DNA of 64,000 nucleotides. Source: Desertivirga arenae (GTDB lineage: Bacteria; Bacteroidota; Bacteroidia; Sphingobacteriales; Sphingobacteriaceae). Below are positions 1 to 64,000 of the stretch, one piece after another. The notes beneath the pieces were generated by a model, which made no database searches, was not told the DNA's origin, and saw only the letters and a list, made by a program, of their open reading frames with translations. Each line of letters opens with the position of its first letter. The stretch's first letter is position 1. Where the stretch lies: NCBI RefSeq assembly GCF_017355785.1, contig NZ_JAFEWE010000001.1:806001-870000 (forward strand). Reading direction: 5' to 3'. The translations under genes and the position numbers were made by a program.

Positions 1-35
1 AAATGTCGGTTTTTATATTTATCTACATCTTTAAT

Positions 36-287
36 TTACTTTTTTACATTATTACCTTCATTTTCATTCTTTGTATTCAATGTCTCCGGTTCTGGCGTCA
101 AACCCTTCTCAGGTGCGATAGTAAAAGAGGGCTCAGAGGAATCTATGGCCTGCTGATAACGTTCCATATCAGAATCGTAATCGTTCTTATTAGCACTTTT
201 ATTGCTGTTATCTACAGTATTGTCATGGGCAGGCTTATCCACCTCTCTTTCTTGATTTTCTAAAGAATCGTTTTCCTCAGTGTTCAT
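36..287 (-). CDS. Small acidic hydrophilic protein, unknown function
   Basis: An 83-residue protein rich in Asp, Glu, Asn and Lys, with no hydrophobic segment, no signal peptide and no cysteine, so probably cytosolic and largely disordered. I do not recognise a domain. A second protein of the same character (67 residues, 22201-22404 minus) lies elsewhere in the window. Such small charged proteins are common in Sphingobacteriaceae and are usually left as hypothetical. The frame is open over its whole length with an ATG start. An overlapping plus-strand frame (3-263) reads as strongly hydrophobic and low complexity, as expected for the antisense of an acidic gene. Moderate confidence that it is translated; no function can be assigned. 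Confidence 0.5.
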   Translation of the reverse strand: MNTEENDSLENQEREVDKPAHDNTVDNSNKSANKNDYDSDMERYQQAIDSSEPSFTIAPEKGLTPEPETLNTKNENEGNNVKK

Positions 288-397
288 AATTCATCGTTTT
301 CTATTAAAAACACTTGCGCAAGACTTTGTTTTGAACAATAAATTTTAATTAGGCAGGAACAATCCCTTATAAAACTGAGTTTACGGTCATAAACGAA

Positions 398-1294
398 ATG
401 CCCTCATCTAAACTCCCTATATATAGCGCGTTAGTGGCAAATCTTCTAATTGCCGTGACCAAATTTATTGCAGCTGCTGCTACAGGTAGTTCAGCTATGC
501 TCTCTGAAGGAATACATTCAGTGGTCGATTCTACCAATGAAGTTCTATTGCTTCTGGGGATAAGCAAAAGCAAGAAGCCGGCGGATGAGAAACGACCCTT
601 CGGGTACGGCAAAGAGCTGTACTTCTGGGCATTTATAGTTTCTATCCTCATATTTGGAGTAGGTGGCGGAATATCCTTTTATGAGGGAGTTACTCATATC
701 CAACATCCCGAAACAATTAAAGATCCTAAATGGAATTACTATGTACTTGCGATCGCTATTGTTTTTGATGGAATATCTTTCATCACAGCTATACGCGAGT
801 TTAATCGGCAACGAGGGACAATGCCTTTCTGGTTAGCCGTGCGCAAAAGTAAGGATCCTTCAACATTTGTCGTTCTTTTTGAGGACGCGGCAGACGTTCT
901 GGGACTTTTGGTGGCCTTTCTTGGAGTCTATTTGGGACATACGTTAAAAAACCCCTATCTGGATGGAATCGCTTCTATCATTATCGGTTTAATCCTAACG
1001 TCTGTATCACTTCTACTCGCAAAAGAAAGTCGCAGCCTGCTTATGGGTGAAAGCGCAGAAAAAGAGATTTTAGACGGCCTGATAACCATAACCCAAAATG
1101 ATGCAGCAGTTAGAAGCGTAGTTCAGCCTTTGTCTATGTATATGGCGCCCGACGAAATTATTTTATTACTCAAAGTGAAGTTTGATGTTAAGTGCTCGGC
1201 GATGGAAGTAACCCAGGCAATAGAGCGGATACGAGGAAAAATTCAGCGAGAGTTTCCAACTATAAAACAACTTTACATCGAACCTGAATGTTAA
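398..1294 (+). CDS. Cation diffusion facilitator (CDF) family metal transporter
   Basis: A 298-residue inner-membrane transporter that would export a divalent metal (Zn, Co, Fe or Mn) in exchange for protons. Hydrophobic helices start about residue 8. Helix 2 carries the H-x3-D pair in GIHSVVDSTNE (about residues 38-48) and helix 5 carries the acidic pair in FEDAADVLG, together the usual CDF metal site; the C-terminal 80 residues form the soluble CDF tail. An HxxxD rather than DxxxD site favours zinc or a broad range (inference). The YGKELYFWAF stretch resembles the SLC30A9-like branch. It is followed after 14 bp by an outer-membrane transporter-like gene, so the two may form an efflux pair. 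Confidence 0.88.
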   Translation: MPSSKLPIYSALVANLLIAVTKFIAAAATGSSAMLSEGIHSVVDSTNEVLLLLGISKSKKPADEKRPFGYGKELYFWAFIVSILIFGVGGGISFYEGVTHIQHPETIKDPKWNYYVLAIAIVFDGISFITAIREFNRQRGTMPFWLAVRKSKDPSTFVVLFEDAADVLGLLVAFLGVYLGHTLKNPYLDGIASIIIGLILTSVSLLLAKESRSLLMGESAEKEILDGLITITQNDAAVRSVVQPLSMYMAPDEIILLLKVKFDVKCSAMEVTQAIERIRGKIQREFPTIKQLYIEPEC

Positions 1295-1308
1295 TACTAA
1301 TCTCCCTT

Positions 1309-2109
1309 ATGAAAAAAACATTGATTCTAACCCTGACTATTTTAACCTTATGTACTATACGCAATAAAAGCCTATCTCAGGAAAAACCTGACGAAATGGA
1401 TACCGACCGTCCAAATAGGACAGAGACACCAAAGACCGTAAAGAAAGGTCATTTTCAGTACGAGACCGATTTATTATTGCGAGAAAATAAAACCACAGGC
1501 TCGGATAAAGAAAAGGATTGGTTATATAACCAGGCAAACTTGAAGCTGGGGTTATTCAAAAATACTGATGTGCAACTTATAGCTCAGACGTATGGCAAAG
1601 AAAGCACGACTGAAATTAATACGGGAATAACTCAATCACGGGAAGGCTTCGGAGATATAATACTTAGAGTAAAGCAAAATATCAAAGGGAATAAGCAAGG
1701 ATCATTTGCTGTAGCCCTTGTCCCCTATTTTAAAATCCCCACCAGCACCTTTTCCGACAACCAGAGGTATGAAGGAGGACTTCTCCTTCCGATGAGGGTT
1801 AAATTACCGGGGGAATGGGAATTGAGTTTCCAGGTCGAAGCTGACCGGTTGAAAGACAGTGAAGGGGAAGGCATGCACACAGAATTTTTACAATCAATAA
1901 ATTTAAATCACGATATAGTGAGAAAGTTAAAGGCATTTGCTGAAACCTATTACACGTTTAACTTTAAAGATCACCACTGGAACAATTTTCTTGATGCTGC
2001 CTTACAAGTTGAAATAAAAGAAAATTTCAAAATAGATGGAGGTTTCAACTACGGAATCCAAAAAGATGCGGAGAAAAATGTCTTCTTAGGTGCTGCCTTT
2101 TGTTTCTAG
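1309..2109 (+). CDS. Outer-membrane beta-barrel, MetA-pathway/transporter-like
   Basis: A secreted protein of about 266 residues. I chose the ATG at 1309 (MKKTLILTLTILTL) over an in-frame start at 1288, because the former gives a clean signal peptide with cleavage near SLSQ-E and the latter overlaps the CDF stop codon. After DTDRPNRTETP, a motif common in Bacteroidota members of the 'phenol MetA degradation/transporter' barrel family (PF13557-like), the sequence alternates as expected for a beta-barrel and ends in an aromatic residue (AAFCF). Likely a small outer-membrane channel; its substrate is unknown. Placement 14 bp after the CDF gene suggests co-transcription and possibly a link with metal export (inference). 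Confidence 0.68.
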   Translation: MKKTLILTLTILTLCTIRNKSLSQEKPDEMDTDRPNRTETPKTVKKGHFQYETDLLLRENKTTGSDKEKDWLYNQANLKLGLFKNTDVQLIAQTYGKESTTEINTGITQSREGFGDIILRVKQNIKGNKQGSFAVALVPYFKIPTSTFSDNQRYEGGLLLPMRVKLPGEWELSFQVEADRLKDSEGEGMHTEFLQSINLNHDIVRKLKAFAETYYTFNFKDHHWNNFLDAALQVEIKENFKIDGGFNYGIQKDAEKNVFLGAAFCF

Positions 2110-2426
2110 CTTTGCTCAACCCACTTTCATTATTACGTTTATGAATTGGCAACGTCAACCATTCCTGGCACTGATAGAAACATAGAAGCAAAAAAAGAAA
2201 CTATAAACTTGAAATGTGAAATAACTTCACAATTTTCACTTCTTACTCAGCTCTGTAAAACAATTAAGTAGTGTTGTTGTTATACTACTTAACATCTTAG
2301 CAAGATAATTATAAAAATATTGCCAGCTAAGAAAAACTTAACTCACTTTATTAACAATATCTTAAAATCAAAAAAATATTTTGGTTATTTAGAGTAGTTA
2401 ACTTTAAACTGTAAAATTAATAGAAC
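2110..2426. other. Intergenic region of 317 bp with an inverted repeat
   Basis: No open frame of note and no tRNA-like fold were seen. It contains a perfect 9-bp inverted repeat, TTAAGTAGT at 2264-2272 and ACTACTTAA at 2284-2292 with an 11-nt spacer. Near the next gene there is a promoter-like pair, TTGG at 2381 and TAACTTTA at 2399-2406 (consensus TAnnTTTG, one mismatch). The repeat has no T-run after it, so an operator or RNA structure is more likely than a terminator. Confidence 0.4.
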
Positions 2427-2630
2427 ATGAAACTATCAAGCATAGAGATTACGGAAAACGAATATCTGATCAAATTAAACAAAGAAGATTTCGACCTTTC
2501 ATTCATAAACACTCTTGTCAAAAGAATTCAAGCAGAGACTTTTTTCAATTTCGATTCCGTAAGCGACGATGATATAATTAGCAGGAACAGAGACAGAGGT
2601 CCATATTTCGATCACCTGGATGATAAGTAA
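2427..2630 (+). CDS. Small hypothetical protein, 67 residues
   Basis: A soluble, acidic 67-residue protein beginning MKLSSIEITENEYLI; the first half looks like a short beta/alpha unit and the C-terminus is polar (RNRDRGPYFDHLDDK). It has a plausible upstream promoter (TAACTTTA at 2399-2406) and its own long leader with an inverted repeat. The pattern of an N-terminal 'S-I-E-I-T-E-N-x-Y-L-I-K-L' strand recalls small Bacteroidota proteins that sit with toxin-antitoxin or DUF families, but I cannot place it in one. No partner gene is adjacent on the same strand. Function unknown. Confidence 0.5.
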   Translation: MKLSSIEITENEYLIKLNKEDFDLSFINTLVKRIQAETFFNFDSVSDDDIISRNRDRGPYFDHLDDK

Positions 2631-2890
2631 AATCATTCGGTGATCCTTTGCCTTGAAAACAAGCCTGTCTATCTCCTACCCTCTTTTCAAATTTACAACT
2701 AAACATCCTCTGGATGAACAACCGTTCATTTAGGGCTTTACGTGGGCGCTTTTAATAAAACCTCCGCGAGCTGAACTTGCAAATAGCCAACCTTTTTCGT
2801 AAGGCCACAAAAAAACAATTAATTATCTCAATACAGGGTGGGCTTTCACAAAAAAAGCCCTCATTAAGGGCCTTATTTATTTACAAACGA
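2631..2890. other. Intergenic region with a minus-strand terminator
   Basis: About 260 bp between the small plus-strand gene and the minus-strand TPR-like gene. Apart from the terminator at 2849-2873, I see no gene or RNA. Confidence 0.4.
2849..2873 (-). terminator. Intrinsic terminator of the membrane/TPR protein gene
   Basis: Read on the minus strand: GCCCT, a 5-nt loop, AGGGC, then a run of seven T. It lies 18 bp past the stop of the 2891-3448 gene. Confidence 0.7.
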
Positions 2891-3448
2891 TTATCTTCTG
2901 AAACCACCACCACCTCTAGACTGAACAACGGTTTTATCCATTTGCACCATCTGGCCTTGCATCATTTTTATCTGCTCGGCAAGCAGTTTGTTTTTATCCG
3001 CTTTTTTAGCCTCCTGCAAGTACATCTGAGCCTCTCTTTTATTTCTTTTTGCCATTGCAATGCCTGCAAGGCTCAACTTTGCTAAAGCAACATTGTGATC
3101 CATGGTCATGCCCAACGACAAAGCTTTCTTGAAAAACTTCTCAGACTGCATAGGTGCTCTGCGAGATTCTATCAATCCCAATAACAAGTGATAGTATCCA
3201 TGCTGTTGCTTTATCAACTCCTTCTCGTAATTCTTTATATTGTTAAGCCATTTTTCAGCTCCGTCCATATTCTCCTTTCTAAGGTAAAATTGAGCCAGAA
3301 GCATTTTCTCGTTAAAAAAGAAAGTAACAAATACAAGTATTGATATAAGCAGAGCAAGTATGCCCCATGCCCAGTGTCCAAAAACAAATAGTGTTACCGC
3401 AGCACCCAACACCGCAAAAGCTATAATTAACCTTAAAATATTTGGCAT
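2891..3448 (-). CDS. Membrane-anchored TPR-like protein, unknown function
   Basis: About 185 residues counted from the ATG at 3448 (MPNILRLIIAFAVLG); the frame extends upstream to 3505 but the nearer start places the hydrophobic region at the N-terminus as expected. Two membrane helices (roughly residues 4-45) are followed by a helical repeat region (FYLRKENMDGAEKWLNNI, ALAKLSLAGIAMAKRNKREA) of TPR type, and a basic Gly/Arg tail GGGGFRR. The protein would sit in the inner membrane with the helices in the cytoplasm or periplasm. Such proteins are frequent unnamed genes in Sphingobacteriaceae. Divergent from ung with a short shared upstream region. Function not known. Confidence 0.65.
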   Translation of the reverse strand: MPNILRLIIAFAVLGAAVTLFVFGHWAWGILALLISILVFVTFFFNEKMLLAQFYLRKENMDGAEKWLNNIKNYEKELIKQQHGYYHLLLGLIESRRAPMQSEKFFKKALSLGMTMDHNVALAKLSLAGIAMAKRNKREAQMYLQEAKKADKNKLLAEQIKMMQGQMVQMDKTVVQSRGGGGFRR

Positions 3449-3519
3449 TTCTAATATTTCTTTATTTTGTGGCGCAAATATCTGCTTATTAAACTGCTTA
3501 AACAAGAAAACAGCGAATT

Positions 3520-4188
3520 ATGGCAATTCAAATAGAAGAATCCTGGAAAGAGCTTTTGGAAGATGAATTTGAGAAGGATTATATGATTAAACTGCGGTCC
3601 TTTCTGAAGACAGAAAAAGATTCAGGAAAACTAATTTACCCTCCAGGCACCCTGATTTTTAATGCTTTTAATCACACTCCTGTACCTGATGTTAAAGTAG
3701 TTATTATTGGCCAAGATCCCTACCATGGTCCCAAACAGGCTCATGGACTTTCATTCTCGGTTCAACAAAATGTTTCCATACCGCCATCGTTAAGGAATAT
3801 TTTTAAAGAACTGGCAGCCGACATAGACGGATTTAAGCCTCCTATTCATGGCGATCTTACAAAATGGGCAGATCAAGGAGTGTTGCTTTTAAACGCTGTC
3901 TTAACGGTAAGGGCAGGGGAAGCTGCGTCACATCAAAATAAGGGTTGGGAACAGTTTACAGATACAGCAATTTCGAAACTGGCAGAGAAGCGCGAGGGAT
4001 TAATCTTTTTATTATGGGGGAAGTTTGCCCAATCGAAGGCAAATTTCATTGATATTAAAAAACATTTTATTCTTAAAGCCCCTCACCCTTCCCCTTTAGC
4101 ACAGGGCTTTTTAGGATGCAGACATTTCTCCAAAACAAATGAAATTTTAGTACAACAGGGCAAGTCACCAATAGACTGGCAAATATAA
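3520..4188 (+). CDS. ung: Uracil-DNA glycosylase, family 1
   Basis: A 222-residue cytosolic base-excision repair enzyme that removes uracil from DNA. The water-activating motif GQDPYHGPKQAHGLSFS is at residues 64-80, with Asp66 as catalytic base and Tyr68 shielding the 5-methyl position, and the C-terminal HPSPLA loop (His about 189) completes the active site. Length matches the family (about 220-230). The ATG at 3520 begins close to the start of the divergent gene; the gap between the two start codons is only 71 bp, so their promoters must overlap. No operon partner. Confidence 0.97.
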   Translation: MAIQIEESWKELLEDEFEKDYMIKLRSFLKTEKDSGKLIYPPGTLIFNAFNHTPVPDVKVVIIGQDPYHGPKQAHGLSFSVQQNVSIPPSLRNIFKELAADIDGFKPPIHGDLTKWADQGVLLLNAVLTVRAGEAASHQNKGWEQFTDTAISKLAEKREGLIFLLWGKFAQSKANFIDIKKHFILKAPHPSPLAQGFLGCRHFSKTNEILVQQGKSPIDWQI

Positions 4189-4223
4189 AATTGTAGTTAG
4201 TCGTATTTTAGGGAGAATTCAAC

Positions 4224-4604
4224 CTAATGAACCATCCCTCCTTCTCTTTTCAAATAGGCCTCTTCAACTACCTTCTCCAAAAGATCCAGGTCAAACGGCT
4301 TCGGAAGAGCATAATCTGCTCCCGCCTCACTTGCAAGATGATTTATATCGTTATTAGCTGTGATATACACTACCGGAATACTTCTAAAGGGCGGATGACT
4401 TTTAATTGTTTTGGTTGCTGTAATCCCTCCTGTTCCGGGGATCCAATTATCCATAAGGATCACAGAAGGATGAGAACTTTCAACCTGATCTAAAATGTCA
4501 TTAACGTGAGTTGTTGTAAAAACTTCCCAACCCGCGTCGGCTAATACAAATTCAATAATGTCTAAAATATCCTGTTCGTCGTCACAGACCAGCACTCTTT
4601 TCAT
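4224..4604 (-). CDS. Stand-alone response-regulator receiver protein
   Basis: A 126-residue single receiver (REC) domain without an output domain. The acidic pair is Asp8-Asp9, the phosphoacceptor is Asp52 in ILMDNW, the conserved Thr/Ser is Thr82 in YITAN, and Lys102 sits in the PKPF loop. All phosphorylation residues are therefore present. It would act by protein-protein contact in a phosphorelay or in chemotaxis-like signalling. No histidine kinase is encoded nearby. It is divergent from glgE with 197 bp between starts, which may be coincidence or may link signalling to glucan synthesis (inference). Confidence 0.92.
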   Translation of the reverse strand: MKRVLVCDDEQDILDIIEFVLADAGWEVFTTTHVNDILDQVESSHPSVILMDNWIPGTGGITATKTIKSHPPFRSIPVVYITANNDINHLASEAGADYALPKPFDLDLLEKVVEEAYLKREGGMVH

Positions 4605-4801
4605 ATAACTACCCCAACCTCTAACACCAAAGAACAGAAATCGTTCTAAAAAAAATCATTTTCTATGCTTGCACCTATTACGAAACTTGTCGTGTAGCAT
4701 CAGATCACCTTTCTCACACTTTCGCAAACTTTTACACTGATGAAAAGTTTTCTGCTAGAACCTATGTAAGACAACTAATTGTCTGCTTAAAACATCTGCT
4801 A

Positions 4802-6763
4802 ATGAATCCTAACGGTAGAAAAAGAGTAATTATTACTGCTATATCACCACAGGTTGAAGGTGGTATTTATCCTGCTAAGGCAGCGATACATGAAGATTTG
4901 CTCATTTCCGCAAGCATATTTGCCGACGGTCACGATGAAGTGGCCGCCGCAGTTGAATTAAGGAAAGCTAATGAAGATAAATGGACTGAAATTCCACTAC
5001 AATTCGTCATTAATGATCACTGGGAAACCCTTGTTGAAGCCACTGAAATCGGTTTTTTCAGCTATCGCATACGAGGTTGGATAGATCATTTTACAACCTG
5101 GCAGCTCGGCTTACGAAAAAAATTTGAGGCTGGTCAAGACATCTCGGTGGAGTTATTGATTGGTGTTGAAATGCTGGAACAGGCAGCCAGGATCGCAGAG
5201 AAAACAGATGCTGGAACCTTAGCGAAGTGGGCGAATACTATCAAAAAGAATGAGGATGTTCAGACTTCGGTAGCCCTTGCCTCCGGAGATGAAGTATCGA
5301 AATTGGTTAGGAAATATCGCGACCAGACTTTAGATACTATCAGCCCGGAATATCCCTTTGAAGTGGAGAGGAAAAAAGCAGCTTTCAGTACATGGTACGA
5401 GCTATTTCCAAGGTCTACATCTCCTGAGCCTTCCAGGCACGGCACATTTCAGGACGTGAAAGAAATACTGCCACGGGTTGCTAAATTAGGATTTGATGTC
5501 CTTTATTTCCCTCCAATACATCCTATTGGAGAGGTTAACCGCAAAGGAAAAAACAATTCATTAACTACAGAACCTGGAGAACCTGGATCGCCATGGGCGA
5601 TAGGAAATCGACTGGGAGGACATAAAGACATCCATCCCGAACTTGGCACTCTCCAAGACTTCAAAGAATTGGTTCAGGAAGCCAAAAAATTAGACATAGA
5701 GATAGCAATGGATATTGCTTATCAATGTGCTCCCGACCATCCATATGTAATAGAACATCCTTCATGGTTCAAATGGCGCCCGGATGGAACAGTACAATAT
5801 GCCGAAAACCCTCCGAAAAAATATGAAGACATCTTGCCAATTAATTTCGAAACAGAGGATTGGGAGAATCTCTGGAATGAATTAAAAAGTGTTATAGATT
5901 ACTGGATAGAACAGGGCATTACTATCTTCCGAATAGACAACCCTCATACTAAAGCCTTCCCATTTTGGGAGTGGATGATTAGAGAGGTTAGAACAAGGCA
6001 TCCGGAAGTGATCTTTCTGGCTGAGGCATTTACCCGTCCACGAAGAATGGAACGACTAGCGAAAGCGGGATTCAACCAGTCATATACCTACTTCACCTGG
6101 CGAAATACCAAATATGAATTGGAAGAATATATGACAGAAATAACGAAGACAGAACAACGGTACTACTTTCGCCCCAACTTCTGGCCTAACACCCCTGATA
6201 TCCTTCCTCCCGAGTTAACTTATGGTGGAGAAAATGCCCATATCCTACGTGTACTTTTAGCCGCTACGCTCTCCTCAAACTACGGTTTATATGGTCCTGT
6301 TTACGAATTCGGATTAAATACTCCTCGACCAGGCAAGGAAGAATATATCGATAACGAAAAATACGAAATAAAACACTGGGACTGGAACCAATACACCCGT
6401 ATCAAAGAAGTTATTGGCCGAATAAATCGGATCAGGAAACAAAACCCTGCTCTGCAATCTACGTGGAACATCAGCCTTGCACCAACATCTAATGATAGTA
6501 TTATCTGCTATGCAAAAACAGATAAGAAGTCTAAAAATGCATTGATAATGGCTGCTAATCTAGACGTTAATAACACCCAGGGAGCCATGGTTAAAGTACC
6601 ATTGCAGGAACTTGGATTGAACTATGAGCAGCCTTATACTGTTCATGATTTACTTAGTGGAAGTAAATACACCTGGTATGGCGAATGGAATTATGTGGAA
6701 TTAAATCCGTACGAAATGCCGGCCCATGTTTTTCGAGTAGAACAGGCAGAAGCAGAGCTATAA
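4802..6763 (+). CDS. glgE: Alpha-1,4-glucan:maltose-1-phosphate maltosyltransferase
   Basis: A 653-residue GH13_3 enzyme that adds maltosyl units from alpha-maltose-1-phosphate to the non-reducing ends of alpha-1,4-glucan, with release of phosphate. The N-terminal immunoglobulin-like domain (about 1-125) is followed by a helical insert (130-180) and the TIM barrel with PIHPIGEVNRKGKNN (residues 238-252), a GlgE hallmark. The catalytic nucleophile is Asp379 in FRIDNPHTK, the acid/base is Glu408 in LAEAF, and the third acid is Asp466 in NTPDIL. Next come RRMERLAKAGFNQSYTYF and a C-terminal beta domain. Length agrees with characterised GlgE (about 660-700). It heads a three-gene cluster with the trehalose synthase-maltokinase fusion and glgB. 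Confidence 0.95.
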   Translation: MNPNGRKRVIITAISPQVEGGIYPAKAAIHEDLLISASIFADGHDEVAAAVELRKANEDKWTEIPLQFVINDHWETLVEATEIGFFSYRIRGWIDHFTTWQLGLRKKFEAGQDISVELLIGVEMLEQAARIAEKTDAGTLAKWANTIKKNEDVQTSVALASGDEVSKLVRKYRDQTLDTISPEYPFEVERKKAAFSTWYELFPRSTSPEPSRHGTFQDVKEILPRVAKLGFDVLYFPPIHPIGEVNRKGKNNSLTTEPGEPGSPWAIGNRLGGHKDIHPELGTLQDFKELVQEAKKLDIEIAMDIAYQCAPDHPYVIEHPSWFKWRPDGTVQYAENPPKKYEDILPINFETEDWENLWNELKSVIDYWIEQGITIFRIDNPHTKAFPFWEWMIREVRTRHPEVIFLAEAFTRPRRMERLAKAGFNQSYTYFTWRNTKYELEEYMTEITKTEQRYYFRPNFWPNTPDILPPELTYGGENAHILRVLLAATLSSNYGLYGPVYEFGLNTPRPGKEEYIDNEKYEIKHWDWNQYTRIKEVIGRINRIRKQNPALQSTWNISLAPTSNDSIICYAKTDKKSKNALIMAANLDVNNTQGAMVKVPLQELGLNYEQPYTVHDLLSGSKYTWYGEWNYVELNPYEMPAHVFRVEQAEAEL

Positions 6764-6816
6764 GAAAAACCATGGAACTCCAAATCGATTTTTTAAAATT
6801 TAACTGACATTCAGCT

Positions 6817-9800
6817 ATGCTTGACGATAAACTTCACTGGTATAAAGACGCAATTATTTACGAATTGCATATCAAGGCTTTCCGGGATGGGAACTGTGAT
6901 GGAATAGGAGATTTCAAGGGATTAATGGAACGCCTGGACTATCTTCAAAACCTTGGGGTGACCGCTATCTGGCTTCTCCCATTTTATCCCTCACCTTTAA
7001 AGGATGACGGCTACGATATAGCCGACTATTACAGTATCAATCCTTCCTACGGTGATATAGAAGAGTTCAAGGCTTTTTTGAAGGAGGCACATAAAAGGAA
7101 CCTCAAAGTAATTACAGAACTTGTTATAAATCATACCTCCGACCAGCATCCCTGGTTTCAAAGGGCAAGGCGCTCGCCCAAAGGATCACCCTACCGCGAT
7201 TATTATGTGTGGACAGATGACCCTAATCAGTTTCACGAAGTCCGTATTATATTTCAGGATTTTGAGGGCTCTAATTGGACTTGGGACCCGGTGGCGCAAC
7301 AATATTATTGGCATCGATTTTTCCACCATCAACCGGATTTAAATTACGACAATCCTTTAGTACAAGAAGAAGTATTCCGGGTTTTAGACTTTTGGTGTAA
7401 GCTTGGTGTCGATGGTTTCCGTCTGGATGCAGTCCCCTATCTCTTTGAGCGGGAAGGTACCAATTGCGAAAACCTACCGGAAACCCATGCTTTCCTTAAA
7501 AAGTTACGAAAACATGTAGACGAAAACTTTCCCGGAACCTTGCTTCTGGCCGAAGCGAACATGTGGCCCGAGGATTCTGCAGCATATTTTGGAGATGGAG
7601 ACGAATGCCATATGAATTATCACTTCCCTGTAATGCCCAGAATGTTTATGGCCTTGCAGATGGAAGACCGATACCCTATTACAGATATTTTTGATCAGAC
7701 TCCTGATATCCCGGAGACCTGCCAGTGGGCCATGTTTCTTCGAAACCATGACGAGCTAACGCTTGAAATGGTGACCGACGAGGAACGGGACTATATGTAC
7801 AAGGCCTACGTTAAAGACCCGAAAGCTAGAATTAACCTGGGGATCCGCCATAGATTGGCACCCCTAATGGAAAATAGCAGAGCAAAGATCGAACTATTAA
7901 ACTATCTTCTTTTCTCGCTCCCTGGTACTCCTGTCATCTATTATGGCGATGAAATAGGGATGGGTGATAACTTCTACCTTGGAGACAGAGATGGAGTAAG
8001 AACTCCTATGCAATGGTCAGCGGATAGGAATGCAGGATTTTCAGAAGCTAACCCTCATAAGCTTTATCTTCCAGTGATATTGGATCCTGCTTATCACTAT
8101 GAATCTGTTAACGTAGATATCCAAAGAGGTAATACAAACTCGCTGCTGTGGTGGACAAAGCGTATGATCAATATACGCAAGCAATACAAAGCCTTTAGTC
8201 GGGGAGATCTTAAGTTTATCCCAACAGAAAACTCAAAGATACTTGCCTTTACGAGAACGTATCAGGAAGAAACAATTCTTGTAATAGTAAACCTTTCAAG
8301 GTACTCTCAGCCTGCGGAAATAGACTTAAAAGATTTTAAAGGATATGTTCCGGTAGAGATCTTAAGTAAAAATAAATTCCCTTCTATCCTCGAGGATAAG
8401 CCGTATTTCTTTACACTAGGTCCGTTTGACTGCCATTGGTTCCAGCTTGAAAAAGTACATTTAGAAGTAACCGAGCGAAGAGATTTGCCCATAATAGAAC
8501 TATCTTCCTGGGAGGCAATCAGTAATGATCATCACCTGCGAGTGCTGGAAACCGAGATCTTCCCCGAATACCTGTTGAAGGTAAGATGGTTTGGAGGTAA
8601 AGCGCGTGGTATCGAAAGTGTTCGAATTGTAAACAAAGCCGAACTTCCTTCAGCACATTACCCCAGCCTTATTCTTATAGTAGAGGTAAATTACCAAAAC
8701 GGTTTACCGGAGACCTATCAGGTACCAGTAAGTTTCGCACCAGATAAGCTAGCGACTAAGTTATCATCGACAGCGCCTCAGTCCATCATTTGTCAGATAA
8801 AAATAGACGGGCATTTAGGCGCACTTTTCGACTCTGCCTTTAGTGAGGATTTCCAACAAGCACTGTTCAAGTATATGAGCGATCAAAGTACGGTGAAATT
8901 AACTGGTGGAGAACTTCGTTTTACAGGAAGCGAATTACTTAACACCTACGTGGCAGAGCATGATAAAGTCAAGTCAAAAGTTCTTTCAGCAGAACAAAGT
9001 AATAGCTCAATAACTTTCGATAATAAATTCTTCCTTAAACTTTACAGGAAGGTCGACACGGCTATTAACCCTGATCTTGAAATCAATAAGTTTCTGGCGG
9101 AATCCAACTTTGAGAATATCCCCCAATTGGCAGGATCTGTAGAGTGGAAGATCGGTAACTCTAATATGGTCCTTGGAATGATGCAGGAAATGGTGGAGAA
9201 TAGCGGCGATGCCTGGTCCTCTACCATAGATCGCTTAACTGCTTTTTATGAAGAGATCCTTTCAGGCACTACTGTGGAAGCTCCAACGGCCGATCTGAAG
9301 GGCTCTCTCACCGCTCCGGCGGCCTTCGAAGAGGTTCCTGAACAAATCAAAAAGCTACTTGATGCCACAATTGCAGAGAGAGTAGAACTACTAGGAAGGC
9401 GGACTGGAGAAATGCATAGGTTACTTGCTTCCAATAATGAAGATCCGGCATTTAAACCAGAGGAGTATTCCTTACACTATCAGCGATCACTTTTCTCATC
9501 ACTGCAATCACTTGTGAGAGCCACCTTCGATAATCAGCGAAGAAACTTGAATAAACTTCAGGGCGAGGCAAAAGATGAGGCACTTGAAGTTCTTGGAATG
9601 AGAGAAGAGATTCTGAGTACCTTCAAGCGGATTTATAGCAGGAAAATTGATGTAGTTAAAATACGGCTTCATGGTGATTACCATCTCGGACAAGTACTGT
9701 TTACAGGAAAGGACTACGTAATATTGGATTTTGAAGGAGAGCCGGCCAAAGCTTATAGTGAAAGACGATTAAAACGGTCAGCTTTGAGAGACGTAGCTGG

Positions 9801-10131
9801 AATGATACGCTCCTTTCACTATGCCGCATATGCAGGCCTCTTTCTTGATGATAAGATCAGCGAAGCTGATGCAGAGAGACTCATTCCGTATGCCGAGCAG
9901 TGGTATCATTACATGGCGGGCTTCTTTATGAAAGGATACCTCGAGACTGTAAAAGACACCATGATTATTCCCAAAGACAAGGAAAGTCTGGAAATACTGA
10001 TCCAAACTTTCCTGTTGGAGAAAGCGGTTTACGAACTGAATTACGAGTTAAATAACAGGCCTTCATGGGTCATCATCCCGATAAGGGGGATTAAAGCAAT
10101 ATTGGGAGAACAAACCCTTGCTAAAACATAA
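6817..10131 (+). CDS. treS: Trehalose synthase fused to maltokinase (TreS-Pep2)
   Basis: A 1104-residue two-domain enzyme. Residues 1 to about 550 are a GH13_16 trehalose synthase that interconverts trehalose and maltose: nucleophile Asp204 in [12 protein letters not shown], acid/base Glu246 in [11 protein letters not shown], and Asp312 in LRNHDELT. Residues about 570-1104 form a maltokinase that phosphorylates maltose with ATP: start region [10 protein letters not shown], catalytic HGDYHLGQ near residue 953, and the metal-binding DFEGEP near 970. The fusion channels trehalose through maltose to maltose-1-phosphate, the donor used by the upstream GlgE. It starts 53 bp after glgE stops and ends 23 bp before glgB, consistent with one operon. 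No frameshift is seen at the domain junction. Confidence 0.95.
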
Positions 10132-10154
10132 GCTTTCCTTACACACTTGCAACT

Positions 10155-12146
10155 ATGGCAACTAGAGAAGAAGACAATATTATATCTGCAAACCAGGAAT
10201 TTACTGTGCCTTTTTCTGATGGCTTTACTGATGAAAACGGGCAATTTACTTTAATCTCTGATTTTGATATCGAACTGTTCAAGGCAGGTAGACACTACCA
10301 CCTATACAATAAGTTGGGAAATCACAGGGTAAAACACAATGGACAGGAGGGTGTATACTTTGCAGTATGGGCTCCTAATGCCAGACTTGTGTCGGTTTTC
10401 GGAAGCTTCAATCATTGGTCTCGTGGGGACTATCAAATGACTAAGCGGGAAGACGGATCAGGTATTTGGGAGACCTTCATTCCGGGTTTATCGAAAGGCG
10501 ACCTGTACAAATACTATATCGAATCTAACAATGGCTATACTGTTGAAAAGGGCGATCCCTACGCTTATTACTGGGAGACACCACCTAAAACAGCTACAGT
10601 TGTCAAGGATATTAATTTTGTATGGGACGATGACGACTGGCTTAAAAAGCGTGGTTCAGAAAATGCTTTAAGCAAACCTATCTCAGTTTATGAAGTGCAT
10701 CTGGGCTCCTGGAGAAGGAATGAGAATGGCGAATTCCTAAGCTATCTGGAACTTGCTACCGAGCTTCCTAAATATTGTAAATACATGAACTTTACACATG
10801 TAGAGTTTATGCCAATAATGGAACATCCTTTCTACGGTTCCTGGGGTTACCAGATCACCGGTTACTTCGCTCCTTCCAGTCGTTTTGGAACTCCTCAGGA
10901 TTTCATGTATCTCATCAACGAGCTGCATAAAGAGGGCATTGGAGTGATACTGGATTGGGTGCCTTCACATTTCCCTACGGATCAACATGGCTTGTCATAT
11001 TTTGACGGAACCCATTTGTACGAATACGCAGATCCGAGAAAAGGTTTTCACCCCGACTGGCGAAGCAATATTTTTGATTTCGGCCGTAACGAGGTTAGAT
11101 CATTCTTGATATCAAATGCTCTTTTCTGGCTAGATAAGTACCATATTGATGGCTTGCGGGTGGATGCAGTTGCATCTATGCTCTATCTGGACTATTCGCG
11201 AAAAGATGGAGAGTGGATTCCAAACATTTACGGAGGACGGGAAAATCTTGAGGCAATTTCATTTCTGAAAGAATTTAATGCTGCTGTACATGATCATCAT
11301 CCAGAAGTATTTACTGTAGCTGAAGAATCAACTGCATGGCCAGGGGTCACACATCCCACCTCCATCGGCGGATTAGGTTTCGACATGAAATGGATGATGG
11401 GTTGGATGCATGACACCTTGCATTATTTTCAAACCGACCCCATTTATCGTTCCTATCATCAGGGAGAAATTACATTCAGTCTCGTTTATGCATTTACCGA
11501 GAAATTCACACTTCCGCTGTCGCATGATGAGGTGGTGTACGGAAAACATTCTATGATCAACAAGATGCCGGGGGATGACTGGAAGAAATTCGCCAACTTA
11601 AGACTCCTCTACAGCTACATGTACGGGCATCCAGGAGCGAAACTCCTTTTTATGGGAGGCGAATTTGCCCAAAGACATGAATGGCAGCATGATTTCAGTC
11701 TTGACTGGCACGAAAACTCCAATCCCTACCATAGAGGAATTCAGAGCGTGATTAAAGATTTGAATGAGTTGTATACTACAGAACCTGCCTTTTTCGAAAA
11801 CAACTTTAGTCATGAGGGATTCGAATGGATCGATATCAATGATCATCGCAACAGTGTGATCAGTTGGGTAAGGAAGGGAAAAGATACGAATGACCATATG
11901 ATCTGTGTAGCGAATTTTACTCCCGTCCCACAACATAACTATCGTATCGGATCCTTTAAGAAAGGGTATTATAGAGAGGTATTCAACTCTGATAATTTAA
12001 AATATAGTGGAAGTAACATTTTGAACAACGAGGGAGAAATAGAAACCTTCCCTATTCCGAAACATGGAAGGACTCATTCCATGAGCCTCACATTACCTCC
12101 ACTGGGTTTAACAATTCTTAAATATGTAAAAGATCTGGAGTGGTAA
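10155..12146 (+). CDS. glgB: 1,4-alpha-glucan branching enzyme
   Basis: A 663-residue GH13_9 enzyme that cuts alpha-1,4 chains and reattaches them by alpha-1,6 bonds. An N-terminal CBM48 module (about 60-150, [20 protein letters not shown]) precedes the barrel; [33 protein letters not shown] (nucleophile near Asp337) and [11 protein letters not shown] (acid/base near Glu390) are typical GlgB motifs, as is [12 protein letters not shown]. The very long N-terminal domain of enterobacterial GlgB is absent, as in many other bacteria. Being the third gene of the cluster, it supplies branching for the GlgE product. No glgA, glgC or debranching enzyme lies in the window. Confidence 0.96.
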
Positions 12147-12223
12147 ATTATCGAACTTAAATATCAGATATATACAACCTTACGTTCCATTATTACGTAA
12201 TCATGACTATAAGTTAGCTTGTT

Positions 12224-12313
12224 ATGGAATTTGCATTAGTATTCGGATTGGGTTGTATTTTGATAGGGGGATTAATCTATATTTCATTGACCTGCGATGA
12301 AAATGGCCTATAG
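12224..12313 (+). CDS. Possible 29-residue single-span membrane peptide
   Basis: An ATG frame of 29 codons ending in TAG encodes MEFALVFGLGCILIGGLIYI followed by SLTCDENGL: one membrane helix (about residues 3-21) and a short acidic tail. The size and layout resemble bacterial mini-proteins such as KdpF-type peptides, but there is no kdp operon next to it and I cannot show homology. There is no clear Shine-Dalgarno sequence, which is normal for this phylum. A long hairpin follows 24 bp after the stop and could be its terminator. Low to moderate confidence that it is a gene. Confidence 0.35.
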   Translation: MEFALVFGLGCILIGGLIYISLTCDENGL

Positions 12314-12336
12314 CTCTTAAATCTTCTGATATAACG

Positions 12337-12379
12337 AACATAACAATAGAAGTAACTCCGGTTGCTCTATTGTTATGTT
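12337..12379 (+). terminator. Long hairpin downstream of glgB, possible terminator
   Basis: Perfect 14-bp arms AACATAACAATAGA (12337-12350) and TCTATTGTTATGTT (12366-12379) around a 15-nt loop that can itself pair partly (AAC/GTT). The sequence after it is only mildly T-rich, so it may be a weak terminator or an mRNA 3'-end stabiliser for glgB or for the small peptide frame. Confidence 0.5.
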
Positions 12380-12435
12380 TATTCGTATATTGACCTCTCC
12401 TTCGGCTACAAATCACTCCTTTAATTTTCTTAACC

Positions 12436-12479
12436 TTATAGCGACCTTACAGCGATGTTATAGCGACCTTATAGCGATA
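12436..12479. repeat. Four tandem 11-bp direct repeats
   Basis: Units: TTATAGCGACC (12436), TTACAGCGATG (12447), TTATAGCGACC (12458), TTATAGCGATA (12469). The copies are contiguous; units 1 and 3 are identical, and the core TTAYAGCGA is kept in all four. A period of 11 bp is about one helical turn. The array lies about 250 bp upstream of queA. Confidence 0.85.
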
Positions 12480-12694
12480 TTTTTGCTACATCCTCCTTAC
12501 ATAACTCGTACATGGTTTGTACATTATCCACTATTGCTTCTAAGATACCTTCACTACTAACCTCTAGATAGATTACCCTACTCCCCGTGCTTGCGAACTA
12601 GTACAAAAGGAGGTCAAAACAAGTGTTGATACAAAAGCTAATACCCTAAAACAAAACACGATATTAATAATTAATGAAATAGAAATTAATTCAC

Positions 12695-12702
12695 TAACTT
12701 TG
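12695..12702 (+). promoter_or_regulatory. Promoter -7 element of queA
   Basis: TAACTTTG matches the Bacteroidota consensus TAnnTTTG exactly and ends 25 bp before the queA start codon. No convincing -33 TTG was seen. Confidence 0.6.
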
Positions 12703-12727
12703 CGCCCTAAAAAATTAATAAGATTTT

Positions 12728-13777
12728 ATGAAATTATCGCAGTTCAAATTCAATTTACCTGATTCTTTGATTGCACATACGCCTGCTGAGCAACGCGATG
12801 AAGCTCGGTTGATGGTACTTGACCGAAACACAGGTGCTATAGAGCATAAGATATTTAAAGATGTACTAGGGTATTTTGATGATAAGGATGTGATGATTCT
12901 TAACAACACCAAAGTTTTTCCAGCCCGAATGTACGGTAATAAGGAAAAAACAGGTGCTACCATCGAAGTATTCCTCCTTCGTGAATTAAATAAAGAGCTA
13001 CGCCTATGGGATGTATTAGTAGACCCTGCGCGAAAGATTAGAGTAGGAAATAAACTATACTTCGGAGACGATGATCTATTAGTTGCGGAAGTTGTAGACA
13101 ATACTACCTCACGTGGACGTACTATCCGTTTTCTGTTTGACGGTACTGATGAAGAATTCCGTCGCAACATCGAAATTCTTGGAGAAACACCACTTCCAAA
13201 ATATATCAAACGTAAAGCTACTGCAGAAGACAAGGAGCGTTACCAAACTATTTTCGCGAAGAAAGAGGGAGCTGTAGCAGCACCAACAGCTGGTCTGCAT
13301 TTTAGTCGGGAGCTAATGAAACGCCTTGAGCTTAAAGGAGTGGAATTTGCAGAAGTAACGCTTCATGTGGGCCTTGGAACGTTCCGTCCTGTTGAAGTGG
13401 AAGACCTAACTAAACATAAAATGGATTCTGAGCAATTCATTATTGAGCAGAAGGATGCTGATATTGTAAACAGAGGTATTGAAAATAAAAATCGTATTTG
13501 TGCGGTGGGAACAACAACCATGCGTGCCATAGAATCAGCTGTTTCAGCAAACAGATCTCTTAAATCTGCAAATGACTGGACAAGTAAATTTATTTTCCCG
13601 CCTTACGATTTCAGTATTGCGAACAGCATGATTACCAATTTCCATACGCCTGAATCTACATTGCTAATGATGATTTGCGCTTTTGGAGGTTATGAGCATG
13701 TAATGAATGCTTACGAGGTAGCAGTTAAAGAGAAGTACCGTTTCTTTAGCTACGGTGATGCTATGTTAATTATTTAA
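12728..13777 (+). CDS. queA: tRNA preQ1(34) S-adenosylmethionine ribosyltransferase-isomerase
   Basis: A 349-residue cytosolic enzyme of queuosine biosynthesis that transfers and isomerises the ribosyl group of SAM onto preQ1 at the tRNA wobble position to give epoxyqueuosine. The N-terminus ([24 protein letters not shown]), [11 protein letters not shown], the [13 protein letters not shown] segment and [11 protein letters not shown] are family signatures; [10 protein letters not shown] and [12 protein letters not shown] complete it. Length equals the family norm. It has its own promoter element at 12695-12702 and a strong terminator at 13819-13858, so it is likely monocistronic. No other queuosine gene is in the window. 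Confidence 0.97.
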
Positions 13778-13818
13778 AAATTATAAGCTGAGGTTTGCTT
13801 GCTTACCTCACCTTCCTT

Positions 13819-13858
13819 AAAGATCTGGGTTATTCTCATAATCCGGATCTTTTTATTT
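13819..13858 (+). terminator. Intrinsic terminator of queA
   Basis: Two 15-nt arms (13819-13833 and 13838-13852) pair with only G-U wobbles around a TCTC loop, followed by a T-rich run. Confidence 0.85.
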
Positions 13859-13892
13859 TAATGGAGAGGGTAAATTTAATGCATATCAATAG

Positions 13893-14564
13893 ATGATAAA
13901 TTACGCAATCATAGTGGCGGGTGGCACGGGAAGCCGGATGAAGTCTGAAATTCCTAAACAATTTCTTCCGATTAATGGACTTCCCATCCTTATGCATAGC
14001 ATTACAGCATTCTACAACTCCATGAATGATGTTAAAATAATCCTTGTACTACACAGCTCGTATCATTTGTATTGGGAAAACTTGTGTAAGGAGTACAGCT
14101 TTGTTATTCCCCATTTTATCATTAGTGGAGGTAAACAGCGTTTTGATTCAGTAAAAAATGCATTGGAAAGGATAACAGAACCGGGCTTAGTAGCAATTCA
14201 TGATGCAGTAAGACCCATTATAACAAAAGAACTAATTGTAAGGTGTTTTGATACCGCTAAAGAAAAGGGCTCAGCAATTCCCGTTATTAGTTCAAGGGAT
14301 TCTCTTAGAGTTAAAAAAGGGAACATGACGGCAGCTATAGATCGAGACAGCATTCTAATCGTCCAAACCCCTCAGGTGTTTAGATCTGCGTTGCTTAAGG
14401 CAGCGTATGAGCAACCTTTTCATTCAGAGTTTACGGATGATGCTTCAGTTGTCGAACAACTAGGACAAGCAGTTCACTTAGTAGAGGGGGATTCTAGAAA
14501 TCTGAAAATTACTTATCCTGAAGATTTGGACATAGCATCAGTATTCCTAAATAAAAGGGCATAA
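13893..14564 (+). CDS. ispD: 2-C-methyl-D-erythritol 4-phosphate cytidylyltransferase
   Basis: A 223-residue cytosolic enzyme of the MEP isoprenoid pathway that forms CDP-methylerythritol from CTP and MEP. The nucleotide-binding signature IIVAGGTGSRMKSEIPKQF is at residues 6-24, IHDAVRPI marks the MEP-binding region and VQTPQVFRS the C-terminal signature. Length is at the short end of the family (about 220-240) but complete. ispG of the same pathway is at 48998-50989, not linked. A shared hairpin at 14563-14592 ends it. Confidence 0.95.
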   Translation: MINYAIIVAGGTGSRMKSEIPKQFLPINGLPILMHSITAFYNSMNDVKIILVLHSSYHLYWENLCKEYSFVIPHFIISGGKQRFDSVKNALERITEPGLVAIHDAVRPIITKELIVRCFDTAKEKGSAIPVISSRDSLRVKKGNMTAAIDRDSILIVQTPQVFRSALLKAAYEQPFHSEFTDDASVVEQLGQAVHLVEGDSRNLKITYPEDLDIASVFLNKRA

Positions 14565-14592
14565 AAAAATCCGGCGAACCGGATCTTTTTAA
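14563..14592. terminator. Bidirectional terminator between ispD and the small membrane gene
   Basis: ATCCGG-CGAA-CCGGAT (14569-14584) has seven A before it and five T after it, so it can end transcription both of ispD (plus) and of the convergent minus-strand gene. Confidence 0.85.
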
Positions 14593-14609
14593 ATTATATC
14601 TTTCTGAGG

Positions 14610-14762
14610 CTAGACGGCTCCTCTTATAACTCTTAGGAGAACTGCAACAATTGCAATCACTAAAAGAATATGAATAATTCCGCCTGAAGCGTATCCTCCG
14701 AAGAAACTCACAGCCCAGATAATTACCAGGACAACTGCGATCAAATAAAGTAGATTTCCCAT
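14610..14762 (-). CDS. lmo0937-type (DUF5670) small membrane protein
   Basis: Fifty codons, starting with ATG at 14760-14762 and ending with TAG at 14610-14612. It encodes two membrane helices: MGNLLYLIAVVLVIIWAVSF and, after GGYASGGI, IHILLVIAIVAVLLRVIRGA. The helix-FFGGYA-x-GGIIH-helix layout is that of the lmo0937/DUF5670 family of ~50-residue membrane proteins found in many bacteria; function unknown, some members are stress-induced. Placed between convergent terminators and transcribed alone. It is shorter than most ORF cut-offs but the match to the family pattern is very good. Confidence 0.88.
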   Translation of the reverse strand: MGNLLYLIAVVLVIIWAVSFFGGYASGGIIHILLVIAIVAVLLRVIRGAV

Positions 14763-14965
14763 AGTAGTATGTTTTTCGTTTTAGATTGATTTACTTATCT
14801 GAACTAATATTTACAAATAATAAGCCAATTTCCTAAATCCCCGTAATTAGTATCAGAACGGCTCTTTTTATTATATTATGACAAAAATATGTCTTAAAAA
14901 AGCTCCACTATTAGGTACAAACGCATGGAAAAAAGGAGAATCCGCAGTCTTCGGGAAGTAATGGC

Positions 14966-15012
14966 AAAAAAAGAAAGGCTGAAGGGATTCACTCCTCCAG
15001 CCTTTCTTTTTT
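14966..15012 (-). terminator. Terminator of the secreted TPR protein gene
   Basis: Arms AAAGAAAGGCTG and CAGCCTTTCTTT pair over 12 bp; a run of A/T lies on both sides, so it could work in either direction. On the minus strand it follows the stop codon at 15030. Confidence 0.8.
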
Positions 15013-15029
15013 AAGCAAATATGAAATAT

Positions 15030-15674
15030 TTAGTTGTTATCTAAGTTGGCCATATATACTTTTGCTTTCTTCATTTCCTCTTGAATGTCCTTCCTACCCG
15101 GACTAGCATCGAGGAGCTTCTGTAAATCGCTTATGCATGATTTAAATGAACTTGATGCTACACTTTTGTCATATACCTTCGGAACTTTCTGGCCTTTTAA
15201 TATACCATAATCACGGTAAGCGATAGCGCGGTTCTGATAAAGTTTGATATCATCCGGAGTTAATTCTATAGCTTTTGAATAGTCACGAATGGCTGCATTT
15301 AAAAGCTTCTCGCGTTCCGCCAGGGTTAAATCGCTCGTTGCCTTAGCGGCAATAAAGTTCCTCGCCTTTGCTCTGTAATAATAAGCCGAAACCTCGCTTG
15401 GCCTTAATGAAATAACCTGACCAAAACTGCTTATTGCTTTTTCATACTCTTCAGAGTGATAATAGGAATATGCAAGCATATATAATACTTGAGGATTATT
15501 ACCTTCTTCTGGCAAAGCCTTTTCCAAATGGGTTACGGCTTGTTTAAAGTTGCCATCCATCACGGCTTTCTGACCTAAATTAACGTATTTGTTATTACTT
15601 GCAGTTTTCTGCTGTCCATAGGCAACTCCGCTGAATAATAAAGCAACGGATAAAAATAAAGTACTAAATTTCAT
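15030..15674 (-). CDS. Secreted TPR protein
   Basis: A 214-residue protein with a signal peptide (MKFSTLFLSVALLFSGVAYG, cut before QQKT) and three to four tetratricopeptide units: about residues 28-60 (VNLGQKAVMDGNFKQAVTHL), 62-95 (VLYMLAYSYYHSEEYEKAI), 96-128 and 128-165 (AAIRDYSKAIELTPDD). It should be periplasmic and act as a protein-binding scaffold; no catalytic residues are visible. Monocistronic between two terminators; divergent from lon with 319 bp between starts. A TACCTTTC element (15713-15720, minus strand) about 40 bp upstream may be its promoter. No specific partner can be named. Confidence 0.8.
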   Translation of the reverse strand: MKFSTLFLSVALLFSGVAYGQQKTASNNKYVNLGQKAVMDGNFKQAVTHLEKALPEEGNNPQVLYMLAYSYYHSEEYEKAISSFGQVISLRPSEVSAYYYRAKARNFIAAKATSDLTLAEREKLLNAAIRDYSKAIELTPDDIKLYQNRAIAYRDYGILKGQKVPKVYDKSVASSSFKSCISDLQKLLDASPGRKDIQEEMKKAKVYMANLDNN

Positions 15675-15993
15675 GTTAGATCGATATAATAAATCCTTCA
15701 GGATAACGGAAGAAAGGTAATATTATTTCTATTAAGTATAAGAAATATTATTTGGCTATACCGTTGAACGAAGGATGTTATAATACAAAGTAATACAAAT
15801 TAATGTTTCCGGCATGACCACAGTTTTGTAAAAAACTCATAGATTGCCTGACTTTTTAACAGACAATTTTCTAATTTCATCGTTAGTAATAGCAATGTTC
15901 CTAATTGGCATAGGCCTTGCAACCTTGTCTGTTCATTAATTTTTAATCGGAAAAGACGATCAAACTGTCATCTTGACTTAAGAAAAGACTTGA
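15675..15993. other. 319-bp divergent control region between the TPR gene and lon
   Basis: Holds the sigma-54 type promoter for lon at 15905-15920 and an AT-rich stretch near the TPR gene. No gene or RNA fold recognised. About 200 bp of DNA upstream of the sigma-54 site is free, enough for an enhancer-binding protein to bind. Confidence 0.5.
15905..15920 (+). promoter_or_regulatory. Sigma-54 (RpoN) type promoter upstream of lon
   Basis: TTGGCATAGGCCTTGC has GG and GC separated by exactly 10 nt and matches the -24/-12 consensus TTGGCACG-N4-TTGC closely. It implies a start near 15932 and a leader of about 62 nt before the lon ATG at 15994. Confidence 0.6.
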
Positions 15994-18465
15994 ATGAATA
16001 TTAACGATATCGCTCACTCATTACCCATAATAAACGAAGACACCGAATTCTTTCCACTGATGTCACAGGAAGACGAAGAGGAAATGAATAATGAACAGAC
16101 GCCCGAAGTATTATCAATTCTGCCTCTGCGCAATACTGTATTGTTTCCAGGTGTAGTAATACCTATTACTGTTGGTCGTGATAAATCAATTAAGCTTATC
16201 AAGGATGCTTACAAAGGTGATCGGACTATCGGTGTTGTTTCGCAAAGAGATGTTGCTATAGAAGATCCCGCTTTTGAACAGCTTAATACCGTAGGTACAG
16301 TAGCATTAATTATAAAAATGCTCCAGATGCCTGATGGAAGTACAACTGTTATTATTCAGGGAAAACAGCGTTTCAGATTGCGGGAACAGATACAATCCGA
16401 GCCTTACATAAAAGCAGGCATTGAAAAATTTGAAGAGATTCGCCCGGAAGCGGGAAAGGAATTTAAAGCTATGGTCGCCTCTATTAAAGAGATGGCCATG
16501 CAGATCATTCAATTTTCACCTAATATTCCGAGCGAAGCGGCAATTGCTATAAAGAATATAGAGAGTCCTTCGTTCCTGATCAATTTTATATCCTCCAACA
16601 TGAATGCTGACGTACCGGTGAAGCAAAATATGCTGGAAGTTGCAAACCTTCACGAACGGGCAAGAATGGTTCTTGAGCATTTAACAACAGAGCTGCAGAT
16701 GCTTGAGCTTAAGAACCAGATACAGTCTAAGGTTCGAACTGATCTGGATAAGCAACAACGCGAGTATTTCTTGAATCAGCAGTTAAAGACTATCCAGGAA
16801 GAGCTGGGCGGTAATTCGCCTGACCTTGAAATAGAGAGCCTCAGGACCAGAGCCTCTAAGAAAGCCTGGAGTAAGGATACTGCAACACATTTTAACAAGG
16901 AAATTGACAAACTTGCAAGAATGAATCCTGCTGCGGCAGATTATTCTGTTCAAATGAACTATCTCGAGCTACTCCTTGACCTTCCCTGGGAAGAGGTAAC
17001 AAAAGATAATTTTGATCTTAAAAGAGCTCAGAAAATCCTGGACAAAGAGCACTACGGACTGGAGAAGGTCAAGAGACGTATAATAGAATACCTGGCAGTA
17101 TTAAAGCTTAGGAATAATATGAAAGCTCCTATTCTTTGTCTTGCCGGCCCTCCGGGAGTTGGAAAAACTTCCCTCGGGAAATCTATTGCAAAAGCTCTTG
17201 GCAGGAAGTATGTACGAATTGCTTTAGGGGGCATTCGCGATGAAGCTGAGGTGCGGGGACATCGAAAAACCTATATAGGTGCTATGCCTGGCAGAATAAT
17301 TCAGTCACTGAAAAAGGCTGGAGCTTCAAATCCGGTTTTTGTTCTTGATGAAATTGATAAAGTAGGCAATGATTTTAGAGGAGACCCTTCATCTGCCCTA
17401 TTAGAAGTATTGGATCCGGAGCAGAATAATGCCTTCTATGATCACTACGTAGAGTTGGATTATGACCTGTCAAAAGTGATGTTCATTGCCACAGCAAACT
17501 CTTTGAGCACTATACAACCCGCTTTATTAGATCGTATGGAAATAATAGAAGTAAATGGGTATACTATCGAAGAGAAAATCGAGATAGCAAAACAGCATTT
17601 ACTTCCTAAGCAGCTTGAACAGCATGGCTTGAAGCGCAAGGATGTTGTACTAAAAGCTCCGGTGATCGAAAAGATCATTGAAGATTATACAAGAGAATCG
17701 GGTGTGCGGGGACTCGAAAAGAAAATAGGATCGGTTGTGCGGGGAGTGGCAACAAAAGTTGCAATGGGCGATGAATTTGTCTCTACCCTTGGAAAACCGG
17801 ATGTAGAATCTCTTTTGGGTGCGCCTATTTTTGATAAGGACCTGTACGAGGGCAACGAAGTTGCAGGTGTGGTTACAGGCCTGGCATGGACGCAGGTTGG
17901 TGGGGATATCTTGTTCATTGAGGCAAGTATTAGCCCTGGTAAAGGAAGACTTTCCTTAACAGGTAACCTTGGAGATGTCATGAAGGAATCAGCCACCATT
18001 GCAATGGCTTATCTTCGTGCTTATTCTGAGAAATTTAACATTGATTTTAGCCTTTTTGATAAATGGGACGTTCATGTACACGTCCCCGCAGGAGCAACCC
18101 CTAAAGATGGACCTTCGGCCGGCATCACCATGTTAACTGCTCTTACTTCTGCTTTTACCCAAAGGCGCGTGAAGAAGCACCTTGCAATGACAGGTGAAAT
18201 CACCCTGAGAGGAAAGGTATTGCCAGTAGGAGGTATTAAAGAAAAGATACTTGCTGCTAAAAGAGCAAATATTAAAGAAGTGATTCTTGCGAAAGCCAAT
18301 CAAAAGGACATACTGGAAATAAAAGAAGACTATATCAAAGACATGCAGTTCCATTATGTAACGGAAATGAAAGAAGTAATTGATATTGCTCTTCTAAATG
18401 AAAAAGTGAAAGATCCTATTGATCTTACTTTAAAATTGACCACACCTGATGGAGTATCAGAATAG
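15994..18465 (+). CDS. lon: ATP-dependent endopeptidase La (Lon)
   Basis: An 823-residue cytosolic AAA+ serine protease that degrades misfolded and regulatory proteins. After a polar N-terminal tail (1-45), the LON substrate-binding domain starts at [16 protein letters not shown] (about 41-56) and is followed by a coiled region. Walker A is [13 protein letters not shown] (near residue 385), Walker B is [10 protein letters not shown], and the protease domain has the Ser-Lys dyad with Ser near 708 in GPSAGITML and Lys near 750 after [11 protein letters not shown]. Full length for LonA. A sigma-54 type promoter lies upstream and a strong terminator follows, so it is transcribed alone. Confidence 0.97.
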
Positions 18466-18476
18466 TATTGACTTAC

Positions 18477-18503
18477 AAAAGGGGCTCTGCCCCTTTTGTT
18501 TTT
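18477..18503 (+). terminator. Intrinsic terminator of lon
   Basis: AAAAGGGGC-TCT-GCCCCTTTT followed by GTTTTT; begins 11 bp after the lon stop codon. Confidence 0.9.
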
Positions 18504-18624
18504 AAAGACAAGATAGCCAATCCGACTTATAACAATTTTTCAAATGCCCACCCGTTCTTGTTTCTCATTCGGATTAATTCATCTGATAATTTAATTACTG
18601 ATAACCTCTTTAACTGTAGGGAAG

Positions 18625-19566
18625 TTGAAACGTTTACTATTTGTCTTTTTCGTTGTTGCACATTCCATAGCAAGTTTTTCGCAGGAAAAGACGTTTAATA
18701 ACGAATTCGGATTTCGCTCTGACAATGATGCGTATCTGGGTATCGGTCAGGATCGCTATTACACCAACGGACTATTTATAACTTTCAAACATGCCAGCCA
18801 TACGAGCAGACCAGCTATAAGGAAGAAAACATGGGAAGCTGAAGTTGGCCAATACATGTTTAACGCATATTCAGGAGACACACGAAACGTTGAGGATGTT
18901 GACAGACCATATGCGGGCTACTTATACGGCGGACTAAAATTAAACTGGTTTACAAAAGGAGAATCGGTGATGCAGGGAGCGTTACAGGTTGGAACAGTTG
19001 GCCCTAAATCTTATGCTAAGGAGGTACAGGAAACACTGCACCAAACTGTAGGATTTTATACCATTCATGGCTGGGAATATCAGATTAATAATGAAACAGG
19101 GATCAATTCTTCCTTTAGCTTTTCAAAGCTATTATTACGAAAAGGAAAGAACGACTTTACGGCCAGTACTTACCTCAATTTGGGTAACACTTTTGCGGGC
19201 CTGGGTGCGGGGGTGCTATACAGAACAGGAAGTTTAAATCCCCTTTTTAGTTCTGCAAGCTATAACAGCCGTATTACAAGAGAGAAACAAGATTCGTCGA
19301 TTAAAAGAGAATCCTTTTTTTACGCCAGACCAATGCTAAACATTGTAGCCTATAATGCTACAATTCAGGGTGGTATGTTTAGCAAGAATAAGGGGCCAGC
19401 CACCTTTAACCCCAGTCCTCTTCTATTCACGCAAGAACTAGGATATATGTATTCGCAAAATCGCTGGACCTTCAATTTTGCAGTGATCTTTCAATCTAAA
19501 GAGCTAAAAAAGCAATTAGCTGCACAACAGTACGGATCCGTCAGTCTATACTACCGGTTTAATTAA
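18625..19566 (+). CDS. LpxR-type lipid A deacylase family outer-membrane protein (DUF2219)
   Basis: A 313-residue secreted barrel starting with TTG at 18625, giving MKRLLFVFFVVAHSIASFSQ as signal peptide; no in-frame ATG would retain the signal, and AGGGA lies 5 bp before the TTG. The mature N-terminus has the LpxR site pattern with Asn34-Asp35 in SDNDAYLG and YYTNG, then RPYAGYLYGG (94-103), VGPKSY with His139 in ETLHQ, and GWEYQ (149-153). In characterised LpxR these residues remove the 3'-acyloxyacyl chain of lipid A with calcium. Membership in the family is clear; activity in this organism is inferred. Convergent with arfB, with only 2 bp between the two stop codons. Confidence 0.82.
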   Translation: MKRLLFVFFVVAHSIASFSQEKTFNNEFGFRSDNDAYLGIGQDRYYTNGLFITFKHASHTSRPAIRKKTWEAEVGQYMFNAYSGDTRNVEDVDRPYAGYLYGGLKLNWFTKGESVMQGALQVGTVGPKSYAKEVQETLHQTVGFYTIHGWEYQINNETGINSSFSFSKLLLRKGKNDFTASTYLNLGNTFAGLGAGVLYRTGSLNPLFSSASYNSRITREKQDSSIKRESFFYARPMLNIVAYNATIQGGMFSKNKGPATFNPSPLLFTQELGYMYSQNRWTFNFAVIFQSKELKKQLAAQQYGSVSLYYRFN

Positions 19567-19568
19567 TA

Positions 19569-19979
19569 TTAAAAATCAAAATTCCCTCTTCTGTTAAGCT
19601 TTTTTATTGCTTGTTTCTGTTTCTCTTGAAGCCGCCGTTCAACATCATTTTTCCTGGGTTTAGTCTTCTTTCTACTTTTTTGAATTGTAAGTCCGGTTTT
19701 TAGCAGCCCCAGGAGTTTATCAACAGCTTTTTCTTTATTAAGCAGCTGCCCCCTTTCTTCATTACTAATCACCTGTACTTTTCCTTCAGCGTTAAGCCGG
19801 TTGACAAACCGGCTCCTTAAGAGGCTCTTTTCCTCCTCACTTAGAAAAGCGGCTGATTCAAAATCAAAATTGAGCTCCACTTTAGTTGAAACCTTATTAA
19901 CGTTTTGCCCTCCTTTACCTCCACTTCTGGACGTTTTGAAAACTATATACCGAAGTAAATCCTCCTTTGAAAAAGTCAT
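19569..19979 (-). CDS. arfB: Peptidyl-tRNA hydrolase ArfB (ribosome rescue)
   Basis: A 136-residue release-factor-like hydrolase that frees stalled ribosomes lacking a stop codon. The catalytic GGQ is in SGGKGGQNVNKVSTKVEL (residues 19-36), as in class I release factors, but there is no codon-recognition domain. The C-terminal tail from about residue 100 is very basic (KSRKKTKPRK, KQKQAIKKLNRR) and in known ArfB enters the empty mRNA channel. Length fits ArfB (about 140). Divergent from cmk with 66 bp between starts. No tmRNA gene is seen in this window. Confidence 0.93.
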   Translation of the reverse strand: MTFSKEDLLRYIVFKTSRSGGKGGQNVNKVSTKVELNFDFESAAFLSEEEKSLLRSRFVNRLNAEGKVQVISNEERGQLLNKEKAVDKLLGLLKTGLTIQKSRKKTKPRKNDVERRLQEKQKQAIKKLNRRGNFDF

Positions 19980-20030
19980 ATATTAAATTGCAAATTAGCC
20001 TCTCCGCTGTTTAAAATCACCGATAAACCC

Positions 20031-20038
20031 TACCTTTG
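20031..20038 (+). promoter_or_regulatory. Promoter -7 element very close to the cmk start
   Basis: TACCTTTG matches TAnnTTTG exactly and ends 7 bp before the cmk ATG at 20046. If used, the transcript would begin at or within a few bases of the start codon. Confidence 0.55.
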
Positions 20039-20045
20039 TGTTACT

Positions 20046-20729
20046 ATGTTAAATAATATAATAATCGCGATTGATGGGTATTCCTCATGTGGTAAAAGTA
20101 CTTTAGCTAAAGCACTTGCGAAAAAACTTCATTTTATTTACATAGATACTGGTGCTATGTACCGCGCCGTTACCCTTTACTTGCAAAAGAACAAAATTGA
20201 TATCACAAATGAGGAGCTGGTTGAGCATGCATTGGATGATATCCACCTAAATTTCCACTCAAGAGACTACCAAAGTCACATTACACTTAATGGAATCGAA
20301 GTTTCTGACGAAATTCGACAGATGATTGTATCTGAAAAAGTAAGTGAAGTAAGTGCAATTAAGGCAGTCAGACGCGAAATGGTTAAACAACAACAACGAA
20401 TGGGTGAGTCTAAAAACGTTGTAATGGACGGGCGTGATATCGGCACTACTGTTTTTCCGGATGCTAAAGTAAAAATCTTTATGACTGCAGATCCTAAAGT
20501 CCGGGCAGAACGCAGGTTTAAGGAACTACAAGGCAAAGATGAAAAAGTAACGCTTGAGGAAGTGTTTGAAAATCTCGCCCATAGGGACTACCAGGATACA
20601 ACACGCAAGGAAAGCCCCCTTATAAGGGCAACTGACGCTATAATTCTTGATAACACTAACCTTACCGAGGTACAGCAATTGGAATTTGTACTGGAAAAAG
20701 TTAAACCCTTTATGTTGGAGTATCAGTAA
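20046..20729 (+). CDS. cmk: Cytidylate kinase
   Basis: A 227-residue cytosolic kinase that phosphorylates CMP and dCMP with ATP. The P-loop GYSSCGKST is at residues 11-19 (IDGYSSCGKSTLAKALA), IDTGAMYRAVTLY is the CMP-binding signature, VVMDGRDIGTTVFPDAKVK and DPKVRAERRF follow in the family order. Size is normal. In family members the second loop residue is usually P or Y-S as here in Bacteroidota. Upstream TACCTTTG lies only 7 bp before the ATG, suggesting a nearly leaderless mRNA. No operon partner. Confidence 0.96.
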   Translation: MLNNIIIAIDGYSSCGKSTLAKALAKKLHFIYIDTGAMYRAVTLYLQKNKIDITNEELVEHALDDIHLNFHSRDYQSHITLNGIEVSDEIRQMIVSEKVSEVSAIKAVRREMVKQQQRMGESKNVVMDGRDIGTTVFPDAKVKIFMTADPKVRAERRFKELQGKDEKVTLEEVFENLAHRDYQDTTRKESPLIRATDAIILDNTNLTEVQQLEFVLEKVKPFMLEYQ

Positions 20730-20801
20730 CCCTACTGTACTCATTTCAAGACAATAACACAGGCTTTCTTTATTTTCACCTTCTGATTTTCGATCTCTTG
20801 C

Positions 20802-20819
20802 CTGAAATAATTATTTCAG
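20802..20819. promoter_or_regulatory. Perfect 18-bp palindrome upstream of the glycosyltransferase
   Basis: CTGAAATAATTATTTCAG is self-complementary over all 18 bases and has no spacer, typical of a site for a dimeric regulator. It lies 113 bp before the proposed start codon at 20933. Confidence 0.5.
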
Positions 20820-20932
20820 CGGGGTACAAAAACTTTTGCACTTTCTTTGCTATTAAAGATAGAGCATAAGGGAAACTCCTTGTTTTAAAAATTGGCAGTT
20901 TTCCTTCAATGTACTTTGAAAACAAAACCAGG

Positions 20933-22156
20933 ATGAAAATATCTATATCTACCATTGGAACACGAGGCGATGTACAACCATATGCTACTTTAGGTAAAGC
21001 GCTTGCTGCTAATGGACATGATGTAACGCTATCAACTTCAAAAAATTTCAAATCCTTGGTAGAAGGGTACGGGATAAATTTTCACCCTGTGGATGTTGAT
21101 TACCAGGAAGTACTTAATTCAAATGAGGGAAGCAAAATTATGAAAGCAAATTTATTTGCTATTCAGAGAAATCTTGACAAACTTATTTATCCTCTTATCG
21201 AACAATCCCTTAATGAATGTTACCAATTAGCTCAATCGAGTGACCTTTTCATCTATAGGCCAAAAACATTATCAGACATATTTACCGGGAAACTAAAAAC
21301 TAAGTGCATTAAGGCTGCTGTTGTACCTGCTACAGAAGAAACCGCTGCATTTATAAATCCAATTATTAGTGGCTTTAGAATTCCCGAGTTTTTATACAAA
21401 TGGAGCTTCAAGCTCAACAACCTGAGGTACCAGTTGCTAAGTAAACCGATCAGTAACTTCTGCGAACAGAATGGCATTACAGACCACACCCCTCAGGATC
21501 CACATAAAGAATTATCCCTCTACGGTATAAGTGAGCATTTTCTGGAGCGCCCCCGTGATTGGTCTTCAGTGCATCAGTTAACAGGGTTTTGGTTCCCCGA
21601 AGCAGAGAAACAGAATCTATCCGACGATTTGACGGATTATCTGAGTAGCGGAACTCCTCCTATCCTTATTTCCTTTGGGAGTATGCAGATAAAAAAGGAA
21701 GTAGCATCAATGATCCTGCAGTCTGCTTCAGAAATCAAAGAACGGTTCCTGATCGTTGCATCATGGAGTGATTGGAAAACAGAAGAGGAAATTCCTTCAA
21801 ATGTTCATATAATCAACAGTGCCCCGTTTGAAACCTTGTTTCCAAAGGTAAAAGCTGTGATGCATCACGGTGGAATAGGTACTACTGCTGAATGTTTGCG
21901 GGCGGGAAAGCCAATGTTCGTATGTCCGGTCCTATATCCGGTTGGCGATCAGTATTTTTGGGGTGATCTGGCCTATAAAAAGGGACTTGGAGTTAAACCA
22001 GTTCCTGTTAACAGTCTAACCCCCGGTCTTTTCAAAACCAGAATAGAACAACTTTTAAGCATTTCTACTGCTGAATGCAAAAAACTTGCACAGAAAATAT
22101 CAGAAGAGAACGGCGTACAAAAAGCGGTTGAACTTATAGAGAAATACGTTGCGTAA
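20933..22156 (+). CDS. UGT/GT28-type glycosyltransferase, family 1
   Basis: About 407 residues from the ATG at 20933 (MKISISTIGTRGDVQPYATLGKAL). I prefer this start to the in-frame ATG at 20909 because the conserved N-terminal strand begins here. It has the two-domain GT-B fold of macrolide/sterol/flavonoid UDP-sugar transferases: TRGDVQPY near residue 10, ILISFGSMQ in the middle, and the nucleotide-sugar loop VMHHGGIGTTAECLRAGKP with PVLYPVGDQYFWG near the C-terminus. The acceptor is probably a small lipid or secondary metabolite and cannot be told from sequence. Its terminator overlaps the last codons. Confidence 0.88.
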   Translation: MKISISTIGTRGDVQPYATLGKALAANGHDVTLSTSKNFKSLVEGYGINFHPVDVDYQEVLNSNEGSKIMKANLFAIQRNLDKLIYPLIEQSLNECYQLAQSSDLFIYRPKTLSDIFTGKLKTKCIKAAVVPATEETAAFINPIISGFRIPEFLYKWSFKLNNLRYQLLSKPISNFCEQNGITDHTPQDPHKELSLYGISEHFLERPRDWSSVHQLTGFWFPEAEKQNLSDDLTDYLSSGTPPILISFGSMQIKKEVASMILQSASEIKERFLIVASWSDWKTEEEIPSNVHIINSAPFETLFPKVKAVMHHGGIGTTAECLRAGKPMFVCPVLYPVGDQYFWGDLAYKKGLGVKPVPVNSLTPGLFKTRIEQLLSISTAECKKLAQKISEENGVQKAVELIEKYVA

Positions 22157-22185
22157 GCTTCTAAAAAAAAACTTACGCAACTTTT
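22148..22185 (+). terminator. Terminator overlapping the glycosyltransferase stop codon
   Basis: GTTGCGTAAG (22148-22157, containing the TAA stop at 22154-22156) pairs perfectly with CTTACGCAAC (22172-22181), followed by TTTTC. The loop is A-rich. Confidence 0.75.
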
Positions 22186-22200
22186 CAATCCATACAAAAC

Positions 22201-22404
22201 TTATTCAGAGCCTTCACTTAAATTCGTATCATCAAATTGCTGCTCATCCAATGGCTCAGACCATTCTTGTTTCTGGTATTTCTTATTAGACGTTTTAAAC
22301 CCATCGTCTACAGGTTTTACTTTTGTATTTTGATCACCTTTAGCCGCCTTTACATCATCCTCCGAAGGTGATATCCTATCATTGTTACTTTTAAAATCTT
22401 CCAT
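22201..22404 (-). CDS. Small hydrophilic protein, unknown function
   Basis: A 67-residue protein full of Asp, Glu, Lys, Asn and Ser (MEDFKSNNDRISPSEDDVKA) with no hydrophobic core, probably unstructured and cytosolic. It is convergent with the glycosyltransferase and divergent from rpsA. Similar in character, though not obviously in sequence, to the 36-287 protein. The motif EWSEPLDEQQFDD is distinctive and could be used as a search query. I do not recognise a family. Confidence 0.5.
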   Translation of the reverse strand: MEDFKSNNDRISPSEDDVKAAKGDQNTKVKPVDDGFKTSNKKYQKQEWSEPLDEQQFDDTNLSEGSE

Positions 22405-22535
22405 GTCCTTAGATGTTTCTTATACCGTTTAACAAGCTTGCACAAGGCATAGTTTTATTTATATCATATCTGCTGAAGCTGCTAACTATCAATAAAATAA
22501 TGAGATAAATTTCTTTTTATAAAAATATATTTACG

Positions 22536-22543
22536 TAACTTTG
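22536..22543 (+). promoter_or_regulatory. Promoter -7 element of rpsA
   Basis: TAACTTTG, exact match to TAnnTTTG, 41 bp before the rpsA start codon. AAGGAG at about 22568-22573 precedes the ATG by about 12 nt. Confidence 0.6.
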
Positions 22544-22584
22544 TCGTCCCAATTGATGTTGGGAAAAAGGAGATAAAATAATTA

Positions 22585-24522
22585 ATGGCCAAAAAACAAG
22601 AAGCAGAAAAGGAGCTACTTGCTAAATCAGCAGAACTCCAAGGCGACGACACCAAAGCGGTAACACAAAGAGAAGACATTGAGTCAGAAGCTGATTCACT
22701 GTCAATTGAAGACATTAAGTCTAAAACCCTGGTAACACCTTCAGGTGATTTTGACTGGGATGCAGACGAAAAAGGATTCGGAAACTACACTAACGAAGAG
22801 CGTGCTAAGCTTGAGCAAATGTATGCCGGAACTTTTAATCAAATCAACAAAGGTGAAATTATCACTGGTACAGTTGTTAACATTAACAACAAAGACGTGG
22901 TATTAAACATCGGATTTAAATCTGATGGTATGGTATCATTATCTGAATTCCGTGATACTCCTGATCTTAAAGTTGGTGATCAGGTTGAAGTATTTGTTGA
23001 ATCTCAGGAAGATGCGAATGGTCAGTTAGTACTTTCACGTAAACGTGCAAAAACTCAAAAATCTTGGGAGCTTATTAACGAGGCTCTTGAATTAGACAAG
23101 ATCATTACTGGTTTTGTTAAGAGCCGCACAAAAGGTGGTCTTATTGTTGATATCATGGGCGTTGAGGCTTTCTTGCCTGGTTCACAAATTGACATCAAGC
23201 CAATCCGTGACTACGACGTATACGTAGGAAAAACAATGGAATTCAAGGTTGTTAAAATCAATCACGAATTCAAAAATGTTGTGGTATCTCACAAAGTTCT
23301 TATCGAGGACGATCTTGAAAACCAAAAAACAGAGATCGTTGCGAAACTTGAAAAAGGTCAGGTTCTTGAAGGAACTGTTAAAAATATTACAGATTTCGGT
23401 GTATTCATCGATCTTGGTGGCGTTGACGGATTACTTCACATCACTGATATTTCATGGGGACGTATCGAGCATCCAAAAGAAGTTCTATCACTTGATCAAA
23501 AAATCAATGTGGTTGTTCTTGACTTTGATGACGAGAAAAAACGTATCGCTCTTGGTTTAAAACAACTTACTCCACATCCTTGGGAATCATTAGATACAGC
23601 TATCGAAGTTGGTTCTAAAGTGAAAGGTAAGATTGTTACAGTTGCTGATTACGGTGCTTTCCTTGAAATCACTCCAGGTGTTGAAGGCTTAATTCACGTA
23701 TCAGAAATGTCATGGTCTCAGAACTTACGTAATCCTCAGGATTTCCTTAAAGTAGGTGATGAAGTTGAAGCGCAAGTTTTAACTCTTGATCGTGACGAGC
23801 GTAAAATGAGTCTTGGTATCAAACAACTTACTCCTGATCCATGGCAAGATATCGCTTCAAGATATCCTGTTGGTAGTCAGCACAAAGCAGTTGTTAAAAA
23901 TATGACTAACTTCGGAGTTTTCGTTGAAATCGAAGAAGGAGTTGACGGACTAATTCACATCTCTGACCTTTCATGGTCTAAAAAGATCAACCATCCTAAT
24001 GAATTCACTAAAGTTGGCGAAACTCTTGATGTAGTTGTTCTTGAACTGGATGCTGATAACCGTAAACTTAGCTTAGGTCACAAGCAGCTTGAAGAAAACC
24101 CTTGGGAAACTTTCGAAACAATCTTCACTTTGGATTCTATCCACACTGGAACTGTATTGAAAGTAACTGACAAAGGTGCTATCGTTGCCCTTCCTTATGG
24201 TGTTGAAGGATTCGCTCCAAGTAAACACACTGTTAAAGAAGACGGAAAAGCATTAAAAGCTGAAGAAACTTCTGAATTCAAGATCATTGAATTTAACAAA
24301 GAAGCTAAACGCATCGTTGTATCTCACTCTCGTATTTGGGAAGAAGCTAAAAACGAAGCTAGAAACGCTGAAGTAGCTCAAAAGAAAAACGATCAGAAAG
24401 CTACTACAAATGCAGTGAAGAAAGTTAAAGAATCAGTTGAAAAATCAACTTTAGGTGATCTAGGCGTTCTTGCTCAATTAAAAGAGCAAATGGAAGGTGC
24501 TGAAAAAAACCAAAAAGGATAA
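22585..24522 (+). CDS. rpsA: 30S ribosomal protein S1
   Basis: A 645-residue mRNA-binding ribosomal protein with six S1 (OB-fold) repeats between about residues 85 and 590; clear copies begin at GEIITGTVVNINNKDVVL, LDKIITGFVKSRTKGGLIV, GQVLEGTVKNITDFGVFIDL, GSKVKGKIVTVADYGAFLEI, GSQHKAVVKNMTNFGVFVEI and DSIHTGTVLKVTDKGAIV. The acidic N-terminal extension (1-80) and a lysine-rich C-terminal tail are usual in Bacteroidota. Codon choice is visibly more uniform (many GTT, GAA, CTT) than in neighbours, as for highly expressed genes. Own promoter and a strong terminator make it monocistronic. Confidence 0.97.
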   Translation: MAKKQEAEKELLAKSAELQGDDTKAVTQREDIESEADSLSIEDIKSKTLVTPSGDFDWDADEKGFGNYTNEERAKLEQMYAGTFNQINKGEIITGTVVNINNKDVVLNIGFKSDGMVSLSEFRDTPDLKVGDQVEVFVESQEDANGQLVLSRKRAKTQKSWELINEALELDKIITGFVKSRTKGGLIVDIMGVEAFLPGSQIDIKPIRDYDVYVGKTMEFKVVKINHEFKNVVVSHKVLIEDDLENQKTEIVAKLEKGQVLEGTVKNITDFGVFIDLGGVDGLLHITDISWGRIEHPKEVLSLDQKINVVVLDFDDEKKRIALGLKQLTPHPWESLDTAIEVGSKVKGKIVTVADYGAFLEITPGVEGLIHVSEMSWSQNLRNPQDFLKVGDEVEAQVLTLDRDERKMSLGIKQLTPDPWQDIASRYPVGSQHKAVVKNMTNFGVFVEIEEGVDGLIHISDLSWSKKINHPNEFTKVGETLDVVVLELDADNRKLSLGHKQLEENPWETFETIFTLDSIHTGTVLKVTDKGAIVALPYGVEGFAPSKHTVKEDGKALKAEETSEFKIIEFNKEAKRIVVSHSRIWEEAKNEARNAEVAQKKNDQKATTNAVKKVKESVEKSTLGDLGVLAQLKEQMEGAEKNQKG

Positions 24523-24548
24523 TTCTAAACTGAATCGTTAAGAATAAT

Positions 24549-24578
24549 CAAACCCCGCTCATTGAGCGGGGTTTTTTA
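24549..24578 (+). terminator. Intrinsic terminator of rpsA
   Basis: CCCCGCTC-ATT-GAGCGGGG followed by six T, 27 bp after the stop codon. Confidence 0.93.
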
Positions 24579-24596
24579 TTTTCCAAACCTTTATTT

Positions 24597-24628
24597 TTGT
24601 CGTCGAAAACGTTTTTTTTATACCTTTG
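24597..24628 (+). promoter_or_regulatory. Promoter of pyrR-pyrB
   Basis: TTG at 24597-24599 and TACCTTTG at 24621-24628 with 21 bp between, both matching the Bacteroidota consensus. The -7 element ends 15 bp before the pyrR ATG, which leaves a leader of only about 9 nt. Confidence 0.65.
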
Positions 24629-24643
24629 CCCAAATCAACACTG

Positions 24644-25189
24644 ATGCAAAACTTAATCCTCTTAGACGGTCAAAAGTTCCATATTACTATCAAACGGCTT
24701 TGCCATCAGCTTATAGAGAATCATAACGATTTTTCGAACTCTGTAATACTTGGAATTCAACCAAGAGGAGTTTTTCTTGCTGATCGTATCGCATCAGAAC
24801 TTCAATCCATATTACCTCAGGCCAAAATTAATAACGGAAATCTTGATATTACTTTTTTCAGAGATGACTTCAGAAGACGTGAGGTATTAGTGCCAAACCG
24901 TACTAAGATTGATTTCATCATTGAAGGAAAAAAAGTTATTCTCGTAGATGATGTGCTATGGACCGGTAGAACAATTCGCTCAGCAATGGATGCAATGCTG
25001 GCATTTGGCAGACCTGAAAAAGTGGAACTTCTTGTCTTGGTAGACAGAAGGTTTTCCCGGCATCTTCCAATAGAACCTGATTATATCGGGATACAAGTGG
25101 ATACTATAAATTCCCAAAAGGTTATTGTAAGCTGGAAAGAGGCTGAAAAGGAAGATAAAGTAGAATTAGTATCAGAAAATAATAGTTAA
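24644..25189 (+). CDS. pyrR: PyrR: pyrimidine operon regulator / uracil phosphoribosyltransferase
   Basis: About 181 residues from the ATG at 24644 (MQNLILLDGQKFHIT). A TTG 18 bp upstream is in frame but lies inside the promoter element, so it is not the start. The PRPP-binding loop is VILVDDVLWTGRTIRSAMDA (about 96-115), and LGIQPRGVFLADRI is the N-terminal PyrR signature. PyrR proteins bind pyr mRNA in Firmicutes and also have weak uracil phosphoribosyltransferase activity. Here it is directly upstream of pyrB (32 bp gap). No attenuator is visible between promoter and pyrR, so the regulatory mode is uncertain. Confidence 0.93.
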   Translation: MQNLILLDGQKFHITIKRLCHQLIENHNDFSNSVILGIQPRGVFLADRIASELQSILPQAKINNGNLDITFFRDDFRRREVLVPNRTKIDFIIEGKKVILVDDVLWTGRTIRSAMDAMLAFGRPEKVELLVLVDRRFSRHLPIEPDYIGIQVDTINSQKVIVSWKEAEKEDKVELVSENNS

Positions 25190-25221
25190 CAAAACAAGCG
25201 GCAAGCGATTTACATATAGCA

Positions 25222-26154
25222 ATGGCAGATAATCAGACTCTTAGTACACGTCATCTTTTAGGAATAAAGGATTTAACTGAAAAAGATATTCAACTGATTT
25301 TTGAAACTGCCGACACGTTTAAAGATGTATTGAACCGGCCAATAAAAAAAGTACCTTCTCTTAGAGATGTTACAATAGCAAATGTCTTCTTCGAAAACTC
25401 AACAAGAACAAGATTATCATTTGAATTAGCTCAAAAAAGGCTTTCTGCTGATACCATTAACTTCGCAGCGTCATCATCTTCTGTTAGTAAGGGAGAGACA
25501 CTAATTGATACTGTTAACAATATCCTTGCGATGAAAGTGGATATGATAGTTATGCGCCATCCATACCCTGGAGCAGGAATATTCTTAAGCAAAAAAGTAA
25601 ACGCACATATTGTTAACGCAGGTGACGGAGCTCACGAACATCCCACCCAAGCGCTACTTGACGCCTTCTCCATCCGTGAAAAATACGGTGATGTAGCAGG
25701 AAAGAAAGTTGCAATAATTGGAGATATTCTCCATTCAAGGGTTGCCTTATCCAACATCCTTTGCCTGCAAAAACTTGGAGCTGAGGTGATGGTCTGCGGA
25801 CCAACTACTTTAATCCCTAAATACATTGAATCCCTGAATGTAAAGGTAGAATACAACTTAATGAATGCCTTGAACTGGTGTGATGTTGCTAACATGCTTC
25901 GGATCCAGCTTGAGCGACAAGACATTAAATACTTCCCATCCCTCAGGGAGTACTCTATGTTATACGGACTTAATAAAGAAATTCTAAACTCTCTGGACAA
26001 GGAGATTACGATTATGCATCCTGGCCCCATTAACAGAGGAGTAGAAATAACAAGTGATGTAGCTGACAGTAAGCAATCTATCATTCTCGAACAGGTTGAA
26101 AATGGAGTTGCTATCAGGATGGCGGTATTATATCTCCTTGCTGGCCAGCGTTAA
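25222..26154 (+). CDS. pyrB: Aspartate carbamoyltransferase catalytic subunit
   Basis: A 310-residue enzyme that condenses carbamoyl phosphate and aspartate, the first committed step of pyrimidine synthesis. The carbamoyl-phosphate loop FFENSTRTRLSFE is at about residues 54-66, SVSKGETLIDT supplies the second-subunit Ser/Lys, HPTQALLDAF and the aspartate-binding MLRIQLERQ follow; HPGPINRGVEI is near the C-terminus. Length is that of the catalytic subunit; no pyrI regulatory subunit gene follows. Co-transcribed with pyrR. Confidence 0.97.
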   Translation: MADNQTLSTRHLLGIKDLTEKDIQLIFETADTFKDVLNRPIKKVPSLRDVTIANVFFENSTRTRLSFELAQKRLSADTINFAASSSSVSKGETLIDTVNNILAMKVDMIVMRHPYPGAGIFLSKKVNAHIVNAGDGAHEHPTQALLDAFSIREKYGDVAGKKVAIIGDILHSRVALSNILCLQKLGAEVMVCGPTTLIPKYIESLNVKVEYNLMNALNWCDVANMLRIQLERQDIKYFPSLREYSMLYGLNKEILNSLDKEITIMHPGPINRGVEITSDVADSKQSIILEQVENGVAIRMAVLYLLAGQR

Positions 26155-26229
26155 ACACTTTCAGCGCCCTTTTCTTTCGAAAGGTTTATACCGTTTTTGC
26201 AGTTTTAAACGTTATTTTTGACGGGTTTT

Positions 26230-26284
26230 CCACAGGTGTTAAATTCTACTGTGGGTAATCGGCTTTATTTTACTGTTAACTTCG
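26230..26284 (+). promoter_or_regulatory. Promoter region of the TPR/barrel/Exb operon
   Basis: TAACTTCG at 26277-26284 is one mismatch from TAnnTTTG and lies 16 bp before the start codon at 26301. Just upstream is a small inverted repeat CCACAG/CTGTGG (26230-26254) that could be an operator. Confidence 0.4.
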
Positions 26285-26300
26285 CGACAATCAATAAGAT

Positions 26301-29300
26301 ATGCTAAAGAAATACGCACTTACTATAATATTACTTCAATCTTTAGTACTTAGCTCAAAGGCGCAGACCACCGAATGGTATACGTTAAATAATGCCTATA
26401 AGAGCGGAGTTGAGCTTTTTGAAAAACGGAAATTCGTTGCTGCAAGCGAACAGTTTAGCCGGGTTGAAGATTACCATACTATCCCCTCTACTCAACCCGT
26501 AGATAACCGACAGGTTTCTGTTCTTAAAGAAAGTGCTCAATTCTATATTGCCCGATGTGCCCTGGAACTTGGTAATACTAATGCTGAGGCACTGTTTCTG
26601 AAATTTATCCGGGAATACCCTACAAGTGCCCTTACCAAATCAGCCTACCTACAGCTAGGTAATTTCTACTTTGAAAAAAAGAATTATGAAAAAGCTTTAG
26701 ATTGGTATAAAGAGATTGATGCTAACAGTCTTACTGCGAACGAAAGCGAAGAATATCGGTTTAAACTGGCTTATTCCTATTTTACCTTAAAGAAGTATAC
26801 AGATGCTGAGCCTTTATTTGCAAAGTTAAAAGACGAAAAAGGGCCTTATAACGAATCCTCTATCTACTATTTCGCTTATCTAAATTATCTGGATGCAGAC
26901 TACACTACTGCCTTGAGAGAATTTGAAAGATTACAGGGAAGTACCACCTACAAAGCGAGTTATCCTTATTATATATCCGCACTATATTTCCTCAACAAGC
27001 GCTACGATGATGTAATCAGCTATACGATTCCGGCGATCGAATCAATAGATCAGCAGTTTAAAGCTGAAATGTATCGAATTGTGGCAGCTACATATTTTGC
27101 AAAGGCTGATTATAAGAACTCAATTAGCTACTATCAAAGGTTCCAAAATCTTGATAAAGGAGCTATCCAGAATAATCAGGATGATTACCAGATGGGATAT
27201 GCCTACCTGAAGCTTGGAGATCACAAAAAGGCAATAAAAGAACTTGAAAAACTTTCCACTACGGATGTATTCTATCAAAGCGGAATGATCACATTGGGAG
27301 AAGCTTTTATAAAAGACGGGAACAAACAAAGTGCAAGAAACGCATTTTTTAGGGCATCTAAACTCGACTTTGATCCACGCTTGAAAGAAGAAGGACTATT
27401 CAATTATGCAAAACTGTCTTATGAATTGGAGTTCCATTCCGTTGCTTTAGATGCCGTTCAGGAATTTATAAAGACCTATCCAAAGTCTACAAGAATAAAT
27501 GAGGCTAAAACTTTACTAGGACAAGTTTTACTTTCAACGAAGAACTATAAAGATGCTGTCTTCATCCTCGAGACGATCAATAATAAGAATGCTGAAACAA
27601 GAGGAGTATACCAGAGAGTGACCTATTTTCGAGGACTGGAGTTCTATAACGAAAGAGCCTTCGAAAATGCGATATCAATGTTCATCCGTTCTCAGAATAG
27701 TGCTGTAGATGATGAAATTGAAGCATTAGCTACATACTGGCTTGCTGAAGCTATGTTTGAGGTAAGAAAGTATGGTGAATCTGTCGGCCAATTTGAGAAA
27801 TTCCTGGGAATGCAGGCTGCGCGTAATACTGACGTTTATAATTACGCTAATTATGCACTTGGTTACTCAGCTTTTCAAAATGACAATTATAGCAAGGCGG
27901 CTACCTACTTCGAACGTTTTATTATTGGCGATGATAAAGATCGCAATACCATAAATGATGCTACCCTTCGACTCGCAGATTCTTATTTCGTAATTAAGAA
28001 CTATGACAAGGCTATGCAGCAATACAATAAGATCATTACCTGGAATGGTAAAGGCCAAGACTATGCACTTTTTCAGCGCGGCATGATCCAGGGTCTGCAG
28101 GGATCAAATGATCTGAAGATCGCAACACATCAGTCGCTATTGAAACAATTCCCTAACTCTAATTATGCAGATGATGCAGGTTTTGAGATGGCATATACTT
28201 ATTTCGTTAAAGGAGACTACGATAAAGCCCGTACTGATTTAACAAATTTAGTTGAGAAGTATCCAAGAAGCAGCTATGTCCCTAGAGCTCTTGTTACCAT
28301 TGGATTAGTTAACTACAACCAGGATAAGGATGAGGAAGCTCTAACCTACTTCAAACGTGTTGTTCAGGATTATTCAACTACAGACGAAGCTAAAATTGCG
28401 TTAGAGTCAATAAAGAACATCTACCTTGATAAAGGAAATGCTGATGAATTCCTGAACTATGCAAACTCAACAAGTATAGGAAACCTAAGTACAGCAGAAC
28501 AGGATAACATTACATTCCAGGCGGCTAATAATCGTTTTCTTAAGGGTGAATACCAAGGGGCTTACGAAGCCATAAATGCGTATTTTGATAAATTCAAGAA
28601 TCCAATTCACGAGAAACATGCGAAGTTTATCAGGGCTGAGAGCTTAGTAAAGCTTAATCGTCCCGATGAAGCGATCCCTGATTACAATGTGATATTGAAT
28701 GACTGGACCAGTGAGTTCACAGAGAGAGCTTTGATCAGTGTTTCTCAGCTTTATTTGAAACAAAAGAAATACAATGAAGCGGTTGCTTCTCTTAAAAAAC
28801 TTGAATTAACCTCAGAGTACAAAGCAAACTATAGCTATGCTGTTAATAATCTGATGGAAGCATACTATAACATGGGAATGAGCGATGAGACTCTGAAGTA
28901 TGTTGAGCTGATCAGAGCTTTCGATAAGGCTTCCACAGAAGACAAATACAGAGCTACTCTTTATTCAGGAAAGGCGCACATGTTAAAAGGCGACACCACA
29001 ACAGCTTATAAGGAATTTCAGGAGGTGTCAACTAAAACTACCACTGCATCCGGAGCAGAAGCCAAATATATGGTTGCTTTTGTTCAGCACCAGAATGGAG
29101 AGTATAAGGCTTCAGAGAAGACGATATATGAATTAAGCAATAAAATGCCTTCTCATGATTACTGGGTAGCAAAAGGCTTTTTGCTCTTGGCGGATAATTT
29201 CGTAGCCTTAAAAGATTCATTCTCTGCAAAAGCTACACTTCAAAGTTTAATTGACAACTATGAGGGTAACGATGAAATTATTCCTACAGCTAAAGAAAAA

Positions 29301-29327
29301 CTTAGCCAGTTAAACTCTAAGAAATAA
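26301..29327 (+). CDS. Large periplasmic TPR-repeat protein
   Basis: A 1008-residue secreted protein: signal peptide to about residue 21 (LVLSSKAQ) and then an almost unbroken solenoid of about 25 TPR-like units. Examples: YLQLGNFYFEKKNYEKALDW, FKLAYSYFTLKKYTDAEPLF, YWLAEAMFEVRKYGESVGQF and ALGYSAFQNDNYSKAATYFE. There is no catalytic motif; it should be a rigid scaffold in the periplasm or at the inner face of the outer membrane. It is the first gene of a six-gene run with a beta-barrel (4 bp downstream), a SPOR protein, ExbB, ExbD and a TonB-like protein, which suggests a joint envelope function (inference). Large TPR proteins of this type are widespread and mostly unstudied in Bacteroidota. 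Confidence 0.85.
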   Translation: MLKKYALTIILLQSLVLSSKAQTTEWYTLNNAYKSGVELFEKRKFVAASEQFSRVEDYHTIPSTQPVDNRQVSVLKESAQFYIARCALELGNTNAEALFLKFIREYPTSALTKSAYLQLGNFYFEKKNYEKALDWYKEIDANSLTANESEEYRFKLAYSYFTLKKYTDAEPLFAKLKDEKGPYNESSIYYFAYLNYLDADYTTALREFERLQGSTTYKASYPYYISALYFLNKRYDDVISYTIPAIESIDQQFKAEMYRIVAATYFAKADYKNSISYYQRFQNLDKGAIQNNQDDYQMGYAYLKLGDHKKAIKELEKLSTTDVFYQSGMITLGEAFIKDGNKQSARNAFFRASKLDFDPRLKEEGLFNYAKLSYELEFHSVALDAVQEFIKTYPKSTRINEAKTLLGQVLLSTKNYKDAVFILETINNKNAETRGVYQRVTYFRGLEFYNERAFENAISMFIRSQNSAVDDEIEALATYWLAEAMFEVRKYGESVGQFEKFLGMQAARNTDVYNYANYALGYSAFQNDNYSKAATYFERFIIGDDKDRNTINDATLRLADSYFVIKNYDKAMQQYNKIITWNGKGQDYALFQRGMIQGLQGSNDLKIATHQSLLKQFPNSNYADDAGFEMAYTYFVKGDYDKARTDLTNLVEKYPRSSYVPRALVTIGLVNYNQDKDEEALTYFKRVVQDYSTTDEAKIALESIKNIYLDKGNADEFLNYANSTSIGNLSTAEQDNITFQAANNRFLKGEYQGAYEAINAYFDKFKNPIHEKHAKFIRAESLVKLNRPDEAIPDYNVILNDWTSEFTERALISVSQLYLKQKKYNEAVASLKKLELTSEYKANYSYAVNNLMEAYYNMGMSDETLKYVELIRAFDKASTEDKYRATLYSGKAHMLKGDTTTAYKEFQEVSTKTTTASGAEAKYMVAFVQHQNGEYKASEKTIYELSNKMPSHDYWVAKGFLLLADNFVALKDSFSAKATLQSLIDNYEGNDEIIPTAKEKLSQLNSKK

Positions 29328-29331
29328 GACA

Positions 29332-31065
29332 ATGAAGTTTAGATATCTATCATATACCTTTTTCAGCCTGGTTTTAACTGTTGCAGCTAATGCTCAAACA
29401 AAACCAACTCAAGAAAACAAACCGTCTACGGAGAAAAAACCGACGACAAATACACCGCCAGAAAAAAAACCTTCTACAGAGCCTGCAAAGGGAACACTAA
29501 CGGAAGAAATAGATGTTGTAAGACCTTACAAACCTGTTTTAGCAGATGCTGCGAAGATCAGGAGAAGTCCGGATTTGAATAACTACAAGGTGTTTAAACC
29601 AAACTTGAGTTATCTCGTATTGGATAAGAGACTGGAATTGAATAGTGACATTACGCAGTTACAGGCACAACCTCTCCAGCAGGCAGCCCCTCTTCCCTTT
29701 GAGAATAACTATGCAAAAGCTGGGATAGGAAATTATTCATCGACGCTGGGAGAGGTATACCTAAACAACGGACCTGATGAGGCGCTCCAGTTAGGCTTTT
29801 TTGCAAAACACCTTGCCCAAAGTGGATCGCTGAACAAACAGAACTATTCAAGGCAGCAAGCTGCCTTGTTTGGTAAAAGCATTCAGGAGAAGATCACAAT
29901 CAATGGAGAGCTGAATTTCGACAGATTAGGATCCTATTTTTATGGAGTCAACCCCGAGATGGCCGACCAGAATCTGGATCCAAGGAAACAGCGTTTTGGT
30001 ACGGTAGGACTGAAAGGGGAATTACTGAAAAACTACGACCCTGAAAGCACTCTTGACTATGCGGTAAAGGCTGACGCCTATACCCTAAGCAGCAAGTACA
30101 ATTCAAAAGAAACCAGTTTTGCGCTGAGTGGATTCTTTAACGGGGTATGGAAACAGTTCAACCTTGGAGTTAACAGCTCTCTCGACTTTACCAGCACTAA
30201 GGATTCTTTAAATATTGGTAATCATATTTTCCGAGCGAACCCGTATATCAAGTTCCAGGGAAAAAACTATAAACTTTCATTAGGACTAAACTTCGTACAA
30301 GAATTCGGAACGGAGGCAAATACTAACCTCTTCCCTATCGCAACAGCAGAGCTTCCTTTAGTTCCTCAGTATGCTACTATTTTTGGTGGTTATACTGGAG
30401 ATGTTCTTAAATCTTCTCTCCGGGGTTTCGCTTTCGAAAATCCATATTTGGCAAAGAGCATTATCAATAATGCCGTTGAGAAGTCCAACTTATACGGAGG
30501 GGTGAAAGGTAACGCAGGAGCGGGATTCTCTTTTAAAGGGATGGTTTATTTTAAAACCATTGAGGATATGCCTCTCTATGTAAATAGCAAATATGGATTT
30601 GAACGTTTTGAACTAGCTTACGATAAGGCAAAGGTAGTAGGCCTGGAAGGAGAAGTAAATGTAAAAGCATCTGAAACTTTAACCTGGACAGGTAAGATAG
30701 AGGCTAATAAATACAACATGACAGATCAGGCGGAAGCTTGGTTGAAGCCTGGTTTAAAATTGTATTCAAACTTTCGTTTATCTCTCAAAAAGAAATTTAT
30801 AATTGACGGAGAGGTTGTTTATACGGGAGACAGAGATGCCTTCACCTATGACTATTCAAAAGGTATTCCCGCAAGTATTGAAAATTCAAGAGTGGTTGCA
30901 GTAAAAAGCTACCTTGATCTGAGCGGCGGTGCAGAATACCTCGTTAAGAATAAACTAGGAGTATTTTTAAAGGTGAATAACTTGTTCGGCAACAAATACC
31001 AGCAATACTTATACTATCCAAAATTAGGATTTAATGTAATTGGTGGGTTGAATTATTCATTCTGA
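29332..31065 (+). CDS. Outer-membrane beta-barrel with TonB-box-like N-terminus
   Basis: A 577-residue protein with a signal peptide (cut near AANA-Q), a Lys/Pro/Thr-rich linker (residues 22-55), then EEIDVVRPYKPVLADAAKI, which resembles a TonB box, and a C-terminal barrel with alternating strands (for example LGFFAKHLAQSGSLNKQNYS) that ends in aromatic GLNYSF as outer-membrane proteins do. I see no plug domain of about 130 residues as in true TonB-dependent receptors; the barrel starts about residue 120. It starts 4 bp after the TPR gene, so the two are tightly coupled. NCBI-style annotation would probably be 'TonB-dependent receptor' or hypothetical. Its ligand is unknown. Confidence 0.75.
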   Translation: MKFRYLSYTFFSLVLTVAANAQTKPTQENKPSTEKKPTTNTPPEKKPSTEPAKGTLTEEIDVVRPYKPVLADAAKIRRSPDLNNYKVFKPNLSYLVLDKRLELNSDITQLQAQPLQQAAPLPFENNYAKAGIGNYSSTLGEVYLNNGPDEALQLGFFAKHLAQSGSLNKQNYSRQQAALFGKSIQEKITINGELNFDRLGSYFYGVNPEMADQNLDPRKQRFGTVGLKGELLKNYDPESTLDYAVKADAYTLSSKYNSKETSFALSGFFNGVWKQFNLGVNSSLDFTSTKDSLNIGNHIFRANPYIKFQGKNYKLSLGLNFVQEFGTEANTNLFPIATAELPLVPQYATIFGGYTGDVLKSSLRGFAFENPYLAKSIINNAVEKSNLYGGVKGNAGAGFSFKGMVYFKTIEDMPLYVNSKYGFERFELAYDKAKVVGLEGEVNVKASETLTWTGKIEANKYNMTDQAEAWLKPGLKLYSNFRLSLKKKFIIDGEVVYTGDRDAFTYDYSKGIPASIENSRVVAVKSYLDLSGGAEYLVKNKLGVFLKVNNLFGNKYQQYLYYPKLGFNVIGGLNYSF

Positions 31066-31105
31066 TAGTTTTGGCCTAATTATTTTTTCGTTTAATTTTA
31101 CCCAG

Positions 31106-32254
31106 ATGGATGTTGGTGTTTATGTAGCCGAATTACTTCAGAGGATTGATGAGGTAAGTCTCTCTGGAATTGGTACATTTTATAAAAAAAGAACTTCGGC
31201 TTATCATGACAATAAGCAAGGGATCTTTTTTCCCCCATCGGAAGAGTACGCATTTGATCCAGCACGCCAGGACTCTGGTTTTGCTCTAGTGGAGTATGTG
31301 TGTGCAGTTCGTAATATTTCCGAACCTTCAGCTCGTTATTTTATTGAAAAATATATAGACTCGATAAAGCAGTCCATACAGATAAAGGGCTATGCCACTA
31401 TTGATTCTCTGGGGAAGTTACGATCATCTAATAACAGCTATATTCTTGAGCCGGCCGAGTTTGCAAATAGCTCAATCAGCTACGGATTGATCCCGGTAAT
31501 GGAAATAGAACGAAAAGCTAAAAAGATCAATAATTCGAACGAACCTGACTTTTCTGCGATTCGAATTAAGTCCCCCGCACCAACTGTACAAGATGCTCCT
31601 CCTCAGGCTGTGCATAAAGAGAGCAAAGAGCCTCAGGAAAAATCGAATAAGTCTGCAATTCTTATTGTAATTACTTTTCTTGCTCTGGGCGCTGCCCTTG
31701 TGGCTGGTTATTTCCTATACCCTAAATTCTTCCGGCAAAAAGATCAGAACACTGTAATTGTTCCTGTTACAAAAACTACTAATCCGCCTCAGAGGAAATT
31801 GGACTCTGCACAAACTGCATCAAATAAAGAACTTGTAAACTCTGAGGCCGCTGCCGATAGCTTATTCGAAAATAGCATGACGCAGCTAAATCAAGAAAAG
31901 GGTATAACAGTAGAAAAACCAAGAGACACCGTGGTTATCACTACTAAAACTACCCCTTTAAGGAAAACAAAAGATTCAACTTCGACAGCAGTCCTTCCAC
32001 CTTCGCCATCTTCTGCTATAAAGTTTGAAGTAATTGTGGCGGCATTTAATAAACAATCAGAAGCAGAGGACTACATCTCTCAATTGAGAAAGAAAGGGAT
32101 TGATGCCAAAGTTGTAAACGATATTAGAAAACCGAAATTTAAAATAAGCACAGGTACTTTCGCGAACGAAGAATCCGCACAAAAAGAGAGACGCCGTCTT
32201 CGTGAGACTAAAATAGGTCAGGATGCCTGGGTTTTTACCGTTAAAAACAAATAA
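31106..32254 (+). CDS. HU-CCDC81-like / TM / SPOR-domain protein
   Basis: A 382-residue inner-membrane protein. Residues 1-125 look like the bacterial CCDC81-type HU-like tandem domain found in Bacteroidota (VYVAELLQRIDEVSLSGIGT, EYAFDPARQDSGFALVEYV); a single membrane helix follows at about 182-204 (ILIVITFLALGAALVAGYFL), then a Pro/Thr/Ser-rich linker, and a C-terminal SPOR domain from about 305 (FEVIVAAFNKQSEAEDYISQL). SPOR domains bind peptidoglycan strands lacking stem peptides, mostly at the septum; HU-like domains may bind DNA in the cytoplasm. The family has been proposed to link nucleoid and cell wall. It lies between the barrel and exbB. Confidence 0.82.
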   Translation: MDVGVYVAELLQRIDEVSLSGIGTFYKKRTSAYHDNKQGIFFPPSEEYAFDPARQDSGFALVEYVCAVRNISEPSARYFIEKYIDSIKQSIQIKGYATIDSLGKLRSSNNSYILEPAEFANSSISYGLIPVMEIERKAKKINNSNEPDFSAIRIKSPAPTVQDAPPQAVHKESKEPQEKSNKSAILIVITFLALGAALVAGYFLYPKFFRQKDQNTVIVPVTKTTNPPQRKLDSAQTASNKELVNSEAAADSLFENSMTQLNQEKGITVEKPRDTVVITTKTTPLRKTKDSTSTAVLPPSPSSAIKFEVIVAAFNKQSEAEDYISQLRKKGIDAKVVNDIRKPKFKISTGTFANEESAQKERRRLRETKIGQDAWVFTVKNK

Positions 32255-32260
32255 ACACAC

Positions 32261-32950
32261 ATGATTCTACTACAAGATACTGTTTTACCAGATACCGTTG
32301 CCAGGGCAACGCAAGCAGTACAGACAACGCAAGACCTACGTTTTATTGATCTATTAGTAAAGGGTGGATGGGTAATGATTCCTCTTGGAATCCTTTTGTT
32401 CCTTGCCTTAGTGATCTTTATAGAGCGCTATCTCACTATAAGGAAAGCGGCTAAAGATGAAGCCAATTTGTTAGTTCAGGTTAAACAGCATATTCTTTCT
32501 GGCAATCTTGATTCAGCTACCGCTATTTGTCGCAACAGTAATTCTCCCTTAGGCAGGATGCTACAAAAAGGTCTTTTACGAATAGGGAGACCAATAAAAG
32601 ACATCGAGGGGGCTATTGAAAACATTGGAAAACTTGAAGTATCTAAACTGGAAAAGAATGTAAGTATTCTGGGTATTGTTGCTGGTATTGCTCCAATGCT
32701 CGGCTTCGTAGGTACTATCGCTGGTGTGATCCGTATCTTTTATAATATTGCACAGACTGATAATATCAGTATGGGGCTTATCGCTGATGGTCTATATCAA
32801 AAGATGATCACTTCCGCTGCTGGTTTAATGATTGGTATATTAGCTTATGTTGGCTATCATGTGCTAAACATTATGGTTGACAAGGTAATTTTGAAGCTAG
32901 AGACTGATGCTGTTGAATTTATTGATCTGCTGGAACAACCAGGTAGATAA
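32261..32950 (+). CDS. exbB: ExbB/TolQ/MotA-family proton channel subunit
   Basis: A 229-residue inner-membrane protein with three membrane helices: about residues 30-53 (GWVMIPLGILLFLALVIFIE), 135-160 (ILGIVAGIAPMLGFVGTIAG) and 175-200 (SAAGLMIGILAYVGYHVL). The LGFVGTIAGVIRIF segment and small residues of helices 2-3 are the family signature of the pentameric channel that converts proton flow into motion of a TonB or TolA partner. Starts 6 bp after the SPOR gene and is followed by exbD and a TonB-like gene, so the energising complex is complete here. Confidence 0.93.
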   Translation: MILLQDTVLPDTVARATQAVQTTQDLRFIDLLVKGGWVMIPLGILLFLALVIFIERYLTIRKAAKDEANLLVQVKQHILSGNLDSATAICRNSNSPLGRMLQKGLLRIGRPIKDIEGAIENIGKLEVSKLEKNVSILGIVAGIAPMLGFVGTIAGVIRIFYNIAQTDNISMGLIADGLYQKMITSAAGLMIGILAYVGYHVLNIMVDKVILKLETDAVEFIDLLEQPGR

Positions 32951-33057
32951 AACATGAATAAGTCTCAGTTTTAACAAATTAATTTATGGAATTTGCCAGA
33001 TCTTGAATCTGAATAATAAAAGGTCTGGCAGGTGAACAAACAGCTTAAATAGCAACA

Positions 33058-33453
33058 ATGAACTTAAGAAGAAGAAATCGTCCTCATGCAGAAGTTCATA
33101 CTTCGGCAATGAATGACATCATGTTTTTCCTGATGCTGTTTTTTCTTATTGCTTCAACTGTAACAAATCCTAACGTAATAAAACTAATGCTGCCAAAGTC
33201 TGCTTCGGGACAATCAGTTTCTAAAAAAACCGTTAGTATAGCAATAAATCAGAACTTAGAATACTTCCTTGATAAGCAGCCTGTAAAGCTGGAAGAGATC
33301 CAGCCGAAACTCGCTTCTTATCTGCAACAAGCTAAAGAGCTTACAATTGTTCTTTCTGTTGATAGAACAGTAGCAATACAAGATGTAGTAGCAATTATGG
33401 ACATTGCGAACAAAATGGGAATTAAACTTGTACTGGCAACAGAACCGAAATAG
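33058..33453 (+). CDS. exbD: ExbD/TolR-family protein
   Basis: A 131-residue protein with one membrane helix (about 20-38, DIMFFLMLFFLIASTVTNP) and a periplasmic ExbD/TolR domain (GQSVSKKTVSIAINQNLEYF, VDRTVAIQDVVAIMDIANKM). Asp20 at the cytoplasmic edge of the helix is in the position of the proton-carrying Asp of E. coli ExbD. Many Bacteroidota TonB operons have two exbD genes; here there is one. A 107-bp gap separates it from exbB and contains no obvious terminator. Confidence 0.93.
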   Translation: MNLRRRNRPHAEVHTSAMNDIMFFLMLFFLIASTVTNPNVIKLMLPKSASGQSVSKKTVSIAINQNLEYFLDKQPVKLEEIQPKLASYLQQAKELTIVLSVDRTVAIQDVVAIMDIANKMGIKLVLATEPK

Positions 33454-33459
33454 AGCGTT

Positions 33460-34278
33460 ATGCAGTACCGTGAAGAAAATAATTATCCAAAAGCGCTCCT
33501 CTTCTCCGGGGGCGCAATGATCCTATTTTTAGTGATCAGTTATCTGATTACATTTGGAACAAATCTTCCGATAGAGGAAGTGGGTACAGGTGGCATTGTT
33601 GTAAATTACGGTACGTCGGAAACAGGAATGGGAGACGACCTTATGAGTGTTGAAGAACCTTCTGTTGCTCCAAACGCAAATAATACAGCACCCGATAAAA
33701 TTGTAACTTCAGAGCCTACAGAAAGTACGCCAACAACCGAAGCGACCGACAAAACTGTAGTTACCCAGGATATCGAAGATGCCCCTGTTGTAGCCACTGC
33801 TAAAAAAACAACAAGCTCTACTCCTACCGCCTCTACGCCAGCGAAAGAATCAAAACCAAGTGTTAATCCTAATGCCTTGTATAAAGGTAAAAGGAATGAC
33901 GGAAATGGCGGGGGCGATGGAAATGATGGCACTCCAGGCAACAAAGGAGATGTAGACGGAGATCCGATGGCAAGTAATTATGGCAAAGGTGGTTCGGGTT
34001 TTGGCAATACACAATTATCATTAGTTGGAAGAAAATTTGTAAGCGTTCCTCGGATATCTGACGATGGACAAAGTTCGGGAAAGGTTGCAGTAGAAATTCG
34101 AGTGGACAAAAATGGTACGGTAGTTTTTGCTCGTGGAGGAGTACGTGGGACAACAATATCTGATAAAGATCTTTGGGCTAAATGTGAACAAGCAGTAAGA
34201 GGTGCCAGCCTTAACCGTCTTGAATCGGCTCCAGATGTCCAAATAGGTACCGTTATTTTTAACTTCAAAGTAGATTAG
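33460..34278 (+). CDS. Divergent TonB-like energy transducer
   Basis: A 272-residue protein: cytoplasmic start, one membrane helix at about residues 12-33 (ALLFSGGAMILFLVISYLIT), a Thr/Pro/Glu-rich periplasmic linker (60-145), a Gly/Asp/Asn-rich hinge (about 148-190), and a C-terminal TonB-like domain (GRKFVSVPRISDDGQSSGKV, then AVEIRVDKNGTVVFARGG). The usual YP motif of TonB is replaced by VPRI, so it belongs to a divergent branch. It should transmit ExbB-ExbD energy to an outer-membrane partner, most simply the barrel encoded upstream (inference). 6 bp after exbD; ends 15 bp before folC. Confidence 0.82.
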   Translation: MQYREENNYPKALLFSGGAMILFLVISYLITFGTNLPIEEVGTGGIVVNYGTSETGMGDDLMSVEEPSVAPNANNTAPDKIVTSEPTESTPTTEATDKTVVTQDIEDAPVVATAKKTTSSTPTASTPAKESKPSVNPNALYKGKRNDGNGGGDGNDGTPGNKGDVDGDPMASNYGKGGSGFGNTQLSLVGRKFVSVPRISDDGQSSGKVAVEIRVDKNGTVVFARGGVRGTTISDKDLWAKCEQAVRGASLNRLESAPDVQIGTVIFNFKVD

Positions 34279-34293
34279 TCTTTTTCATCCTTG

Positions 34294-35583
34294 ATGACAT
34301 ATACTGATACGATCGATTACCTTTATTCCAGATTGCCAATGTTTACTAAAATAGGCGCATCTGCAATAAAGAAAGATCTTACCAACACTCTAGCACTTTG
34401 TAAAGTGCTGGGAAATCCATATAAAAAATTTAAGACGATTCACATTGCAGGAACAAATGGGAAAGGCTCAGTTTCTCATATGCTGGCCGCCATCCTCGAG
34501 GTAGCAGGGTATAAGACTGGACTTTATACATCTCCTCACCTCAGGGACTTCAGGGAAAGGATCCGTATTAACGGAGAAATGATCCCAGAGGAGGATGTTG
34601 TGAAATTTGTTACTTCCCAACAAGGGTCTATTGAGGCTATCGAGCCCTCTTTTTTTGAAGTTACGGTAGCGATGGCATTTGATTATTTTGCATCTCAGCG
34701 GGTAGACATAGCGGTAATAGAAACAGGTTTGGGTGGACGTTTAGATTCTACAAATGTAATTACACCAATTCTCTCCGTAATCACCAATATTGGTTACGAT
34801 CACATGAATATTCTCGGAGATACTTTGAAGGAAATCGCTTCAGAAAAAGCAGGTATTATCAAATCAACAGTTCCGGTAGTAATAAGTGAACGGCAGGAAG
34901 AAATAGAGGAGGTCTTTCTAAACAAAGCGAAAGATACAGATTCGGAACTGCATTTTGGCTCAGATGAATGGGCTATTACAGAATTGGAATCAGATGCAAG
35001 AATTAAAAAAATTGAAGCAATTTCCTTGCCTGGAAAGCTTGAGCACTTACAAATAGAATTAGATTTAACTGGTACCTATCAATTAAAGAATATAAAAGGA
35101 GTTTTAAGCAGTGTCTCCATACTAAGAACTCAAGGATTAGAAATCCGAACCGAGCATATTAAGCAAGCTTTGAAAACTGTGCAAGAAATAACGGGCTTGC
35201 AAGGACGATGGCAGACCATTGGAAGAGACCCTTTAATAATTTGTGATACAGGTCATAATGAAGACGGAATTAGGGAGGTTCTGAAGAACATTAATACTAT
35301 TTCTTTTACCAACCTTCACATGGTAATCGGAATGGTGAAGGATAAAGATAGTTCAACAGTACTGTCTCTGTTGCCTAAAGACGCTATCTACTATTTCTGT
35401 GCACCGGAACTTCCGCGAGCTAAACCGGCAGACGAACTAGCCTCTGAAGCCTCTAAGCTTAATTTAAAAGGAGAAGTTTTTTCATCGGTAAAAGATGCTT
35501 TAGCTACAGCAAAACAACGAGCAGAGAAAAATGACCTTGTTTTTGTTGGTGGCAGTACCTTCGTAGTTGCAGAAGTAATCTAA
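34294..35583 (+). CDS. folC: Bifunctional folylpolyglutamate synthase/dihydrofolate synthase
   Basis: About 429 residues from the ATG at 34294; the preceding TTG is in frame but less likely. A Mur-ligase-type ATP enzyme that adds glutamate to folates. Signatures: P-loop IAGTNGKGSVSHMLAA at about 48-63, SPHLRDFRERIRING (folate-binding omega loop), ETGLGGRLDSTNV, and ITNIGYDHMNILGDTLKEIASEKAGI. Its location at the end of the TonB/Exb run is probably a read-through arrangement rather than a functional link. About 200 bp without genes follow. Confidence 0.95.
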   Translation: MTYTDTIDYLYSRLPMFTKIGASAIKKDLTNTLALCKVLGNPYKKFKTIHIAGTNGKGSVSHMLAAILEVAGYKTGLYTSPHLRDFRERIRINGEMIPEEDVVKFVTSQQGSIEAIEPSFFEVTVAMAFDYFASQRVDIAVIETGLGGRLDSTNVITPILSVITNIGYDHMNILGDTLKEIASEKAGIIKSTVPVVISERQEEIEEVFLNKAKDTDSELHFGSDEWAITELESDARIKKIEAISLPGKLEHLQIELDLTGTYQLKNIKGVLSSVSILRTQGLEIRTEHIKQALKTVQEITGLQGRWQTIGRDPLIICDTGHNEDGIREVLKNINTISFTNLHMVIGMVKDKDSSTVLSLLPKDAIYYFCAPELPRAKPADELASEASKLNLKGEVFSSVKDALATAKQRAEKNDLVFVGGSTFVVAEVI

Positions 35584-35732
35584 AGCCGAAATAAAATCAT
35601 TCTCAAGCAGAAATAAAGAAGGATGAAGGTGTTTTATTACTTAAAACAAAAACCTTTCTAAGAAATACCAGAAAGAAAGGATATTATTAGGTTAGAGAAC
35701 CTTCATACAAATTCGAGACCAAATTTACATTC

Positions 35733-35763
35733 ATAAAAAAGGGAGGTCTCACACCTCCCTTTC
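35733..35763 (-). terminator. Intrinsic terminator of the aguBA operon
   Basis: On the minus strand GGGAGGT-GTGAG-ACCTCCC is followed by six T; it lies 20 bp after the aguA stop codon. Confidence 0.85.
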
Positions 35764-35782
35764 ATTATTACTAGTTTATCTC

Positions 35783-36868
35783 TTAAACTTTGGGTTCCTG
35801 CTGACTTAAACAATGGAAGCTTCCTAGCCCCCAGATAATATCTGTTGAATCAATCCCTACCACTTGTCTCTCTGGGAAACAGCTGCTAATGATATCTAAT
35901 GCCTGATCATCAAATTTTGAACGATAAGTTGGTACAACTACATGTGCATTGCTAATGTAGAAATTTGCATAAGAAGCTGGCAAACGCATTTCGTCATAAA
36001 CAACCTCTTCTGGCATTGGAAGTTCAATTACGTTTAATTGCTTACCATTCAACAAACGCATGGAGCTCAAGGCCTTGGCATTCTGTTGAAGAAGCTCATA
36101 GTTGTCATCGTTCACATTTGTTTCAACAACTGAGAGAACCGTATCTTCATTAACGAAGCGAATAGTATCATCGATATGACCGTCTGTATCATCTCCAACT
36201 ATACCTTCCTCCACCCAAAGCACCTGATCGATACCATAATAATCTGACAAGTATTTTTCAATCTGACCTTGATTGAGATGAGGATTACGATTTTGGTTTA
36301 ATAAACAACATGTTGAGGTTAAAACAGTTCCTTTACCATTGAACTCCACGGACCCACCTTCCATTACAATACCAGGATTAAAAACAGGTAAATTGAAATG
36401 TTTACCAATTAAAGTTGGGATAACATCATCAAGATCGAATGGAGGATATTTTCCACCCCAGGCATTATATCCCCAGTCAACAATTACCTTCTTAATATCT
36501 GCGTTTGGATTTATCAAGAATGCCGGACCGTGGTCCCGACACCAGGCGTCATTTGTTGGATGGAAATAAAATTCCACTTTGCTGAGATCAACACCTGCAA
36601 TTTGAAGATGTGTGATAGCTGAACTCTTTAGAGCTTCGTCAGCAACATTAATTCTTACAATTTCACTTTGAGTAAGAATTTTTATAAACTGACTATAATT
36701 TGCATATATACTATCAAGCTTTCCAGGCCAGCTTGCTTCCTTATGAGGCCAACTTAGCCAGGTTGCTTCGTGTTGAGCAAATTCTGCCGGAAAATAGTAT
36801 CCAAGATCTTTTGGCTTCTGTACAGCAGTAAAGTCCGGAAATCCGGAAGTTTGAGCACTTATCATCAA
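35783..36868 (-). CDS. aguA: Agmatine deiminase
   Basis: A 361-residue cytosolic enzyme converting agmatine to N-carbamoylputrescine and ammonia. Family marks: TWLSWPHKEASWPG near the N-terminus, NDAWCRDHGPAFLIN (Asp/Arg substrate residues), EGGSVEFNGKGTVL, DDTDGHIDDTIRF and the catalytic Cys353 in GLGSFHCLSQQEP. The start may be either of two adjacent ATG codons. Second gene after aguB, 18 bp apart, so the operon makes putrescine from agmatine. No arginine decarboxylase gene lies in the window; its presence elsewhere is expected. Confidence 0.95.
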   Translation of the reverse strand: MMISAQTSGFPDFTAVQKPKDLGYYFPAEFAQHEATWLSWPHKEASWPGKLDSIYANYSQFIKILTQSEIVRINVADEALKSSAITHLQIAGVDLSKVEFYFHPTNDAWCRDHGPAFLINPNADIKKVIVDWGYNAWGGKYPPFDLDDVIPTLIGKHFNLPVFNPGIVMEGGSVEFNGKGTVLTSTCCLLNQNRNPHLNQGQIEKYLSDYYGIDQVLWVEEGIVGDDTDGHIDDTIRFVNEDTVLSVVETNVNDDNYELLQQNAKALSSMRLLNGKQLNVIELPMPEEVVYDEMRLPASYANFYISNAHVVVPTYRSKFDDQALDIISSCFPERQVVGIDSTDIIWGLGSFHCLSQQEPKV

Positions 36869-36886
36869 TTGTAATTCTTTGAAAAA

Positions 36887-37756
36887 TTAATCCTCGTCTA
36901 TATATCGCTTGGTGATTGGCGCATAGGAATCAATTCTTCTGTCGCGTAGGAAAGGCCAATGAGTACGGTAACGATCAGATTTTGCAAGATCTAGCTCCTG
37001 AACTATCAACTCCTCTTCGGTGTGAGAGGCTTGATAAAGAACAGTTCCGAAAGGATTTGCGACAAAAGAACCTCCCCAGAACTTCATTGGACCTTCATCC
37101 CCTATTCTGTTCACACTTACAACATGTACTCCATTAGCAACTGCATGGCTCCGTTGTATGGTTTGCCAAGCATTATATTGTTCGGTATTAGTATCCACCT
37201 CTTGAGAGGATGCCCATCCAATGGCAGTTGGATAAAATAAGATCTCCGCTCCCATTAATGATGTAATACGAGCGGCTTCAGGATACCATTGATCCCAACA
37301 TATAAGCACTCCTATGGTTGCAAACCTTGTTTTGAAAACTTTATAACCTAAATCACCAGGTGTAAAGTAAAACTTCTCATAATATCCAGGATCATCAGGT
37401 ATATGCATCTTTCTGTACTTGCCTAAGTAAGAACCGTCTGCATCCAGAACAGCCGTCGTGTTATGATAGAGACCTTCTGCACGTTTCTCAAAAAGGGAAG
37501 CAATTATAACTACTCCCAGCTCCTTTGCAACGGCACTTAAGGCATCTGTAGAAGGGCCTGGGATGGCTTCCGCTAAGTTGAAATTATCATAATCTTCTAC
37601 ATCACAGAAGTACAATGATGTAAAAAGTTCCTGTAAACAAACGATCTGAGCCCCTTTAGCTGCTATCTCTCTAACTTTAGAGATGGCTTTCTCAAGGTTT
37701 TCTTGTTTGTCAGCTGTGCATGAGGTTTGCACAAGTCCCACTTTAACACTTTTCAT
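36887..37756 (-). CDS. aguB: N-carbamoylputrescine amidase
   Basis: A 289-residue nitrilase-family enzyme that hydrolyses N-carbamoylputrescine to putrescine, CO2 and ammonia. The catalytic triad is Glu43 in CLQELF, Lys116 in KYRKMHIPDDPGYYEK and Cys153 in GVLICWDQWYPEAAR. IGWASSQEVDTNTE and GEEL-type C-terminal pattern agree with the plant/bacterial AguB group rather than general nitrilases. It is first in the operon and divergent from cmoA (135 bp between starts). Confidence 0.95.
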   Translation of the reverse strand: MKSVKVGLVQTSCTADKQENLEKAISKVREIAAKGAQIVCLQELFTSLYFCDVEDYDNFNLAEAIPGPSTDALSAVAKELGVVIIASLFEKRAEGLYHNTTAVLDADGSYLGKYRKMHIPDDPGYYEKFYFTPGDLGYKVFKTRFATIGVLICWDQWYPEAARITSLMGAEILFYPTAIGWASSQEVDTNTEQYNAWQTIQRSHAVANGVHVVSVNRIGDEGPMKFWGGSFVANPFGTVLYQASHTEEELIVQELDLAKSDRYRTHWPFLRDRRIDSYAPITKRYIDED

Positions 37757-37891
37757 TTACTTATAATTTCAAATTGGACGCAAAAATAGCCATATGATAC
37801 GAAAGGGCCCTAACAAAGTTTTAGGTTTTTTGTTAAAGAAATAACACAATTCCTTGAGATATTTGTTAAAACATCTCTCTAAACAAAACTT

Positions 37892-38653
37892 ATGATGACT
37901 GGGGAAACAGAAACTAATCCTAAATTATCCAAAGACGAGTTCTTCAAAGAGGAAATAAAAAAAGTTTCCGACTTTAAATTCGGCTCGAAAGTAGCTGGCG
38001 TCTTTGACGACATGGTAAGCCGTTCAGTTCCTTATTACGGGGAAATGCAGCGAATGATTGCTGAGTTATCAGCTGATCATGCTTTAGAAGGTACAAACGT
38101 TTATGACCTTGGCTGTTCTACCGGAACTACTATGATTGGTATGAATACCATGGTCCCTGACAATATTCGTTTTGTGGGAATTGACGAATCTCAGGACATG
38201 CTGAACAAGTGTGATCAGAAGCTAAAAGAAGCTGGATTTACAAGACCTTACGATCTTGTAGCAGCCAATATGCATGAAGACTTTAAAGTTGAAAACGCTT
38301 CTGTTGCGGTTTTATGCCTTACTCTTCAATTTATTCGTCCTATTTGCCGGGAGAAAGTTCTTAAAAAGGTATTTGATGGACTAGTTCCTGGTGGAGTACT
38401 TATTCTGGTAGAGAAAATCCTTGCTGAAGAAAGTTTATTCAACAGAAACTTTATAAAGTATTATTACGACATGAAGCGTCGCAACAATTATAGTGAAATG
38501 GAAATTTCGCAGAAGAGAGAAGCATTGGAAAATGTGTTGATCCCTTATAAATCCAGCGAGAATACTTTAATGCTGCGCGATGCTGGCTTCGCACATTGTG
38601 AGGTATTTTTCAAATGGTATAATTTCACAGGCATTATTGCTGTTAAAAATTAA
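37892..38653 (+). CDS. cmoA: Carboxy-S-adenosyl-L-methionine synthase (CmoA family)
   Basis: A 253-residue Rossmann methyltransferase-like protein. It resembles E. coli CmoA along its whole length: F-D-D-M-V-x-RSVPYY (38-49), VYDLGCSTGTT (70-80), VLCLTLQFI (140-148), and YSEMEISQKREALENVL (200-216), whose Arg209 appears to match the carboxy-SAM-binding Arg199 of E. coli (alignment made from memory). CmoA makes carboxy-SAM from SAM and prephenate. In gammaproteobacteria CmoB uses it for tRNA wobble uridine; no cmoB is here. The next gene, 2 bp after the stop, is a membrane methyltransferase. Confidence 0.85.
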   Translation: MMTGETETNPKLSKDEFFKEEIKKVSDFKFGSKVAGVFDDMVSRSVPYYGEMQRMIAELSADHALEGTNVYDLGCSTGTTMIGMNTMVPDNIRFVGIDESQDMLNKCDQKLKEAGFTRPYDLVAANMHEDFKVENASVAVLCLTLQFIRPICREKVLKKVFDGLVPGGVLILVEKILAEESLFNRNFIKYYYDMKRRNNYSEMEISQKREALENVLIPYKSSENTLMLRDAGFAHCEVFFKWYNFTGIIAVKN

Positions 38654-38655
38654 CA

Positions 38656-39393
38656 ATGATTAGCATAGGTAACTTCTTCTTCAAATACAGGAATTTTCTT
38701 TTTATTTTCCTCTACCTCGCCCTATTCCTTCCTTCTCCCAAAATATTTACTGAGAACAATTTCGGCAGTAATTACTACATCTGGCCAATAACCATAGGGC
38801 TAATTGTAACTGTACTTGGTCAATTGATAAGAGGTCTTACTATCGGACTTGCTTACATTGTCCGGGGAGGTAAAGACAAAAAGGTTTATGCAGAAAATCT
38901 GGTAACGGAGGGTATCTTTAACCATTGCCGTAATCCCTTATATGTAGGAAATATCTTGATGCTCTTAGGAGTCGGTATTTTATCAAACTCCCTCATATTC
39001 ATGGGAATTTTGATGCCCCTATTTTTATTTATTTATCAGGCAATTGTATTGGCTGAAGAAAACTTCTTGAGAAACAAATTCGGTTCTCAATTTGATTCCT
39101 ATTGCAGCCGTGTTAGTCGTTGGGGTATTAGTCTGAAAGGTATTTCACAAACTTTCGCCAGCATGGATTTCCATGGTAGACGCTGGATATCCAAAGAATA
39201 TAACACGCAGTTCGTCTGGCTTACCGGAATTGTACTGCTTCTCCTAGTCAACTATCCAGATGTTATCAGTACAGATACAGAGCTTAGAAACAAGATCGTT
39301 GCCGGGATCCTGATCCTATTAGTTATTGCGTATTTTACCGTGAGATCGTTAAAAAAATCAGGAAAATTAAAAGATAAGGTAGAGCACGCATAA
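38656..39393 (+). CDS. Membrane methyltransferase, ICMT/PEMT-like family
   Basis: A 245-residue protein with about six membrane helices. The SAM-site region is C-terminal of helix 4: VTEGIFNHCRNPLYVGNILM, which has the RxPxYxG pattern of isoprenylcysteine/phospholipid methyltransferases, followed by EENFLRNKFGSQFDSYCSRV, matching the E-x2-L-x-x-x-F-x-x-Y-x-x-Y motif of this family. Two further helices follow at 180-240. Substrate unknown (a lipid, isoprenoid, or small amphiphile). The start codon lies 2 bp after cmoA, so the pair is translationally linked; a shared terminator is at 39418-39446. Confidence 0.8.
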   Translation: MISIGNFFFKYRNFLFIFLYLALFLPSPKIFTENNFGSNYYIWPITIGLIVTVLGQLIRGLTIGLAYIVRGGKDKKVYAENLVTEGIFNHCRNPLYVGNILMLLGVGILSNSLIFMGILMPLFLFIYQAIVLAEENFLRNKFGSQFDSYCSRVSRWGISLKGISQTFASMDFHGRRWISKEYNTQFVWLTGIVLLLLVNYPDVISTDTELRNKIVAGILILLVIAYFTVRSLKKSGKLKDKVEHA

Positions 39394-39417
39394 CTAGTTA
39401 GGAAATGACCTTTAATA

Positions 39418-39446
39418 TAAAAAAACCGGCAAATGCCGGTTTCTTT
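39418..39446. terminator. Bidirectional terminator between convergent genes
   Basis: ACCGGC-AAAT-GCCGGT with A-run before and T-rich run after; serves the membrane methyltransferase (plus) and the amino-acid permease (minus). Confidence 0.8.
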
Positions 39447-40866
39447 ATGCTCCATTTTTATCTAAGTCTTTCCTCCAGAAGTAGTAAATCGGCAGACCAA
39501 TTAAAACGATACCTAAGCCTGGCCATGTATACTCGGGTTTGAACTTTATTAACAAAATACAGAAAGCTAAGCCCATTATGATGTACAAAGCTGGCAAAAC
39601 CGGATATCCAAATGCCTTGTAAGGACGCTCTGCTTCTGGTCGTGATTTTCTTAATATGTAAACCCCAAGGATAGTAAGGATGTAAAAAATAACGACAACA
39701 AATGAGACCATATCCAGCAGGTCACCATATTTACCGCTTAAGCTTAATATACAAGCAACGATACACTGAACCCATAATGCGAATTCAGGTACTGCGTTTT
39801 TATTAAGTTCGGCAGTTCTCTTAAAGAATAAGCCATCTTTCGCCATGGTATAATACACTCGTGCTCCTGACAAGATCAGGCCATTATTACAGCCAAAGGT
39901 TGAGACCATTATCATGATAGCGATGATCTTAGTTCCTATTCCGCCGAAAATAACTGATGAAGCAGCTACAGCTACTCTATCCTTTTCAGCAGTTGCAATA
40001 TCATGAAGTGGGAGCACCGAAACATAAATCACGTTCGCAAGTACATAGATTACTGTAACAATGAACGTTCCCAGGAAAAGACTTAAGCCGATATTGCGCT
40101 TTGGATTAACTACCTCGCCAGCTATAAACGTTACGTTATTCCAGGCATCACTACTAAAAATAGAACCAACCATGGCAGCAGCGACAGCGCCAAGAGCAGC
40201 AACTAAAGTATAATTTTCAATAGATGAATCTTTATTAAGCTTATGAATATCCCAGGCGTTTTCACAGTTAGCATTCCAGATCTCCGCTTTATAGGCAATA
40301 AAACCAAAAGCTATTAAGCCAAAAAGACTAAGCAATTTAGCCAGAGTAAAAGTCGTTTGTATCCATTTACCTGTTTTAACTCCTTTGGTATTTGTGTAAG
40401 TAAGAAAAGTAATAATAACAATTGAAAGGAGCTGAGCTGCCGAAACTTTGAAATAACCAAAGTCGGCAAGAACATTATCTTCACTTACCGCTGGAATGAG
40501 ATAAGCAGTGAACTTAGAAAAAGCTACCCCTACTGCCGCGATAGTTCCAGTTTGGATAACTGTAAAAAAACTCCATCCATAAAGAAAGCCGACCAGGGGA
40601 TTATATGCCTCCTTTAGATAGACGTACTGCCCTCCAGCCTTTGGAAACATACCACTTAATTCTCCATAGCTCAAAGCAGCCGTTAAAGTCATGAAGCCAG
40701 TGATCAACCAAATTGCAATAAGCCAGCCAGCCGAACCAACATTTCTTGTTATATCTGCACTAACGATAAAGATACCCGAACCGATCATGCTTCCAGCTAC
40801 TAATAATGTAGCGTCAAGCAAACCGAGTTCACGTTTCATTGTTACATTTTCCTGAAGTTCTCCCAT
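39445..40866 (-). CDS. APC-family amino-acid permease
   Basis: A 473-residue inner-membrane transporter with about 12 helices. The start of helix 1 has the APC unwound-helix motif VAGSMIGSGIFIV (24-36), and GELSGMFPKAGGQYVYLKEAY in helix 2-3 and SSDAWNNVTFIAGEVVNPKRN in helix 6-7 are typical of the LAT/cationic amino-acid group of APC. Substrate cannot be read with certainty. Single gene with a long upstream space divergent from hppA; terminator shared with the convergent gene. Confidence 0.88.
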   Translation of the reverse strand: MGELQENVTMKRELGLLDATLLVAGSMIGSGIFIVSADITRNVGSAGWLIAIWLITGFMTLTAALSYGELSGMFPKAGGQYVYLKEAYNPLVGFLYGWSFFTVIQTGTIAAVGVAFSKFTAYLIPAVSEDNVLADFGYFKVSAAQLLSIVIITFLTYTNTKGVKTGKWIQTTFTLAKLLSLFGLIAFGFIAYKAEIWNANCENAWDIHKLNKDSSIENYTLVAALGAVAAAMVGSIFSSDAWNNVTFIAGEVVNPKRNIGLSLFLGTFIVTVIYVLANVIYVSVLPLHDIATAEKDRVAVAASSVIFGGIGTKIIAIMIMVSTFGCNNGLILSGARVYYTMAKDGLFFKRTAELNKNAVPEFALWVQCIVACILSLSGKYGDLLDMVSFVVVIFYILTILGVYILRKSRPEAERPYKAFGYPVLPALYIIMGLAFCILLIKFKPEYTWPGLGIVLIGLPIYYFWRKDLDKNGA

Positions 40867-40978
40867 GAATAGTTAAAAAGAAATTTCACTAATATATCTA
40901 AAAATACTCCGCTTACTATGTCAATATCGGAAAAACCAAGTTTCGTAAGAAATAAAGCCTTTTGTTTAAGCCTAAATA

Positions 40979-41009
40979 TTTGTATTAGTTCTTGAGCCTT
41001 TTATATTTG
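40979..41009 (+). promoter_or_regulatory. Promoter of hppA
   Basis: TTTG at 40979-40982, 19 bp spacer, TATATTTG at 41002-41009: an almost ideal Bacteroidota -33/-7 pair. Predicted start near 41015, leader about 35 nt. Confidence 0.7.
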
Positions 41010-41049
41010 ATTTTAACTAACCACTTTCTAAACAAAACAAAGACGTTCT

Positions 41050-43254
41050 ATGGATTTCTTGTACAGTAATATTATCTATCTAATCCCCATCCTTGGCCTT
41101 GTCGGTATCTTTGTCATGCTCTCTAAATCAGCTTGGGTCAGTAAACAAGATCCGGGAGATGAAAATATGAGGACCCTGTCTGGATACATTGCTGATGGAG
41201 CAATGGCCTTTCTTAAAGCAGAATGGAAAATCTTGTCTTACTTTGCCGTTATTGCAGCTATCCTTTTAGCCTATTCCGGCACCTTAGTCGAAACTTCCAG
41301 TCCGATAATAGCTGTTTCTTTCCTGATCGGAGCATTCACTTCTGCTTTTGCCGGCTATATTGGAATGAATATAGCTACTAAGGCTAATGTCAGAACCACA
41401 CAGGCAGCAAGAACAAGCCTGGCTCAAGCTCTAAAAGTATCATTTACAGGCGGAAGCGTAATGGGATTAGGAGTTGCAGGATTAGCTGTTCTGGGTCTTG
41501 GAACCTTGTTTATCGTCTTTTACCAGCTTTATGTGGTAAGCGAAGGAGCGAGCGTGAATGGCGAAGAAATGGAAAAAGCGCTTGAAGTACTGGCGGGATT
41601 TTCATTAGGAGCAGAATCAATCGCACTTTTTGCCCGGGTAGGCGGCGGGATCTATACAAAAGCAGCAGACGTTGGTGCAGACCTGGTAGGAAAAGTTGAA
41701 GCGGGAATCCCAGAAGATGATGTCAGAAATCCTGCAACGATTGCGGATAACGTAGGAGATAATGTTGGAGATGTAGCCGGAATGGGTGCTGATCTTTTTG
41801 GATCTTATGTTGCAACCATTCTTGCGACGATGGTATTGGGCCGGGAGATAGTGTCTGAAGATAAGTTTGGAGGTATCGCTCCTGTACTGCTACCCATGTT
41901 AATTGCGGGCTTAGGTTTGATTTTTTCAATTATCTCAACTTCATTCGTGAAGATAAAGAACGAAAGTGATAATGTTCAGAACGCTTTGAACATGGGCAAC
42001 TGGTCTTCCATAATCCTAACTGCAATTGCTTCCTATTTTGCTGTTACCTGGATGCTGCCTGAAACTATGGAAATCCGAGGTTATAAGTTTAGCAATACCG
42101 ATGCTTTTTTGGCAATCATAGTAGGTTTGATTGTAGGAGCATTAATGAGTTTGATTACCGAATATTATACGGCAATGGGAAAAAGACCTGTGATTTCGAT
42201 CGTAAATCAATCGTCTACAGGACATGCAACTAATATCATAGGGGGATTAGCCGTAGGAATGGAATCTACGCTACTTCCTATCCTGGTATTAGCTTCAGGG
42301 ATCTACGGTTCATACTATTTTGCTGGGTTATACGGTGTAGCCATAGCAGCAGCGGGAATGATGGCAACAACAGCTATGCAATTAGCTATAGACGCATTCG
42401 GTCCTATTGCTGATAATGCTGGTGGTATTGCCGAAATGAGTCAGCTTCCGGAAGACGTCCGACATCGTACAGACAATCTTGATGCTGTAGGAAACACTAC
42501 CGCAGCTACAGGAAAGGGCTTTGCAATCGCCTCTGCAGCTTTAACCTCACTAGCCCTCTTCGCTGCTTTTGTTGGAGTAGCCGGAATTAACAGTATTGAT
42601 ATTTACAAGGCAAATGTGCTGGCAGGATTATTTGTAGGGGGAATGATCCCCTATATCTTTTCTTCCCTCGCAATCTCTGCAGTGGGAAGGGCAGCAATGG
42701 ACATGGTCCAAGAGGTTCGCCGTCAGTTTCGTGACATCCCAGGCATTATGGAGTACAAAGCCAAGCCGGAATACGAACGTTGTGTTGAAATTTCCACTAA
42801 AGCTTCGCTTCGTGAAATGATGCTCCCGGGTGCAATAGCTCTGATAGTGCCAATCATTATTGGCTTCGCTTTCGGACCAGAGGTTTTAGGCGGATTGTTA
42901 GCCGGAGTTACAGTTTCAGGAGTTTTGATGGGCATGTTCCAATCCAATGCCGGCGGTGCATGGGACAATGCGAAGAAATCTTTTGAAAAAGGAGTGGAAA
43001 TCGATGGAGAAACGCATTATAAAAAGTCAGAGCCTCATAAAGCTTCTGTAACTGGAGATACTGTGGGAGATCCGTTCAAGGATACTTCTGGACCTTCTAT
43101 GAATATACTGATTAAACTCATGTCTATCGTTTCCTTAATCATTGCTCCCCATATAGCCCAGGTCGACAACTCAGATCTGTCAAAAGCTAAATTCAAACAA
43201 GAATCCAAGGCGGAAATAGCCATTAAGACGGTACAAAAGAAAATCAAACTATAA
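41050..43254 (+). CDS. hppA: Membrane-bound K+-dependent pyrophosphatase (ion pump)
   Basis: A 734-residue inner-membrane pump with about 16 helices that uses pyrophosphate hydrolysis to move Na+ and/or H+. The substrate-binding acidic motif [20 protein letters not shown] lies near residues 199-218, and [20 protein letters not shown] and the C-terminal [12 protein letters not shown] are universal. The [18 protein letters not shown] motif has Ala, not Lys, at the position that separates K+-dependent from K+-independent enzymes, so this is the K+-dependent type, which usually pumps Na+. Monocistronic, with a strong promoter. Confidence 0.95.
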
Positions 43255-43359
43255 TAACTAGAAAAAAGTGCAAAAGGATAGGATTCTATTACCTAACCCC
43301 TTTCTTTTTGCTCTTAAAATCTTTACGTTTGACCAACAGTAACTATTAGAGATGAAAAT

Positions 43360-44877
43360 ATGAGCTTATTTATAAAAAAACCTTTATCGGATTTGTTAGA
43401 GGATGTTTCAGACCATGGTAAAGGGTTGAAAAGAACCTTAACAGCAGGCTCACTTGTAGCGTTGGGGATAGGAGCAATTATAGGTGCAGGACTTTTTGTG
43501 CGGACTGCTGCTGCTGCCGCCCAGAATGCAGGCCCTTCAGTTACTATTGGTTTCATTGTTGCCGCTTTAGGTTGTGCCCTTGCAGGCCTTTGTTACGCTG
43601 AATTATCTTCTTCTATTCCAATTGCCGGTAGTGCCTATACGTATAGCTATGCGACAATGGGAGAATTAGTTGCGTGGGTAATTGGATGGGATTTAATTCT
43701 GGAGTATGCGGTAGGAGCAGCTACAGTGGGTATAGCTTGGAGCGAATATCTTAATAATTTGCTCGTTAATGTTCTACATGTTCCCCCAATTCCATATGAA
43801 CTGAGTCATTCACCGTTTGAAAAATCATTAGACGGAGTTCACGGAATGATCAATATTCCAGCTTTACTAATAGTTACAGCACTAACCTTATTGCTTATAA
43901 AGGGCACACAGGAGTCTGCATTTGTTAACGGTCTTATAGTAATTGCAAAAGTTTCTATTGTTATTCTGATCATTATAATCGGCTGGGGATTTATTAATCC
44001 TGCCAATCATGCCGTTTACATCCCTGAACCCTCCACTTACACCGATCACCAAGGTATTTCTCATAATTTTGGAGGAATAATGGGAATACTAGGAGCTGCA
44101 GGAGTGGTATTTTTCGCCTTCATCGGCTTTGATGCTGTAAGTACCGCCGCTCAAGAGGCTAAAAATCCTAAAAAGGATATGCCGATAGGTATTTTAGGCT
44201 CACTGGTAGTCTGTACGATTCTATATATACTTTTCGCACACGTTTTAACTGGAGTAGCTACAACTGAAGATTTTCGCACTACTGGTAAAGAAGCTTCAGT
44301 AGCTTTCGTAATAAATAAGTATATGACTGGATATAACTGGCTGGCACAACTAGTGACTGTTGCTATCCTTGCAGGATTTTCGTCGGTTATCCTTGTTATG
44401 TTACTTGGCCAGTCCCGGGTGTTCTATTCAATGAGCCGGGATGGTTTGCTTCCTAAAGTATTTAGTGACCTCCATCCAAAATATCAGACACCTTATAAAG
44501 CTAACCTGTTTATACTTATCCTGGTAGGTTTATTTGCGGCCTTTGTTCCTGGAGACATTGTAGGAGACATGACCAGTATCGGAACTTTGTTTGCTTTCAT
44601 GCTAGTTTGCGTAGCTGTGATTGTTTTGAGAAGAACTGATCCCGACCTACCCAGGCAGTTTAAAACGCCACTTGTACCATTTATTCCGATTTTAGGAGTA
44701 GTAGTGTGCGGTGCGATGATCTTTGGATTGGGATGGACAAATTGGCTCAGGTTGATAGGATGGCTGGTAATAGGATTTATTATTTATTTCGGATATAGCA
44801 GGAAGAATTCAGTTTTGAGAACAAGACATATGACTGTTCAGCCAGAAGATCCGAAACCAGGTTTTATAGAAGAATAA
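43360..44877 (+). CDS. APC-family amino-acid permease (YfnA/CAT-like)
   Basis: A 505-residue transporter with about 12-14 helices. Motifs: LVALGIGAIIGAGLFVRTA in helix 1, AGLCYAELSSSIPIAGSAYT in helix 2-3, GFDAVSTAAQEAKNPKKDMP in helix 6-7 and GQSRVFYSMSRDGLLPKVF in helix 8. These match the cationic amino-acid transporter branch (YfnA-like) rather than the LAT-like permease at 39445-40866. Substrate not certain. It is followed by a strong terminator shared with the convergent HAD phosphatase gene. Confidence 0.9.
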   Translation: MSLFIKKPLSDLLEDVSDHGKGLKRTLTAGSLVALGIGAIIGAGLFVRTAAAAAQNAGPSVTIGFIVAALGCALAGLCYAELSSSIPIAGSAYTYSYATMGELVAWVIGWDLILEYAVGAATVGIAWSEYLNNLLVNVLHVPPIPYELSHSPFEKSLDGVHGMINIPALLIVTALTLLLIKGTQESAFVNGLIVIAKVSIVILIIIIGWGFINPANHAVYIPEPSTYTDHQGISHNFGGIMGILGAAGVVFFAFIGFDAVSTAAQEAKNPKKDMPIGILGSLVVCTILYILFAHVLTGVATTEDFRTTGKEASVAFVINKYMTGYNWLAQLVTVAILAGFSSVILVMLLGQSRVFYSMSRDGLLPKVFSDLHPKYQTPYKANLFILILVGLFAAFVPGDIVGDMTSIGTLFAFMLVCVAVIVLRRTDPDLPRQFKTPLVPFIPILGVVVCGAMIFGLGWTNWLRLIGWLVIGFIIYFGYSRKNSVLRTRHMTVQPEDPKPGFIEE

Positions 44878-44892
44878 GAAGTTGTTTTTTAC

Positions 44893-44931
44893 AAAAAGGT
44901 TCCGCCAGCTAAGCTAACGGAACCTTTTTAT
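44893..44931. terminator. Bidirectional terminator
   Basis: Perfect 12-bp arms AAAAAGGTTCCG (44893-44904) and CGGAACCTTTTT (44918-44929) between the convergent permease and HAD phosphatase genes. Confidence 0.9.
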
Positions 44932-44943
44932 TTACCTTACAAC

Positions 44944-45435
44944 TTAGGCTATAAGGTGCAATATCTCAGAAATTGGCTGATCAGAATCTATCAAAATACC
45001 AGTAATACCAGCAGCTTCCCCAGCGATTACATCCCTTTCCCTATCCCCTATAAAATACGCTTGCTTCTTATCTACATTGTACCTTGCAATTGCCTTTTCT
45101 AGCAACAAAGATCCTGGCTTACGACACATGCATTTTCCATTATAATTTGGATGATGACGGCAGTAATATACCTCGGTAATATGAACACCATTAGAAGCGT
45201 ATGTATCTCTCAAATGCTGGTGCATCTTACCTAAAGTCTCCTCAGTATACCAACCTTTTGCTACGCCGCCCTGATTTGTCACAACAATTAACAAATATCC
45301 TCTATCTTGCAACTCCTTAAGTGGAGCAAAGTTGTGCTCAAGGATGTGAAAGTCATCAAAGTTACATACATAGTCACCGAGCTCTTTATTGAGGACACCA
45401 TCACGGTCTAAGAAAACAGCTTTATTTTTATTCAT
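44944..45435 (-). CDS. gmhB: HAD-IIIA phosphatase, heptose-1,7-bisphosphate 7-phosphatase (GmhB) type
   Basis: A 163-residue cytosolic phosphatase. HAD motif I is VFLDRDGVLN (Asp nucleophile about residue 9), motif II VVTNQGGVAKG, and motif IV FIGDRERDVIAGEAAGI. The zinc-binding loop CRHHPNYNGKCMCRKPG (about 108-124) is diagnostic for the GmhB/HisB-N group; without an imidazoleglycerol-phosphate dehydratase part and with no his genes nearby, GmhB is favoured. It would remove the 7-phosphate of D-glycero-D-manno-heptose 1,7-bisphosphate in LPS-core heptose synthesis. Other gmh genes are not in the window. Confidence 0.8.
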   Translation of the reverse strand: MNKNKAVFLDRDGVLNKELGDYVCNFDDFHILEHNFAPLKELQDRGYLLIVVTNQGGVAKGWYTEETLGKMHQHLRDTYASNGVHITEVYYCRHHPNYNGKCMCRKPGSLLLEKAIARYNVDKKQAYFIGDRERDVIAGEAAGITGILIDSDQPISEILHLIA

Positions 45436-45467
45436 CCTGGCAAAACTACGACTTTTTATGCGAAAGT

Positions 45468-45497
45468 TACCTTTGACAGCTCCGGGTAGAAGCTGTC
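45468..45497 (+). promoter_or_regulatory. Promoter element with an inverted repeat over the start site
   Basis: TACCTTTG at 45468-45475 overlaps the first arm of the perfect 8-bp inverted repeat TGACAGCT (45474-45481) / AGCTGTCA (45490-45497). The repeat would lie at or just after the transcription start and may be an operator for the 2H phosphoesterase gene at 45580. Confidence 0.45.
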
Positions 45498-45579
45498 ACA
45501 TACTATTGAAGGTTAAATTAAAAGCCAGAAAAACCATTCAAAATACTAACGATATTAGCAATTTAATTATCTTTAGTGT

Positions 45580-46143
45580 ATGACATTATATTTGACAGCC
45601 ATTCTACCGCCAGCTCCCCTATCAGAGGAAATAGACGATATCAGAAAGGAGATCTCCAGCAAATACAATATACATGCTGCGCTAAAACCTCCCGTTCATA
45701 TAACATTGTACAAACCTCTAAAAATTCCTTCAGCCCAGGAAAAGCACCTTATACAAATGCTAAAACCAGTCTCGCTTCTGCATAACCCATTTAAGCAGGA
45801 ACTGCAGAATTACGATAGCTTTAATAACAAGACATTGTTTGTCAATTGTGTGAAGGAGCCTCTTTTGAATAACCTACAAAAAGATATATCTGCTGTTTAT
45901 CTTAAAAATAATATAGATCCGGAGGAAGTGAAAAGCAATTCAACTTTTCACCCGCATATAACTATTGCCTATCGAGATGTAAGTCCTGAAATATTCATTG
46001 AACTCTGGGCGGAATTTAAGAATAGGAAACTAAAGCGAAGCTTTACCATTGATCGTTTCACCCTGCTTAAACATGACGGGAAGAAATGGCAACCGCTGGA
46101 AGAATATCTATTGAAAAAGCCAGAAGAGCTAAAGCTTTTTTAA
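45580..46143 (+). CDS. 2H phosphoesterase (2'-5' RNA ligase family)
   Basis: A 187-residue soluble protein with the two HxTx motifs of the 2H superfamily: HITL (His40, Thr42) and HITI (His125, Thr127, in FHPHITIAYRD), spaced by 85 residues. These form the active site of 2'-5' RNA ligase/cyclic phosphodiesterases such as ThpR and LigT; substrate may be a 2',3'-cyclic nucleotide, tRNA fragment or small cyclic phosphate. The family cannot be split further by eye. An inverted repeat near its promoter hints at control. Stands alone between two minus-strand genes. Confidence 0.85.
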   Translation: MTLYLTAILPPAPLSEEIDDIRKEISSKYNIHAALKPPVHITLYKPLKIPSAQEKHLIQMLKPVSLLHNPFKQELQNYDSFNNKTLFVNCVKEPLLNNLQKDISAVYLKNNIDPEEVKSNSTFHPHITIAYRDVSPEIFIELWAEFKNRKLKRSFTIDRFTLLKHDGKKWQPLEEYLLKKPEELKLF

Positions 46144-46184
46144 CATCCTGCAAGGCTTAATTCTATTCCGCCTTGCAGGATGTT
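46142..46184. terminator. Terminator between the convergent 2H and sugar-kinase genes
   Basis: Arms AACATCCTGCAAGGC (46142-46156) and GCCTTGCAGGATGTT (46170-46184) pair perfectly over 15 bp; the first arm begins inside the 2H stop codon. Confidence 0.75.
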
Positions 46185-46187
46185 TAT

Positions 46188-47057
46188 TTAAGAAACAACT
46201 TCGCTGTTTGCAAGAATGAGTTGTTTGTGATATACTATCAAACCGTCGATTGGAGATTTCAATATTTGGCCTGTCTTCATGCCATATTTCTCCGCTACTG
46301 ATGCCAGGATTTCTTTAAAGTAGTAACCAACTGAACCGACTGAGTTGAACTCGTATTTCTGATAATCCGGATAAAGAGTAACTAGATTTTTAAAGAAGTC
46401 ATCAAAAGAACTTTCTACCAACCTATGAATATGTGGGTTTTCGATGTGCTTAGCAATGAACTCACAAAAGCTAGCACAAAAACGGCTAACAAGAGGTTTG
46501 GTATAAATTCTATCCAAAATCTCGTCAATTGTATAATTATACGTCTGACTAAAACTATCTTTTATCTCCTGAGGCAAAGTTCCCCTTACCAAATCAGTAA
46601 GAAACTTCTTACCTATATAACAGCCACTACCTTCATCACCAAGAATATAAGCTGCAGAATCGATATGGTAAGAAATATCATTACCATCATAAACAGCGGT
46701 GTTAGTTCCTGTTCCAAGAATCGCAGCGAAACCAGCATCTTGATTTAATAGGGCACGGCATGCTGCCAAAAGATCATGCTCAATAAAAGTACTTGCTTTG
46801 GTAAAAATGCGGCCAAAAGCTCTTTCGAGAACTGAAGCCTTCTCTTTGTTATGTACTCCTGCCCCGTAGAAATAGATCTTCTCTACATTTTCAGGTAACA
46901 GATCTTCGGGCAGTACACTTTGCAAAGAAGACACGATGTATTCTTCGTCAACGAAATAAGGATTATAACCTTCCGAGTAGAAATCCTTGGTATTAAGATC
47001 CTTGCTTATTAAACTCCAATGAGTTTTGGTCGAGCCACCATCTGCAATTAAAATCAT
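46188..47057 (-). CDS. BadF/BadG-type ATPase, N-acetylglucosamine kinase-like
   Basis: A 289-residue ASKHA-fold kinase. Phosphate-1 motif LIADGGSTKTHWSL at residues 3-16, phosphate-2 AAILGTGTNTAVYDG about 112-126, and ILGDEGSGCYIGKKFL about 138-153, which is typical of the GlcNAc/glucosamine kinase-like subgroup of the BadF family. In Bacteroidota such genes often serve amino-sugar recycling. It follows an alpha-glucosidase gene on the same strand, with a weak hairpin between them, so the substrate may be a sugar released there or be unrelated (inference). Confidence 0.8.
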   Translation of the reverse strand: MILIADGGSTKTHWSLISKDLNTKDFYSEGYNPYFVDEEYIVSSLQSVLPEDLLPENVEKIYFYGAGVHNKEKASVLERAFGRIFTKASTFIEHDLLAACRALLNQDAGFAAILGTGTNTAVYDGNDISYHIDSAAYILGDEGSGCYIGKKFLTDLVRGTLPQEIKDSFSQTYNYTIDEILDRIYTKPLVSRFCASFCEFIAKHIENPHIHRLVESSFDDFFKNLVTLYPDYQKYEFNSVGSVGYYFKEILASVAEKYGMKTGQILKSPIDGLIVYHKQLILANSEVVS

Positions 47058-47079
47058 ATCAGAAAATTTCGATAAAAAT

Positions 47080-47107
47080 AAAAAAACTTAGTGTAAGTTC
47101 TACACTA
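47080..47107 (-). terminator. Weak terminator of the alpha-glucosidase gene
   Basis: On the minus strand TAGTGTA-GAACT-TACACTA is followed two bases later by seven T. The stem is AT-rich, so partial read-through into the sugar-kinase gene is possible. Confidence 0.55.
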
Positions 47108-47143
47108 TGCTTTATTTATTTTTGTCAGGCAAATATTATTAAC

Positions 47144-48853
47144 TTACAAAGCATAGATCAGAGCTTCATAGGGTCGAAGCTTATCGTACCTGCCCTTCAT
47201 GTCCTCATAATTGGATATAATTAGTTTTGCGGAACTTAAGTCAATATCAGGGAGCGAGACTGTAGATTCATGAGGCTTGAAGTTTAATACCACCAGAAGC
47301 ACCTCATCATCCAGTTGACGTTTGTAAGCATAAACATTGGGATTTTCCCTATCAATTAAAGTGTAAGTTCCATAGATCAATGTCAAATCACTCTTTCGAT
47401 ACTTAATTAACTTCCTGAAATAATTTAAGATAGATCCAGGGTCTTTTTCCTGTGAGCTCGCATTTACCTTATTATAGTTCTTATTAACCTTCAGCCAGGT
47501 AGTACCATTCTGGGTAAAGCCAGCATTGTCAGTATTGTCCCATTGGAATGGAGTTCTACTATTATCACGGGCTGTTATCTTTTGATTCTCAATAAATCGG
47601 TTTGTATCTCCTCCCGTCCTATGGATGTGCAGGTACATATTCCTTGTTTCGATATCCTGATAATCCTCAATGCTATCAAACTTAATGTTGCTCATCCCAA
47701 TTTCATCTCCCATATAGTAATAAGGAGTCCCTCTCATGGTCAATAAGAAGGTCGTAAGCAGTTTAGATGATACTTCTCTAAACTCCTCAGAGTCGTTTCC
47801 CCAACGGGTTAGCATCCTTGGATTATCATGGTTAGCAAGATAAACAGTACCCCATCCCTTCTCAGCGTAAGTATAATCCCATCTTGTAAATACATCTTTC
47901 AGGTCTATAAGGTTGTATCCATTTGGATCAGGAGCTTTGAACTCGAACGGCAACAAACCTATACCAAGAGTATCGAAATGATAAAGCATGTTAAGCTCCC
48001 TTCTCTCAGGATCTACGAAGTTCAAAGCAGTCTCATTATTTACTCCTATACCCTCAGCAATTGTCATTATATCATACCTGCATAGGACTTCTCTATTCAT
48101 CTCTTTCAAATATTTATGTAAGAAAGGGCCTTCAGAATAATACCGTGCATAATCATTATGATATTGCTCGGGAATAGGTGGGTAGGAGGTATCTTTTGAA
48201 ATAAAGGGAATTACATCCATACGAAATCCATCAATACCTTTATCCAACCAAAACCTCATCATGCGATATATCTCATTTCGCAAGTGTGGGTTTTCCCAGT
48301 TCAAATCTGGCTGTTTTTGGGAGAAATAGTGAAGGTAATAGGAATTCGTCCTGTCGTCATACTTCCAGGCATCGTTATTTACATCAAAAAAACTGAACCG
48401 ATTTGCAGGTTTGCCTTTTTCAGCTGGCCACCAGTGATAGAAATTACGATAAGGGTTGTCGCGGCTGCTCCTAGATTCCCTAAACCATCTATGCTCATCG
48501 CTACTGTGATTTACTACCAGATCGAGGATCAGCTTAATGCCTCTTGAATGCAGGCCCTTAAGTAGCTCATCAAAGTCGGCCATAGTACCAAACTCATTCA
48601 TTATACCCTGGTAGTCACTAATATCGTAACCATTGTCATCATTTGGGGAAGAGAATATTGGGTTAAGCCATACAACATCTACACCCAGGCTTTCAATATA
48701 ATCGAGTTTAGAAATAATTCCCCTCAAATCTCCTATACCATCACCATTGCTATCTTTAAAGCTTCGGGGATATATCTGATATACAACTGCTTCCTTCCAC
48801 CATACTCGTTCAATTTCTTCGTTGTTGTTGCTACCTGTCTGCTCATTCGCCAT
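47144..48853 (-). CDS. GH13 alpha-glucosidase / oligo-1,6-glucosidase
   Basis: A 569-residue cytosolic GH13_23/31-like hydrolase. The start WWKEAVVYQIYPRSFKDSNG and GYDISDYQGI are typical; region II is GFRMDVIPFISKD (nucleophile near Asp202), then IAEGIGVN (acid/base Glu) and LANHDNPRMLTRWG. KQPDLNWENP precedes region II. No signal peptide. It should release glucose from short alpha-glucosides such as isomaltose, maltose or trehalose-like substrates; whether it prefers alpha-1,4 or alpha-1,6 cannot be read by eye, although a Val after the nucleophile (DV) favours alpha-1,6 activity in this group. It may help remobilise the GlgE-pathway glucan (inference). Confidence 0.9.
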   Translation of the reverse strand: MANEQTGSNNNEEIERVWWKEAVVYQIYPRSFKDSNGDGIGDLRGIISKLDYIESLGVDVVWLNPIFSSPNDDNGYDISDYQGIMNEFGTMADFDELLKGLHSRGIKLILDLVVNHSSDEHRWFRESRSSRDNPYRNFYHWWPAEKGKPANRFSFFDVNNDAWKYDDRTNSYYLHYFSQKQPDLNWENPHLRNEIYRMMRFWLDKGIDGFRMDVIPFISKDTSYPPIPEQYHNDYARYYSEGPFLHKYLKEMNREVLCRYDIMTIAEGIGVNNETALNFVDPERRELNMLYHFDTLGIGLLPFEFKAPDPNGYNLIDLKDVFTRWDYTYAEKGWGTVYLANHDNPRMLTRWGNDSEEFREVSSKLLTTFLLTMRGTPYYYMGDEIGMSNIKFDSIEDYQDIETRNMYLHIHRTGGDTNRFIENQKITARDNSRTPFQWDNTDNAGFTQNGTTWLKVNKNYNKVNASSQEKDPGSILNYFRKLIKYRKSDLTLIYGTYTLIDRENPNVYAYKRQLDDEVLLVVLNFKPHESTVSLPDIDLSSAKLIISNYEDMKGRYDKLRPYEALIYAL

Positions 48854-48997
48854 CTATAGTTCAAAATTTAATCTATAGCACAACAGCAGGTGTGAAACTT
48901 GGTTTAGGTGGATAGTTAAAATAAATAGCATCAGTTACTCAGGCAACTCGAATTTTTCGCGCATTACCTCGCTCCCAGTGGTATCAGTCTAAAACTA

Positions 48998-50989
48998 TCA
49001 AGCTGGCTCAACCCAATTGCCATCTGTCCTGATAATCTCAATTAATTCGTCAAGCGCGCTCTCCGTGTTTACGTTCTTCTTCACAACTTCTTTTCCCCTA
49101 TAAAGCGTAATCTTTCCTGGTCCGGCACCAACGTAGCCGTAATCAGCGTCAGCCATCTCCCCTGGCCCGTTAACAATGCAACCCATTATTCCAATTTTGA
49201 GGCCTTTCAAATGACTTGTGCGACTCCGGATCATTTGTGTCGTCTCTTGAAGATCAAAAAGCGTTCTGCCACAACTGGGACAAGAAATATATTCTGTTTT
49301 AGAGATTCTGGACCTTGTAGCCTGAAGGATTCCGAAAGATGTGCTTACAACGGTTTTAGTATCAATTTCAGGAGCATCTAACCAAATCCCATCTCCAAAC
49401 CCATCTACTAATAGAGCACCAGCGTCTGTAGAGGCATATAATTGCAGGTTAGTAGCAGGCGTAACAGCAGTATCCAATAACTCTTTGCTGTAGCTCCTCT
49501 TTATGATGACAGGAACTTTAATTCCTGCTTTAGATAAGGAAAAGAAAAACTGTCGCTGATCCGCCATACCATGGACTTCCATTGTTTCAAGCACGAACAC
49601 AAGTGTTTGGTCTACTTGAACCTTAAAAAGCTCCTCTTTCTCCAGATCAGAATTTGTAATTGTAACCAGATTCAAAGATGAATCTTTCTCAGTTGCTGTA
49701 ATATATTCCTGTAATGAGAATAAAGGATGGCAATTCTTTTTGTTCAGAAGCTCTCTCCAGGTACTATAATTATACAGTTGCTTTAAATTACCCGGCATAG
49801 AAAACGATGGTAGCTGATCTGCGAGATAAACAAAATCAACAGACTGCTCACCCATGTTATACTTATCCAGTAGTGGGGAGTAATTGTAGCCTGTATCCGT
49901 AAGAATATTTGGGTCTTTCAGATTTTTTGCAGAGAGGTCTACCACTACACGGGGAACTTGATGTCCTCCGATAAATGTATTTAATTCTACAGTATCTCTT
50001 TTTTTATAGTCGTAAGGAGAAAAACCTATTGGAAGATCGGAAATTATTTCCTTAGGATCCAAGGGATCGCTGCTTAAGCGCCTGCGCTCATATCTTTTGG
50101 CGAGAGCAATTGCTACAGGCGCTTCCGCTTCAGGTTCTTCAGTTAAAGAAACACGGATGGTATCTCCTAATCCGTCTTCCAGCAACGTTCCAATTCCTAC
50201 AGCAGATTTTATACGACCATCTTCTCCGTCACCCGCTTCTGTTACACCCAAGTGCAAAGGATAGTTCATTCCTTCATTCTGCATGGTCTCCACGAGCAAC
50301 CTGTATGCCTGGACCATCACTTGAGGATTACTGGACTTCATTGAGATCACCAGGTTATAGTAGTTCAAGGTCTCACACATCCTAATGAATTCCATAGCTG
50401 ACTCAACCATTCCTCTTGGTGTGTCACCATAATAACTCATGATCCGGTCTGACAAAGAGCCATGATTTGTTCCGATACGCATAGCAGTACCATACTCCTT
50501 ACACACTTTCACTAAGGGTGCAAATTTTGTATAAATACGCTCCAGTTCCGCTTGATACTCTGCCTGAGTGTAGTCCAGCTGATCAAAACGCTTCTTATCA
50601 GCATAATTACCCGGGTTGATACGCACTTTTTCTACAATACGGGCTGCTACCTCCGCTGCATTAGGGGTGAAATGAATATCTGCTACGAGAGGAACATTAT
50701 ACCCTCTCGCCCGAAGCTCCTTTTTGATATCTGCAAGGTTCTGCGCTTCCTTAATGCTGGGCGCTGTTATCCGTACATACTCACATCCTGCATCTACCAT
50801 TCTAATAGTCTGCTCTACAGTTGCAATAGTATCCATTGTATTTGTAGTCGTCATACTTTGAATACGTATAGGATTATTGCCTCCCATGGGAATATCACCT
50901 ATGTTTACTTCCCGGGTAACATAACGTGAATATTGAGTAAGTGAGTTACAGTACTTGCCCTTAAGCGCAGAATTTATATCAGAAGTCAT
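48998..50989 (-). CDS. ispG: 4-hydroxy-3-methylbut-2-enyl diphosphate synthase, long form
   Basis: A 663-residue iron-sulfur enzyme of the MEP isoprenoid pathway that reduces the cyclic diphosphate MEcPP to HMBPP. The N-terminal TIM barrel (about 15-300; GNNPIRIQSMTTTNT, VPLVADIHFTP, RINPGNY, LGVTEAGDGEDGRIKS) is separated from the C-terminal cluster domain by an extra domain of about 250 residues (310-555), the three-domain arrangement of plants and Bacteroidota/Chlamydiae. The 4Fe-4S cysteines are in CPSCGRTLF (about 566) and GCIVNGPGEM (about 605). Complete and monocistronic; ispD is at 13893-14564. Confidence 0.96.
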   Translation of the reverse strand: MTSDINSALKGKYCNSLTQYSRYVTREVNIGDIPMGGNNPIRIQSMTTTNTMDTIATVEQTIRMVDAGCEYVRITAPSIKEAQNLADIKKELRARGYNVPLVADIHFTPNAAEVAARIVEKVRINPGNYADKKRFDQLDYTQAEYQAELERIYTKFAPLVKVCKEYGTAMRIGTNHGSLSDRIMSYYGDTPRGMVESAMEFIRMCETLNYYNLVISMKSSNPQVMVQAYRLLVETMQNEGMNYPLHLGVTEAGDGEDGRIKSAVGIGTLLEDGLGDTIRVSLTEEPEAEAPVAIALAKRYERRRLSSDPLDPKEIISDLPIGFSPYDYKKRDTVELNTFIGGHQVPRVVVDLSAKNLKDPNILTDTGYNYSPLLDKYNMGEQSVDFVYLADQLPSFSMPGNLKQLYNYSTWRELLNKKNCHPLFSLQEYITATEKDSSLNLVTITNSDLEKEELFKVQVDQTLVFVLETMEVHGMADQRQFFFSLSKAGIKVPVIIKRSYSKELLDTAVTPATNLQLYASTDAGALLVDGFGDGIWLDAPEIDTKTVVSTSFGILQATRSRISKTEYISCPSCGRTLFDLQETTQMIRSRTSHLKGLKIGIMGCIVNGPGEMADADYGYVGAGPGKITLYRGKEVVKKNVNTESALDELIEIIRTDGNWVEPA

Positions 50990-51054
50990 AATTATTAATC
51001 ACGCAAAATTACGTAAATGGTTTGGGAGTTGCTTGCGCCAGAGACGGGTTTAGA

Positions 51055-51091
51055 TTAAATAAAAAGCCGTGCCTACTATGCAGACACGGCT
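51055..51091 (-). terminator. Terminator of the SDR-PspC-LiaF-like operon
   Basis: On the minus strand AGCCGTG...CACGGCT is followed by TTTTATTT, 24 bp past the stop of the last gene of the operon. Confidence 0.85.
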
Positions 51092-51114
51092 CATTGCGTT
51101 ATAATAATTTAACT

Positions 51115-52062
51115 CTAATACCTTTCCACCCTTGCCTTAGATAGTCCTCCGCTTATATTTATTACGAAATGAGGTTTTGCAGGATCATAGGCAGGCGTTA
51201 CATAAGTGCCGTCTTCTCGTTTTTCAAATCCGTCGAATTCATTTGAAGACAAACCAGTATCTGAATGGATCTCGCAAGAAGCGCCCTCCGGAATAGATAT
51301 AGTGAGTTTCGAAACACCAGTATCAGTATCTATGGTTGTAATCTGTTGAGGAGCACCAAGCTTCATATCAAAAGCTGCAGCTCCTCCCTGCAGTTTAATA
51401 CTTTTTATTTTGAAGGGACTAAGATCAAAGTCTATTTTCCCAGCTCCTATTTCTAAATTCAGGTCCCAAATTGGTTTTGTATTTAATTTGAGCTCAGCTT
51501 TGCCTGCTCCTGACCTACCCTCAAGCTTATGCTTTCCAGACATGCTGAAAGAAAGGTTATCTGTGCTGTCTGAAGAAGTTTTAAGCAAAGAAAAGTTCGT
51601 TCCTCTTCTTTTAACTTCTGCAACAAAAAGCTCTCCGGTTGTATCTTTCAATTCGTACTTTGTTGCCCCACCTTCGATATTTAACACCGCATACTTCGTG
51701 GTAGCAGATATTGACTCCGAAAAAGTATTTCCCTGCGCATCCTCTTCCTCTGCATTCTCCTCATCATTATCATCAGACCTTTTATGGTCCCAATAAAATC
51801 CAGAGTCATTATCCCGATCCGGTTTTGTCCCTTGTACTCCAATAAATACAAGAGCTGCGATGGTAATAACTACTGAAATCATTCCTCCTTTGTTAGAGTC
51901 ATCACTTGGAAATAACATATTTACGCCAAGGATAATCAAAACGAGTGGCCAGAACCGCCAAAGGACGCCCCAGTGGAAGTCTATTGTACCAAAATTATCC
52001 AGCAGCAGTACGCCGCCGATAAATAAGAAAATCAATCCCCAAATTACTCTTTCCGTTTTCAT
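51115..52062 (-). CDS. LiaF-like membrane protein with toastrack domain
   Basis: A 315-residue protein: three membrane helices in the first 80 residues (VIWGLIFLFIGGVLLLDNFG, FWPLVLIILGVNMLF, ISVVITIAALVFIGVQG; the DUF5668/LiaI-LiaF helix type), an acidic linker (95-120), and a beta-rich C-terminal toastrack-like domain (LNIEGGATKYELKDTTGELF, INISGGLSKARVERY). In Firmicutes LiaF proteins restrain an envelope-stress two-component system; here it is linked to a PspC protein (4 bp upstream) rather than a kinase. Likely a cell-envelope stress sensor or modulator (inference). Confidence 0.78.
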   Translation of the reverse strand: MKTERVIWGLIFLFIGGVLLLDNFGTIDFHWGVLWRFWPLVLIILGVNMLFPSDDSNKGGMISVVITIAALVFIGVQGTKPDRDNDSGFYWDHKRSDDNDEENAEEEDAQGNTFSESISATTKYAVLNIEGGATKYELKDTTGELFVAEVKRRGTNFSLLKTSSDSTDNLSFSMSGKHKLEGRSGAGKAELKLNTKPIWDLNLEIGAGKIDFDLSPFKIKSIKLQGGAAAFDMKLGAPQQITTIDTDTGVSKLTISIPEGASCEIHSDTGLSSNEFDGFEKREDGTYVTPAYDPAKPHFVINISGGLSKARVERY

Positions 52063-52066
52063 ACTT

Positions 52067-52597
52067 TTATCTTATAGGCTCCTCGCCCGGTGAACTTTTC
52101 TCATTATCTTCAAAGGGTGTTTCCTTTTTAGGTATTTCTTTGTTTTTAGATGGCTTAGCCAGAATCACAAGCCCGATAGCAACAAAGACCAGGGGCCAAA
52201 GTTTCTCAATGGAGATCCAATCAGGAAGAATAAAAAATTCATCTAACAGAAAATAAGAACCTAGGGCAATCAAGATCATTCCAGTAATATACCTTATACT
52301 ATTATCCCGTTCCTTTTTGTTAGGATTTGCCTGTCCGAAGTAGTTTGACTTGGGAATGTTCTCCTCATAAATTCTATAATCTGCTTCATTTCCATGAATA
52401 GGAACCTGAGTAAAGACCTTTGCCGGCACGGCAATCCATAGGATAATATAGATCCACACGCCAGAAAATCCAAAAATCGTCAGACAGATAAAGAGCACCC
52501 TAATCCAGGTAACTTCTACGTTTAAATAATCCGCGAGACCTGCAGCAACCCCTGCAAGCATTTTGTTTGATTCATCTCTTTCTAATTTCTTTTCCAT
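52067..52597 (-). CDS. PspC-domain membrane protein
   Basis: A 176-residue inner-membrane protein. Residues 5-62 are a PspC domain (NKMLAGVAAGLADYLNVEVT, then WIRVLFICLTIFGFSGVWIYI), followed by a linker and two more helices of LiaI/DUF5668 type (about 103-150), and a charged tail (KKETPFEDNEKSSPGEEPIR). PspC proteins sense or respond to inner-membrane stress together with PspA or LiaF-type partners. No pspA is nearby. Starts 1 bp after the SDR stop and ends 4 bp before the LiaF-like gene, so all three are translated from one mRNA. Confidence 0.88.
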   Translation of the reverse strand: MEKKLERDESNKMLAGVAAGLADYLNVEVTWIRVLFICLTIFGFSGVWIYIILWIAVPAKVFTQVPIHGNEADYRIYEENIPKSNYFGQANPNKKERDNSIRYITGMILIALGSYFLLDEFFILPDWISIEKLWPLVFVAIGLVILAKPSKNKEIPKKETPFEDNEKSSPGEEPIR

Positions 52598-52598
52598 G

Positions 52599-53300
52599 TT
52601 AAATATTCCCTTCAGAAGGCGTTATCAACAACTCATCAGGATTAGCACCAACACTCATCTTTAAACAACAAAGAACAGCATCAGCAACATCAGCAGCAGC
52701 TATAAAACGTTCTGGAGGAATAGTTGTACCCTCCCAAGAGCTTGTTAAAGTTGAACCGGGATGAATTGCTGTAACTTTTACCCTGTGAGCCATTAATTCT
52801 TGCCTTAATACTTTGGTTAGACTTAAAAGCGCAGCTTTTGTTACAGAGTAGGATCCAGCTGCTACAACCGGGGTAATAGCAGCTACAGAGCAAATATTAA
52901 TGATGTGTCCTTTTCTATTATCACGCATTTTGCGTCCGAAAACCCGGCACAAATGATAAGCAGTCAGGTAATTGATCTGCAGTTGCTTCTGGAAATTACC
53001 CTCTTCTTCATCAAGTACAGATGCTGGAATAAATACCCCAACATTATTAATTAAAACATCAACGGTAGCAAAGTGTTGTTGTACAAAACCGGAAAAACGC
53101 TCGACCTGTAAGGAATCAGAGCAATCTGAGACAAGCCCTTGAACTGAAACAGAAGGGTTTAAAGCCATAAGATCATTACACAAAGTGTCAATTTCCTGTT
53201 TGTTACGAGCACAAAAGATGATATTATATCCTGCTTCAGCTAGTTTAAAAGCTATAGCTCTGCCCATTCCTTTGGTTGCTCCGGTTATTATAGCGTTCAT
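52599..53300 (-). CDS. Short-chain dehydrogenase/reductase
   Basis: A 233-residue classical SDR with the NAD(P)-binding motif TGATKGMGRA (6-15), NNVG (85-88) and catalytic Ser138, Tyr151 and Lys155 (YSVTK). Arg32-Lys34 after the second strand favours NADPH. The closest well-known groups are 3-oxoacyl-ACP reductases and sepiapterin-reductase-like enzymes; substrate unknown. First gene of a tight operon with PspC and LiaF-like membrane proteins, an unexpected partner for an SDR, which hints that its product may matter for membrane lipids (inference). Confidence 0.85.
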   Translation of the reverse strand: MNAIITGATKGMGRAIAFKLAEAGYNIIFCARNKQEIDTLCNDLMALNPSVSVQGLVSDCSDSLQVERFSGFVQQHFATVDVLINNVGVFIPASVLDEEEGNFQKQLQINYLTAYHLCRVFGRKMRDNRKGHIINICSVAAITPVVAAGSYSVTKAALLSLTKVLRQELMAHRVKVTAIHPGSTLTSSWEGTTIPPERFIAAADVADAVLCCLKMSVGANPDELLITPSEGNI

Positions 53301-53359
53301 ATGATATTTCGATTTAAACTGTAACGTTAAAAAAACTTATTTTTAGCCGCAAAAAAGAT

Positions 53360-54094
53360 ATGATCTTTTATCCTCTAGGGAAATATATTCTACTATTAAA
53401 AGCAGCTTTCAGGAGACCTGAAAAGTGGAACATTTATCGCAAAGAGATCTTCAAGGAAATGGTGTCTATTGGTGTCGGCTCCGTTTGGATCATCTCGATT
53501 ATCTCCGTATTCCTTGGAATGGTAACAACGGTTCAGACTGCCTACCAGCTGGTGAGTGATTTCATTCCAAAATCAATTATTGGTATGATCGTGCGTGACT
53601 CTTCTATCCTTGAGCTTAGTCCGACTATCTCGGCTATTGTTCTTGCAGGTAAGGTTGGGTCAAGTGTAGCTTCTCAAATTGGAACAATGCGTGTTACTGA
53701 GCAGATCGATGCTTTAGAAATAATGGGAATTAATTCTCCAGGTTACCTTATCCTTCCAAAGATGATAGCAGCTATAATTACCATCCCTCTATTGGTTATT
53801 ATTTCTATCGGACTAAGTATTTGGGGAGGTTACATTGCTGGAACTTTATCAGGAGCTGTTACTCAAAATGAATTTATTTTAGGAGCTACCGATGGATTCA
53901 GAGGGTTTACTATAACAGTTTCGATGGTTAAAGCAGTGATCTTTGCATTTATCATTACCTCTGTTTCAGCTTATCAGGGCTTTTACACCTCTGGCGGAGC
54001 TTTGGAAGTTGGCATCTCAAGTACCAGAGCTGTTGTAGTTAGCTGTATCATGATTCTGTTTGCTGATTATGTTGTAGCCCAACTTTTATTATGA
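53360..54094 (+). CDS. mlaE: MlaE-family ABC transporter permease
   Basis: A 244-residue inner-membrane permease of the MlaE/TtgB2 family with five to six helices. SVFLGMVTTVQTAYQLVSDF at the start, RELxP-like DSSILELSPTISAIVLAGKVGSSVASQIGTM and EQIDALEIMGINSPGYLILPKM form the family's cytoplasmic coupling region. With an MCE protein it would move phospholipids between inner and outer membranes. It overlaps the ATPase gene by 4 bp (ATGA). Divergent from the SDR gene with 59 bp between starts. Confidence 0.92.
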   Translation: MIFYPLGKYILLLKAAFRRPEKWNIYRKEIFKEMVSIGVGSVWIISIISVFLGMVTTVQTAYQLVSDFIPKSIIGMIVRDSSILELSPTISAIVLAGKVGSSVASQIGTMRVTEQIDALEIMGINSPGYLILPKMIAAIITIPLLVIISIGLSIWGGYIAGTLSGAVTQNEFILGATDGFRGFTITVSMVKAVIFAFIITSVSAYQGFYTSGGALEVGISSTRAVVVSCIMILFADYVVAQLLL

Positions 54095-54843
54095 TTGAGA
54101 TTAAGAACATCCATAAGACTTTCGGAGAAAATTATGTTTTGAAAGGAATATCATCAGAATTCAAAGAAGGTATGAACAACCTCATTATCGGAGGTTCTGG
54201 GTCAGGAAAGACCACTTTGTTGAAGTGCATGGTAGGACTCCATGAGCCAGATGAAGGTTCAGTGATCTATGATGGCCGGGATTTTACGAGAATGAATTTT
54301 GAAGAACGTATAGAGATCCGGAAGGAAATTGGAATGCTATTTCAAAGCTCTGCTCTATTTGACTCTATGACAGTTGAAGAAAACGTTATGTTCCCACTCA
54401 ACATGTTCACTAATCAAAAAAGAAAAGAGAAGTTAGACAGGGTTAATTTTTGCCTTGAACGTGTAAACCTTACAGGAAAGAACAAACTTTTTCCTGCCGA
54501 GCTTTCCGGGGGAATGAAAAAACGTGTGGGGATTGCACGTGCAATTTCAATGCAGCCGCGGTACCTGTTTGTTGACGAACCGAACTCAGGACTCGACCCA
54601 AAAACCTCTATCGTTATTGACGAGCTGATTAATGAGATTACAGAAGAGTATAAGATCACTACTGTGGTTGTTACCCACGACATGAACTCGGTTATGGGAA
54701 TAGGGGATAATATTATTTTTCTTTACAACGGTAAGAAAGAATGGGAAGGTTCCAATAAGGACATTGCCCGGTCGGAGAGCAAGGAGTTGAACGACTTCGT
54801 GTTTGCCAGCCGCTTTATGCAAGCCGCTAAGGAGAAGTTATAG
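54091..54843 (+). CDS. mlaF: MlaF-family ABC transporter ATP-binding protein
   Basis: A 250-residue ATPase. Walker A GGSGSGKTTLLKC is at about 34-46, the Q-loop is GMLFQSSALFDSMTVEENV, the signature is LSGGMKKRVGIARAISMQP, and Walker B is YLFVDEPNSGLDPKTS, where Glu is the catalytic base; H-loop THDMNSVM follows. All residues for activity are present. Coupled to mlaE. The genes for the MCE subunit (MlaD), MlaB and MlaC do not follow; the next gene is a methyltransferase with its own promoter. Confidence 0.93.
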   Translation: MIEIKNIHKTFGENYVLKGISSEFKEGMNNLIIGGSGSGKTTLLKCMVGLHEPDEGSVIYDGRDFTRMNFEERIEIRKEIGMLFQSSALFDSMTVEENVMFPLNMFTNQKRKEKLDRVNFCLERVNLTGKNKLFPAELSGGMKKRVGIARAISMQPRYLFVDEPNSGLDPKTSIVIDELINEITEEYKITTVVVTHDMNSVMGIGDNIIFLYNGKKEWEGSNKDIARSESKELNDFVFASRFMQAAKEKL

Positions 54844-54870
54844 TAATCAAGGTTTCCAACTCTTTTTCTC

Positions 54871-54878
54871 TACCTTTG
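54871..54878 (+). promoter_or_regulatory. Promoter -7 element of the methyltransferase gene
   Basis: TACCTTTG matches TAnnTTTG exactly, 37 bp before the start at 54916. It shows that this gene is separate from mlaEF. Confidence 0.55.
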
Positions 54879-54915
54879 CCTCAAACAACAGAAAATCTGT
54901 ACATCAATAATATAA

Positions 54916-55803
54916 ATGATTCAACTCCTTACCCCGCAGCACTGGAAAGATTACGAACTGATTGATTGCGGTAATTTCGAGAAGCTTGAACGCTTTGGTA
55001 ACTTAATTTTGATTCGTCCTGAACCCCAGGCAGTGTGGGATAAACAGCTACCGGAGTCGGAATGGCAAAAACAACATCATATAAAATTTAAAGGACGTAG
55101 TGCAACCTCTGGTGAGTGGGTTAAGAAAAACCCGAAGAGTCCGGATAGATGGCATATTTCTTATGAAAACAATAATATTGCTATTAAACTTCGACTGGGG
55201 CTTACATCATTTAAGCATGTAGGACTCTTTCCTGAACAAGCAGTAAATTGGGATTATATTTCAGATTCCGTCACGAGATTTAAAAATCCGGAGCCGAAAG
55301 TTCTAAATCTATTTGCCTACACAGGAGGTGCATCTGTAGTTGCAAGGGCAGCGGGAGCTGATACTACTCACGTTGATTCAATAAAACAGGTTGTAACCTG
55401 GGCCAACGAAAATCAAGAACTTTCAGGACTTAAGGATATCAGATGGGTAGTTGAAGATGCCTTGAAGTTTGTTAAGCGCGAGTTAAAACGAGGCAAGAAG
55501 TATAATGGCATCATTCTGGACCCTCCTGCGTATGGCCATGGCCCCAATGGGGAGAAATGGAAATTGGAAGACCACATTCTGGAAATGATGAAAGAAGTAA
55601 CTCAGTTACTTGATGAAAAGGAGCACTTCCTTATTCTTAACACCTACTCTCTCGGTTTTTCATCTGTTATCGTAGAAAATTTGCTAAAGAACACAATTAA
55701 AGATCCACAAAACTTAGAGATCGGAGAGTTGTTTCTTCAGGCCACTGCAGGCAGTAAACTTCCTTTAGGTGTTTTTGGTAAAGTGAGAAAATTCGACATC
55801 TAA
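54916..55803 (+). CDS. Class I SAM-dependent methyltransferase, RlmI/RlmK-like
   Basis: A 295-residue cytosolic enzyme with a short N-terminal region (1-85) and a Rossmann methyltransferase domain: motif I VLNLFAYTGGASVVARAAGA (about 130-150), DSIKQVVTWANENQELSG and the base-methylation motif LDPPAYGHGPNGE (about 201-213), where DPPAY resembles the DPP-[FY] active site of 23S rRNA cytosine-C5 and N-methyltransferases. It is therefore probably an rRNA methyltransferase of the RlmI/RlmK family without a PUA domain. The exact target base is unknown. Confidence 0.83.
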   Translation: MIQLLTPQHWKDYELIDCGNFEKLERFGNLILIRPEPQAVWDKQLPESEWQKQHHIKFKGRSATSGEWVKKNPKSPDRWHISYENNNIAIKLRLGLTSFKHVGLFPEQAVNWDYISDSVTRFKNPEPKVLNLFAYTGGASVVARAAGADTTHVDSIKQVVTWANENQELSGLKDIRWVVEDALKFVKRELKRGKKYNGIILDPPAYGHGPNGEKWKLEDHILEMMKEVTQLLDEKEHFLILNTYSLGFSSVIVENLLKNTIKDPQNLEIGELFLQATAGSKLPLGVFGKVRKFDI

Positions 55804-55891
55804 GGATGTTAACAAATTCGGTACAACGTTGAAATCTTTTATTTGTGATGCATACTAACATCGGCTATTTTGCATCAAAAAACATCTGACA

Positions 55892-56944
55892 ATGACAAAC
55901 AAGTATATATTATTTTTAGGTTTAGCAGTTGGTTTAGCTACTGTAAGCTGCACAGATAGTACGACCAAAGCGGGCGGCAATTCAAAAGGGTCAGGCAATG
56001 CAGCTAGTGTAAAAGACAGCTCAGCTTCAGCAGACTCGGCAGCAACTACTACAGCTGCAGTAGATACCGGCAAATACAATCAGAAGTTAAGAGAAAATGC
56101 TAATGGAGATACTACTGGCAAATGGCCGGTAAAGAATCAACCTTACCCTCTTCCAGGTGCTATTCTTCCATTTAAACGAATAGTTGTTTACTATGGCAAT
56201 ATGCACTCAAAGAAAATGGGTGCTTTAGGAGAGTACGCGCCCAAGGAAATGTGGAGAAGGCTTAATGCTGAAGTTAAACACTGGGAACGCGTAGATCCTA
56301 AAACTCCTGTACAAAAAGGAATCCATTATATCGCAACTGTTGCCAGTGGTACTGCAGGTAAAGACGGAGCTTACGTTAATCGTATGCCAGAGAAGCAGAT
56401 CGATTCGGCATTGGCCATAGCTAAAATGGAGAATGCTATTCTCTTTTTAGATATTCAGATTGGACTTAGCACTATTCAGAAAGAGCTTCCAAGATTTGAG
56501 AAATATTTAAAGATGTCGCATGTTCATTTAGGTATCGACCCAGAATTTGCGATGCGCAAAAAGGGAGTTCCTCCCGGCAGAAAAATTGGAACATACGATG
56601 CAGAAGAAATAAATTATGCAACAGATTATCTTGCCCGCATTGTGAGAGAAAATAAGCTGCCACCTAAAGTTTTCGTTTTACACCGCTTCACCCAGGGGAT
56701 GGTGACCAATTACAAAAACATTAAGCTACATCCGGAAGTACAGTTTGTAGTTCACATGGATGGATGGGGCGAGCCTGAATTAAAGTTAGGAACCTATAGA
56801 AATCATATATTTAAAGAGCCAGTCCAATTCACAGGATTCAAGTTATTTTATAAAAATGACTTGAAAAAGGCACCCAATAGAATGATGACCCCAGAAGAGT
56901 TAATGAAATTAAAACCAGTTCCACTCTATATTCAATATCAATAA
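55892..56944 (+). CDS. Uncharacterised exported lipoprotein, possible hydrolase-like fold
   Basis: A 350-residue protein with a signal peptide and probable lipid attachment at Cys20 (GLATVSC-TDS). A Ser/Ala/Gly-rich linker (21-60) is followed by a globular domain with patterns such as RIVVYYGNMHSKKMGALGEY, ENAILFLDIQIGLSTIQKEL, HVHLGIDPEFAM, IGTYDAEEINYATDYLARIV and KVFVLHRFTQGM. The strands ending in D-I-Q, GIDPE and VLHRFT suggest a TIM-barrel like glycoside-hydrolase fold (inference). From memory, similar segments occur in secreted actinobacterial lipoproteins of unknown role. A TATTTTG element about 20 bp upstream and a clear terminator make it monocistronic. Confidence 0.75.
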   Translation: MTNKYILFLGLAVGLATVSCTDSTTKAGGNSKGSGNAASVKDSSASADSAATTTAAVDTGKYNQKLRENANGDTTGKWPVKNQPYPLPGAILPFKRIVVYYGNMHSKKMGALGEYAPKEMWRRLNAEVKHWERVDPKTPVQKGIHYIATVASGTAGKDGAYVNRMPEKQIDSALAIAKMENAILFLDIQIGLSTIQKELPRFEKYLKMSHVHLGIDPEFAMRKKGVPPGRKIGTYDAEEINYATDYLARIVRENKLPPKVFVLHRFTQGMVTNYKNIKLHPEVQFVVHMDGWGEPELKLGTYRNHIFKEPVQFTGFKLFYKNDLKKAPNRMMTPEELMKLKPVPLYIQYQ

Positions 56945-56965
56945 CCATAGAAAAATGACATTACT

Positions 56966-56998
56966 AAGGGCAGAAATAACATTCTGCCCTTTTTATTT
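56966..56998 (+). terminator. Terminator of the lipoprotein gene
   Basis: AAGGGCAGAA-ATAACA-TTCTGCCCTT followed by TTTATTT, 22 bp after the stop. Confidence 0.88.
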
Positions 56999-57058
56999 GT
57001 ATGTAACTTACAAGATCTGACGAAATCAAAAGTTCGTAGATTATTTAAAATAAATGAG

Positions 57059-57604
57059 ATGGCATTAGAAACAGCAACATTCGGCGCTGGGTGCTTTTGG
57101 TGCACTGAGGCGGTATTTCAAAAACTAAAAGGCGTTTCAAGAGTAGAGTCTGGATATATGGGAGGTACACTTGAAAATCCAACATATAAGGACGTATGTA
57201 ATGGAGATACAGGACACGCAGAGGTAATTCAGGTAGATTATAATCCTGCAGAAATCTCCTTCGAGGAGTTACTTTTGGTATTCTTTAAAACTCATGATCC
57301 TACTACCTTAAATCGTCAGGGAAATGATATTGGCACACAGTATCGTTCTGCTATATTCTATCACACCACCGAGCAAAGGGACCAGGCAAATGAGATGATC
57401 GATAATCTAACCAAAGAGTTAGTTTATGATCGTGCGATTGTCACAGAGGTAGTTCCAGTGAGCGATTTTTATAAGGCAGAAGGATATCATCAGAATTACT
57501 TCAATCTCAATAGTGGCCAATCCTATTGCGCATTCGTTATTCAGCCCAAGCTTGATAAGTTCATCAAACAGTTTAAGGATAAACTTAAACCAGAGTTTCA
57601 GTAA
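57059..57604 (+). CDS. msrA: Peptide-methionine (S)-S-oxide reductase
   Basis: A 181-residue repair enzyme that reduces methionine-S-sulfoxide in proteins and free methionine. The active-site motif GCFWC is at residues 11-15 with catalytic Cys12; GYMGG, GHAEVIQVDYNP, THDPTTLNRQGNDIGTQYRS and EGYHQNYF follow in the standard order. There is no signal peptide and no fused MsrB. Single gene between two terminators. Confidence 0.97.
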   Translation: MALETATFGAGCFWCTEAVFQKLKGVSRVESGYMGGTLENPTYKDVCNGDTGHAEVIQVDYNPAEISFEELLLVFFKTHDPTTLNRQGNDIGTQYRSAIFYHTTEQRDQANEMIDNLTKELVYDRAIVTEVVPVSDFYKAEGYHQNYFNLNSGQSYCAFVIQPKLDKFIKQFKDKLKPEFQ

Positions 57605-57606
57605 AA

Positions 57607-57642
57607 GAAAAAGGTTCAGAATTGTCTTCTGAACCTTTTTCT
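57607..57642. terminator. Bidirectional terminator between msrA and parC
   Basis: AAAAAGGTTCAGAA-TTGTC-TTCTGAACCTTTTT; both ends carry A or T runs. Confidence 0.9.
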
Positions 57643-57643
57643 T

Positions 57644-60382
<2,739 letters not shown>

Positions 60383-60485
60383 CCTTTTCTAAAAACTCAT
60401 AAAACGAGTAAAGATAGTAGTTTTAGGTAAATGAGTCAGCGATTGATTTTTCATTTTTATGCTCATTTCAGAAATACGTAAAAAC

Positions 60486-60517
60486 AAAAAGCCCGGCTTA
60501 TTACGGCCGGGCTTTTC
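60486..60517 (-). terminator. Terminator of clpC
   Basis: On the minus strand GCCCGGC-CGTAATAA-GCCGGGC followed by TTTTT, 22 bp past the clpC stop codon. Confidence 0.93.
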
Positions 60518-60538
60518 TTTCAGGTAGTAAACAGAGAA

Positions 60539-63067
60539 TTACTTCTCCTCTTCACTACTTTGAATATCTGCATGCTTCACATGGATCTTGATCTCTTCTG
60601 TTTCAACTACGTAATCTACTTCCATTACGTCGCCTGCAACAAGTTCTCCTTTAAGGATCTCTTCTGCAATAGGATCTTCAAGATACTTCTGAATAGCACG
60701 TTTCAGTGGTCTTGCACCAAAGTTAGAGTCATATCCTCTGTCTGCAATGAAATCTTTCGCTTTCTCAGTAAGTTCAATATTGTATCCAAGATCGTGAACT
60801 CTTGAGAATAAAGCTTTAAGTTCGATATCGATAATTTTGAAGATGTCTTCTCTGGTAAGAGAGTTAAACACGATCACATCATCAATACGGTTTAAGAACT
60901 CAGGAGCAAAAGCGCGTTTCAACGCATTTTCAATAACTCCTCTCGAGTGAGTATCAGCTTGTAAAGCTTTGGCATTCGTAGTGAAACCAACACCCTGACC
61001 AAAATCTTTCAACTGACGGGCACCGATGTTTGAAGTCATGATCACGATAGTATTACGGAAGTCAACTTTTCTTCCTAAGCTATCTGTCAACTGACCTTCA
61101 TCCAATACTTGTAATAAGATATTGAAAACATCCGGGTGAGCTTTCTCGATCTCGTCTAAAAGAACTACTGAGTATGGCTTACGACGAACTTTTTCAGTCA
61201 ACTGCCCCCCTTCTTCGTAACCTACGTATCCCGGAGGCGCACCAACTAAGCGAGATACTGCAAATTTCTCCATGTACTCGCTCATGTCAATCTGGATCAA
61301 AGCATCCTCACTATCGAACATGAAACGTGCTAATTCTTTAGCCAATTCAGTTTTACCAACTCCGGTAGGACCTAAGAAGATAAATGAGCCGATCGGCTTT
61401 TTAGGATCTTTCAATCCGGCACGAGTACGTTGAATCGCTTTAGTAAGCTTTTTGATCGCTTCGTCCTGACCAATAATCTTACCAGCCATTAGTTCAGGCA
61501 TGGCCAGTAATTTCTGGCTGTCTGTCTGACCAACGCGTTGAACAGGAATACCTGTCATCATCGCCACTACTTCAGCAACATTGTCTTCAGTTACCGTGTA
61601 ACGTTTTGTTTTCGTTTCAGCTTCCCAGGCAGCTTTAGCTTTGTCAAGTTCTTCAAGTAAGTTCTTTTCAGTATCGCGAAGCTTAGCTGCTTCTTCGTAT
61701 TTCTGACTGCGAACTACTTTGTTCTTTTCAACTTTGATCTCCTCGATCTTTTGTTCAATGTCTATGATCTCTTGAGGAACATGGATATTGGTTAAGTGAA
61801 CGCGAGAACCTGCTTCATCTAAAGCATCGATAGCTTTATCCGGTAAGAAACGATCTGTGATATAACGAGATGTTAAACTTACGCAAGCATTGATTGCTTC
61901 AGGAGTATAAGTAACCGCATGGTGTTCTTCGTATTTCTCCTTAATCCTGTTCAGAATTTCGATGGTTTCATCAGGAGTAGCAGGCTCTACCATTACCTTT
62001 TGGAAACGGCGATCTAACGCTCCGTCTTTCTCGATATACTGACGGTACTCATCTAATGTAGTAGCACCAATGCACTGGATCTCTCCACGAGCTAAAGCTG
62101 GCTTAAACATGTTAGATGCATCAAGGGAACCAGAGGCGCCACCAGCACCTACAATAGTATGGATCTCATCGATGAATAAAATCACATCGGGAGATTTCTC
62201 CAGCTCGTTCATTACAGCTTTCATTCTTTCTTCGAATTGACCGCGGTATTTTGTACCGGCAACCAACGAAGCAAGGTCAAGCGTAACAACGCGTTTATTA
62301 AACAGAACTCTTGATACCTTACGTTGAACAATACGAAGTGCAAGACCTTCAGCAATAGCTGACTTACCAACACCCGGTTCACCAATAAGGATCGGATTGT
62401 TCTTTTTACGACGTGATAAGATTTGAGAAACACGCTCAATTTCTTTCTCACGACCAACGATCGGATCAAGCTTTCCTTCTTCAGCAGCTTTCGTCAAATC
62501 ACGACCGAAGTTGTCGAGAACCGGAGTTTTAGATTTGATATCAGAAACCTTTTTAGGCTGACTGAAAGAAGACTCCTCCTCACGGAAATCGTCGTCTCCA
62601 GCAGCGGAACCAGGCATTTCATCTCTGAAACCTTCTTTATTCTGTTCTACTTCTGCTTTAAATACATCGTAATTTACGTTGTACTGTAATAGGATCTGTG
62701 AGGCGATGTTATCGTCATCACGTAAGATTGAAAGCAGTAAATGCTCTGTGCCAATCACATCGCTCTTAAAGATTTTGGCTTCAAGATATGTAATTTTAAG
62801 AACCTTTTCTGCCTGCTTCGTTAGGGGAATGTTCCCCAGATTTGCTGTTGTGCCCGAAGTACCTTTTACAGCATCTTCAATAGAGCGACGCAAACGTACA
62901 GTATCAACACCCAACGCTTTCAGTACTTTTATAGCCATTCCATCGCCTTCGCGAATAAGGCCAAGTAACAAATGTTCGGTGCCAATGTAATCATGTCCCA
63001 GCCGCAACGCTTCTTCCCTACTGTATGATATTACGTCTTTGACACGAGGTGAAAATTTAGCTTCCAT
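60539..63067 (-). CDS. clpC: ATP-dependent Clp protease ATP-binding subunit ClpC
   Basis: An 842-residue AAA+ unfoldase with two ATPase modules, partner of ClpP. N-terminal Clp_N repeats (5-150, [17 protein letters not shown] and [14 protein letters not shown]), first Walker [16 protein letters not shown] (about 233-247), a UVR motif in the middle domain ([20 protein letters not shown], about 450), second Walker [16 protein letters not shown] (near 565), and Walker [16 protein letters not shown]. The middle domain and UVR motif define ClpC rather than ClpB. It is divergent from ettA (189 bp between starts). Confidence 0.96.
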
Positions 63068-63256
63068 TATAAAACCTTTCTGTGTGTTGAACGCCCTAAT
63101 CTATCAAAATGTTTCATAAATCAAAGGGCGATAAGTGTAAAAAATTTATCAACAATTAAGCCAAAGGACTATAGATGTATGATAATACTCTAATATAATA
63201 AAAATTGCTATGAAGTACGGTAAATCACGATATTTGGATCTCTTTTTCAAGCAAAA

Positions 63257-64000
63257 ATGGCAGACGAAAAAATAATCTTTTCGATGGCTGGTGTAAATAA
63301 GATTTACCCTCCACAGAAACAAGTACTTAAGAACATATATCTATCCTTTTTCTATGGCGCCAAGATTGGCGTTATAGGTTTAAACGGTTCAGGTAAATCT
63401 TCATTGCTTAAAATAATAGCAGGTTTAGATAAATCTTTTCAGGGAGAAGTAGTTTTCTCTCCCGGCTACAGCGTAGGATATTTAGCACAGGAGCCTGAAC
63501 TGGATCCTGAAAAAACAGTCCGGGAAGTTGTAGAGGAAGGAGTAGCTGAAATCACTTCTATCCTGAAGGAATATGAGGAAATCAACGAAAAGTTCGGTCT
63601 TCCTGAGGTGTATGAGAATCCAGACGAAATGGATAAACTTATGGCACGTCAGGGTGAACTTCAGGATAAAATTGATGCAACTGGAGCATGGGAACTAGAT
63701 TCCAAGCTTGAACGCGCTATGGATGCATTAAGGACACCTGATCCAGATGCTAAGATTGCCACTTTGTCAGGCGGTGAACGCAGACGAGTAGCATTATGTC
63801 GTTTACTCCTGCAAGAGCCCGACGTTCTTCTATTAGACGAGCCGACCAATCACCTGGACGCAGAATCGATCGATTGGCTGGAGCAACACTTGCAACACTA
63901 TAAAGGAACCGTAATCGCCGTTACACACGATCGTTATTTCCTGGACAATGTTGCAGGCTGGATACTCGAACTAGACCGAGGCGAAGGAATTCCATGGAAA
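63257..64000 (+). CDS. ettA: Energy-dependent translational throttle protein EttA (5' part)
   Basis: The first 248 codons of an ABC-F ATPase, cut by the window end. The protein starts [19 protein letters not shown], close to E. coli EttA, with Walker [14 protein letters not shown] (about 41-53), the arm region around residues 95-130 ([20 protein letters not shown]), the signature [16 protein letters not shown], and Walker [16 protein letters not shown]. EttA binds the ribosomal E site and gates entry into elongation according to ATP/ADP. The second ABC module must lie beyond 64000. The start of the ORF at 63257 is the first ATG in frame. Confidence 0.93.

Follow-up and report, generated by a model that had tools for sequence, protein, structure and literature searches.

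What would a proton-driven motor act on when it is encoded beside an outer-membrane barrel that seems to have no plug, and does it belong to one of the known Ton or Tol systems? The question is raised by a block of genes in Desertivirga arenae (Bacteroidota, Sphingobacteriaceae) located in the window analyzed here, a stretch of 64,000 nucleotides (contig NZ_JAFEWE010000001.1, positions 806,001 to 870,000). According to the ORF list, the block consists of six + strand ORFs running in one direction (window positions 26301 to 34278; Table 1). Their coordinates agree exactly with the intergenic gaps of 4, 40, 6, 107, and 6 bp given in an earlier note, which described a tetratricopeptide-repeat (TPR) scaffold, a plugless barrel, an HU-like/SPOR protein, and a complete motor, and which proposed that the block may be a Tol-Pal-like or export machine energizing one dedicated outer-membrane protein, perhaps at the septum, and not a general nutrient Ton system. 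No description of the block was found in the titles and opening parts of abstracts of the open-access literature, although the block may have been described before.

Components of the block

Table 1. Features of the block and the adjoining gene (window coordinates).
Feature	Coordinates	Strand	Size, basis, or remark
TPR solenoid protein	26301..29327	+	1008 aa; TPR_6, TIGR02795 matches
Plugless TonB-dependent-transporter-type outer-membrane barrel (predicted)	29332..31065	+	577 aa; family profile, structure prediction
Barrel N-terminal conserved peptide, residues 56-83	29497..29580	+	Conservation and predicted disorder
Barrel domain, residues 127-577	29710..31062	+	22 predicted strands (predicted structure)
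HU-CCDC81 x2 - TM - SPOR protein	31106..32254	+	382 aa; Pfam domains
SPOR domain, residues 306-377	32021..32236	+	Pfam
ExbB/TolQ-type motor subunit	32261..32950	+	229 aa; Pfam, tree
ExbD/TolR-type motor subunit	33058..33453	+	131 aa; Pfam, alignment
TonB-like force transducer	33460..34278	+	272 aa; profile, structure prediction
folC	34291..35583	+	Co-directional, 12 bp downstream of TonB-like gene

The first gene product has an N-terminal signal peptide and no lipobox cysteine, as read from its residues, and a TPR_6 score of 136.6 bits for this 1008-aa protein agrees with its description as a TPR scaffold. We considered CpoB as its identity, since TIGR02795 (YbgF/CpoB) matched above the cut-off; however, the 181.7 bits are spread over seven repeat stretches, as a generic TPR match in NCBIfam, and such a match in a repeat protein is no evidence that the protein is CpoB. 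The BamD-type model TIGR03302 also scored 112.9 bits (cut-off 81.4), which, together with the pairing of a long TPR solenoid with a barrel, would suit a motor-powered outer-membrane biogenesis machine that assembles surface lipoproteins or outer-membrane proteins and uses the TPR protein as its chaperone in the periplasm. Nevertheless, this score too is spread, over six stretches of the repeat protein, and the text of the Flavobacterium johnsoniae BAM paper, which names BamA, D, G, H, M, and P, does not contain the words TPR or tetratricopeptide (PMC12611786). We regard a biogenesis machine as unlikely.

The third gene product carries tandem HU-CCDC81 domains and a SPOR domain, all above the curated Pfam cut-offs (SPOR, 45.9 bits against 21; HU-CCDC81_bac_2, 42.4 against 35; HU-CCDC81_bac_1, 30.5 against 26), in agreement with the HU-like/SPOR reading of the earlier note, and a transmembrane segment can be read at about residues 183 to 205. 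These families (PF18174, PF18175, and PF05036) were reportedly treated by Burroughs and colleagues in 2017; the same domains stand here in a conserved barrel-TPR-motor context. Several families outside the class have a small HU-like ORF upstream of a SPOR gene with one HU domain. The protein may be placed at the septum, for which the SPOR domain is the sole basis.

The motor likewise proved complete, with ExbB and ExbD matches in Pfam (MotA_ExbB, 76.3 bits, cut-off 22.9; ExbD, 95.2 bits, cut-off 25.4) and a TonB-type C-terminal domain in the last protein, the three elements common to the block and the Ton system. Asp20 of the ExbD subunit aligns with Asp25 of Escherichia coli ExbD, and the motor aspartate is kept. 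The TonB-like protein alone had no Pfam match at E<=0.1, and a family profile and structure prediction were needed; PF03544 matches 12 of the 33 members of its family. The predicted structure has a transmembrane helix (residues 9 to 33), a low-confidence linker, and a C-terminal domain at about residues 189 to 272, whose profile matches TonB in the PDB at 9.5e-6 and whose model superposes on TonB (VIA Z 8.6, 76 residues, rmsd 2.2) and almost as well on TolA (Z 7.2).

The type IX secretion motor (GldLM/PorLM, PorW/SprE) shares with the block a Bacteroidota host, a proton motor, and a long TPR protein. It was rejected, as the PorW/SprE score of 58.8 bits falls short of the required 250 and neither GldL nor GldM matched among the NCBIfam hits. 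The folC gene after the block, absent from the earlier note, adjoins the motor in many relatives; although motor-linked in many lineages, it is probably not part of the machine.

Barrel fold and N-terminal peptide

The barrel protein alone also had no Pfam match at E<=0.1 and had to be placed by family profile and structure prediction. The profile matches PfeA and FpvA in their C-terminal parts (E about 1e-8), and the AF2 model has 22 strands, with BtuB and FpvA as top Foldseek matches and a superposition on FhuA of VIA Z 21.9 (438 residues, rmsd 3.5), with which BtuB is tied. Residues 22 to 123 have no confident fold in this model and lie below pLDDT 50. At E<=0.01, no protein among 66 barrel-family members gives a hit to the Pfam plug family, and three match the Pfam TonB-dependent-transporter barrel family. 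The predicted structure and its matches support a 22-strand barrel like that of TonB-dependent transporters. Those have an N-terminal plug domain, whereas the block barrel has none, as the earlier note had proposed. Furthermore, unlike in TonB-dependent transporter systems, its gene adjoins a giant TPR gene. Membership in a SusCD system was rejected, there being no plug match in the barrel family and no SusD family among the six block proteins.

Residues 56 to 83 contain a TonB-box-like alternation (I60-x-V62) followed by Y66, K75, and P80. Over 66 sequences their mean information is 1.55, which exceeds both the 1.36 of the folded barrel and the 0.35 of residues 23 to 55. They are predicted by AF2 to be disordered despite this high conservation, as a docking peptide would be. 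The barrel signal peptide and this peptide are fused, in 10 of 61 family genomes, to positions of about 250 to 1005 of the TPR model.

A transporter fold would also fit a dedicated energized pore, in which the TonB-like protein opens a gated barrel to import or export one substrate class, the stopper being either the TPR protein in trans or barrel residues 22 to 123. Indeed, a 22-strand pore left open would presumably require a stopper, and no neighbor is more constant than the TPR protein. However, the recurrent neighbors in the scored families are pyrR, pyrB, HU/SPOR, the motor, and folC (other neighbors were read in few loci), with no gene for substrate binding or inner-membrane transport among them; besides, an HU/SPOR partner would be odd for transport, and a wide distribution suits a housekeeping role. 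We consider such a pore possible but unlikely.

Distribution, linkage, and motor phylogeny

Within the class sample the block is almost universal, and its parts recur across much of Bacteroidota. At a threshold of E<=1e-20, 104 of 109 class genomes contain the barrel, and in profile searches two complete genomes of the same class (G322 and G425) had neither the TPR protein nor a full-length barrel. In chosen genomes, a full-length barrel was present in 12 of 13 with a full-length TPR protein and in none of 26 without one.

After removal of duplicate loci, the TPR and barrel genes were adjacent at 93 of 105 loci and in 57 of 64 families, far beyond a chance neighborhood. The order TPR-barrel-HU/SPOR-ExbB-ExbD was found at 22 of 93 loci (12 families) and all six genes in order at 13 of 93, in six families, of which two lie outside the class. 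The neighborhood is conserved far outside close relatives, and the objection that it might be confined to them therefore fails. Linkage of the motor is looser: only 31 of 99 loci have ExbB no more than 5 kb from the barrel, and the motor is often encoded apart, commonly as ExbB-ExbD-TonB-folC. The proposal of one dedicated energized outer-membrane protein thus rests on those lineages that keep the linkage.

In the ExbB tree, block ExbBs are separate from both general Ton ExbB and TolQ, being split from the TolQ of family f18 and of E. coli across 100/99 branches, although the branches of the E. coli sequences are long and the ExbB of that species groups with TolQ. Block ExbB scored 67.2 bits against TIGR02796 (cut-off 221), whereas the f18 TolQ control reached 255.4. 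Descent of the motor from TolQ, which we had expected beforehand, is contradicted by this tree. Exactly two MotA/ExbB matches occur in 98 of 109 class genomes.

If the TPR, barrel, and SPOR genes were nothing more than historical neighbors, the motor could belong to a second Ton system of the ordinary kind that serves nutrient receptors, which would agree with its frequent separation from the barrel. In Riemerella anatipestifer, exbB-exbD-tonB1 can be deleted and aids hemin uptake redundantly with TonB2, and the complex energizes an outer-membrane hemin receptor in E. coli (PMC4446302). This locus looks, from its size and its lone exbD gene, like the counterpart of the block motor; if it is, it challenges the earlier exclusion of a nutrient Ton system, a claim that the separate grouping of block ExbB favors. 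Against a second nutrient system, families outside the class retain the gene order, and TonB lies near the barrel without ExbB at eight loci in seven families. Besides, D. arenae carries ExbB-ExbD-ExbD at another site (L001), so that the block motor is not its sole Ton-type motor. We judge a nutrient system quite unlikely.

Relation to Tol-Pal and possible role

Like Tol-Pal (TolQRA-TolB-Pal-CpoB), the block has the gene order ExbB/TolQ-ExbD/TolR-TonB/TolA, a second motor beside the Ton motor, a TPR partner, and a peptidoglycan-binding-type domain, but it differs in having an outer-membrane barrel and a SPOR protein in place of TolB and Pal, neither of which is among its six genes. In the genome of the block, PF04052 had no match and TIGR02800 partial matches only (best, 89.6 bits; cut-off, 343.15). 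Plain Tol-Pal membership was rejected on the position of the motor apart from TolQ and on the absence of a full TolB from this genome.

Full-length TolB and full-length barrel coincide in none of the 80 genomes compared. Family f18, which has a tol-pal operon, carries full-length TolB in 43 of 43 genomes, with a best barrel match of 7.6e-17, whereas the 37 other genomes have a full-length barrel in 24 and full-length TolB in none. The remaining 13 of the 80 have neither, and one of them (G219) yielded a divergent TPR-barrel pair in profile searches. Because this complementarity derives from one family, it reflects one or few events. In a wider sample of 198 genomes, four that bear the barrel (G106, G143, G191, and G231) have TolB_N matches, in frames of 326 to 1093 aa with E between 3e-7 and 7e-4, three of which exceed the cut-off; the control Bacteroides ihuae also has a TolB_N match.

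We know of no phenotype, localization, or complex for this block. Our preferred reading, held tentatively and with somewhat less than even confidence, is a third Ton/Tol-type force machine in which the TonB-like protein pulls the plugless barrel by its conserved, predicted-disordered peptide, perhaps to tether the outer membrane as Tol does. The TonB-type C-terminal domain would bind the peptide by strand addition, as TonB does on TonB boxes; since the barrel has no plug that could unfold, the force would reach the barrel and hence the outer membrane. The TPR protein, as partner of the barrel, would seal or organize it, and the SPOR domain would direct the assembly to peptidoglycan at the septum. 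The result might be Tol-like, namely outer-membrane tethering and constriction in lineages where canonical TolB is missing, and the block may serve the cell-envelope function of Tol-Pal. A more ambitious version, which we think rather unlikely, makes the block the missing Bacteroidota equivalent of Tol: a TonB-dependent transporter would have lost its plug and become the anchor by which a dedicated TonB-type motor, guided to the septum by SPOR, pulls the outer membrane, and the cytoplasmic HU domains might sense the chromosome.

A 2025 survey states that Bacteroidetes have no identifiable tol-pal loci and are expected to have other outer-membrane-stabilizing systems (PMC12204202). It proposes PorE, a CpoB-TolB-Pal-like fusion, as a Bacteroidetes tether with a Tol-like role; PorE, an outer-membrane lipoprotein with an OmpA-like domain, is of the same phylum and lies outside the block. 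Section 10 of the survey has no barrel-SPOR-motor block, and 'SPOR' is absent from its main text. The block is a concrete candidate for outer-membrane stabilization in Bacteroidota, with a defined putative docking peptide, and if our reading is true, a nutrient transporter would have been turned into a mechanical part.

The six-gene block and its predicted plugless barrel

ORF prediction returned six plus-strand ORFs spaced by 4, 40, 6, 107, and 6 bp, which reproduces the gaps and the single shared direction stated in the earlier note. pyrR and pyrB lie upstream of the block, and folC follows the TonB-like gene. Among named loci, those nearest to the block are from Desertivirga and Pedobacter, which makes the window Sphingobacteriaceae-like. 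The genome contains two MotA/ExbB matches, i.e., the block copy and a second locus (L001) in which ExbB precedes two ExbD genes.

The window barrel by itself had no Pfam match, and among the 66 barrel sequences of profile A2, none matched the Pfam plug family and three matched the TBDT barrel family. Searched against the PDB, profile A2 hit PfeA and FpvA in their C-terminal parts (~1e-8). The AlphaFold2 model (mean pLDDT, 82.2) places strands, 22 by our count, at residues 127 to 576, and residues 22 to 123 have pLDDT values below 50. Foldseek ranked BtuB and FpvA at the top, and VIA aligned 438 residues with FhuA (Z, 21.9; rmsd, 3.5), BtuB being tied with it. The protein is predicted to be a transporter barrel without a plug.

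Across 66 barrel sequences, the mean information of barrel residues 56 to 83 was 1.55 bits, compared with 0.35 (residues 23 to 55), 1.02 (84 to 124), and 1.36 (125 to 577); the highest-information windows lay at the C-terminal strands (2.28). By weight, Ile or Val occupies position 60 in 87% and position 62 in 95%; position 66 is mostly Tyr or Phe, position 75 always Lys or Arg, and position 94 always Tyr or Phe. Besides, 10 of the 61 searched family genomes carry a chimera in which the barrel signal peptide and this conserved peptide are fused to TPR model positions ~250 to 1005, and in G003 it is part of the operon, with TPR on one side and the barrel on the other. An origin by tandem duplication would account for the chimera, and because the ten copies are 60.5 to 88.5% identical pairwise, the chimeras have been long retained.

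The window TonB-like protein (33460-34278) had no Pfam match, PF03544 being found in 12 of its 33 relatives. Its profile matched a PDB TonB (E, 9.5e-6), and VIA aligned its model with TonB (Z, 8.6; 76 residues; rmsd, 2.2) and TolA (Z, 7.2); Foldseek by itself returned nothing below 0.001. Soon past the TM helix, the 33 aligned proteins have a juxtamembrane stretch (residues ~45 to 62; GIxVNYG or YIEVNFG type) ending in a conserved Gly, perhaps an ExbD-binding strand. Block ExbD Asp20 and ExbB Thr152 align with E. coli Asp25 and Thr148, respectively, and E. coli Thr181 and Glu176 are replaced by Ser and Gln in block ExbB.

Coordinates of features in the window and in related loci
Feature	Location	Strand	Remark
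folC	34291-35583	+	starts 12 bp downstream of the block
Chimeric ORFs (barrel signal peptide + peptide + TPR solenoid)	L023-L032, e.g., L031:5496-7982		L031 from G003
Small HU-like ORFs	L162:8692-8898, L166:8475-8750, L168:9523-9741		outside the class
Consecutive HU/SPOR-ExbB-ExbD-TonB-folC-TPR	L262:6669-14326		G497

Distribution and the two modules

The barrel was found in all 61 family genomes and, at an E of ≤1e-20, in 104 of 109 class genomes, a count that includes three matched C-terminally only (G474, G500, and G521); the other five (G466, G471, G479, G497, and G498) were weaker. Across the phylum, profile A1 hit 184 of 392 genomes; the broader A2, at an E of ≤0.001, hit 190 of 198. The Tol-Pal-bearing comparison family f18 reached 7.6e-17 at best with A2, its matches, among those listed, being C-terminal pieces of frames of at least 630 aa. 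MotA/ExbB matches numbered two in 98 of the 109 class genomes, one in one, three in nine, and four in one.

The order pyrR-pyrB-TPR-barrel-HU/SPOR-ExbB-ExbD-TonB-folC occurs at 46 of 80 named loci; HU/SPOR is not nearby at 20, at 4 of these because the sequence stops less than ~1.3 kb from the barrel. A wider tally spanned 66 families (15 outside the class) and 107 distinct loci, the loci being selected by barrel or HU matches and leaving out barrel-less loci (L246, L247, and HU-only loci), with loci having enough DNA as denominators. There, TPR adjoins the barrel at 93/105 loci, HU/SPOR was scored at 54/104, and ExbB lies within 5 kb at 31/99, with ExbD at 30/95 and TonB at 29/95, divergent TonBs probably being undercounted. 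All six genes occur at 13/93 loci (families f1, f8, f9, f17, f21, and f76), and the five without TonB at 22/93 (12 families). At 20 loci centered on short ExbB genes, ExbD was adjacent to ExbB at all 20, with TonB at 19, folC at 14, and HU/SPOR at 3; in family f24, TPR is unlinked yet full-length (8/8 genomes). These split and joined arrangements therefore define two modules, TPR-barrel and motor-folC, which are together in some lineages and apart in others. The motor is frequently neighbored by folC, with no obvious functional link.

At eight loci (L252 to L256, L235, L116, and L122), a TonB-like gene is close to the barrel with ExbB not nearby; the transducer there remains by the barrel when the motor is encoded elsewhere. 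G497 has its genes from HU/SPOR to TPR consecutively (L262) but no recognizable barrel. Several families outside the class have a small HU-like ORF (weak profile scores) upstream of a one-HU SPOR gene, whereas the window protein contains both HU domains.

In a 48-row ExbB/TolQ tree, with long branches flagged for the E. coli, L181, L182, and L193 rows, the 25 block ExbBs clustered with the flavobacterial split-off L182 (98/88). This cluster stood apart, each time with 100/99, from all but 1 of the 16 general Ton ExbBs and from a group made up of TolQ and E. coli ExbB; monophyly of the 25 without L182 was weak (79/46). The module set is real and ancient.

Relationship to Tol-Pal and possible function

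An f18 locus (L175) contains a canonical tolQRAB-pal-cpoB operon. Among 80 genomes, TolB was full-length in 43/43 from f18 (41 over the curated cutoff and 2 slightly under) and 0/37 others, whereas the barrel was full-length in 0/43 and 24/37, respectively. None had both, and 13 had neither, including G219, in which profile search found a divergent TPR-barrel pair. Since f18 is one family, this complementarity represents one or a few events. A TPR check of 40 chosen genomes found 13 full-length, 12 of them with a full-length barrel (exception, G497); G219 carries both in divergent form, and the remaining 26, including G479, where a contig ends in a TPR fragment, have no full-length barrel.

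TolB_N matched in 9 of 198 genomes, five from f18 and four barrel-bearing (G106, G143, G191, and G231; frames of 326 to 1,093 aa, three exceeding the cutoff) from outside the 80-genome comparison, and also in the control Bacteroides ihuae. The non-f18 matches are perhaps fused or divergent TolB-like proteins; those in the four barrel-bearing genomes count against strict exclusion between barrel and TolB.

Two lines of evidence were counted against a Tol-like reading. Profile search of the complete, single-contig genomes G322 and G425, of the same class, found neither TPR nor a full-length barrel. Besides, Riemerella anatipestifer exbB-exbD-tonB1 (24, 14.7, and 30.6 kDa), similar in size to the block motor and likewise having one exbD, can be deleted and, jointly with TonB2, supports hemin uptake (PMC4446302). 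We infer its orthology to the block motor from the L182 arrangement rather than from Riemerella sequence. According to PMC12204202, Bacteroidetes have no identifiable tol-pal locus; that paper proposes PorE. No explanation of the module set was found in the literature within reach. The block is likely a motor-linked plugless TBDT system, for which a Tol-like job is our best single guess, a tentative one that we would put at somewhat under an even chance.
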